Assembly (NCBI GenBank): GCA_902628635.1
Contig: CACONQ010000006.1
Span: 1-38,148 of the forward strand
Direction of reading: 5' to 3'
From: an uncultured Pelagibacteraceae bacterium
GTDB taxonomy: Bacteria > Pseudomonadota > Alphaproteobacteria > Pelagibacterales > Pelagibacteraceae
Length of the DNA: 38,148 nt
In this document: piece by piece, positions 1 through 38,148 of the stretch
Layout of the letters: each line of letters opens with the position of its first letter
How positions within the stretch are numbered: the stretch's first letter is position 1
Translations under genes and position numbers: made by a program
The notes under the pieces: generated by a model
What the model saw: the letters and a program-made list of their open reading frames with translations, nothing else
Database searches by the model: none
Told to the model about the DNA's origin: nothing

Positions 1-42
1 CCAACGAGAAGGTCGTGGGTTCAAGTCCCATTGCCCGCTCCA
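1..42 (+). tRNA. tRNA-Gly, 3' part only (cut by window edge)
   Basis: The segment folds as the 3' part of a tRNA. It has the 3' strand of the anticodon stem, a 5-nt variable loop (AGGTC), a T arm GTGGG-TTCAAGT-CCCAT, the acceptor strand TGCCCGC, discriminator T and an encoded CCA. Counting back from the T arm places CC at anticodon positions 35-36, which means a glycine isoacceptor (NCC). The acceptor end TGCCCGCTCCA matches the familiar tRNA-Gly(UCC) end. The first anticodon base and the 5' half lie outside the window, so UCC is likely but not seen. Confidence 0.85.
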
Positions 43-56
43 AATTAAGGAAATTT

Positions 57-395
57 ATGGATGATTTAGCTAACAAAAAATGTATCCCTTGCGAGGGAGG
101 AATACCAGCATTTGATAAGAGTGAGATTCATAAATATTTAAAAAAAGTTGACGATTGGGACGTTAAAGAAGACGAAAAAAAAAATTTTTATTTGTTTAAA
201 GAATTTAAATTTGAAAATTTTTTAGAAAGTCAATCTTTTGTAAATAAAGTTGGAGAAATCTCAGAAAAAGAGGGTCACCATCCTGATATAGCTTTTGGAT
301 GGGGGTATGCAAAAATTAAAATATTTACTCATGCTATACAAGGATTAGCAGAAAGTGACTTTATACTAGCTGCGAAGGTCGACAAAATTAGCTAG
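57..395 (+). CDS. phhB: Pterin-4a-carbinolamine dehydratase (4a-hydroxytetrahydrobiopterin dehydratase)
   Basis: A 112-residue protein of the PCD/DCoH family, which dehydrates 4a-hydroxytetrahydropterin and recycles the pterin cofactor of aromatic amino acid hydroxylases. The family signature is visible in the C-terminal half: EGHHPDI with the His pair, then an aromatic stretch, a second His (FTHAI) and Asp (ESDF). The reading frame stays open upstream into the tRNA, so the start was placed at the ATG at 57, which leaves the tRNA intact and gives the usual family length. The gene follows the tRNA by 14 bp. Its TAG stop overlaps the purH stop on the other strand within the palindrome CTAG (392-395). 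No hydroxylase gene is nearby, so the physiological partner is unknown. Confidence 0.88.
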   Translation: MDDLANKKCIPCEGGIPAFDKSEIHKYLKKVDDWDVKEDEKKNFYLFKEFKFENFLESQSFVNKVGEISEKEGHHPDIAFGWGYAKIKIFTHAIQGLAESDFILAAKVDKIS

Positions 396-1927
396 TGATT
401 AAAGTGACGTGATTTTGAAAAGACCAGAATAGTTCCAGTCTCATTAGCGTATTTTATAATCTCTTTATCTCTAACAGAGCCGGATGGTTGAATTACAGCG
501 GTGACACCAGATTGTACTAAAGTTTCTATACCATCAACGAAAGGGAAAAAAGCATCTGAGGCAGCTAAAATTTCTCCATTTATATCAGAATTAAATTTTT
601 TTAATTTATCAATTGCTATTTTACAACTATCTAACCTACTGGGTTGACCAGAGCCTATTCCTACTGTTGTGCCTCTGTGAGTTAAAACTATTGCATTTGA
701 TTTTACGAATCTACAAATATTAAAAGCAAAAATTAAATTATTTAAGACCTTTCTAGTTGGTTTAATTTTTGAAACTATCTTAAAATTTTTTGTCGAAAAT
801 TTAATGTCATCAGAGCTTTGAAGGAGCAACATGTTAAAATCGTTTTTAAAATTTTGTAAATTTTTATTTTTAAGATTGCTCGAATCAATTAGTCTTAGAT
901 TTTTTTTTCGTCTAAAAATTCTAAGTGTTTCTTTATCAAATCCATCTGCTATAATTACTTCAAAGAACACTTTGTTAATTTCTTCTGCTACTTTTTTATT
1001 AATTTTAAAATTACAAGAAACAATGCCCCCAAATGCACTTATGGGATCTGATTTAAGTGCAAGTTTAAAACTATCCACTTTATTAGTTTCAATTGATACA
1101 CCGCATGGATTGGCATGCTTGACAATTACTGTTCCTTTATTTTTCGGCAAAGTCTTTGATATTCTTAAAGCAGCAAATATATCGCTATAATTATTAAAGC
1201 TTAATTTTTTACCGTTTAATTGTTTTAATTTATAATCTCCATCAATATAAACCGAGGCTTCTTGGTGAGGGTTTTCTCCATATCTAAGTTTCTCATGTAA
1301 TTTAAAAGCGAATGTTTTTTTCTTTGGAAAACTATTTTCTGTAATATTATTAAAATAATTAGCAATATTACTATCGTAAGAAGCTGTTGCGTTAAATGCC
1401 TCGGAGGAAAGTTTTTCTCTCAATTTTAAACTTGTAGAGCAATTATTTTTCTGCAAATGAGGAATTAGTTCATCATACTGCGAAGTATCACATATTATAG
1501 TCACATCTCTATAATTTTTTGCTGCAGCTCTTACTAATGCAGGTCCTCCAATGTCTATATTTTCGAGAATTTCGTTATGATTATTAGTTCTTTCTAAAGC
1601 CTTTTTAAATGGGTAAAAGTTCACCACAACTAAATCAATTTCCTGAAAGTTATTCTTAATGGACTCTTTTTTATGTTTGGCATTATTTCTTTTCATTAAA
1701 ATTCCAGCATGTATTTTGGGATTTAATGTTTTTACTCTACCATCAAGAACTTCTGGACTTTTTGTATAATTTGAGATCTCAATAGTTTTAAAACCCAATT
1801 TTTTAATTTCTTTGTAAGTTCCACCTGAACTCAAAATTTGTACATGATTTTTTTTTAAGATTTTTAATAAGTTTTTCAATTTTTTTTTATCATAAACAGA
1901 TATAAGTGCTCTCTTAATTTTTTTCAT
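392..1927 (-). CDS. purH: Bifunctional AICAR transformylase / IMP cyclohydrolase PurH
   Basis: A 511-residue cytosolic enzyme for the last two steps of IMP synthesis. The N-terminal IMP cyclohydrolase (MGS-like) domain shows RALISVYDKK, SSGGTYKEI, VLDGRVKTLNPKIHAGIL and IDIGGPALVRAAAKN. The C-terminal formyltransferase domain shows LRYGENPHQEA, the catalytic Lys-His pair in VKHANPCGV (K270-H271), SDPISAFGGIV and SDAFFPFVDGIE. Length matches the family. It is the last gene of a leftward run YggT-like - rpe - heparinase-like - purH, 36 bp after the heparinase-like stop, so cotranscription is likely. It ends tail-to-tail with the pterin dehydratase gene with shared stop-codon bases. Confidence 0.97.
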   Translation of the reverse strand: MKKIKRALISVYDKKKLKNLLKILKKNHVQILSSGGTYKEIKKLGFKTIEISNYTKSPEVLDGRVKTLNPKIHAGILMKRNNAKHKKESIKNNFQEIDLVVVNFYPFKKALERTNNHNEILENIDIGGPALVRAAAKNYRDVTIICDTSQYDELIPHLQKNNCSTSLKLREKLSSEAFNATASYDSNIANYFNNITENSFPKKKTFAFKLHEKLRYGENPHQEASVYIDGDYKLKQLNGKKLSFNNYSDIFAALRISKTLPKNKGTVIVKHANPCGVSIETNKVDSFKLALKSDPISAFGGIVSCNFKINKKVAEEINKVFFEVIIADGFDKETLRIFRRKKNLRLIDSSNLKNKNLQNFKNDFNMLLLQSSDDIKFSTKNFKIVSKIKPTRKVLNNLIFAFNICRFVKSNAIVLTHRGTTVGIGSGQPSRLDSCKIAIDKLKKFNSDINGEILAASDAFFPFVDGIETLVQSGVTAVIQPSGSVRDKEIIKYANETGTILVFSKSRHFNH

Positions 1928-1963
1928 ACAAGTCTTTCAATTTCCCATTTCATTTCTTGTGTT

Positions 1964-3559
1964 TCATTTTTTTAGTATACCAGAAACAAGTATATTTTGA
2001 TTTTCTAAGAAATTATTTTTTTTTCCAAAAAATAAACCAGTTTCGTAATTTATATTATGCTCTAATGATTTGAACTTCCAGGCTTCGTTATTACACTCAA
2101 TAAAAATTGTTTTCTTATCTTGTGTTTTCATTACTCTTGCTTGAGGATCTAAGTGAAACCTTATTTCAAAATTAAGTTCTTTACCATTTTTTTTTCTTAT
2201 AATTTTATCTAATCCAACAAATTTATTTTGATCTAAAAGACATTCAATTTTTCTTGAGTGAATAATCCCATATCTTTTAAGATAACCATCATGCTCGGCA
2301 CTTATAATCCAATGATTTTTTTTAACATTAATATTCTTCTTAGTAACTCTCGTCATACTATTGGCATATGAAATTCCACTGGATTTTTTAATGAACTGAG
2401 TAGAAGAACAGTTATTTAAAATTAAAGTGCTATGACATGCTGTACTTTTTGAAATTAAATTTAATTGGTGTTTAAAGTTTTGAAAATAGCCCGAATTTGA
2501 AACAATTCTTTCACCATTATAAGATATTTCAAAAGACAGCGTACCAGCTTGATAATTCTCTGAAAATTTTTTTTCAGGAGTAGAACCCAAATCTATTGCT
2601 AGAGAAAGTTTTTTGTTATTTAAAAAAGCATAGCCACCTATTTCAAAACTTTCGCTTTTGAAATTATAACCCAATCTTTTCAAATAATTATCAAAATTTG
2701 AATTATTTGAAATTTGACTACCATTAAATAAGAATGTTGTTGCAGAGTCCTTACTCATTAAATTGTAAGCTTGGCCTAAATGATAAATAATTTCATCTAG
2801 ATATTCTGGAATATCGTTTTGGGATTCTTTCAACCATTCTCTAATCAAAATAAAATATTTTAAAAAAAGAGTAAGTTGCCGCAAATTTCTCGATTTAGGG
2901 AAGCCATATCTATCAAATGTATTGTTAATAATTCGCTTCAAAAGACTCAAGCCATAATTAAGAAATTTTGTTTTATCATTAAATGATACACCTGCTAATA
3001 TTACTGCAGCACAGCCAATTATTTTGTCATCAATTTTTTCTGATCGATCGATCTCATTAATAAGATGATTAACTTGTTTTTTTATTAAATAATCAAATTC
3101 ATTTTTATAAATTTCGTCACTACCCTCATATGTTATTTTTGTATTTGAAATCCAGGATATTATTCTTTTGGATAATAAGTCGATTTCCCAGCTATCAGCA
3201 TTATAGTTATTATACTTTTCAAACCATTTAAGTAAAATGTTTTGTACATCTTTCTTTGATGAATTAAGATCAAGTGTGAACAGCCAGAAAAAACCGTGCA
3301 ATTTTTTAAAATCTTTTTTTGAAACATTATTATCTGACCACACATTATTAAGTGAAAAATCGCTAATATTTTTTCTATTTTTAGAATATTTGATAATTCC
3401 ATCTAAAAGACTTGGACTAGGCTTGTAATCTAAATGATTAGAGTCAATTTTAGATATCTTATTGTTATAAATGTTAGACTTTAAGTAAACTTTTCTTAAT
3501 TCCGTGAAAATGAAAAAAAAAAATTGATTAATATAAATTAATGAATTTTTTAAAAGCAT
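1964..3559 (-). CDS. Heparinase II/III-like family protein
   Basis: A 531-residue protein matching the alphaproteobacterial heparinase II/III-like family often found beside purH. The N-terminal half (about 50-300) is mainly helical with Trp/Tyr-rich segments such as GFFWLFTLDLN and DSWEIDLLSKRIISW, like an alpha-toroid lyase domain. The C-terminal half is beta-rich and carries the typical segment FEIGGYAFLNN, SFEISYNGERIVSNSGYF and ACHSTLILNN, where a His follows the conserved Gly-Tyr region. These enzymes are polysaccharide lyases by fold, but the substrate in this subfamily is not established. The first 25 residues are hydrophobic (FFFFIF) but do not form a clear cleavable signal. The start is one base after the rpe stop, so the two are translationally linked. 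Confidence 0.8.
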   Translation of the reverse strand: MLLKNSLIYINQFFFFIFTELRKVYLKSNIYNNKISKIDSNHLDYKPSPSLLDGIIKYSKNRKNISDFSLNNVWSDNNVSKKDFKKLHGFFWLFTLDLNSSKKDVQNILLKWFEKYNNYNADSWEIDLLSKRIISWISNTKITYEGSDEIYKNEFDYLIKKQVNHLINEIDRSEKIDDKIIGCAAVILAGVSFNDKTKFLNYGLSLLKRIINNTFDRYGFPKSRNLRQLTLFLKYFILIREWLKESQNDIPEYLDEIIYHLGQAYNLMSKDSATTFLFNGSQISNNSNFDNYLKRLGYNFKSESFEIGGYAFLNNKKLSLAIDLGSTPEKKFSENYQAGTLSFEISYNGERIVSNSGYFQNFKHQLNLISKSTACHSTLILNNCSSTQFIKKSSGISYANSMTRVTKKNINVKKNHWIISAEHDGYLKRYGIIHSRKIECLLDQNKFVGLDKIIRKKNGKELNFEIRFHLDPQARVMKTQDKKTIFIECNNEAWKFKSLEHNINYETGLFFGKKNNFLENQNILVSGILKK

Positions 3560-3560
3560 A

Positions 3561-4220
3561 TTACCCAGTTCTCAAAGCATCAATATTTTTTTTTATATCA
3601 CCGTTGTTATTTTTAAATATGGTTGTTCCAGATACAAGAATATTTGCTCCAGCTTTTTTAACTAATTTAGAGTTATCAAAATTTATACCACCATCAACCT
3701 CTATATCAAAATCAAGCTTTTTTTCTTTCTTAAGTTTTGAAAGATCTTCAATTTTACCTAGAGTTTCCGGCATAAACTTCTGACCACCAAAACCTGGATG
3801 TACACTCATAACTAAAATAAGATCTATTTTTTCTAAGAAGTCTTTAACTAAATCAATTGAAGTTTGCGGATTTAAAGATACTCCAACTTTTTTTTTCAAT
3901 TTTTTAATAAGACTGATTGTTTCATGCATACTTTCAGTTGCCTCAGGATGAAATGTAATTATATCCGCGCCTGCCTTAGAAAAACTCTCAATATACTTAT
4001 GAACTGGCGAAATCATTAGATGAACATCAAATATTAGATTAGTATGTTTTCTTAAAGATTTTATCACCGGGGGTCCAATTGTTAAATTTGGCACAAAGTG
4101 ACCATCCATAACATCTACGTGAATCATGTCAGCCCCCGCATCCTCAAGTTTTTTAATTTCTAGACTAAGCTGACTAAAATCAGCAGATAATATTGAGGGT
4201 GAAATTTTAATTTTTTGCAT
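3561..4220 (-). CDS. rpe: Ribulose-phosphate 3-epimerase
   Basis: A 219-residue TIM-barrel enzyme that interconverts ribulose-5-phosphate and xylulose-5-phosphate in the pentose phosphate pathway. The N-terminus ISPSILSADFSQL, the metal and active-site segment VDVMDGHFVPNLTIGPP, FDVHLM, the HPGFGGQKF loop and the phosphate-binding VDGGI and LVSGTTIF segments are all present. Length and start are standard. It lies between a YggT-like membrane protein (44 bp upstream) and the heparinase-like gene (1 bp downstream) in a leftward operon ending in purH, which joins pentose phosphate supply with purine synthesis. Confidence 0.96.
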   Translation of the reverse strand: MQKIKISPSILSADFSQLSLEIKKLEDAGADMIHVDVMDGHFVPNLTIGPPVIKSLRKHTNLIFDVHLMISPVHKYIESFSKAGADIITFHPEATESMHETISLIKKLKKKVGVSLNPQTSIDLVKDFLEKIDLILVMSVHPGFGGQKFMPETLGKIEDLSKLKKEKKLDFDIEVDGGINFDNSKLVKKAGANILVSGTTIFKNNNGDIKKNIDALRTG

Positions 4221-4264
4221 TGATAACTTTAACTAGTAGTATCAATAAAATTTTTTAATTTGAA

Positions 4265-4615
4265 TTAATTTTTACCAAAAATTTGATAAATTTGGATTGC
4301 AATTTCGCTTTCCAATGGAAAAGATAGCATACCCATTACAGAATAACCAAGCAGATATGGAAAAAGGTAAAATCTAAACATGTAAAAAAACCATGCGACA
4401 TATAGTGGAACCAGAGGTCTTACAATGAAAGATGGAGTTATAAACCTAAATAGATTTATTAAGGGATCTGTCAATTTTACAAAAACCCTCATAAAAAAAA
4501 AGTTCGAGTCTTCTCTTTGAAATATATTCATTGCAACTCTACCAATGAGTGTCCACATAATTACTCCCATTACATAGTCAATTAGATACACTAAAGGATG
4601 AAAGTTAGCAGACAT
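4265..4615 (-). CDS. YggT-like small integral membrane protein
   Basis: A 116-residue protein with three or four predicted membrane segments. The middle segment VFVKLTDPLINLFRFITPS resembles the YggT signature (R-x-LT-E/D-P-L-x-x-(I/L)-R/F-R), followed by hydrophobic helices. A clearer YggT protein is encoded at 16915-17208, so this would be a divergent paralogue. YggT proteins are linked to osmotic tolerance and membrane biogenesis, but no biochemical role is firmly set. It is the first gene of the run leading to rpe, the heparinase-like gene and purH, directly downstream of the hairpin at 4635-4663. Family assignment is by motif resemblance only. Confidence 0.6.
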   Translation of the reverse strand: MSANFHPLVYLIDYVMGVIMWTLIGRVAMNIFQREDSNFFFMRVFVKLTDPLINLFRFITPSFIVRPLVPLYVAWFFYMFRFYLFPYLLGYSVMGMLSFPLESEIAIQIYQIFGKN

Positions 4616-4634
4616 AGCGTTCTTGATTTTAAGT

Positions 4635-4663
4635 TAAAGGGGCGAATAATTCGCCCCTTTAAA
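4635..4663 (-). terminator. Rho-independent-type hairpin after the symporter operon
   Basis: A perfect 13-bp inverted repeat (left arm TTAAAGGGGCGAA, loop TAA, right arm TTCGCCCCTTTAA). It is strikingly GC-rich in its core for this AT-rich sequence. It lies 11 bp after the symporter stop and 20 bp before the next co-directional start. The flanking T/A runs are short, so it may act as a processing or stability hairpin as well as a terminator. It separates two leftward units. Confidence 0.8.
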
Positions 4664-4674
4664 AATAGATTTAA

Positions 4675-6495
4675 TTAGTGTTGTTTGCCAAGTACTGTTT
4701 TACCGCTTGGTACACGTACTTCGTCAACCATTCTTTGTGTAGCTGCATCTGGTGCTTTAGTAATTAAACTTACCACAACCATTGAAACTAAACTTACTAA
4801 TGATCCAACAATACCGAATGTTAATTGTGTAACACCCCAGAATCCTGCTCCACCAGTTCGTACCCAAATTAAGTACGCTGTTCCTGAAGCTAGACCAAGA
4901 AGCATTCCAGCAACTGCACCTTGTGCATTAGCTCTCTTCCACCATACACCAAGAACAAGAGGGAAGAATAACCCTGACATTGCAAAGTCAAAAGCCCAGA
5001 TAACCGAACCTAAGATACCTTGAATTTCAAGAGCTGCAATTGTTGCTCCAGCAAAACCAATTACTACAAGTAATACCCTTGCAACAATTAATCTTTTTGC
5101 TGTTTCCGCTTTAGGGTCAATGATCTTGTAGTATAAGTCATGAGATAAAGCGTTCGCAATTGCTAAAACTAATCCATCAGCAGTAGACATGGCAGCAGCC
5201 ATACCACCTGCAGCAACTAGTCCTGAAATTACATAAGGTAATCCAGCTATTTCTGGTGTTGCTAATACAACGGCTTTACCACCCATGAAAAACTCGTTTA
5301 ACTCAAGAGTTCCATTTCCGTTAAAGTCGCTAACAAACATTAAGTTTGCTTGGTTCCAGTTTTGGTACCAGTCTAATGCTTGAACATCAGCAATTGATTT
5401 ACCAATAATTCCAGTTGCTAAGTTTGGATCCATTAATGAAAGCTTAGATAATGTAGCTAACATCGGCGCTGAAGAATATAATAGGAAGATAAAGAATAAT
5501 GACCAACCTACTGATCTTCTAGCTGATTTAACACTTGGAGTAGTAAAGTATCTCATCATAACGTGAGGTAATGAAGCTGTTCCAGCCATCATACAAACCG
5601 CTAATGAAATAAATTTCCAAGGTGTTGTGTTTACATCCGAGTGAGCTTTAGTTATTCCAGCTAAACCTTTTGGTACTGTAGCTAAATCAGCTGCAGAGTT
5701 TTTAACAGTTCCTAGACCAAACTGAGACTCAAGTTCAGCAATTCTAGCAACTTCATCTGCTAACATAAAGTGCGGAAATACACCAGCACCTAATTTGTTA
5801 CTGATCCAGAATACAGGTAACAAGTATGCAATAATCAATACAATGTATTGTGCAACCTGTGTCCAAGTAACTGCTCTCATTCCACCTAGCATAGAGCACA
5901 TTAAAATACTCGCTAGACCAACATAAACTGCAATTCCAAAAGGAATATCTAATGCAACTGATGCAATAGTTCCTGTTGCATTGATCTGTGCAGTCACGTA
6001 AGTGAATGAAGCAACTGTTAGTACTAATACAGCACATAGTCTTGCTGCGTTACCACCGTATCTTGTACCAATGAAATCTGGCACAGTATAGCAACCAAAC
6101 TTTCTCAAGTAAGGTGCAAGCAGTGATGCTACAAGAACGTATCCACCAGTCCATCCAACTAAAAGCGCCATGTAACCATAACCTTTGAAGTAGATACCAC
6201 CAGCCATTGCAACAAACGATGCTCCTGACATCCAGTCAGCAGCAGTTGCCATACCGTTAAATACTGTTGGAACCTGTCTTCCAGCTACATAATACGCATC
6301 AACTTGAAGTGTTCTAGATAGATAACCAATTAGTGCATAAATTAAAACTGTAAATGCCACAAAAAATATTCCTATTAATTTTGCAGACATTCCAGCTTGT
6401 TCAGCTATTGCCATTAAGATTATGAATACAAGGAATCCTCCTGTGTATGTTCCATAAATCTTAGGCAAGTTGTCTATAAATTTACCTTTAAACAT
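4675..6495 (-). CDS. Sodium:solute symporter, large subunit (acetate/C2-C3 acid permease-like, VC_2705-type)
   Basis: A 606-residue polytopic membrane protein of the SSS family with about 13 hydrophobic helices. Recognisable segments are YYVAGRQVPTVFNGMATAADWMSGASF near residues 70-95, VPDFIGTRYGG, LGGMRAVTWTQV and GLVAAGGMAAAMSTADGLVLAIANALSHD around 425-455. The last resembles the cation/acetate symporters that pair with a DUF4212 small subunit, and such a gene lies immediately upstream with a 1-nt stop/start overlap (TAATG). acs lies about 1 kb away, which favours acetate or a related monocarboxylate as substrate. An EF-hand-like loop (D390-E401) sits in an extramembrane segment. Codon use is richer in G+C than neighbours, suggesting high expression. 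The substrate is inferred, not shown. Confidence 0.88.
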   Translation of the reverse strand: MFKGKFIDNLPKIYGTYTGGFLVFIILMAIAEQAGMSAKLIGIFFVAFTVLIYALIGYLSRTLQVDAYYVAGRQVPTVFNGMATAADWMSGASFVAMAGGIYFKGYGYMALLVGWTGGYVLVASLLAPYLRKFGCYTVPDFIGTRYGGNAARLCAVLVLTVASFTYVTAQINATGTIASVALDIPFGIAVYVGLASILMCSMLGGMRAVTWTQVAQYIVLIIAYLLPVFWISNKLGAGVFPHFMLADEVARIAELESQFGLGTVKNSAADLATVPKGLAGITKAHSDVNTTPWKFISLAVCMMAGTASLPHVMMRYFTTPSVKSARRSVGWSLFFIFLLYSSAPMLATLSKLSLMDPNLATGIIGKSIADVQALDWYQNWNQANLMFVSDFNGNGTLELNEFFMGGKAVVLATPEIAGLPYVISGLVAAGGMAAAMSTADGLVLAIANALSHDLYYKIIDPKAETAKRLIVARVLLVVIGFAGATIAALEIQGILGSVIWAFDFAMSGLFFPLVLGVWWKRANAQGAVAGMLLGLASGTAYLIWVRTGGAGFWGVTQLTFGIVGSLVSLVSMVVVSLITKAPDAATQRMVDEVRVPSGKTVLGKQH

Positions 6496-6758
6496 TAGTC
6501 ATCCTCCTTTTCAGAATAGCCGAACTCTTCATCAATCTTTTCTTGTCTTCCCGCAAACCAAAAAATTAGTATTACGAAAATTCCAAGAGAACCTTGACAT
6601 GTAAACCAGTACGTTAAAGGATATCCAAATGGTCTAATGTTAGATTCTTGCATTTCGGCTCCGAAGAAAAAGATGCCAATTGAGAAAACAAACCAAATTG
6701 CTAATGTTACAAAAAGCAATCCCCTGGTTTTTTCCCAGTGTTGTTGTTGTTTTGACAT
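6495..6758 (-). CDS. DUF4212 protein, small subunit of the sodium:solute symporter
   Basis: An 87-residue protein with two membrane helices (about 15-33 and 49-69). It has the DUF4212 pattern: an N-terminal HWEKTRGLLFVTLAIWF, the FPLTYWF-like segment FGYPLTYWFTCQGSLGIFV and a charged C-terminus (EEFGYSEKEDD). This family is encoded directly before VC_2705-type symporters and is thought to form a two-component transporter with them. Here the stop TAA overlaps the symporter ATG by one base, implying translational coupling. It has a strong Shine-Dalgarno, unlike most genes in the window. Confidence 0.88.
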   Translation of the reverse strand: MSKQQQHWEKTRGLLFVTLAIWFVFSIGIFFFGAEMQESNIRPFGYPLTYWFTCQGSLGIFVILIFWFAGRQEKIDEEFGYSEKEDD

Positions 6759-6876
6759 TTTTTTGCCTCCCTATAGGTTAAAAGATGAAACTTTACTCAA
6801 AATGAAGTAGATTGAAAGACTTAATATGATCGAAAATAGGGGTTTTTTGTCATACAATACAACCACAGGTATATAA
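6759..6876 (-). promoter_or_regulatory. Divergent leader with strong Shine-Dalgarno for the symporter operon
   Basis: A 118-bp region between divergent genes. On the minus strand AGGGAGG (6766-6772) sits seven bases before the DUF4212 ATG, an almost ideal ribosome binding site. Promoter boxes must lie here, but the AT-rich sequence offers several weak candidates and I do not choose one. I saw no conserved riboswitch fold. Confidence 0.6.
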
Positions 6877-7503
6877 ATGGTGTTAAAGTATAAGTTTAAT
6901 TTAAAGGACATATCTATAGAGGATTTTAAGGTTTATTTTTTAGCTTTATTCAAATCTATCCTACCTAAAAAAAAAATTAAAAATTTATCTGATTTAGAAA
7001 CTTTTATTCAAAAAAAATCAGCCTGGGTTTCTCAAGTTACACTTTATAGCTATCTTAAAACAAGAATGGGAACTAAATATGTACTTCACTTTGATAATGA
7101 GAAACTATTATCATCGATAAACAAAGCTAAATGGAATATTTATTCAGTAGCGCTTCAGGATTTAACTTTTTTTAGTTTCTCTTATCTAAATGTTTTTTTT
7201 AATTATGATGACATAGTTAAATCAAAAGATATTTTTTTTTCAATTTTAGATAAAGAAAAAATTAATGGAATGCCAGATGATGTTTTAAATAGTGCTAAAA
7301 AATCCTTTGAGGACAGGTTTCAAAAAGTTGATTGGAAAAAATATTACAACAGTTTACCTTTTAACGAAAGCGCATTAGCTTTATACCACTGGGCACCAAT
7401 AGCTGATGAATTAAAAACTTTAGATAGAAAAATTGTTCTTAATTCAATGATTTTAAAGTGGGATAATATTAAAGACGAATTTACAAGACTTATAAATATT
7501 TAA
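6877..7503 (+). CDS. Conserved alphaproteobacterial hypothetical protein
   Basis: A 208-residue soluble, mostly helical protein. The segment [35 protein letters not shown] (about residues 45-77) recalls a conserved alphaproteobacterial family with the core (F/Y)I-x2-(R/K)S-A-x-V-x-Q-x-(T/S)LY-x-YLKTRMGT-(R/K)Y. Some members carry the label esterase, but I see no GxSxG motif or catalytic triad here, so no enzyme activity is claimed. No signal peptide or membrane helix. It is convergent with acs and its TAA stop overlaps the acs stop in the palindrome TTAA (7500-7503). Proximity to acs and the symporter may be meaningful. Confidence 0.7.
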
Positions 7504-9572
7504 ATATTTTTTCTCTCTTTTACTAGGCTCTCAACAACACTTGGATCCGCTAATGTTGTTGTATCGCCAAGTTGTTCATGTTCATTTGCTGCAATCTTTC
7601 TTAAAATTCTTCTCATTATTTTTCCTGATCTTGTTTTAGGTAAACCAGGTGAAAAATGAATTAAATCCGGGGTAGCGATTGGGCCAATTTGTTTTCTCAC
7701 CCAAAGTTTTAAGTCTCTTTCTAAATCACCACTAGGGCTTTCACCCACATTAAGAGTTACATAACAGTAAAGACCATTACCTTTTATATCATGTGGATAT
7801 CCCACAACTGCAGCCTCAGCTACTTTTGGATGAGCAACAAAAGCGCTTTCTATTTCTGCAGTTCCTAGATTATGACCAGATACAATTATTACATCATCAA
7901 CTCTACCAGTAATCCAATAATATCCATCTTTATCTCGTCTACAACCATCCCCCGTAAAATATTTTCCATCAAACTGTGAAAAGTATGTTTCTATAAATCT
8001 ATTGTGATCTCCATAAACCGTTCGCATTTGACCAGGCCATGATTGAGAAATACATAGTCTTCCTTTTGCTTCACCTTTTAAAACTTTTCCGTCTTGATCT
8101 ACAATAGCAGGTTTTATTCCATAAAATGGCTTGGTTGCAGAGCCAGGCTTCAAGTCAATTGCTCCTGTTTGAGGACTTATTAAAATTCCTCCAGTTTCAG
8201 TTTGCCACCATGTATCCACAATAGGACATCTCGAGTCCCCAACAGTTTTAAAATACCATTGCCAGGCCTCCGGATTTATCGGCTCTCCTACAGTTCCTAA
8301 TAATTTAAGAGTTTTCCTCGAAGTTTTTTTAACCGGTCCTTCACCCTCTCTCATTAAGGCTCTTATAGCCGTTGGCGCAGTATAGAAAATGTTTACTTTG
8401 TACTTATCAACTATCTGCCACCACCTTGATGTGTCTGGATAAGTAGGAACTCCCTCAAACATAATTGTTGTTGCGCCATTTGCAAGTGGACCATAAATTA
8501 TGTAGCTATGACCAGTAATCCAACCAATATCTGCTGTACACCAATAAATATCTTTAGGCTTATAATTAAATATATATTGATGAGTCATGGATGCATAAAC
8601 CATGTAGCCTCCAGTTGTATGTAAAACTCCTTTTGGCTTACCAGTAGATCCCGATGTATATAAAATGAAAAGAGGGTCTTCAGCGTTCATTTCCTCGGGC
8701 TCACAAGTCGAGGATGCTTTTTTTGTTATCTCGTGGTACCAAACATCACGGCTTTCATCCCAATTAACTCTATTTCCAGTTCGTTTAACGACTATACATT
8801 TTTTAACATTTGGGCAGTTAAGTAGAGCTTCGTCAGTAATTGATTTCAAAGGGATTATTTTTCCACCTCTAAGTCCTTCATCTGCAGTTATAACGTAATC
8901 TGATTTACAGTCGTTGATTCTGCCGGATATGCTATCTGGCGAGAACCCACCAAAAATAATAGAATGTATAGCACCAATTCTTGCACAAGCCAGCATAGTG
9001 TAGGCAAGCTCGGGTATCATTGTTAAATAAATTGTAACTCTATCACCTTTTTTAATACCCAAGTTTTTTAGAGCATTAGCTGTTTTGGAAACTTCGTTAT
9101 GAAGTTGTTTATATGATATTTTTTTTTGAACTTTTGGATCATCACCTACCCATATAATTGCAGTTTTGTCTTTATTTTTCTTTAGATGTCTATCTATACA
9201 GTTAGCTGATGCGTTAAGTGTGCCGTCATAAAACCACTTTATATGAACATCTGATTTACTATACTTAATATCTTTAATTTTAGTGTAAGGTTTTATCCAA
9301 GTAATTCTCTTACCTTCTTTTTTCCAAAATTCGTCATTTTGTTTAATTGATTGATTATACTTTTTTTCGTATTGTTTTTTATTTACTAAAGCTTTTTTAA
9401 CCCAGTCAGATTTTGTTTTAAATATTGTTTCTTGACTTGCGTTTGTACTAATTACTTTTTTAACGACTCTTTTGTTTTTTTTTAAACTTTTTTTTCTTTT
9501 ACTTTTACTTTTTACCTTTTTTTTCTTTTTAGGAGATTTTTTTTTATTTTTTCTTTTTGGTCTTTTAGCCAT
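7500..9572 (-). CDS. acs: Acetyl-CoA synthetase with a lysine-rich N-terminal extension
   Basis: A 690-residue AMP-forming acetate:CoA ligase. The catalytic core is complete: P-loop [11 protein letters not shown] at 305-315, [48 protein letters not shown] and the C-terminal [11 protein letters not shown] with the acetylatable Lys at 651. Compared with the roughly 650-residue E. coli enzyme, whose equivalent Lys is 609, there are about 40 extra N-terminal residues. These are extremely basic: about 25 Lys/Arg in the first 39. The ATG at 9572 is the only start that includes the extension, and it overlaps the EVE stop by 8 bp. A later start is possible in principle, but no internal ATG occurs before conserved sequence. 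It likely activates acetate imported by the nearby symporter. Confidence 0.95.
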
Positions 9573-10003
9573 TTTTTTTATTTTTATTAAGTATCTTACT
9601 CATCTTATTTATAATTTTCCAGCTTTTAGTATCAATTGGCATAACCGATAACCTGCTCTGTTTAATAATCGCCAAATTTTTAAGATCTTTATTTTTTTTA
9701 ATCATTTCAAGACTTACTGGGTTATCAAGATAATTTTTAAAGCCCACTTTGACCGCAACAAACTTTTTTGATTTATCTGTAGGATCAACAAAAGCCTCTT
9801 TTACGACCTCAACAATACCAACAATTTCTTTTCCAATATTGGAGTGGTAAAAAAAAACAAAGATCACCGATCCTCATAGTTTTAAGATTTTTTGCAGCCT
9901 GATAATTTCTTACACCATCCCAAAGAGAGATCCCATTAAATGCTTTTTTTTGATCATCGATAGACCACACATCGGGTTCAGATTTTATTAACCAGTACCT
10001 CAT
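9565..10003 (-). CDS. EVE-domain protein (PUA-like fold), frameshifted in this assembly
   Basis: The N-terminal part (from ATG at 10003) begins [18 protein letters not shown] and continues [24 protein letters not shown], the classic EVE/thymocyte nuclear protein 1-like start. The remainder ([23 protein letters not shown] onward) is in another frame. Removing one A from the 9-A tract at 9849-9857 joins them into a normal 145-residue protein. EVE domains have a PUA-like pocket and are thought to bind modified nucleobases in DNA or RNA; the cellular role is unsettled. It sits directly upstream of acs, overlapping it by 8 bp. The break is in a homopolymer and is probably a sequence error. Confidence 0.85.
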
Positions 10004-10161
10004 CTAATTGTTTCTCAAATATTGACAACATTTTTGAATCATCAATGTTTCATTTTATTGGTTTTTTTCTTAATCGCACTATGCAAAGTCATATACATAT
10101 TCAAATTTAGGCTCAAGCATTTATTATTTAGTAGAGTTTTCTATTAATTTATAAGATAAAA

Positions 10162-11097
10162 ATGTTAATTAAATTAAACAATTTAATTATTAAGATAATA
10201 TTTATGAAAATATTAAAAAAATTTAGAAATTTTTATAATCTTGTATTGGCTACTTTTGTTAGAGCTAATTTTAATTACAAATCTGAAAAATTTAAAAAAT
10301 TATATAAATTTAATCCAGCAATATTTTTCAATGATTCTTTGTCTAAAGAATTAATTATTAATGGTATTTATGAAAAAGATGAATTAGATTTAATATCAAA
10401 TATAATTGATAAAAAAATATTTATTGATGTTGGTGCAAATATTGGAAATCACACATTATACTTTAGTAATAGTTTTAAAGAAATATATTCTTTTGAGCCG
10501 CATCCCAAAACTTACAAACTTCTACAATTAAATACTGAAGATTTTCCTCATATAAAAACTTTTAATATTGGACTTTCTAATGAAAAAAAACAATCGCATA
10601 TTTATATTGAAAGCAGAAAGAATGTAGCTAGTACAAATTATATAGAAGATCAAAAGGAGGGGCATAAAATTTTTTTTAAAAAATTTGATGATTTGTATAA
10701 TTTTGAAAACTCAATTAGTTTTATTAAAATTGATGTTGAGGGAAGCGAATTGGATGTACTTAAGTCAATGAAAAAAAATTTAGAAAATAATTCACCCATA
10801 ATATCTTTAGAATTTGATATGAAAAACTTTAGCAAAAATAACGAGATTATTAGTTTTTTAAACGAAATAGGATATAAAAAATATTATTTTTTTAAAACAA
10901 ATAGACCTTTAGATTTAAGAATAAGAAATATATTTTTAAATTTTTTTAAAATTATTTTTATGGGTTATATGAAAAAAATTGAATTAATTGACTCCATTTA
11001 TTTTAATAAGAATACTTTTTATCTTAATGACAATATTATTATTTCTAAGCAAGAAATAAAAAACCCCTCTTTAAATACAGATATAAATTCGTTTTAG
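10162..11097 (+). CDS. FkbM-family SAM-dependent methyltransferase
   Basis: A 311-residue protein with a class I methyltransferase core. The SAM-binding motif I is IFIDVGANIGNHTLYFS (about 90-106), followed by the acidic residue in SFEPHPKTYKLLQ, and by the FkbM hallmark FIKIDVEGSELDVLKSM (about 188-204) and ISLEFDM. FkbM proteins O-methylate sugars or other hydroxyls in glycans and natural products. The sequence is unusually AT- and Lys/Asn/Ile-rich, as often seen for surface-glycan genes. A second in-frame ATG at 10204 could be the true start; neither has a strong ribosome binding site. It precedes a GT41 glycosyltransferase, so a shared role in glycan or protein glycosylation is plausible but unproven. 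Confidence 0.85.
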   Translation: MLIKLNNLIIKIIFMKILKKFRNFYNLVLATFVRANFNYKSEKFKKLYKFNPAIFFNDSLSKELIINGIYEKDELDLISNIIDKKIFIDVGANIGNHTLYFSNSFKEIYSFEPHPKTYKLLQLNTEDFPHIKTFNIGLSNEKKQSHIYIESRKNVASTNYIEDQKEGHKIFFKKFDDLYNFENSISFIKIDVEGSELDVLKSMKKNLENNSPIISLEFDMKNFSKNNEIISFLNEIGYKKYYFFKTNRPLDLRIRNIFLNFFKIIFMGYMKKIELIDSIYFNKNTFYLNDNIIISKQEIKNPSLNTDINSF

Positions 11098-11183
11098 GTA
11101 ATTTGATAAGTTATTTAAGACAACTTTCTTACTTTTAATCTCTGTCAAATTCAAAATATGCGATGTAATATTAATATATTAAA

Positions 11184-13067
11184 ATGGATATAAAAATTTC
11201 GAACATAATCAATCTTTTTCAAAAAAAAAATTTTAATGAAGCAAAGTTAAAATGTATAGAGGTGCAAAGCCTATATGAAAATAATCCAGAATTTCTAAAC
11301 ATTTTTGCAGCAATTTTATTTGAACTAAAAGAATATAATAATTCGATTGAGAAATGGAAAAAAGCCATTGATCTAAATTCAAATTATTTTATGGCTCATG
11401 AAAATTTAGCTAATGCTTTTTTAAACTTAAAAAAATATCATGATGCATTAGATTATTTTAATAAGGCTATTAAAATAAATCCAGAGGCATTCCAAATTTA
11501 TAATAATATTGGAAATACTTTAACAAAATTGAATAAATTTAATGAGGCGCTAGATTGTTACAATAAAGCTATAAACATCAAACCAAATGATATTTACGGT
11601 CATATCTTTAAGGGACATGTTTTAAGTGAACTTCGTAAATTTAGTGAGGCTTTAGAATGTTATAAGTCCGCTTACATTATAAATCCTGACCATCCACTCT
11701 TATTAGGATATATTGCTCATACTAAAACCATAATATGTGATTGGGAAAACTATAAAGAGACTATTGATCTTTTAAAATATAGTTTAGAAAATGGAAAAAA
11801 AGTTAGTTATCCATTTACAATTTTAACTTTATTAGATTCTCCTGAATTACAAAAAAAAACAGCTGAAATTTGGTCTGATCAATTTGAGAAATTATATCAA
11901 AAAAAAAATATAATATTAAAAAATAAAAATAAAAAAAAATTAAGAATTGGATACTATTCTGCAGATTTTAGAAATCATGCAACTTCTCACTTAATAGCTG
12001 AAATGCTAGAGTATCACAACAGGTCTAAATTCGAAGTTTTTGGTTTTTATCTTGGCCGAAAAATTAATTATCAAGACATATGGCATGAAAGAGTCAAAAA
12101 TAGTTTTGATAAATTCCTAGATGTAAGTTCTTTAACAGAATATCAAATTTCTGAGTTATCAGTGAAGGAGGAAATTGATATAGCTGTTGATTTAATGGCT
12201 CACTGCAATAATGGTATGGAGAATAGATTTGGTGCATTTGTAATAGGTTGTGCTCCAATACAAGTTAATTTTTTAGGCTATCCAGGTACAAGTGGGGCAA
12301 AATCAATCGATTATATAGTAGCTGATAAAAATTTAATTTCTGATGATAATGAAAAATTCTTTAGTGAAAAAATAATATTCTTACCTAATTCATATCAACC
12401 AAATGTTAAAGACACAAAAATATCTGACAAAAAAATAACAAAAGAAAAATTTGGTTTAACAAGTGAAAAATTTATATTTTGTTGTTTTAATCAGCACCAA
12501 AAAATAAATCCGATTATTTTTGATGTTTGGATGAAAATACTAAAAAAAAATCAAAATAGCATTCTATGGCTTTTAGATGACAATATATATTCTAACAAAA
12601 ATTTGGTATCAGAAGCAAAAAAAAAGAGGCGTTGATAATAGTAGAATTATTTTTTGCAAAACGTCTCCCTCTTGAAGAGCATTTAAACAGAATTAAATTT
12701 GCAGATTTATTTTTAGATACTTTTCCCTACACTGCCCATACCACATGCAGTGACGCACTTAGAGTCGGTTTACCTGTGCTTACCTTAAAAGGAAATTCTT
12801 TTGCAAGTAGAGTCGCTACAAGTCTACTGAGGACAGTTAAATTAGACGATTTAATCTCAAAAAAACTTGGAAGAATACGAAAAAATTGCCAATAAAATAG
12901 TTTCTGATCCTGTTTACTTTGAAGAAATTAAAAATAAACTTAATGAAAATTTATTGAAAACACCTTTATATAATTCAAAATTATTTACTAAGAATCTAGA
13001 ATCGGGTTATGAAAAAATTTTTGAAAATTATAAAAATAAAAAACCTATAAAAAATTTTGAAATATAA
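11184..13067 (+). CDS. TPR-repeat O-GlcNAc-transferase-like (SPINDLY/GT41) glycosyltransferase, three frameshifts
   Basis: The N-terminal third has TPR repeats, clearest at about 60-160 (AIDLNSNYFMAHENLANAFL, ALDYFNKAIKINPEAF, ALDCYNKAINIKPNDIYGH). The C-terminal part shows GT41 segments: LRIGYYSADFRNHATSHLI, QVNFLGYPGTSGAKSIDYIVAD, FCCFNQHQKINPIIFDVWM, then DLFLDTFPYTAHTTCSDALRVGLPVLTL. Three single-base excesses break the frame: the 9-A tract at 12617-12625, the 6-T tract at 12650-12655 and the 7-A tract at 12859-12865. Removing one base from each restores a continuous protein of about 626 residues. Related bacterial proteins transfer sugars to proteins, but the donor and acceptor here are unknown. 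Sequence error is likelier than decay, since every restored segment reads as conserved protein. Confidence 0.85.
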
Positions 13068-13070
13068 TAT

Positions 13071-14144
13071 TTAAAGTTTTACTCCAGCTCCTTTTAAAAA
13101 AGCAGCTTTATTATCCAATGGCCATCTTGGTTTTGCAGGATGATTTAGATTATTAAATTTTTTTAATTTGAATTTTTCTAATCCGACCATCGCAATCATG
13201 GCTGCGTTATCTCCACACAATTCTAAAGGTGGAAAAATTGGATTAAATTTTTCTTCCAAACTTACATCAATTAATGTTTTTCTTATACTTTTGTTTGCAG
13301 CTACACCTCCAGCTACTACAAAAGTATTTTGATTTGTTTTACTTATATCTCTAAACTCTTTAAATGCTATTTTGGATTTTACATACAATATATCTTGAAT
13401 TGTTTTCTGAAATGACGCTGCTAAATCATTTTTATCCTCATCATTCTTGATTGATTTAGATATTTTAAGCACTGCAGTTTTCAAACCAGCAAAAGACATG
13501 TTACATCCACCTTTTTTTAATATTGGTTTTGGTAATTGAAATCTTTCTGCATTACCCTTCTTAGCGAGTTTTTCTAAATAAGGGCCACCCGGAAATTCTA
13601 TTCCAATCATTTTTGCAGTTTTATCAAATGCTTCACCCAGCGCATCATCAATCGTCGTACCTAGTCTTTTATATTTACCAAGTTTCTGAACATTTAAAAA
13701 TTGGGTATGTCCCCCAGATATTAGAAGCACCAGATAAGGAAAATTTAAGTCTGTAACCAACTTTGGACTCAAAGCATGACCTTCTAAATGATTTATAGCT
13801 ATGAAAGGTTTATTTAAACTCAATGCTAAAGATTTTGCAAAATTTAGACCAACTGATAAACATACAATTAATCCTGGACCCGCAGTTACAGCTATACAAT
13901 CCATTTCAGATAAGTCTTTGCCGCTATCCTTAATAGCTTTACTTACAATTAAGTCTATTTTTTCTATATGTGACCTTGCTGCTAGTTCTGGAACCACTCC
14001 ACCAAATTCTTTATGAACGTCTATTTGGCTCGAGACTACATTTGATAAAATATTGGGTATTGTACCTATATTTTCCTCAATTACAGCTGCTGCAGTTTCG
14101 TCACAACTGGTTTCAATACCAAGAATTAATGTTTTTTTTTTCAT
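13071..14144 (-). CDS. tsaD: tRNA N6-adenosine threonylcarbamoyltransferase TsaD
   Basis: A 357-residue enzyme that transfers threonylcarbamoyl to A37 of ANN-decoding tRNAs with TsaB and TsaE. The N-terminal ASKHA signature LGIETSCDETAAAV, the conserved HKEFGGVVPELAARSHIE, the metal-binding H119-x3-H123 (NHLEGHALSP), LISGGHTQ and the C-terminal GGVAANKSIR and CGDNAAMIA are all present. Length is normal. It is divergent from hemC (56 bp apart), a common alphaproteobacterial arrangement, and convergent with the GT41 gene with a 3-bp gap. Confidence 0.97.
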   Translation of the reverse strand: MKKKTLILGIETSCDETAAAVIEENIGTIPNILSNVVSSQIDVHKEFGGVVPELAARSHIEKIDLIVSKAIKDSGKDLSEMDCIAVTAGPGLIVCLSVGLNFAKSLALSLNKPFIAINHLEGHALSPKLVTDLNFPYLVLLISGGHTQFLNVQKLGKYKRLGTTIDDALGEAFDKTAKMIGIEFPGGPYLEKLAKKGNAERFQLPKPILKKGGCNMSFAGLKTAVLKISKSIKNDEDKNDLAASFQKTIQDILYVKSKIAFKEFRDISKTNQNTFVVAGGVAANKSIRKTLIDVSLEEKFNPIFPPLELCGDNAAMIAMVGLEKFKLKKFNNLNHPAKPRWPLDNKAAFLKGAGVKL

Positions 14145-14200
14145 TATTTTTTTTTAATGATAATACAATTCAGTTATAAAATTTCAGTATAAAATATGAA

Positions 14201-15157
14201 ATGAGTAAAAAAAAAAATTATTATTGGTACTAGGGGAAGTAAATTAGCATTGATATATGCGAACATTGTAAAAAAAAAAATTATTTGAATTAAAAAACAA
14301 ATATAATTTTGAAGATATAATTGTTCAAAAGATTAAAACAGATGGTGACAAAATACAAGATGTAAGACTTTCTGACACTGGTGGAAAAGGTTTATTCTCA
14401 AAAAAAATTGAGGAACAATTGATAAAAAAATAATATTGATGTAGCAGTTCATGCCTTAAAAGACATGCCATCTTTAGAGACCAAAGGGTTATTAACTGAA
14501 TGTTTTTTAAAACGTAATGATCCTAGAGAGGTTTTAATATCTAAAAATAATGAAATTTTGGAAGAACAAAAAAAAGGAGCAATAATTGGAACTTCTTCTT
14601 TAAGAAGGGAATTTCAAGTCAAAAGGAAAATTAATAATTTTAATTTTAAACTAATAAGAGGAAACGTGGATACTAGAATTAAAAAACTTAACGATGGTTT
14701 ATATGATGGAATTATTTTATCATTAATTGGATTAAAATTTTTAGGTTTAGAGAAAAATGTTTCTCAAATATTTTCGACTTCAGAAATGATCCCAAGTGTT
14801 GGACAAGGAGTAATAGCTGTACAATGCCGCGAAGACGATTTAGAGATAAGGAATATTCTGAAAAATCTTAACCATGATGAGACTAAAAAATGTGTTAATA
14901 CAGAGAGAAATATTTTAAAAATTTTAGATGGAGACTGTGATACTGCTATAGGAGCATATGCAAAAATAGAAGGTGAAAAAATTTATGTAGAAGCAGAACT
15001 TTTTTCTCTAGACGGATCAAAAAGATTCTATGTAAAGTCCTCAAAAGAGCTTAAATACGCAGATCAACTTGGAAAAGAAGTTGGAATAATATTGAAAAAA
15101 AAATCAAAAGATTCATACAAAAAAATAATATGCATGTTTTATTCACTCGACCGATAG
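14201..15157 (+). CDS. hemC: Porphobilinogen deaminase (hydroxymethylbilane synthase), three frameshifts in assembly
   Basis: Condenses four porphobilinogens into hydroxymethylbilane in tetrapyrrole synthesis. From the ATG at 14201 the intended product reads MSKKKIIIGTRGSKLAL, then KIKTDGDKIQD, LSDTGGKGLFSKKIEEQLI, DVAVHALKDMP, GTSSLRREFQ, LIRGNVDTRI, VGQGVIAVQCREDD and the dipyrromethane-cofactor Cys in DGDCDTAIGAYA. Three tracts each have one extra A: 11 A at 14207-14217, 11 A at 14270-14280 and 7 A at 14424-14430. Removing one from each gives about 317 residues, the family size. Without correction only the part from about 14465 is open. It overlaps hemD by 28 bp. An essential-pathway gene with intact motifs argues for sequence error. 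Confidence 0.92.
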
Positions 15158-15830
15158 ATGACTCTAAAGATTTAATTTTAAAATTTAAATCCTTAGGTCA
15201 TATTGTCTCTAGTATTCCAGTCATATCAATAAAGAAAAAAGAATATCCAAAAATAGATTTTTCCTCTTTCAAAGGGATAATATTTACAAGTTCAAATGCT
15301 ATTAAGTTTTTAGATACAAAACTTTTGGATAAAAAAATATAAAATGTTTTTGTGTTGGAAATGCAACTGAATTTTTGGCAAAAGAAAAAGGTTTTCAAAA
15401 TATATTTGCGGCCGAAGGAAATGTAAATAATTTAAAAGAAATAATTCTTCAAAACTTTAAAAGTTCGGAAGGCAAGTTACTTTATGTAAGTGGTGAAACA
15501 CTAACTTTTGAATTAGATAAATTTTTGATTTCCGAAGGATTGAAGGTGGAACGAGTAATTAATTATTCTTCGTTTCCAGTTGAAAAATTTAATGAAATTT
15601 TAATAGATGATTTAAAAAATAACGTTCCCGATATTGTTTATATATACTCACAAAATAGCGCCATTAGCTTTAAGAACTTAATTAAAAACTACAACTTGCA
15701 AAATCACTGGATGAACACTAATTTGATGTGTATTAGTGAAAAGACATCATCAGTTTTGAATGATATAAAATGGAAAAAAATATTTTTATTCAATCCAGGT
15801 GAAGAAGAGTATTTATTATATAAAATTTAA
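15130..15830 (+). CDS. hemD: Uroporphyrinogen-III synthase, one frameshift in assembly
   Basis: Cyclises hydroxymethylbilane with inversion of ring D. The family is poorly conserved. Features seen are the N-terminal FTRPIDDSKDLILKFKSLGH, IPVISI, GIIFTSSNAIKF, CVGNATEFLAKEKGF, LYVSGE and IYSQNSAISFKNLI, which match the two-lobed HemD layout. The frame breaks at the 7-A tract 15331-15337. Adding one A (reading DKKNIKCFCVGNAT) joins both halves into about 233 residues, the usual size. This is the only one of the eight nearby frameshifts needing an insertion. The position right after hemC and overlapping it supports the call. Confidence 0.88.
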
Positions 15831-15832
15831 TT

Positions 15833-16918
15833 ATGGAATTATTTAAAAATTTTAAAGAATTATTTTTATCGGTTTGGGATAAAGGAATTCTAGGAATAGA
15901 TATTTTCGAAATTTTAATTGGACTAGGTATTTTCCTAATATTCTTAATTTTTAGAGGACTAATAAGTAAATTAATTATTAAAAAATTAGAAGTAATATCA
16001 AAAAGAACCACAAATAAACTTGATGATACATTTGTAAATTCAATGGTTGGTCCTGCAAGATTTTTACCAATAGTTTTAGGTTTTTTTATAGCTAGCTATT
16101 ACATGTCTTTTGATGAAGATAGCAGAGCTTTTGTTGATAATATAAACAGAACTCTAATCACCATTTTAATATTTTGGATTATACATCAAATTATCGAACC
16201 GATTTCCTATATATTAAGCGGTTTAGGAAAAATACTCACTCGTGAGTTAATTGGGTGGATAATCAAATCTTTAAAAATTTTAATATTTATTTTGGGCGCT
16301 GCAGCAGTTCTTGAGTTATGGGGCATAAAAATTGGGCCAATTATTGCTGGATTAGGATTATTTGGAGTAGCTGTTGCGTTAGGTGCCCAAGATTTATTTA
16401 AAAATTTAATATCAGGAATTTTAGTTTTAGTAGAAAAAAGATTCAAAATGGGAGATTGGATTTTAGTAGAGGGAATAATAGAGGGTATAGTTGAAAGAAT
16501 TGGTTTTAGATCTACAACGATAAGAAAATTTGATAAATCATTAGCAATAATTCCAAATTTTCAATTTGCAGAGAATGCTGTCATTAATGTTAGCCAAACT
16601 ACAAACTGGATTATAAGTTGGGTTATCACATTGCAGTACGATACTACAGTTGATCAGCTAAAGATAATAAGAGATAAAATAGAGGAATATATAAAGTCAC
16701 ATGAAGATTTTAACTCTAAAATTGGATACGCTGTTCGAGTAGACAAGTTTTCAGATAGTTCAATAGATATGTATGTAAGGTGCTTTACTAATTCAGATAG
16801 TTGGGAGAACTGGTTGGAGGTTAAAGAGAGACTTGCAATTGAAATAAAACAAATTGTCGAAAAAAATGGTGCTTCCTTTGCATTTCCTAGTCAATCTATC
16901 TATGTTGAAAAAAAATGA
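15833..16918 (+). CDS. Mechanosensitive ion channel, MscS family
   Basis: A 361-residue membrane protein with about five hydrophobic helices in the first 190 residues. A Gly/Ala-rich pore-type helix (IIAGLGLFGVAVALGAQDLFKNLISGI, about 165-191) is followed by the beta-rich MscS domain with KRFKMGDWILVEG, VERIGFRSTTIRKFD and LAIIPNFQFAENAVINVS, then a C-terminal alpha/beta domain. These channels release solutes on hypo-osmotic shock; ion and solute selectivity cannot be judged here. It starts 3 bp after hemD, and its stop overlaps the next start as ATGA, so it is cotranscribed with the small YggT protein. Confidence 0.93.
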   Translation: MELFKNFKELFLSVWDKGILGIDIFEILIGLGIFLIFLIFRGLISKLIIKKLEVISKRTTNKLDDTFVNSMVGPARFLPIVLGFFIASYYMSFDEDSRAFVDNINRTLITILIFWIIHQIIEPISYILSGLGKILTRELIGWIIKSLKILIFILGAAAVLELWGIKIGPIIAGLGLFGVAVALGAQDLFKNLISGILVLVEKRFKMGDWILVEGIIEGIVERIGFRSTTIRKFDKSLAIIPNFQFAENAVINVSQTTNWIISWVITLQYDTTVDQLKIIRDKIEEYIKSHEDFNSKIGYAVRVDKFSDSSIDMYVRCFTNSDSWENWLEVKERLAIEIKQIVEKNGASFAFPSQSIYVEKK

Positions 16919-17208
16919 TTGCTATTTTTTATCTAGTACTTCAAGTTCTTAAGCTCTATTCTTATGTAGTAATTGCAAATGTAATAATAAGTTGGTTAGT
17001 TGCTTTTAATGTTTTGAATACATCAAATAGATTTGTATATGCAATTTTAGATTTTACTTACCGTTTAACTGAGCCAATTTTAAACAAAATAAGAAGATTT
17101 TTACCAAATCTTGGAGCACTAGATATTTCACCTATTATACTTCTTTTATTGATATGGTTCATAGAAATGTGTATGAAGCTTTATATAGCACCAATTATAT
17201 TTAACTAA
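16915..17208 (+). CDS. YggT-family membrane protein
   Basis: A 97-residue protein with two hydrophobic helical regions. The YggT signature is clear: VIANVIISWLVAFNVLN, then YRLTEPILNKIRRFLPNLGALDISPIILLLLIWFIE. It overlaps the MscS gene by four bases (ATGA) and is followed by folD after 3 bp, so translation is probably coupled. Coupling to a mechanosensitive channel fits the reported links of YggT proteins to osmotic stress, but the molecular role is unknown. Confidence 0.92.
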   Translation: MIAIFYLVLQVLKLYSYVVIANVIISWLVAFNVLNTSNRFVYAILDFTYRLTEPILNKIRRFLPNLGALDISPIILLLLIWFIEMCMKLYIAPIIFN

Positions 17209-17211
17209 CTC

Positions 17212-18066
17212 ATGATTTTAATAGACGGGAAAAAAATAGCTTCAGAATTAAGAGATGATTTAAAGAAAGAAGTTTCTGAATTAAAAAAAAAATTTAATAA
17301 AGTTCCTGGTCTAACAGTAATATTAATTGGTGACCTAACGCCAAGTCAGATCTATGTAAGAAATAAAGAGAAATCTGCAAATGAAGTTGGTTTAAAATCT
17401 GAAGTAATAAAATACCCTGACAATGTAGAGGAAAAAATTGTTTTAAACAAAATCAAAGAGCTAAATAAAGATGATACAGTTTCTGGTATTTTAGTTCAAC
17501 TACCTTTGCCAAAACATATTGATAAACAAAAAGTAATTGAAACAATAACCCCAGATAAAGATGTTGATGGTTTTCATCCAATGAATGTTGGAAACTTATC
17601 TTCTGGATATGATAGTTCAGTTCCATGTACACCACTTGGATGTTATTTATTAATAAAAAAAATTGAACCAAATCTGTCTGGAAAAAAAGCAGTTGTAGTT
17701 GGCAGATCAAATTTAAATGGTAAGCCTATGGCACAATTACTATTAAAAGAAAACTGTACTGTTACTATAACTCATTCAAAAACTTCAGACTTAAAAGGAG
17801 AGTGTTTAAAAGGAGATATTATTGTTGCAGCTGTTGGTATACCAGAACTTGTAAAAGGCGATTGGGTAAAAAAAAATGCAATTGTTATAGATGTTGGAAT
17901 TAACAAAACAGAAAAAGGTATTGTAGGAGATGTAGATTTTGACGAGGTATCAAAAGTTGCAAAAGCTTTAACACCTGTACCAGGTGGTGTTGGACCGATG
18001 ACAATTGCATGTCTATTAAAAAATACCATAGAATGTTTTAAACGTAATGAAGTTTCAGTAGATTAA
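17212..18066 (+). CDS. folD: Methylenetetrahydrofolate dehydrogenase / methenyltetrahydrofolate cyclohydrolase FolD
   Basis: A 284-residue bifunctional one-carbon enzyme that interconverts 5,10-methylene-THF and 10-formyl-THF using NADP. The catalytic Y48-x3-K52 is in SQIYVRNKEKSANEVG. Other signatures are GILVQLPLPKHID, PDKDVDGFHPMNVG, PCTPLGC, the Rossmann segment VVVGRSNLNGKPMAQLL, IVIDVGI and PVPGGVGPMTIACLLKNT. It supplies formyl-THF, also the substrate of PurH in this window. It closes the hemC-hemD-mscS-yggT-folD run. Confidence 0.97.
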   Translation: MILIDGKKIASELRDDLKKEVSELKKKFNKVPGLTVILIGDLTPSQIYVRNKEKSANEVGLKSEVIKYPDNVEEKIVLNKIKELNKDDTVSGILVQLPLPKHIDKQKVIETITPDKDVDGFHPMNVGNLSSGYDSSVPCTPLGCYLLIKKIEPNLSGKKAVVVGRSNLNGKPMAQLLLKENCTVTITHSKTSDLKGECLKGDIIVAAVGIPELVKGDWVKKNAIVIDVGINKTEKGIVGDVDFDEVSKVAKALTPVPGGVGPMTIACLLKNTIECFKRNEVSVD

Positions 18067-18105
18067 AAAAAATTTTAAAAATATAATAATAATTAAAGAA
18101 ATTTT

Positions 18106-19290
18106 ATGAATTGCAGAATTACAAATAGTAAATGCAAAATTTTTTTAGATCTCGGAAAAATGCCTATTGCAAATGGATTTTTGAAAAAAAAATCTTTTAA
18201 AAAAGAGTATTTTTTTCCCCTAAAAGTAGGATTTAGTGAAAAGATCAGTTTGGTTCAACTAATGAAAAATCCAAACCCTAAAAAAATGTTTAATAAAAAC
18301 TACCCATTTTATACTTCAAGTTCTCAATTTATGATAAGACACTTTAAAAAATTTTCAGATTGGACAAAAAAAAATTTTCTAAAAAAAAAATCAAAAATTT
18401 TAGAGGTTGGATCAAATGATGGTACTTTTCTTAAAAATTTTAGTAAAAATTTTTCTATTGGTTACGAACCATCAAAAAGTGTCCATAAAGCTGCTATAGT
18501 TAATAACATAAAAAGTGTAAATAAGTTTTTCAATTTAAAAAATATAAAAGACCTAATAAAGAAAAAACAAAAGTTTGATGTAATAATAGGATCTAATGCA
18601 ATTTGTCATATCCCAAATCAAAAAGAACTTATTTACTGCTTTGATAAATTATTGACTGAAAATGGAGCAATTATTTTTGAGGAGCCATATTTAGGTTCTA
18701 TGTTTAAAAAAATTTCCTATGATCAAATTTATGATGAACATGTTTATATGTTCTCTGCCAGCTCCATAAAAAAAATTTATAATTTGTTTAATTTTAAATT
18801 AGTTGATGCTATTCCTCAGAGCACCCATGGTGGTTCAATGCGATACATTATAAAAAGAGATAACAATCAAAAAATAACAAACAGACTGAAAAAAATTCTA
18901 TCAAAAGAAAGAAAAGAAAAAATAGATAGCTTCACTGGTTGTTTAAAATTTAAAAAAAAGGTGGAGGCTTCAAAAAAAAAATTAGTTTTAAAATTGAACA
19001 AAATTAAAAAAAATGGAAAAAAAATATGTGGATATGGCGCAACGTCAAAAAGCACCACAATCTTAAATTATTGCAAAATTGACACAAAAATAATTGATTG
19101 TATATTTGATACAACACCAGAAAAAATTAATAAATATTCGCCTGGAATGCATATTCCAATAATAAATTACAAACATTTTAAAAAAAAAGATTATAAAAAT
19201 ATTTTTTTATTTGCCTGGAATCACAAAAAAGAGATTTTAAGAAAAGAAAAACGTTTGCAAAATATAAATTGGATTACCCATTTAAAATAA
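18106..19290 (+). CDS. C-methyltransferase-like class I SAM-dependent methyltransferase (sugar type)
   Basis: A 394-residue three-part protein resembling NDP-sugar C-methyltransferases (TylCIII/NovU-like). The N-terminal part has FLDLGKMPIANGFLKK and a SLVQL segment. The middle SAM domain has ILEVGSNDGTFLKNF (about 102-116), and VIIGSNAICHIPNQKEL. Next come FEEPYLGSMFKKISYDQIYDEHVYMFS and STHGGSMRY, then the C-terminal domain ICGYGATSKSTTILNYCKI. In typical members the N-terminal part binds zinc through two CxxC pairs; here only C3 and C10 remain in that region, so the site looks degenerate. It is followed by an epimerase and a GT2, consistent with making and transferring a modified sugar. 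Confidence 0.85.
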   Translation: MNCRITNSKCKIFLDLGKMPIANGFLKKKSFKKEYFFPLKVGFSEKISLVQLMKNPNPKKMFNKNYPFYTSSSQFMIRHFKKFSDWTKKNFLKKKSKILEVGSNDGTFLKNFSKNFSIGYEPSKSVHKAAIVNNIKSVNKFFNLKNIKDLIKKKQKFDVIIGSNAICHIPNQKELIYCFDKLLTENGAIIFEEPYLGSMFKKISYDQIYDEHVYMFSASSIKKIYNLFNFKLVDAIPQSTHGGSMRYIIKRDNNQKITNRLKKILSKERKEKIDSFTGCLKFKKKVEASKKKLVLKLNKIKKNGKKICGYGATSKSTTILNYCKIDTKIIDCIFDTTPEKINKYSPGMHIPIINYKHFKKKDYKNIFLFAWNHKKEILRKEKRLQNINWITHLK

Positions 19291-19312
19291 AAATTTAGTT
19301 TTATTTAAATTT

Positions 19313-20116
19313 ATGAAAAAAAAAACTTATACCATTTTTGGACACAATGGTTTTATTGGATCTATACTTAGGGAAAAACTTAAAGGAAATAAATTGATAC
19401 TACCTAGTAGGGGTCAAACAATTTTTAAACATCACTTGGGCGATATAATATATTGTATAGGAAGTGATTTATGGAAAAAGGATTATTACAACTCATATTA
19501 TGCAAATTTAGGTTACTTGCCCGAAATAATTAAAAAAAACAAATTCAACTCGTTTAATTTTTTATCAAGTTCTAGAATTTATAAAAATTCTATTTTTGGA
19601 GATGTTGATAATTTATTAAAAGTTAACCCTGCAGATAAAGATGATTATTTCAATATTAAAAAAATATGTGCTGAATCTTATTTAATGAGTTGCGATAAAA
19701 AAATAAAAATTTTGAGATTAGGAAATCTTTATGGAAACAATTATAATGCGCCTATTCTACTGCCTACATTAATACGAAATGCTATTAACAAAAAATTGAT
19801 TAATATTACAATCAATAAAAAATCTTTAAAAGATTATTTAAGCGTAGATGACGCTGCAAATATTATTATTAAGGTAATTAAAAGTGGAAAAAAAAATATT
19901 TACAATATAGCTTCTGGAGAAAGGATATCTCTTCAAAGTATTGCAAATAAAATAAAAAAAATAACAAATTGTAGAATTAAATATTCAAACCAAAAAAGTT
20001 TGAAAAATGAAGCTAAAATCGATATAACGCAAATTAAAAAAGAATTTAAATTTCAAACAAAATCTCACCTGTTATCTGACATTGAAAAACTTATTAAAGA
20101 TTATTCAAATAGATAA
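19313..20116 (+). CDS. NAD-dependent epimerase/dehydratase (sugar nucleotide type)
   Basis: A 267-residue extended SDR. It has the N-terminal nucleotide-binding motif FGHNGFIGSILREKL, a Ser-containing segment FLSSSRIYKN, the catalytic Y-x3-K as YFNIKKICAESYL, the substrate loop LRLGNLYGNNYNAP and the late segment IYNIASGERISLQSIA. This pattern fits nucleotide-sugar 4-epimerases, dehydratases or reductases; the exact reaction cannot be read from sequence. It is placed between the C-methyltransferase-like gene and the GT2, so an NDP-sugar tailoring role is likely. It is slightly short for the family (usually about 300), mainly at the N-terminal nucleotide-binding half. Confidence 0.85.
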   Translation: MKKKTYTIFGHNGFIGSILREKLKGNKLILPSRGQTIFKHHLGDIIYCIGSDLWKKDYYNSYYANLGYLPEIIKKNKFNSFNFLSSSRIYKNSIFGDVDNLLKVNPADKDDYFNIKKICAESYLMSCDKKIKILRLGNLYGNNYNAPILLPTLIRNAINKKLINITINKKSLKDYLSVDDAANIIIKVIKSGKKNIYNIASGERISLQSIANKIKKITNCRIKYSNQKSLKNEAKIDITQIKKEFKFQTKSHLLSDIEKLIKDYSNR

Positions 20117-20119
20117 GTG

Positions 20120-20983
20120 ATGAAAAATATTCAAAAAAATTTAACTATATTTATGATTGCATTTCACTCTAATTATAGAATTGAAAATGTTATAAAAAAA
20201 ATAAATCCTAAAATTAAAATTATAATTATCGAAAATTCAAATTTAATTGAAACAAAAAATTATTTTGAAAAAAAATTTAAAAACGTAAGGGTTATTCTTA
20301 GTAAAGTTAATTTGGGTATGACAGGAGGAGTAAATTTGGCTTTCAAAAATATTAAAACAAAATATTCAATATATTTAGATATGGATATTAATTTTTCAAA
20401 AGGAACAATAGAGAGATTCTTTAATTTTGCTGAAAAAACAAAAAATTTTGCTTTTTTAGTTCCAAATTTGCAATATTCAAAATATCCAAAACATTTTTAT
20501 TTTGAACCAAACAATGAGGACAAGTATTCAATTAAGCTTAAAATAGCTCATTTTCATTTTGTTTTATATAATATGAGAGCCACAAAAGATATTGGTCCAT
20601 ATGATAAAAATATTTTTTTTTATTATGATGAGACAGACTATTGTTTAAGAGCAATAAAAAAGAATTATAATATTATTTTGTTAAAAAACGTAAAAGTAAA
20701 ACATCTTGAAAATCAATCATATAAAAAAAATATTCGTGAAGCTATTGAGCCTTTGAGGCAATGGCATCTTATGTGGGGAAAATTCTATTTTAATAAAAAG
20801 CACTATGGATTATTTAATGCATATAAATATTGCCTTCCTAATTTATGTGGAAGTTTTTTTAAAATGATTGTTTATTCTTTTTTTGATAGTTATAAATGTA
20901 TATTGCATATTAATAGACTATCGGGTCTTTTAAATAGTATGTTAGGAAGAAAATCTTGGAAAAGATTTGAAAATTATATTTAA
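20120..20983 (+). CDS. Family 2 glycosyltransferase
   Basis: A 287-residue GT-A glycosyltransferase. It has the N-terminal nucleotide fold (LTIFMIAFHSN, IIIIENSN), NLGMTGGVNLAFKNI, the metal-binding DxD-type segment YLDMDINFS, and a catalytic-region segment FFYYDETDYCLRAIKKNYN typical of rhamnosyltransferase-like GT2 proteins. The frame allows GTG at 20117, but the ATG at 20120, four bases after the epimerase stop, is the more natural start. The acceptor is unknown. It closes the three-gene glycan cluster, whose Lys/Asn/Ile-rich coding resembles that of the FkbM and GT41 genes. Confidence 0.87.
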   Translation: MKNIQKNLTIFMIAFHSNYRIENVIKKINPKIKIIIIENSNLIETKNYFEKKFKNVRVILSKVNLGMTGGVNLAFKNIKTKYSIYLDMDINFSKGTIERFFNFAEKTKNFAFLVPNLQYSKYPKHFYFEPNNEDKYSIKLKIAHFHFVLYNMRATKDIGPYDKNIFFYYDETDYCLRAIKKNYNIILLKNVKVKHLENQSYKKNIREAIEPLRQWHLMWGKFYFNKKHYGLFNAYKYCLPNLCGSFFKMIVYSFFDSYKCILHINRLSGLLNSMLGRKSWKRFENYI

Positions 20984-21022
20984 ATTTAAGTTTTGGGTTT
21001 TTTATGGAAATTAATAAGCACT

Positions 21023-21736
21023 TTAAGAAAGCTTTGATCTACCACCATCAACAGCAATAATTTGCCCTGTAACCCAAGAGCTATCTTCAGTAAGCAAAAA
21101 TTTTGCCAATGCTGCTGAATCTTTTCCCTCACCTAATCTTTTTAATGGATGTGCTTTAGCTATACCTTCTGCAAGAGCTTTATTTTTTAGCATAGGCTGA
21201 GCAATTTTTGAGTTCGTTAAGCTTGGTGCTACACAGTTAACTCGAATGTTTGGGGCAAATTCAGCTGCGAGTGAAACTGTTAAACCTTCTACAGCAGCTT
21301 TAGCTGATGCAATTATAGAATGATTTGTGAAACCTCTTTGAGCAGCAACTGTAGAGAACAAAACAACCGATCCTTTATTTTTTTTTAAACTTTCTTGAAA
21401 ACCTTTAATTGCATCAACTGCAGAATAAAGATTTAACTTCATACACTTATTAAAATCTTGCTCTGTTGCCATTCGAAGTGGTTTTAAATCTATGGAGCCT
21501 ACGCAATAAGCAATCCCGCAAACTTCATCAATATCTTTTTTGATTCTTTCTACAAATCCATCTTTTAGAACATCTGCAACTGAATAATTAAATCCAAGAT
21601 TTGTTGAAATATTTTTTACCTCATTTTCATTTCTAGCAATTAAATGAACATTTGAAATACCAGCATTTTTTAACTGTTTTGCTAAACTGGATCCAATTGA
21701 ACCTGTGGCACCAAATATCAAAAACTTTCCTGACAT
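21023..21736 (-). CDS. Short-chain dehydrogenase/reductase-like protein with catalytic Tyr replaced
   Basis: A 237-residue classical SDR fold. The cofactor motif FGATGSIGSSLAKQL, the NNAG-equivalent AYCVGSIDLKP and the C-terminal IRVNCVAPSLTNSKIA and ITGQIIAVDGG are present. The active-site Ser (S128 in LFSTVAA) is kept, but the Y-x3-K motif reads I142-A-S-A-K146, so the catalytic Tyr is Ile. I recall a proteobacterial SDR subgroup with HAS(V/I)AAAKGAVEGL at this place, often near photolyase genes, so this may be a family trait rather than decay. It is divergent from the photolyase-related gene, only 27 bp away. Normal carbonyl reduction is doubtful. Confidence 0.85.
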   Translation of the reverse strand: MSGKFLIFGATGSIGSSLAKQLKNAGISNVHLIARNENEVKNISTNLGFNYSVADVLKDGFVERIKKDIDEVCGIAYCVGSIDLKPLRMATEQDFNKCMKLNLYSAVDAIKGFQESLKKNKGSVVLFSTVAAQRGFTNHSIIASAKAAVEGLTVSLAAEFAPNIRVNCVAPSLTNSKIAQPMLKNKALAEGIAKAHPLKRLGEGKDSAALAKFLLTEDSSWVTGQIIAVDGGRSKLS

Positions 21737-21763
21737 AAATAATAATTACGTTATAGTTATATT

Positions 21764-23260
21764 ATGAAGTTATTTTTTATACTTGGAAACCAGTTATTTC
21801 CACCAAAATATTTAGACCGCTTCAAAAATGATCACCTATTTTTTATGTCCGAAGACTATGAATTATGCACTTATGAAAAGCATCATAAGTTAAAAATTCT
21901 ACTTTTTTTATCTGCAATGAGATCTCACGCGGATAATCTAAAAAAAAATAAGTTTAAAATTGAGTATACGAAAATTGACTCAGGTGATTTTAAAAAAGAT
22001 TATTTAGAAAAAATAAAAAAAATTATTAAATCCAAAAAAATCAAAGAGATTACCAGTTTTGAAATTGAAGATAAGTTTTTTGAAAAAAAAGTACAACACT
22101 TTGTTAAAAAAAACGATTTGATTTGGCATCAAATTAAATCGCCAATGTTTCTAAACACTAGAGAGGAATTTAATAATTATCTTTCAAAAAATAAAAGACC
22201 TTTCATGGCCACTTTTTATAAAGGTACTAGACAAAAGCTTAATATATTAATGAAGAAAGACGGAACACCAGAAGGCGGAAAATGGAGTTTTGATGAAGAT
22301 AATAGAAAGAAACTTCCTAAAAATACGAAAGTTCCAAAATTTCCAACAATCACTGAAACAAAGCATACAAAAAATTTAAAACCTATTATTGAAAAAATTT
22401 TTAAAGATCATCCAGGAAGTACACAAAATTTTTGGTTTGCAACAGAATATGATGATGTAGTTAAACTTCTTAACTTCTTTCTTAAAGAGAAGTCAAATTT
22501 ATTTGGAGATTATGAAGATGCAGTTGATCAAGGAAACAACATTTTATTTCATAGCGCTTTAAGTCCGTATATTAATTTAGGTCTTATAACACCAGAATTT
22601 ATAATTTCTAAAACTTTAGAATTTCATAAAAAGAATAAAATCCGACTAAATTCTCTAGAAGGTTATGTAAGACAGGTTATTGGTTGGAGAGAGTTTATGC
22701 GAGGAGTTTATCAACAGTATAGTAATGAAATGGAAACAAGAAATTTTTTTAAACAAAATAGAAAAATGAAAGACTCGTGGTATGAGGGAACAACAGGTTT
22801 ACCACCACTAGATCATGCAATTAAAAATGCATTAAATCATGGATGGTCACATCATATTGAAAGACTTATGATACTTTCAAATATTATGAACTTGTGTGAA
22901 TTGAAACCTAAAATTGTTTACAAATGGTTCATGGAAATGTTTGTGGACTCGTCTGATTGGGTAATGGTGCCAAATGTTTATGGAATGGGTTTATTCAGTG
23001 ATGGAGGAATTTTTGCTACTAAGCCTTATATTTGTGGATCAAGTTACTTTATGAAAATGATGGATTTTAAAAAAGGAGAATGGTGCAATACCATGGATGG
23101 TTTATACTGGAGATTTATTAATAGAAATAGAAATTTCTTTTTAAAAAATCCAAGACTTTCAATGATGGTAAAAATTTTTGATAAGATGAAACCAGAGAGA
23201 AAAAAATTAATATTGTCAGAGGCTGAAAAATTTATAAATAAGAATACATATGGCAATTAA
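21764..23260 (+). CDS. Cryptochrome/photolyase-family protein (deoxyribodipyrimidine photolyase-related, PhrB-like)
   Basis: A 498-residue protein of the photolyase-related family that includes bacterial (6-4) photolyases with an Fe-S cluster. It begins MKLFFILGNQLFPP and has the antenna-like domain to about 130. The FAD-binding helical domain shows NILFHSALSPYINLGLITP, EGYVRQVIGWREFMRGVY, HGWSHHIERLMILSNIMN, VPNVYGMGLFSDGG and ATKPYICGSSYFMKMMDFKKGEWCNTMDGLYWRFI. In Fe-S members the region after the KMMD-equivalent contains a CxxC and a further Cys. Here that insert is missing and only isolated Cys remain, so presence of the cluster is uncertain. The gene overlaps the next by 11 bp. Repair of UV photoproducts is the expected role in sunlit water. 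Confidence 0.9.
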   Translation: MKLFFILGNQLFPPKYLDRFKNDHLFFMSEDYELCTYEKHHKLKILLFLSAMRSHADNLKKNKFKIEYTKIDSGDFKKDYLEKIKKIIKSKKIKEITSFEIEDKFFEKKVQHFVKKNDLIWHQIKSPMFLNTREEFNNYLSKNKRPFMATFYKGTRQKLNILMKKDGTPEGGKWSFDEDNRKKLPKNTKVPKFPTITETKHTKNLKPIIEKIFKDHPGSTQNFWFATEYDDVVKLLNFFLKEKSNLFGDYEDAVDQGNNILFHSALSPYINLGLITPEFIISKTLEFHKKNKIRLNSLEGYVRQVIGWREFMRGVYQQYSNEMETRNFFKQNRKMKDSWYEGTTGLPPLDHAIKNALNHGWSHHIERLMILSNIMNLCELKPKIVYKWFMEMFVDSSDWVMVPNVYGMGLFSDGGIFATKPYICGSSYFMKMMDFKKGEWCNTMDGLYWRFINRNRNFFLKNPRLSMMVKIFDKMKPERKKLILSEAEKFINKNTYGN

Positions 23261-23621
23261 AGTTTTTTTTAACAATTCATGCAATGTTTGTAGATTAGAG
23301 ATAAATCACTACAAAAAAATTGCTGACAGTAATCTTGAGTGGATTGATATCACGAATAATGATGAGGCTCTAAAAATAACATCTAAATCTCAAGAAGAAT
23401 TATTAAGAAGACTTCATGTCATCGATGATGGAAAGGTAATTGGTGGAGCTAAAGCCTTTATTATTATCTGGTCAAAAATTCCAAAATATAATTTTTTAGC
23501 TAAAATCTTAAGTTTTAAACCTTTATTTTTTTTATTTCACTATGCTTATGAATTTGTAGCTTATTTTTTATTTTTAAAAAACAAACACCAACTCAATGAA
23601 AAAACAAAACCTACCAACTAA
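23250..23621 (+). CDS. DCC-family (DUF393) thiol-disulfide oxidoreductase-like protein
   Basis: A 123-residue protein starting AIKVFFNNSCNVCRLEINHYKK, where the CxxC at the first beta-alpha turn marks the DCC family, although the usual D-x-x-C lead reads NNSC here. It continues with a thioredoxin-like EWIDITNN and RLHVIDDGKVIGGAKAFIIIW. A C-terminal hydrophobic helix (PLFFLFHYAYEFVAYFLFL) suggests membrane association. It overlaps the photolyase-related gene by 11 bp and the DUF2256 gene by 26 bp. DCC genes are frequent photolyase neighbours; a redox role is inferred from the CxxC only. Confidence 0.85.
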   Translation: MAIKVFFNNSCNVCRLEINHYKKIADSNLEWIDITNNDEALKITSKSQEELLRRLHVIDDGKVIGGAKAFIIIWSKIPKYNFLAKILSFKPLFFLFHYAYEFVAYFLFLKNKHQLNEKTKPTN

Positions 23622-23724
23622 GTTATGTCCAATTTGTGAAAGGCCATTTAAATGGAGAAAAAAATGGAAGCTAAATTGGGAAAAAGTAAAATATTGTTCT
23701 AAAAAATGTTCATCAAAAAGATAA
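23596..23724 (+). CDS. DUF2256 small zinc-ribbon-like protein
   Basis: A 42-residue protein, too short for usual ORF cut-offs. It reads from ATG 23596 to TAA 23722-23724 with LCPICERPFKWRKKWKLNWEKVKYCSKKC. The two Cys pairs (CPIC and C-x3-C) and the central (F/T)WRKKW-x(4)W-x2-VKYCS pattern are the hallmark of DUF2256, a family often encoded beside photolyase-related genes. The Cys spacing suggests zinc binding. It overlaps the DCC gene by 26 bp and the following secreted protein gene by 19 bp, so four genes are interlocked here. Function is unknown. Confidence 0.9.
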   Translation: MKKQNLPTKLCPICERPFKWRKKWKLNWEKVKYCSKKCSSKR

Positions 23725-25151
23725 GCCTTTCAAACAAATTTTTAATTATTCTCTTTTTCATATTATCAATAACTAATTCTAAAGCTGAATTTTTTAAAGA
23801 TATTTCAAATATTATAGACTCTAATGAGAGTAGGCTTAGTTACGGAGTTTCAGTTACAGATATGAATATGGATGGAAATTATGATTTCGTGGTTACAGGT
23901 TTTGGTTATTCAAACTTGGCTTTAACTTATGTCGAGGGTAAATTAAAAAATATTATCAAAGAAGATATTTTCTTAGATCAATCAAGAAAAACCATTGGAG
24001 TTGCAGCTTGCGATATAGATAAAGATGGTTTTGAGGAAATTTATTTTTTAAATACCGATACTTATAGCGGGATAAAAAAATATTCTGACAGATTAATTGA
24101 TAAAAAAAATAATAATTATTTTGACTTATTTGAGCTTAAAAAAAATAAAGAAAACCTAAACTTAACTGCAGGCAGATCTGTAGTCTGTGTCGACAGAAAG
24201 GGCGATGGGGAGTATGGTATTTACGTAGCTAATTATGGTGGACCAACAAGATTTTATGAAATTAAAAATAAAAAGATTATAGATCAAGCAGAAAATTTAA
24301 ATTTGAATAAAGTTACTGGTGGAAGAGCAGTAGTTTCAGGACATATTTTGACAGATAGAGCTGATATATTTGCAGCTAATGAAAGAGGTGCGAATTTTCT
24401 TTTAAAAAATATTGATGGAAAATTTAAAGATGTAGCGTTTGACTATAGAGTAGATGATGAAATTCAAAATGGTCGAGGAACTGCATTATCTGATATTTTT
24501 TATAGAGGAAGATTGGATATTTTGAGTGGTAATTGGTTAGGTTATCATAGGGCATATGTTCTCGAAAATAATGAATTTAAGGATATAGGAAACACGGAGT
24601 TTGATAAACCCTCTAGAATCCGAACAGTTATTTCTGCAGATTTTGATAATGATGGTTTCGATGAAGTTTTTATGAACAACATAGCTGAACCAAATAAAAT
24701 GTTTCGAATTAAGAATAATGGAAAATTTGAGAAAATAAAATTAGAAGCAGGTCTTGAGGCCGATGGATTTGGAACAGGGGCTGCTGTTGCTGATATTGAT
24801 AATGATGGAGTTTTAGAATTACTGATTTCTCATGGAGAAAGTAAAGCTCAACCTTTGACTTTGTATAAAGCAAAAGTTGAAAAAAAAAGTAAATATTTAA
24901 GGATCAAACCAATCAATAAATTTGGTGCTCCGGCAAGAGGAGCTACTGTAACATTAATATCTAACAAAAGAAAACATTCAAAAACGATTGACGCAGGATC
25001 GGGTTATTTGTGTCAAATGGAACCAGTGGCACATTACGGAATTAGAAAAAATGAAAAAGATTTTAGAGTTGAAGTAAAATGGACTAACGGAAAGATAAAT
25101 TTTATAGATAAAATCGAACTAAATCAAACAATCACAATAAAACAAAAATGA
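23706..25151 (+). CDS. Secreted FG-GAP/VCBS repeat protein with C-terminal ASPIC/UnbV domain (CRTAC1-like)
   Basis: A 481-residue protein. It starts with a signal peptide (Lys-rich, then LIILFFILSITNSKA, probable cleavage after A27). It has several Asp-rich beta-propeller calcium loops: DMNMDGNYDFVV (about 53), DIDKDGFEEIYF (about 103), DFDNDGFDEVFM and DIDNDGVLELLI. The end (about 395-480) contains KYLRIKPINKFGAPARGATVTLIS and GSGYLCQMEPVAHYGI, which match the ASPIC/UnbV domain. CRTAC1-like proteins form extracellular or periplasmic beta-propellers; no enzymatic role is assured. It overlaps DUF2256 upstream and shares ATGA with the next gene, so it belongs to the photolyase operon by position. 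Confidence 0.87.
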   Translation: MFIKKISLSNKFLIILFFILSITNSKAEFFKDISNIIDSNESRLSYGVSVTDMNMDGNYDFVVTGFGYSNLALTYVEGKLKNIIKEDIFLDQSRKTIGVAACDIDKDGFEEIYFLNTDTYSGIKKYSDRLIDKKNNNYFDLFELKKNKENLNLTAGRSVVCVDRKGDGEYGIYVANYGGPTRFYEIKNKKIIDQAENLNLNKVTGGRAVVSGHILTDRADIFAANERGANFLLKNIDGKFKDVAFDYRVDDEIQNGRGTALSDIFYRGRLDILSGNWLGYHRAYVLENNEFKDIGNTEFDKPSRIRTVISADFDNDGFDEVFMNNIAEPNKMFRIKNNGKFEKIKLEAGLEADGFGTGAAVADIDNDGVLELLISHGESKAQPLTLYKAKVEKKSKYLRIKPINKFGAPARGATVTLISNKRKHSKTIDAGSGYLCQMEPVAHYGIRKNEKDFRVEVKWTNGKINFIDKIELNQTITIKQK

Positions 25152-25837
25152 AAAATAATTTATTCAAATATTTTTTAATTTTGGCATTTTTATTTCAAAT
25201 CGATACATTTGCCGAAGAAAGAAATTACCATAAAGAGCTAATAACTGATTGGTCTAGAATATTTCCAGATAAAAATAGAAATGCTGCTGGTCCTAAATTT
25301 TTTAAATATATCATAGATAAAAAAATCACTTACAAAGATTTCATTGAATTTAATAAGTTATATTGTGCTGTTTCTGGCTCATTAATTGATCCAGGAAGTG
25401 ACTCAGAGTTTTTGTTTGTTAAAGAGAGTAAAACTAATAATAAAATTTGTGGAAATTATTATAGATGCTGTGTGCCATGTTCTTGCGATTTAATGAAGTA
25501 TTCAGAAGTTCAAAAGATGAGGTATGAATTCACAGACGGTTTACAAGAATTCTACGTTATAACAATCAAAAATCCTTGTAATAAAAGTGATTTTCCAAAT
25601 AGAGTAAATAAGGATTATTTCTGTGAAGGGAAAAATATCAATAGTAAACAGGTTTATAATCTTAACAATAGAATAGTGATAGGATTATTGCACAATGGAA
25701 GAAGCTGCAAAAATAGTGACATTGATTTAGTTAAAAGTCACCAAGTTACTGGAAGATATTGTGAATTAAGAAATAACACACCTTTAGAGCAGCTTGATGC
25801 TGGCATGGGTGATATTTTTATAAAGCTTGCAAGATAA
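25148..25837 (+). CDS. Secreted cysteine-rich protein of unknown function
   Basis: A 229-residue protein with a signal peptide (FKYFLILAFLFQIDTFA, cleavage near A22). The mature part has ten Cys: 73, 101, 107, 108, 111, 113, 144, 159, 187 and 205. The core CGNYYRCCVPCSCDLMKY (101-118) packs five into 13 residues and could bind a metal or form disulfides. RYEFTDGLQEFYVITIKNPC and IVIGLLHNGRSC look like a beta-rich continuation. I do not recognise a family with certainty. Its start overlaps the FG-GAP gene stop (ATGA), so the two secreted proteins are probably made together. It is convergent with the FAD-domain photolyase gene, 11 bp away. Confidence 0.8.
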   Translation: MKNNLFKYFLILAFLFQIDTFAEERNYHKELITDWSRIFPDKNRNAAGPKFFKYIIDKKITYKDFIEFNKLYCAVSGSLIDPGSDSEFLFVKESKTNNKICGNYYRCCVPCSCDLMKYSEVQKMRYEFTDGLQEFYVITIKNPCNKSDFPNRVNKDYFCEGKNINSKQVYNLNNRIVIGLLHNGRSCKNSDIDLVKSHQVTGRYCELRNNTPLEQLDAGMGDIFIKLAR

Positions 25838-25848
25838 ATATCTAAAAG

Positions 25849-26985
25849 TTAGCTAAAATTTTCTATAATTTTAGGAATGTATTTTTTAAAATTAAAAAAT
25901 CCTTTATTACAATATTGCCAAGAATATTGGTCAAGTTTTCTGTATAGAAAATTCAAATTTAAGTTATTTGTATTTAGATAATCTAAGTTTTCGCCAACAT
26001 TTGGATATAATCCAATAATTTTTTCATCGATGTTTTTAATTTCATTAATATCAATAACTTCGCAATTAATTGATTGCTCTTTTAATCTATGTTCCTGATC
26101 ATTGATTAAAAGTGATTTAAATTTCATTACCTTTTCACTAAGTTTGATTGATCTATTTCTATTAGATATTAAATAAATTTTTTTGAACTTTTTATTTTTA
26201 AAGTCAGTGAATTCAAAAGAAAGATTATTATCAAAAATTAATAAATTATTTTCCTCAATATTTTCAGAATTAATAAAATTCTGTTTTATTATTGAGTAAG
26301 TTTTTTCTGAAATTTTTGGAGGAGCGTTCTCATTTAACTTAATATTTTTAAATCTATCGTTGGTAAATTTTTTTATATTCCATTCGCTCGCAAGATAATG
26401 CTTTCCTTGTGTTTGAACTCCTGCAACCCATCTCCATCCGAGAGTATTTGATGCTGCATCTCCATCATATAGATGATGCATAAAAAATTCTGCACCAAGT
26501 TGCCAAGGCAAATCAAGTGTAAAAATCCAAATACTGGCAAACCACATTCTTGTATGATTATGTAAGTAGTTATTTTCTTTCAATTCACTTACCCATTCAT
26601 TAAAGCAATCAATATTAGTATTACCATTTATTGCATTTTGATAATTTGTGTCGTTTTCATATTTTTCTCGAATATTTTTAAGATCAATTAAATAGTCGTC
26701 CCAAACATTTGGTCTTAATTCTAGCCAACCTTTCCAATATGTTCTCCAGAGTACTTCCTGTATGAACTTTTCGTTTTTTGAAAAAGAATACTTTTCCAGT
26801 GATTTTTTTATTATTTCAACTTCGTTAATTACACCATGGGTTATATAAGGTGATAAGCAAGAAACATTATTTCGTTTATGAGGGCCAAAATCAAAGTTTC
26901 TTAGCTTCGAATAATCAGAAAGATTATTTTCAACAAAATTATTTAGTTTATCTATAGCTTTCGCTCTCGAGGCTTCAAACTTCAT
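25849..26985 (-). CDS. Photolyase-family FAD-binding-domain protein with an extra C-terminal domain
   Basis: A 378-residue protein that starts directly with the photolyase FAD-binding helical domain: CLSPYITHGVI, FIQEVLWRTYWKGWLELRPNVWDDY, NYLHNHTRMWFASIWIFTLDLPWQLGAEFF, DGDAASNTLGWRWVAGVQTQGK and YLASEWNIKKFT (to about 215). There is no N-terminal antenna domain. Instead residues about 245-345 look like an alpha/beta domain (NLLIFDNNLSF, KIYLISN, NCEVIDI, IIGLYPN). This order is reversed relative to classical photolyases. Similar proteins occur in other alphaproteobacteria as far as I recall. Flavin binding is likely; DNA repair versus photosensing is open. It is 5 bp downstream of argG, on the same strand. 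Confidence 0.82.
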   Translation of the reverse strand: MKFEASRAKAIDKLNNFVENNLSDYSKLRNFDFGPHKRNNVSCLSPYITHGVINEVEIIKKSLEKYSFSKNEKFIQEVLWRTYWKGWLELRPNVWDDYLIDLKNIREKYENDTNYQNAINGNTNIDCFNEWVSELKENNYLHNHTRMWFASIWIFTLDLPWQLGAEFFMHHLYDGDAASNTLGWRWVAGVQTQGKHYLASEWNIKKFTNDRFKNIKLNENAPPKISEKTYSIIKQNFINSENIEENNLLIFDNNLSFEFTDFKNKKFKKIYLISNRNRSIKLSEKVMKFKSLLINDQEHRLKEQSINCEVIDINEIKNIDEKIIGLYPNVGENLDYLNTNNLNLNFLYRKLDQYSWQYCNKGFFNFKKYIPKIIENFS

Positions 26986-26990
26986 ATTTG

Positions 26991-28172
26991 TTATTTTAAT
27001 TTTTTTTTGTGGAAATTAATAAACCTTTCAACATTAGCTTTATTAAAAGATTTATTTTCTTCAAAAGAGACTTTCTTCATTGAGTAAGCACTACTTTTAG
27101 TCATTCTTGATTGAATTGTAACATTTCCTTTATATAGTTTAAGTTTTACAGTTCCATTAACCTTATTTCTTTTTTGATCCACAATTTTTTGTAATTTTAA
27201 TCTTTCTTTAGAAAACCAATAACCATTGTAAATTAATTCAGCATATCTTGGCATAATGGAGTCTTTTTTATGCATAGTATCTCTATCTAGTGTTACAGAC
27301 TCTATTGCTCTATGAGCAATTAAAAGCAATGTCCCTCCGGGTGTTTCATAAACTCCTCTAGATTTTATTCCAATGAATCTATTTTCAACTAAATCAACTC
27401 TCCCAATTCCATTTTTTCCACCTAACTGATTTAATTTTTCCAAAATTTTCTCTGGAGTTAATTTCTTTCCATTTACATTTGTTGGATCACCATTTTTAAA
27501 TCCAATTGATAAATAAGTAGGTTTATTAGGTGCTTTCTCAGGTGAAATTGTCCTTTGAAAAATAAACTCTGGAGCTGAATTTTTTGGATTTTCTAAAACT
27601 TTACCCTCAGTCGATGTATGAAATAAATTATCATCAACTGAAAAGGGTGGCGCCCCTTTTTTGTCTTTTGGAATTGAAATATTATTCTTTCTTGCATAAT
27701 TTATTAAGTCTGTTCTTGATTTTAATTTCCAAATTCTCCAAGGAGCAATAACTTTTATTTTTGGACCAAAATAATGATAACCCAATTCAAATCTTACTTG
27801 ATCATTTCCTTTGCCAGTTGATCCATGGGAAACAGCAAAAGCTTTATTTTTTTTTGCAACTTGAATTTGGTCTTTTGCAATTAAAGGTCTAGCAATTGAT
27901 GTACCTAATAGATAAACACCTTCATAAATGGCGTGACCTCTAATCATTGGAAATACGTAATCTTTTACAAAAATATTTTTAAGGTTATTGATGACTATTT
28001 TTTTTACACCTAGTTTTTTTGCATTTTTAATTATTTTCTTTTTATTGAGTTCTTGGCCAATATCTGCGGTATAAGCAATTACTTCAGCATTATAGTTTTC
28101 TTGGAGCCATTTAAGTATTATGGAAGTGTCTAAACCGCCTGAATAAGCGAGAACAATTTTTTTTTTACTCAT
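26991..28172 (-). CDS. argG: Argininosuccinate synthase
   Basis: A 393-residue ATP-dependent ligase joining citrulline and aspartate in arginine synthesis. The PP-loop [17 protein letters not shown] is at the N-terminus (about 7-23). Other signatures are [78 protein letters not shown] and the C-terminal GNVTIQSR. Length fits the family (about 400). It lies between the IalB-family gene (4 bp upstream) and the FAD-domain gene (5 bp downstream) on the same strand. Confidence 0.97.
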
Positions 28173-28176
28173 TATT

Positions 28177-28683
28177 CTAACTACAGCTTTTCTTTGCCTC
28201 GTTATATGCTTTTGTGAAACCTAGAAGTGAATAATGGTCAATAGTTTGTGAACCAGATGAATTATGTCCTGATATCATAATTCTTGATCCTCTTTTCATA
28301 GTTTTAATCATTTTTTTTTCAATTTTAGCATCTGCAATCCAGGCAAAGCCTTGTTGCGAAATATCAAAATTATATTTGTACTTTCCAGACTTAGCAGTAA
28401 TAGAATTTTTTTTATTAAACTCATAACCTGGAGTAATACTTATCTCATCTTTAATTTTTTCATTGGGTCTAAAACTAACAAATAGTCTTGCATCCCTTTT
28501 GTTTGTTTTTGGAGCTTGAAGAACCGGTTTTGATTGAGCAAAACAAGTAATGCCACTATCTCTTACTAAAACCATAGCTTCCCAATCTTTAAATTTACCT
28601 ATTTTTTTTATTTCCTCAGCTGATGCAGCAAGACTTAATGTCATTAAAACAGATAGTAATAATATTTTTTTAATTATGGACAT
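28177..28683 (-). CDS. Invasion-associated locus B (IalB)-family periplasmic protein
   Basis: A 168-residue exported protein. The signal peptide ends at about A22 ([15 protein letters not shown]). The mature part has the IalB pattern [38 protein letters not shown], then a small beta domain, [18 protein letters not shown], and a C-terminal Cys (KKSCS) that can pair with the Cys in TCFAQ. IalB-like proteins are common in alphaproteobacteria, including free-living ones, so the name does not imply virulence. The start overlaps the aldo/keto reductase stop by 10 bp. Confidence 0.85.
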
Positions 28684-29711
28684 GGATTTGGATATATACT
28701 TTGCACTTCATTAATTTCTTTTAAAATTTCTTTTGTTAAATTTACATTTACACTTTCTATATCTGTTTTCAACTGATCCATTCTTGTAGCGCCAATTATT
28801 ACACTAGTGACGAAGGGTTGAATTTCACAGAATTTTAAAGACATCTGGGCCATATCTAAGTCAAATTTTTTAGCTATTTCATAATAAGCATCAACAGCTT
28901 TTTCAGTATTTGGCTTATTATATCTCGTCCAAAAATCTCCATCTACCGCAAGTCTTGATTTTTCTGGTCTTTCTTGATTTCTATATTTCCCAGTCAAGAA
29001 ACCAATTGCTAGAGGTGAATAAGCTAAGAGGCCCATTTGCTCTCTAACAGATATTTCCGCTAAACCTATCTCATAAGTTCTGTTAAGTAAATTATAAGGA
29101 TTTTGAACTGACATCATCCTTGGTAATTTTTTTTCTTTAGAAATTTGTAAAAATTTAGAAGCTCCCCACGGTGTTTCATTTGATAATCCTACGTATCTAA
29201 TCTTACCTGCTTGAATGAATTTTTGTAAGTTTTCTAAAACATCTTCAAATTTATTCCATTCACCGTTGTCATTATGTTCATAACCCAGTCTTCCAAACAT
29301 ATTGGTATTTCTTTCAGGCCAATGCAATTGATATAAATCTATATAATCTGTTTGTAATCTTTTTAAACTTCCGTCAATTGCCTCTGTCATATTTTTAATT
29401 CCAAATTGATTGCCACCACCTCTTACATATGATCTCATTGGACCCGCAACTTTTGTTGCAAGGATGACTTTTTCTCTTTTTTTTGTTTTTTTAAACCAGT
29501 TACCAATTATAATTTCTGTGTGACCGAAAGTTTCTGCTTTTGGTGGAATTGAGTAAATTTCTGCTGTATCCCAAAAATTTACACCTTGATCTAAAGCAAA
29601 ATCCATTTGTTCAAAACCTTCTTGTTCTGTGTTTTGTTCACCCCAGGTCATGGTACCGAGACAAATTGTACTCACTTTTAAGTCTGTGTTACCTAATTTC
29701 TTATAATTCAT
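28674..29711 (-). CDS. NADP-dependent aldo/keto reductase (Tas-like)
   Basis: A 345-residue TIM-barrel oxidoreductase. It has the N-terminal YKKLGNTDLKVSTICLGTMTWGEQN, the catalytic Asp and Tyr region NFWDTAEIYS, the Lys in ILATKVAGP, the His in YQLHWPER, and the cofactor-end VTSVIIGATRMDQL. The long insertion with MRSYVRGGGNQFG and the total size match the E. coli Tas subgroup. The substrate is unknown; such enzymes reduce diverse aldehydes. It is the first gene of a leftward run AKR - IalB-like - argG - FAD-domain protein, divergent from the Bax-inhibitor gene. Confidence 0.92.
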   Translation of the reverse strand: MNYKKLGNTDLKVSTICLGTMTWGEQNTEQEGFEQMDFALDQGVNFWDTAEIYSIPPKAETFGHTEIIIGNWFKKTKKREKVILATKVAGPMRSYVRGGGNQFGIKNMTEAIDGSLKRLQTDYIDLYQLHWPERNTNMFGRLGYEHNDNGEWNKFEDVLENLQKFIQAGKIRYVGLSNETPWGASKFLQISKEKKLPRMMSVQNPYNLLNRTYEIGLAEISVREQMGLLAYSPLAIGFLTGKYRNQERPEKSRLAVDGDFWTRYNKPNTEKAVDAYYEIAKKFDLDMAQMSLKFCEIQPFVTSVIIGATRMDQLKTDIESVNVNLTKEILKEINEVQSIYPNPCP

Positions 29712-29770
29712 TAAAATTTTGCTTTTTTTGATTACTTGAAAATATAAAAAAATATTATTATATATATTAT
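29712..29770 (+). promoter_or_regulatory. Divergent intergenic region, probable promoter for the Bax-inhibitor gene
   Basis: A 59-bp gap between divergent starts. On the plus strand a TTGATT box (29728-29733) and a TATTAT box (29753-29758) are 19 bp apart, close to a sigma-70 layout, and the ATG follows 12 bases later. In sequence this AT-rich such boxes occur by chance, so confidence is low. Confidence 0.3.
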
Positions 29771-30526
29771 ATGGACTTTAATAGACAAAATATCTTTCAG
29801 GCAACAGCTGCCAAGAAAACCGTAGTATGGGACGAAGGTTTAAGATCTTACATGCTAAAGATCTATAACTATATGGCAACTGGTGTCCTTCTAACTGGGA
29901 TTATTGCATTATTGTCATTTAAGATGTCTGTAGTAACAGACTCTCAAGGAGCCATCGTAGGTTTTACCTCATTAGGTAATGCACTTTTCTTTTCAGGTTT
30001 AAAATGGATAGTGATGTTAGCTCCGCTAGGGGTGGTGTTTTATATGAGCTTTGGAATAAACAAAATGAGTGCTGCTAAGGCACAAACTGTATTTTGGATT
30101 TTTGCCGCTTTAATGGGATTATCATTGTCTTGGATCCTTCTAGTTTATACTGGAGTAAGTGTTGCAAGAGTATTTTTCATCACATCAGCTACTTTTGGCG
30201 CTATGAGTATATATGGATATACTACTAAAAGAGATTTAACAAAATTTGGATCTTTTCTAATGATGGGTCTAATTGGAATAATCATTGCATCTCTTGTAAA
30301 TATATTTTTAAAATCTGCGATGATGTATTTTGTTATCTCTATTCTAGGAGTATTAATCTTTGTTGGTTTAACTGCTTACGATACTCAAAAAATCAAAAAT
30401 ATGTATGCAGCATCAGACTCAGGTGAAGTTATCGGTAAAAAAGCAGTAATGGGTGCACTTACTCTTTATCTAGATTTTATCAACTTGTTCATAATGCTTC
30501 TAAGACTTTTCGGACAAAGAAGATAA
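29771..30526 (+). CDS. Bax inhibitor-1 / YccA-YbhL family membrane protein
   Basis: A 251-residue inner-membrane protein with about seven hydrophobic helices. N-terminal VWDEGLRSYMLKIYNYMATGVLLTGIIALL, then SATFGAMSIYGYTTKRDLTKFGSFLMMGLIGIIIASL and the C-terminal FVGLTAYDTQKIKNMY, with acidic residues in the last helix, match the BI-1 family common in alphaproteobacteria. Members are proposed ion or pH-sensitive channels and FtsH regulators; the function here is unknown. Its coding sequence is less AT-skewed than neighbours, suggesting good expression. It ends 8 bp from the convergent DUF2794 gene. Confidence 0.93.
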   Translation: MDFNRQNIFQATAAKKTVVWDEGLRSYMLKIYNYMATGVLLTGIIALLSFKMSVVTDSQGAIVGFTSLGNALFFSGLKWIVMLAPLGVVFYMSFGINKMSAAKAQTVFWIFAALMGLSLSWILLVYTGVSVARVFFITSATFGAMSIYGYTTKRDLTKFGSFLMMGLIGIIIASLVNIFLKSAMMYFVISILGVLIFVGLTAYDTQKIKNMYAASDSGEVIGKKAVMGALTLYLDFINLFIMLLRLFGQRR

Positions 30527-30534
30527 CTCAATCT

Positions 30535-30876
30535 CTATAACTTTTTCCAATTAGTACTTTTTAATAATATCTCTAAACTATTAGAGTTTTTATAAATCTT
30601 ACCCTTTGAGTCGGTTATTAAATATTTCAAATTTTTATTTGAAGGTTTAAAATTTTTGCAAATTTTATACATTGCATTTTCTGCAGAATTTTTAAAAACA
30701 CTAAATCCAACTTGTTTACTTGATATAGATAGACCATAGTCTTTCCAAGAACCTTGAGAAACCATTTTTGCATATAGGTCTAGTATTATTTTTAACTCAT
30801 TCTTTTCAAAAAAATTTTTTTTATCTTTTTCATTCGAAGTGTTATCTACTACAAGTTTGAGGAATTTATTCATCAA
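30535..30876 (-). CDS. DUF2794 protein
   Basis: A 113-residue soluble protein with the DUF2794 pattern: NELKIILDLYAKMVSQGSWKDYGLSISSKQVGFSVFKNSAENAMYKICK, then the KYLITDSKGKIYKNSNSLEILLK-like end. The family is confined mostly to alphaproteobacteria and has no known function. Its start overlaps the yciB stop by 11 bp, so they are cotranscribed. Confidence 0.85.
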   Translation of the reverse strand: MMNKFLKLVVDNTSNEKDKKNFFEKNELKIILDLYAKMVSQGSWKDYGLSISSKQVGFSVFKNSAENAMYKICKNFKPSNKNLKYLITDSKGKIYKNSNSLEILLKSTNWKKL

Positions 30877-31417
30877 GTTTATACTTATTAATTACATTAA
30901 ATTGAAAAGCAGTGAATATAAATGTTATAGGTAACATCCCCCAAACTTTAAAATTTACCCAAAATTCCTCTGTTTGTGTTCTCCAAACTATTTCATTCAT
31001 TATTGCAAGAGCAAAAAAGAAATATACCCACCTCTGGTTTAATATCCTCCAACCTTCATCTGTAATTTTAATTGCACCATCCAGTATTTTTTTTAACAGT
31101 GGTTCTTTAGTAAAAAACTTCCCAAACATTAAAGCTAGTCCAAATAATATATTGATTATTGTAGGCTTAATATAAATAAAAATTGGATTTTTAAAATAAA
31201 TTGTCAAACCACCAAAAAAAGTTATCAAAATTCCTCCTATAAGAGGAACCATTGGAATTTTTTTCTCTTTTATCCAAACAAAAATTAAAGCGATTAGAGT
31301 GGCAATTATGAAAGGAGGTATTGCTATTTCTAAACTTTTATCATTTTTGTAATAAAAAGAGAAAAATATTAAAAGTGGACCAAAGTCTGTGACAAATTTG
31401 AAAAATGATTTATTCAC
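30866..31417 (-). CDS. yciB: Inner-membrane protein YciB (intracellular septation protein A family)
   Basis: A 183-residue integral membrane protein with five to six helices. N-terminal FVTDFGPLLIFFSFYY, IPMVPLIGGILITFFGGLTIYF, IYIKPTIINILFGLALMFG and the C-terminal NEIVWRTQTEEFWVNFKVWGMLPITFIFTAFQ are the standard YciB signatures. YciB is linked to envelope integrity and cell division. It is followed by overlapping DUF2794 and divergent from hspQ (80 bp). Confidence 0.93.
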   Translation of the reverse strand: MNKSFFKFVTDFGPLLIFFSFYYKNDKSLEIAIPPFIIATLIALIFVWIKEKKIPMVPLIGGILITFFGGLTIYFKNPIFIYIKPTIINILFGLALMFGKFFTKEPLLKKILDGAIKITDEGWRILNQRWVYFFFALAIMNEIVWRTQTEEFWVNFKVWGMLPITFIFTAFQFNVINKYKLDE

Positions 31418-31497
31418 AAAAAGATATTAACAGATTTCAAAAAACTTTAATATTTTTTTATTGATTTTTAAATTTAAATACACATATAATAACTATA

Positions 31498-31818
31498 ATG
31501 AGTATTCAAAAAGCAAAGTTTTCAATTGGTGACATCGTTAAACATAAACACTTCGATTTTAGAGGTGTAATATATGATGTTGATTTTAAATTCAGTAATT
31601 CCGAGGAATGGTACCAATCTATTCCTAAGAATGTGAGACCAAGAAAAGACCAACCCTTTTATCATCTTCTTGCTGAGAATGATGATGTTACTTATGAAGC
31701 CTACGTCTCAGAGCAAAATCTATTAGTCGACGACTCAGAAGAGCCAATTAAACATCCTTTAATTAACGAAATTTTCTCAGGCAAAAAGGGATCTAGCTAT
31801 TTTAAGCCTTCAAATTAA
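31498..31818 (+). CDS. hspQ: Heat shock protein HspQ (YccV-like hemimethylated-DNA-binding family)
   Basis: A 106-residue protein with the full YccV-like pattern: KFSIGDIVKHKHFDFRGVIYDVDFKF, EEWYQSIPKNVRPRKDQPFYHLLAEND, TYEAYVSEQNL and the tail IKHPLINEIFSG. HspQ is a small beta-barrel protein that in E. coli binds hemimethylated oriC DNA and modulates Lon proteolysis. It stands alone between the divergent yciB gene and a 174-bp gap holding a hairpin before ccmC. Its role here is inferred from family. Confidence 0.92.
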   Translation: MSIQKAKFSIGDIVKHKHFDFRGVIYDVDFKFSNSEEWYQSIPKNVRPRKDQPFYHLLAENDDVTYEAYVSEQNLLVDDSEEPIKHPLINEIFSGKKGSSYFKPSN

Positions 31819-31882
31819 CCAAATACATTATTTAAACACAATTAGCTCAAAACTTTGTCATATAGATTTGTTAATTAACTAT

Positions 31883-31943
31883 TACTGACCGAGAATGATA
31901 TTGTTTCCCTTATAAATTATCTCCCTCTCATTCTTGGTCAGTA
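31883..31943. other. Imperfect 16-bp inverted repeat between hspQ and ccmC
   Basis: The left arm TACTGACCGAGAATGA (31883-31898) pairs with the right arm TCATTCTTGGTCAGTA (31928-31943). As RNA read left to right it forms 16 pairs with a single G-U and a 29-nt loop. It is much less AT-rich than the surroundings. The 174-bp gap around it is the largest intergenic region in the window. It could be the hspQ terminator (TTGACCTTTT follows), a ccm leader structure, a small RNA or a protein-binding site; nothing decides between them. Confidence 0.6.
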
Positions 31944-31992
31944 TTGACCTTTTAGCTCATTCAATCTCTTAATAATTTGTATATAATTTAGA

Positions 31993-32697
31993 ATGAATTT
32001 TTTTAATCAAAGCAAAATTTTTTCATTTATTAATAAGTACCACAATTTAATTTTAGTATTTTTTTTAGTAGTTTTATCTTTAGGGTTAATTGAAGCTTTA
32101 ATTATTTCTCCTGAGGATTATTTGCAAGGAGATTCGGTTAGAATAATGTATGTACACGTTCCATCTGCATGGATATCTTTAGGAATTTTTTCTTCCATGG
32201 CTTTTTTATCTATTTTAGTTTTTATTTTTAAAAATAAAAATTTAGTAATAATTACTAAAAGTCTGGCTCCATCAGGATTTGTTTTTACTTTAATTGCGTT
32301 AGTAACAGGATCGATTTGGGGCAAACCTACGTGGGGAACTTGGTGGGCTTGGGATGCTAGAATTACAACTATGTTAATTTTGTGCCTATTTTATTTGATG
32401 TACTTATTAGCTTGGAGAATTTTTGAGAATAAAGATAGTGTTGTAAAAATTACGTCTTTAATAACTATTATTGGAGCTTTTAACATCCCAATTATAAAAT
32501 TCTCTGTTGATTGGTGGAGTACACTTCACCAACCTTCCTCCATAAAAATATTATCTGATTCAAAAATTCATGAGTCGATGTTAGTGCCTTTGATAATAAT
32601 GACTGCGGCATTTGCCCTGTTTTCTCTGCTGATTTTTTTAATGAAATATAATACAGAACTGATAAAGATAAAAAATAAAGGTTTAGATAGACTATGA
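31993..32697 (+). CDS. ccmC: Heme ABC exporter / cytochrome c biogenesis protein CcmC
   Basis: A 234-residue inner-membrane protein with six helices. It handles heme for CcmE in system I cytochrome c maturation. The conserved first periplasmic His lies in YVHVPSAWISLG, and the tryptophan-rich WWD motif is GKPTWGTWWAWDARITTMLIL, followed by the second His region DWWSTLHQPSSI. Length is standard. It starts the ccmC-D-E-F-G-H run, all closely spaced, after the hairpin-bearing gap. The ATP-binding partners CcmA and CcmB are not in the window. Confidence 0.96.
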   Translation: MNFFNQSKIFSFINKYHNLILVFFLVVLSLGLIEALIISPEDYLQGDSVRIMYVHVPSAWISLGIFSSMAFLSILVFIFKNKNLVIITKSLAPSGFVFTLIALVTGSIWGKPTWGTWWAWDARITTMLILCLFYLMYLLAWRIFENKDSVVKITSLITIIGAFNIPIIKFSVDWWSTLHQPSSIKILSDSKIHESMLVPLIIMTAAFALFSLLIFLMKYNTELIKIKNKGLDRL

Positions 32698-32924
32698 TAA
32701 ATTTTTTAAGCATGAATGGATATGGTGTTTATGTTTTTTCCGCATTCATTTTTACAATGGTAAATTTTTTAGGACTATACATGGTTGTTAGATATCAGCT
32801 AAAAAAAGAGAAACAAAAATTTGCTGAAAAATTTGGTAAACTTAAATTGGATAAAGTTTCTGTAGCTAATAAACAAAAAATTAACAAAGAAATATTATCA
32901 GCAAGTATTTTTTCAAAAATTTAA
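32694..32924 (+). CDS. ccmD: Heme exporter protein CcmD
   Basis: A 76-residue protein with one membrane helix (about 11-31), the CcmD-type start MNGYGVYVFSAFIFTMVNFLGLYMV, and a basic cytoplasmic tail. CcmD stabilises the CcmABC-CcmE complex. The ATG at 32694 overlaps the ccmC stop by four bases; a second ATG at 32712 (MNGYG) is a plausible alternative start that better matches the family. At 70-76 residues it is near the usual size. Confidence 0.88.
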   Translation: MINFLSMNGYGVYVFSAFIFTMVNFLGLYMVVRYQLKKEKQKFAEKFGKLKLDKVSVANKQKINKEILSASIFSKI

Positions 32925-32933
32925 CTTTAACAA

Positions 32934-33353
32934 ATGTATGGTAAAAAAGTTAAGTTAAGACTTACATTCTTAATAGTTCTAATTTTATCTCTTGGATTAA
33001 CAATTTATTTAGTTTTGGTATCATTAAAAGAAAATGTTGTTTATTTTTTGTCGCCCACAGAGATAAAAGCTTTAAGTGAATTAAAAAAAGATAAAATTCG
33101 GATTGGTGGAATGGTTAAAAAAAATTCTATTAATGTTAATAATGATAAGATCATATTTGTAATTACCGATTTTAAAAATGAGATTAATGTAACTTACTCA
33201 GGTCTTGTACCAAATTTATTCCAAGAAAATAAAGGAGTTGTTGCAGAAGGATTTTTGAAAGATAAAAACTATTTTAAAGCAGTAAAAATTTTAGCTAAGC
33301 ATGATGAAAACTATATGCCTCCAGAATTAAGTAACCAAAAGGGAGATAAATAA
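32934..33353 (+). CDS. ccmE: Cytochrome c maturation heme chaperone CcmE
   Basis: A 139-residue membrane-anchored periplasmic chaperone. One N-terminal helix (about 9-30) is followed by the OB-fold domain ([42 protein letters not shown]). The covalent heme-binding His is H123 with Y127 in [11 protein letters not shown]. Length and layout are normal. The next gene follows after a single base. Confidence 0.96.
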
Positions 33354-33354
33354 A

Positions 33355-35235
33355 TTGACTTTTAATTTTATTGGAAATTATTCTGTAATTATCTCGCTTT
33401 TCCTATCTTTTGCAATTTTTTTTAGAACAATTTTTAGATTAAAAAATCTTAATGAGTTAATAAAAATTGATCTTAAAAAATTAATTTTTTTTCAATTTTT
33501 TTTTATTCTTGTAAGTTTTATTTGTTTACTTATTCTTTTTATAAATTCAGAATTTAGTAATATTACTGTCTATTATAATTCACACACAACAAAACCATTT
33601 TTTTATAAAGTAAGTGGTCTATGGGGAAACCATGAGGGAAGTTTATTGCTTTGGTTGTTAATATTAACTTTTATTAACTTTTTATATTTCTCCAGATCAT
33701 ATAATAGACCAACTAAGGAAAGGCTACTAACTGTTATATTTCAACAAATCATAATCTTTGGTTTTACAGCTTTTTTAATTTTTACATCAAATCCATTCAA
33801 TGAAATATTTCCTTCCCCAAAAGAGGGACTAGGACTAAATCCTATTTTGCAAGATCCATTATTAGCTATTCATCCACCAATTCTTTATTTAGGTTATGTT
33901 TCTACATCCATTATTTTTTCTTCAGGTCTATCCTCTTTAGTAATGGGCAATGTTAACAGCAATTGGGCATTTCACATTAAAAAGTGGATACTTTGCTCAT
34001 GGATCTTTCTAACTGGAGGTATTTTATTAGGTTCCATTTGGGCTTACTATGAACTGGGTTGGGGTGGCTTTTGGTTTTGGGACCCGGTCGAAAATATATC
34101 TTTAATGCCATGGATAAGTTTAACTGCTCTTCTGCATTGTGTTTTAGTTTTAGAGAAAAGATCATCTTTAGGATCCTGGTCAATAATTTTATGTATATCT
34201 ACTTTTACCTTGAGCGTTTGTGGAACTTTTTTGGTAAGATCTGGAATTCTTAATTCAGTTCACACTTTTGCAAATGATCCTGAAAGAGGTTTATATATTT
34301 TAATTTTTTTATTTTTTATAATATTCTTATCTTTAGTACTTTATTTTTTTTATGAAGATAAATTAAATTTCTCCAATAAAAGTTTTGGGTTAATTACAAA
34401 AGAAAGTCATATTTTAATAAATAATTGGTTTTTGATGTATTTTTTGTCAGTAATTTTAATAGGTACAATTTATCCAATTTTTCTAGAAGTAATATCAAAC
34501 CAAAGAATTTCAGTAGGACCGCCATTTTTTAATAAGCTTATTATTCCTTTTTTAATTCCCTTTTTAATTTTTATGTCACTTGGACCTAATTTAGGATGGT
34601 TAAGTAGTAAAAAAATTGAAAAAAAAATAATTTTACTTACATTTTTTATTATAAACTTATTTTTGAGTTTCTTTATTTTGAAAATAATAGGTAAAGTAAA
34701 GCTTCTTACTTTATTATTACTCGCAGCTAACTTTTACTTATTTTTTACGACTGTAAAAGATTTTTTAAAAAAAGGTTATAAAAATTTTTCACAAACTGTC
34801 TCACACTTTGGATTCAGTCTTCTTATATTAAGTATTATTTTAAATGCAATTTTTTCAAAGGAAATTATAGCAAATCTGAAAGTTGGTGAGGGATTAAGTT
34901 TTGAAAATAATCAAATTATTTTTAAAAAAATAGAGACAAGTTCAGGTCCAAATTTTGAAAAAATTGTTGGAGTTTTTATTATTAAAGATAAAAAAAAAAT
35001 TGATACTAAGTTTATGCCCGAAGTAAGGATATATAATCAACCAGAGGTCATCACTAGTGAAGCTTTTATTAAAACAAGTATTTTTAAAGATAGGTTTTTA
35101 GTTATAAATCCCGTTAAGGATAAAACATATTTCAATGTCCGCTACCAAGAAAAGCCATTAATGGTTTGGATATGGATTTCAACAATTCTTATAATGATTG
35201 GCGGGTGTATTAATTTTTTAAGGAATGAAAAATAA
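33355..35235 (+). CDS. ccmF: Heme lyase CcmF, TTG start
   Basis: A 626-residue polytopic protein of about 15 helices, part of the apocytochrome-heme ligation complex. Key segments are VSGLWGNHEGSLLLW, HPPILYLGYVS, and the WWD motif starting at W236 (GWGGFWFWDPVENISLMPW). Others are LVRSGILNSVHTFANDPERG and FLEVISNQRISVGPPFFN. The initiation codon is TTG at 33355; no in-frame ATG lies near, and GGGAG (33341-33345) sits at suitable spacing, so the rare start is supported. The last 11 bp overlap ccmG. Confidence 0.95.
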   Translation: MTFNFIGNYSVIISLFLSFAIFFRTIFRLKNLNELIKIDLKKLIFFQFFFILVSFICLLILFINSEFSNITVYYNSHTTKPFFYKVSGLWGNHEGSLLLWLLILTFINFLYFSRSYNRPTKERLLTVIFQQIIIFGFTAFLIFTSNPFNEIFPSPKEGLGLNPILQDPLLAIHPPILYLGYVSTSIIFSSGLSSLVMGNVNSNWAFHIKKWILCSWIFLTGGILLGSIWAYYELGWGGFWFWDPVENISLMPWISLTALLHCVLVLEKRSSLGSWSIILCISTFTLSVCGTFLVRSGILNSVHTFANDPERGLYILIFLFFIIFLSLVLYFFYEDKLNFSNKSFGLITKESHILINNWFLMYFLSVILIGTIYPIFLEVISNQRISVGPPFFNKLIIPFLIPFLIFMSLGPNLGWLSSKKIEKKIILLTFFIINLFLSFFILKIIGKVKLLTLLLLAANFYLFFTTVKDFLKKGYKNFSQTVSHFGFSLLILSIILNAIFSKEIIANLKVGEGLSFENNQIIFKKIETSSGPNFEKIVGVFIIKDKKKIDTKFMPEVRIYNQPEVITSEAFIKTSIFKDRFLVINPVKDKTYFNVRYQEKPLMVWIWISTILIMIGGCINFLRNEK

Positions 35236-35743
35236 AATATTTGTTACTATCAGTTTTGTTTTATTTGTCTTTTGTTTTGCAGTATTTTACGTAGGTTTGC
35301 AGAAACCTAACACATATACACCAAAACTTGATAAACAAATTGAGCTACCGAATTTTGAAGGTAATGATTTTTTTTCAGGAGAAAAGGTTATCTCTGATAA
35401 TATTTTAAAAAAAAATAGTTATTATATTATTAATATATGGGCATCATGGTGTATTCCATGTAGAGCTGAGCATTCATTTCTAATGGCACTTAATAATAAA
35501 AATTTTAATTTGTTAGGGATTAACTACAAAGATAATATTATTAATGCTCAATCTTTTTTAAATGAGCTAGGTAACCCTTACTCAGAAATTTTATCAGATA
35601 AAAATGGCGTTACATCAATTGAGTTAGGTGCATACGGTGTTCCCGAAACTTTTATTGTAAATAAAGAAAAGAAAATAATTAAAAAAATTATTGGACCCAT
35701 AGATAATAAAAAATTTAATGAAATATTAGAATTAATAAAATGA
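35225..35743 (+). CDS. ccmG: Thiol:disulfide interchange protein CcmG/DsbE
   Basis: A 172-residue membrane-tethered thioredoxin-fold protein. One N-terminal helix (about 6-24) is followed by the active site NIWASWCIPCRAEH (C76 and C79), then LLGINYKDN, GAYGVPETFIVN (cis-Pro region) and KIIGPI. It reduces the apocytochrome Cys pair before heme attachment. It overlaps ccmF by 11 bp and ccmH by 4 bp. Confidence 0.95.
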   Translation: MKNKIFVTISFVLFVFCFAVFYVGLQKPNTYTPKLDKQIELPNFEGNDFFSGEKVISDNILKKNSYYIINIWASWCIPCRAEHSFLMALNNKNFNLLGINYKDNIINAQSFLNELGNPYSEILSDKNGVTSIELGAYGVPETFIVNKEKKIIKKIIGPIDNKKFNEILELIK

Positions 35744-36111
35744 AAAAACTAATTTTTTTTATAACTTTTTTTATCTTTTTAAGTAATAATTATTTACTAG
35801 CAGTAGATAAACCTACTGAATTAGAGAATAAAATTTTTAAAAATCTTCGTTGTCTAATATGTCAAGGTCAATCTATCTATGACTCTCAGTCCGATTTTGC
35901 TGAGAGTATGAAAATAGTAGTAAGAAAAAATTTATCAAATGGAATGTCAGAAAAAGATATTTACCAATTTATGAGGAAAAATTATGGAGAATGGGTTTTG
36001 TATAATCCAGAAATAAATAAAGGAACTTATTTATTATGGGGCTTACCTATTATACTTTTTATTATAGGAGGGGCCATAATCATACGAAAATTAGGTGTTT
36101 TCAAGAAGTAA
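35740..36111 (+). CDS. ccmH: Cytochrome c-type biogenesis protein CcmH
   Basis: A 123-residue protein with a signal peptide (1-21), the redox motif LRCLICQGQSIYDSQSDFA (C38 and C41), the segment GMSEKDIYQFMRKNYGEWVLYNPE, and one C-terminal membrane helix (LLWGLPIILFIIGGAIII). This is the short CcmH form. A separate CcmI (TPR-containing) is not encoded after it. It is the last gene of the ccm run. Confidence 0.95.
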   Translation: MKKLIFFITFFIFLSNNYLLAVDKPTELENKIFKNLRCLICQGQSIYDSQSDFAESMKIVVRKNLSNGMSEKDIYQFMRKNYGEWVLYNPEINKGTYLLWGLPIILFIIGGAIIIRKLGVFKK

Positions 36112-36142
36112 CAATACGATATAAATATATTATAAATTTAAT

Positions 36143-36661
36143 ATGAATTTAAAAAATTTTTTAATTGCAATAACTATATTTGCCCTTTCTTTTTCGACTT
36201 CTAAAAGTGATGAAGCAATAAAAAAGAAAATAGATCCCCATAAATATAATTTTTACACTGGCATGTTTGATTTTAGTGACAACTATAGAAAATCTGTTGC
36301 TTTTGGAATTCAACATCAAAATGAAGATTTATACAGAGATAGTTTTATAGGAACTTTGTCCCCAATAACAGGCTTTATGATAACTGGTGATAATGCCACA
36401 TATTTATATACAGGTGTTCAAGCTGATTATAATTTAGGAAAAATTAACTTTACACCAAGCTTTACTCCAGGTCTTTACGGCAAAGGCGATGGAAAAGACT
36501 TGGGTCATATGATTGAATTTAAAAGCGAGCTGCAGCTCTCACTTGATCTATCTAAGGACTCTGAATTTGGTCTCTCTTATAATCACTTATCCAATGCAGA
36601 TTTTGGAGACAAGAATCCTGGTGCCAATAGCTATATGTTTAATTTCTTAAAGAAGTTTTAA
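36143..36661 (+). CDS. Acyloxyacyl hydrolase / lipid A 3-O-deacylase (PagL-like)
   Basis: A 172-residue outer-membrane beta-barrel type protein with a signal peptide (LIAITIFALSFSTSKS, cleavage near 20-22) and amphipathic strands with an aromatic C-terminus (FLKKF). The PagL catalytic His and Ser are visible as H148-L-S150 in SYNHLSNADFGDKNPGANSY. PagL removes a 3-O acyl chain from lipid A, so its presence implies lipid A remodelling. It is preceded by a 31-bp AT-rich gap after ccmH and followed 12 bp later by the lldD-type gene. Confidence 0.88.
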   Translation: MNLKNFLIAITIFALSFSTSKSDEAIKKKIDPHKYNFYTGMFDFSDNYRKSVAFGIQHQNEDLYRDSFIGTLSPITGFMITGDNATYLYTGVQADYNLGKINFTPSFTPGLYGKGDGKDLGHMIEFKSELQLSLDLSKDSEFGLSYNHLSNADFGDKNPGANSYMFNFLKKF

Positions 36662-36673
36662 TAGTTTTAAATA

Positions 36674-37822
36674 ATGAAAATTACTGATTGTTATAATTTT
36701 AATGATTTTAGAAGATTAGCAAAAAAAAAACTTCCATCACCAATTTTTCATTATATTGACGGAGGATCAGATGATGAAAAAACACTAAAAAGAAATACTT
36801 TATCTTTCGATGATTGTGATCTTGTGCCAAATATTCTTGCAAGTGTTGGAAAGCCCGATCTATCTACTAGCATATTTGGAAGAAAAATTGATATGCCAAT
36901 CTTTTTATCACCAAGTGCTATGCAGAGATTGTATCATCCCGAAGGTGATAAGGCTTCTGCTAAAGCCGCTGCAAAGTTTGGAACTTTTTATAGCATGTCA
37001 TCAATGGCAAATAATACGATTGAGGAAATATCCAATATTTCAAGTGGACCGAAACTTTTTCAATTGTATGTTCATAAGGATAAATCTATTACAGATGATT
37101 TAATTGATAGATGTAAAAGATCAAATTTTGATGGAATGTGTTTGACAGTTGATACTCTTGTTGCAGGGAATAGGGAAAAGGACCATAGAACTGGATTTAC
37201 AACTCCACCCAAACTTACAATGAATAGTTTATTAAGTTTTGCTATGCGTCCAGCTTGGGTTTTTAATTATTTAACTGGAAAAAGATTTGAATTAGCAAAC
37301 GTTTCAAAAAAAACAGATAAAGGCACCAACATTGCAAAGTCTGTAATTGAATATATTAACGAACAATATGATCCAGCTATGAATTGGAAGGATGCAGAAT
37401 ATTGTGTAAAAAAATGGGGCAAACCATTTGCATTAAAAGGTGTTATGTCAGTAGATGATGCTAAAAGAGCAATCGATATTGGATGCACAGCAATAATGGT
37501 ATCAAATCATGGAGGTAGACAATTAGATGGTTCGAGATCACCTTTCGATCAGATAAAAGCAATTTCAGATGCTGTAGGGGATAAACTTGAAATAATTCTA
37601 GACGGTGGAGTTAGGAGAGGAACGCATGTATTAAAAGCCTTGGCAGCTGGTGCAAAAGCGTGTAGTTTCGGAAAAATGTTTCTGTTCTCTTTGGCCGCAG
37701 GTGGTCAGCAGGGCGTTGAACATTTATTACAAAACATGCATGATGAGATACATAGAAATATGGTGCTTATGGGGTGTAAAAATTTAAAAGAGTTAAATAA
37801 TACAAAAATAATTTATAGATAA
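36674..37822 (+). CDS. lldD: FMN-dependent alpha-hydroxy acid dehydrogenase (L-lactate dehydrogenase-like)
   Basis: A 382-residue TIM-barrel flavoprotein. It has the N-terminal FHYIDGGSDDEKTLKRN, PIFLSPSAMQRLYHPEGD, KLFQLYVHKD, CLTVDTLVAGNREKD, FALKGVMSVDDA and the catalytic H279 with Arg in SNHGGRQLDG. FMN-binding DGGVRRGTHVLKALAAGAKACSFGKMFL follows. Members oxidise L-lactate, glycolate or mandelate; lactate is the best guess from overall likeness, but glycolate cannot be excluded. It is followed 17 bp later by an aminotransferase gene. Confidence 0.9.
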   Translation: MKITDCYNFNDFRRLAKKKLPSPIFHYIDGGSDDEKTLKRNTLSFDDCDLVPNILASVGKPDLSTSIFGRKIDMPIFLSPSAMQRLYHPEGDKASAKAAAKFGTFYSMSSMANNTIEEISNISSGPKLFQLYVHKDKSITDDLIDRCKRSNFDGMCLTVDTLVAGNREKDHRTGFTTPPKLTMNSLLSFAMRPAWVFNYLTGKRFELANVSKKTDKGTNIAKSVIEYINEQYDPAMNWKDAEYCVKKWGKPFALKGVMSVDDAKRAIDIGCTAIMVSNHGGRQLDGSRSPFDQIKAISDAVGDKLEIILDGGVRRGTHVLKALAAGAKACSFGKMFLFSLAAGGQQGVEHLLQNMHDEIHRNMVLMGCKNLKELNNTKIIYR

Positions 37823-37839
37823 CTAAACTGGAGAGAAAT

Positions 37840-38148
37840 ATGAAATTAGCAAAAAATTTGGAAAATTTAGGAACAGAAACAGCCTTTGCTGTTTTAGCTG
37901 AAGCCAAAAAATTAGAAGCCAAAGGAAACCCAATGATTCATATGGGGTTGGGCCAACCTGATTTTAAAACTCCAAAGCATGTGGTCGAGGCCGCAAAGAA
38001 AGCATTAGATGATGGCCATCATGGATATGTAATGTCAAATGGCATCCCAGAGTGTAGACAAGCTGTTACTCGATGGATTAAAAAACGTTATAACACCGAT
38101 GTAGATTTTGAAAGAATTCTAATCATGCCAGGGGGCAAGCCTACAATG
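37840..38148 (+). CDS. PLP-dependent class I/II aminotransferase, 5' part (runs off window)
   Basis: The first 103 codons of a fold-type I aminotransferase: ETAFAVLAEAKKLEAKGNPMIHMGLGQPDFKTPKHVVEAAKKALDDGHHGYVMSNGIPECRQAVTRWIKKRYNTDVDFERILIMPGG, with the Gly-x-Pro-Asp substrate-loop motif near the N-terminus. It has a GGAGAG ribosome binding site at 37830-37835 before ATG 37840. The Lys that binds PLP lies beyond the window, so the substrate (aspartate or another amino acid) cannot be set. Confidence 0.88.
   Translation, partial: MKLAKNLENLGTETAFAVLAEAKKLEAKGNPMIHMGLGQPDFKTPKHVVEAAKKALDDGHHGYVMSNGIPECRQAVTRWIKKRYNTDVDFERILIMPGGKPTM

Follow-up and report, generated by a model that had tools for sequence, protein, structure and literature searches.

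The window (the whole 38,148-nt stretch of SAR11 (Pelagibacteraceae) DNA that was analysed) carries hspQ and a run of ccm genes in the same direction, and the subject of this analysis is the gap that separates hspQ from ccmC. Protein-coding genes are given as open reading frames with their Pfam families; the stem arms rest on sequence, fold and covariation together.

31498..31818, + strand: hspQ (YccV-like), the upstream neighbour of the gap; ORF, Pfam PF08755 (E 3.9e-30)
31819-31992: the hspQ-ccmC gap, with both flanking genes on the + strand
31826..31862, + strand: operator-like array with CA at 31826, 31837, 31848 and 31859 (11-bp period), in units that are roughly YTNNNNCANAN
31872..31877, + strand: predicted -10 box TANNNT (TAATTA here), conserved and at a fixed distance from the repeats
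31883..31953, + strand: predicted sRNA of about 70 nt, its ends placed from the -10 position and a T-rich tail
31883-31898, + strand: 5' arm of the stem, TACTGACCGAGAATGA
31899-31927, + strand: 29-nt loop, its left half variable, with CCC frequent at 31907-31909
31917..31927, + strand: conserved core of the loop, TTATCTCCCTC, the proposed anti-Shine-Dalgarno (anti-SD) seed
31928-31943, + strand: 3' arm of the stem, TCATTCTTGGTCAGTA
31993..32697, + strand: ccmC, the downstream neighbour of the gap; ORF, Pfam PF01578
following ccmC, + strand: ORFs for ccmE, ccmF, a thioredoxin-like gene and ccmH (Pfam PF03100, PF16327, PF08534 and PF03918)

The hairpin is exactly what had been claimed at the outset: 31883-31943 form 16 pairs, of which a single one is G-U (31891-31935), closing a loop of 29 nt. 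As RNA, the gap folds to -27.9 kcal/mol against a mean of -18.4 for shuffled versions (z -2.9; 1 of 200 shuffles was equally good), and its best ungapped stem scores 15.5, the maximum in 300 first-order Markov sequences being 12.5. The original prediction had also called the element richer in GC than its surroundings, and its gap the largest intergenic region. The former is true of the hairpin (36.1% GC) and untrue of the gap as a whole (27.0%, against 28.5% for the window; hspQ has 33.3% and ccmC 28.7%). The latter holds only if two seemingly longer gaps (near 14200-14460, and at 9565-10003) are frameshifted genes. (A technical note: the start of hemC, window 14145-14464, and an EVE-domain ORF, 9565-10003, do look frameshifted, the genes being named by eye from their translations; A/T runs adjoin the hemC frameshift. 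Both frameshifts are probably sequencing errors, which mimic large intergenic gaps.)

Two smaller features share the gap. A further short hairpin with a 5-bp stem, GGTCA-gtat-TGACC (window 31936-31949) with TTTT after it, overlaps the main stem at its 3' arm; the sequence is common to the loci L002 and L003 and, as judged by eye, apparently not to the other gaps compared. A TATAAT-like box (window 31980-31989, found by eye) ends 5 nt upstream of the ATG of ccmC, which in this genome could consequently own a nearly leaderless promoter; comparison of the gap columns reveals no conservation of this box across the genus.

How widely is the element kept? Searching 101 genomes (that of the window and 100 relatives) by DNA similarity to the gap, with no requirement for the loop motif, yielded matches in 43, of which 41 are the hspQ-ccmC gap; the matches in G008 and G080 are AT-rich partial ones elsewhere, and the loci L042, L043 and L044, AT-rich partial matches, lack the neighbour genes. 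A pattern scan of named genomes, which did require the loop motif, added at least 120 stretches, and among those listed 119 come from Pelagibacteraceae, Pelagibacterales or Candidatus Pelagibacter (one, L135, is Ca. P. ubique SCGC AAA795-D22). A match in Roseburia (L131) lies inside coding DNA and was discarded as chance; the notion of a viral copy was given up as well, the sole exact-pattern match (L165) sitting inside a phage coding sequence. The original prediction had named beforehand, as the finding that should count against it, the lack of the stem in close relatives with the same gene order. Instead, all 159 loci at which both genes can be read keep the element between hspQ and ccmC, in gaps of 150-199 bp; 41 of these loci come from the similarity search and 118 from the scan, among the matches listed, and these 118, being selected by the motif, are uninformative about how fixed the loop motif is. 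(Five of the 164 loci gathered fall outside this count: L042-L044, L131, and L125, for which the fetched stretch apparently starts inside hspQ and in which, by eye, the element is present too.)

A covariance model of the hairpin finds it, at E <= 0.01, in 183 of the 297 genomes of the order, all of them in one of its 11 genera, and each of the 43 model-found loci that were read lies between hspQ and ccmC. Many genomes gave two model matches. The idea that the RNA exists in a further copy was considered and rejected, since in 14 genomes that were re-examined the additional matches fall on the opposite strand at the original site; the exceptions are three weak matches, in G289 and G110 (E 0.008 to 0.056). 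At least 15 genomes of the same genus have no model match; 11 of these were tested, and not one has either hspQ or ccmC in its assembly, so that, wherever tested, missing contigs account for the absence of the element. In four other genera of the same family, represented by complete or nearly complete genomes, hspQ and ccmC are adjacent across gaps of 161-176 bp. None of these gaps is matched by the covariance model at E <= 0.01 (relaxed settings give matches only at E above 0.1, and among those listed none is at this locus), and yet each contains a strong hairpin, with a 12-15-bp stem of unrelated sequence and CTCCCT in its loop. In a second family (G061, G080) hspQ and ccmC are separated, and inspection by eye of the DNA after hspQ and before ccmC discloses no such element.

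The stem owes its conservation to pairing. Sixty distinct hairpins (25 from loci not selected by the motif, 35 from motif-selected loci) align to a consensus of one helix of 15 pairs, in which 98.6% of stem cells form a standard pair, as against 32-45% when the partner is slid by 1-3 columns. Covariation across related gaps, which had been proposed as the check, is present: 8 of the 15 pairs have double changes, in 50 cells where shuffles give 11.0. The 25 unselected rows by themselves retain the signal: of 374 cells 369 pair, and double changes occur at 8 pairs, in 27 cells. The stem cells also hold 116 G-U combinations and only 3 A-C (47 and 1 in the unselected rows); since the two are swapped on the opposite strand, the excess of G-U indicates an RNA that is read from the + strand, and a CsrA-like reading of the minus strand was set aside on account of this asymmetry. 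Loop lengths range over 21-36 nt and take all residues modulo 3; without a three-base rhythm, the region is not coding.

While the stem changes, the loop hardly does. The similarity search and the covariance model, neither of which requires the motif, together yielded 73 distinct gaps; TATCTCCCTC occurs in 67 of them and CTCCCT in 69, the other 4 having CCCTC. (The higher figure of 127-128 among all 128 distinct gaps is inflated by the many loci that were found through the motif.) The core is not strictly invariant: it is altered in 4 of the 43 model-found loci, by a substitution in L233, by insertion of CC in L235 and L237, and by shortening of the loop in L240, and all four loops stay C-rich. 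When one hairpin from each of five genera is folded, CTCCCT falls in the loop every time, with all six bases unpaired in three of the folds and the first C paired in the other two. A stem that is replaced around a nearly fixed loop can be thought of as the scaffold, and the loop as the working part. Such wholesale replacement is a natural experiment, and an unusually clean one, on the requirements of the RNA, and the four natural variants are ready material for probing the role of the loop.

A second conserved block lies between hspQ and the hairpin. The CA dinucleotides at columns 31837-38, 31848-49 and 31859-60 are present in 128 of 128 gaps; at the outermost repeat the C of column 31826 is found in all 128 and the A of 31827 in 118. 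Self-matching of the block at a lag of 11 is 0.485, against a shuffled mean of 0.300 (32 of 20000 shuffles were as high), and the period becomes borderline if the best of 17 lags (3-19) is allowed (226 of 5000). The same CA-N9-CA-N9-CA, with TA exactly 11 nt downstream, recurs in the four other genera; the CA triplet pattern is expected in about one random 70-mer per ninety. Elsewhere in the genome of the window the block has nothing better than matches with 3 mismatches. Following the repeats is a -10-like box, with T in 99%, A in 90% and T in 67% of gaps at +11, +12 and +16 of the conserved block (126 of the 128 gaps); TA occur together in 115 of 128, and 43 of 128 have the TG of an extended -10. 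In all five genera the TA stands at the same distance from the repeats. This box predicts a transcription start about 4 nt upstream of the conserved stem pairs, and the start of the RNA is accordingly placed, by inference, within about 2 nt of 31883, with its 3' end in the T-rich stretch 3' of the stem. Operators of ArcA and PhoB, of the OmpR/PhoB family, are described as two to five direct repeats, mostly with 11-bp centre spacing (PMC3798270). The array here is likewise one of tandem 11-bp direct repeats just upstream of a -10 box, albeit with a period that is borderline over all lags, and with CANA as its core; it is likely to be a binding site for an activator that is bound as tandem monomers, and activation of the putative promoter would, we infer, be of the OmpR/PhoB type.

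Of the functions put forward in the original prediction (terminator, ccm leader, small RNA or operator), it is the small RNA that these findings favour, with an operator-like array just upstream. The gap probably constitutes a stand-alone gene for a trans-acting sRNA of about 70 nt with an anti-SD seed in its loop. In outline, a regulator of the OmpR/PhoB type, bound to the 11-bp direct repeats, would direct transcription to start at the base of the stem; the product would be a single hairpin with a U-rich tail of its own as the 3' end; UUAUCUCCCUC, exposed in its loop, would pair with mRNAs at G-rich Shine-Dalgarno regions of the AGGGAG type; and translation of the mRNAs so bound would be blocked without the participation of Hfq. 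A conserved, unpaired, C-rich loop on a freely changing stem is what one expects if an RNA acts by pairing with other transcripts. The tail is the less regular part: a run of at least four T within 22 nt after the stem is found in 64 of 128 gaps, the T-rich tail being weak in the other half. As to Hfq (PF17209), no match was obtained in 14 Pelagibacterales genomes, complete ones and that of the window (83.75% complete) among them, the same search giving matches in 5 of 14 control genomes, Caulobacter included. With Hfq not found in these 14 genomes, the RNA would have to act Hfq-free, as is said of the rhizobial NfeR1 considered below.

The hairpin might instead be part of the ccmC mRNA, a cis-acting 5' leader that controls transcription or translation of ccmC, for example through a protein or ligand on its loop. 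We regard this as unlikely, albeit an alternative to be taken seriously: the element lies directly before ccmC at every locus with both genes readable and in the four other genera, hspQ and ccmC run in the same direction, and the predicted start would serve ccmC as well. Linkage to hspQ is equally strict, however, so that synteny cannot discriminate; nowhere is the gap less conserved than from the hairpin to ccmC (the entropy averages 1.56 bits there and 0.22 in the right side of the loop, the latter value helped by motif selection of loci); the folds that were made, which do not amount to a systematic search, contain no competing alternative structure; and between stem and ccmC start 125 of the 128 distinct gaps lack GGAG, GGGA and AGGA, that is, the SD-like sequence with which the loop of a leader might pair. 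A terminator or 3' stabiliser of hspQ, or an RNA derived from its 3' UTR, is an improbable reading, for which the hairpin's position (64 nt after the hspQ stop) and the T runs that follow half of the stems nevertheless speak. Termination provides no reason for such conservation of the loop amid turnover of the stem, at 21-36 nt the loop is long by the standards of terminators, and a conserved promoter-like block stands between hspQ and the hairpin.

Pairing with mRNA is not the only job that a free RNA could do: the loop might titrate another RNA or a cold-shock-type protein, the hairpin acting as a sponge or as an rRNA- or protein-binding RNA and silencing no mRNA. The failure to find a conserved mRNA target (see below) is in keeping with this proposal, as are the C-rich, single-stranded character of the motif, retained by the four altered loops, and the presence in Pelagibacter of CspE and CspL, which have been proposed as translational regulators (PMC2864753). 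No specific partner was identified, though, and a conserved core of ~6-10 nt looks like a seed; the proposal seems to us rather unlikely. Finally, inverted repeat and upstream block could together be DNA sites for a regulator of ccmC or hspQ, with no function at the RNA level: the block does resemble a binding site, and TGATCA, which is found in many stems, is itself palindromic. This is highly improbable. A preponderance of G-U over A-C is meaningless for double-stranded DNA, the stem sequence is swapped wholesale between genera with its pairing kept, and few parts are conserved as well as the loop.

The trans-acting anti-SD sRNA that we prefer has counterparts in other α-proteobacteria. The αr14, or cuckoo, RNAs (NfeR1 of Sinorhizobium and CcsR of Rhodobacter belong to them) are reported to combine identical anti-SD loops with stems that differ greatly, and NfeR1 to act without Hfq (PMC10746234). 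The SAR11 hairpin shares with them its α-proteobacterial setting, a C-rich anti-SD loop with an unpaired motif, and stems that differ while the loop motif stays. It differs in having one conserved hairpin rather than three and in its core, UUAUCUCCCUC / CUCCCUY rather than CCUCCUCCC, and is on these two grounds not a member of αr14. Its neighbours are hspQ and ccmC, and DUF1127 is found in none of the nine window proteins scanned. The promoters invite comparison as well. That of NfeR1 consists of CTTAGAC and a conserved upstream stretch (PMC10746234), and many SAR11 gaps contain, as seen by eye, CTTAGACA; the best conserved -10-like box here lies 11 nt after GACA rather than 17 nt after CTTAGAC, for which reason the GACA box is read as part of the repeat array. 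The LysR T-N11-A box of NfeR1 was not seen, by eye, in the SAR11 gap columns. AbcR1/2 provide another parallel, with anti-SD-type seeds aimed at nutrient-uptake mRNAs (PMC10746234, PMC7486931); they are contrasted with the Hfq-independent NfeR1 (PMC10746234). Agrobacterium abcR1 is activated by VtlR (PMC7486931), and on the part played by LsrB in Sinorhizobium PMC10746234 and PMC7486931 disagree. The SAR11 RNA resembles AbcR1/2 in its type of seed; it differs in that Hfq was not found in any of the 14 genomes and that its targets are only candidates. By analogy, then, the SAR11 hairpin may be classed as a variant of the anti-SD hairpin kind of sRNA, separate from αr14.

Does the element already have a name? 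Rfam has no match in the window at the curated threshold, and the weak, unrelated matches (E 5.7-8.7) fall outside the gap. Meyer 2009 described structured RNAs of 'Ca. Pelagibacter ubique', the rpsB, rpsL, ffh and SAM-V motifs and the further elements rhtB, pntA, babIM and SAR11_0636; like the present hairpin, these are conserved structured RNAs in long, relatively GC-rich SAR11 intergenic regions. The hspQ-ccmC gap is not named in Table 1 of that paper, and neither ccmC nor hspQ occurs in its main text. Its list was cut near 26% GC, the gap here having 27.0%; in that strain the gap may have been too poor in GC for the list, or it may stand under other gene names. No recognised description turned up in the accessible portions of open-licence papers on SAR11 or Pelagibacter small RNAs, Hfq, structured RNAs and metatranscriptomes; earlier mention elsewhere, for example in ocean psRNA surveys, is possible.

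In abundance SAR11 bacteria rank with the leading cells of the sea, and regulation in the smallest free-living genomes is usually ascribed to riboswitches and a few transcription factors. If the proposed sRNA is real, regulation by RNA in trans would extend to some of these smallest genomes, and the anti-SD sRNA design would be seen to work in a lineage in which Hfq was not found; Pelagibacterales may rely on RNA regulation that is Hfq-free. SAR11 has few two-component regulators (PMC6365647), and a mismatch between its transcriptome and proteome has been reported and attributed to post-transcriptional control (PMC2864753). A conserved RNA that acts in trans would supply a concrete candidate for a part of that control, and one that can be tested in cultured isolates.

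On which messages might it act? The pattern AGGGAGA-N2-9-ATG was sought in two sets of ten genomes and compared with its reversed version: 86 matches against 87 in set 1, and 99 against 94 in the ten other genomes of set 2. A control Shine-Dalgarno sequence, AAGGAGA-N5-ATG, gave 56 against 42 when reversed (its spacer is fixed while that of the test varies from 2 to 9, so that test and control are not matched). Unlike the control, AGGGAGA is equalled by its reverse, and there is thus no general enrichment. Nor does a conserved target emerge from the loci that were read: apart from a riboswitch gene that is discussed below, no family recurs in more than 3 of the 20 genomes, and in the genome of the window itself none of the 4 AGGGAGA matches is followed by an ORF that reaches 40 aa. 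(Another technical note: 84 loci were read in set 1, of which 20 combine a short upstream frame with an ORF of 40 aa or longer, and a symporter with a TPP riboswitch accounts for 6 of these 20; 90 were read in set 2, with 14 such ORFs, one being that symporter and one a 57-aa ORF that was set aside. Nine set 2 matches were left out as duplicates of one site, as lying on the RNA itself, or as near-identical in close relatives. The 56 control matches, in 9 genomes, were all read and gave 40 ORFs, of which four of 41-46 aa were set aside.)

The AGGGAGA genes may lean toward transport. Of the 18 families that remain once the riboswitch symporter is left out, 9 are uptake families (opuAC, amt, solute-binding proteins, DctP, NCS1 and DUF4212), as compared with 3 of 18-19 for the control that differs by one base (Fisher p 0.075 or 0.038); some families were named by eye and others by Pfam, L382 being merged with DctP by eye. 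When only Pfam names are used, the shares are 6 of 18 and 2 of 18 (p 0.23), and counting a porin-like control protein (L423) as a transporter brings p to 0.16. The lean is accordingly a lead, not a secure result. A fuller proposal, that an Hfq-free anti-SD sRNA switched by one of the few response regulators of SAR11 tunes the translation of nutrient-uptake genes throughout the family, is tentative, and we think it somewhat doubtful as a whole.

Individual genes came up as well. AGGGAGA stands before the start of metK in 3 of the 20 genomes (L458, L480, L498) and before a DUF4212 gene in 3 of 20 (L363, L496, L506), at loci that were read. Two candidates were discarded. One is ccmF: AGGGAGATAA precedes it in the window (near 33339), and GGGAGA is found there in only 5 of 91 relatives. 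The other is the sodium:solute symporter, which at 6 of 10 genomes had the appearance of a conserved target; its AGGGAGA belongs to the tail of a TPP riboswitch in its leader, and on this account the gene was rejected. TPP riboswitch-like leaders of this kind were noted at L303, L324, L331, L355, L371, L379 and L501 (by eye for six of these loci; L303 was assigned through PF00474). Compared with Rfam RF00059, the leader of L331 scores 36.7 bits (E 1.5e-5), which lies under the gathering score of 54.3, so that routine annotation would miss the riboswitch of the symporter.
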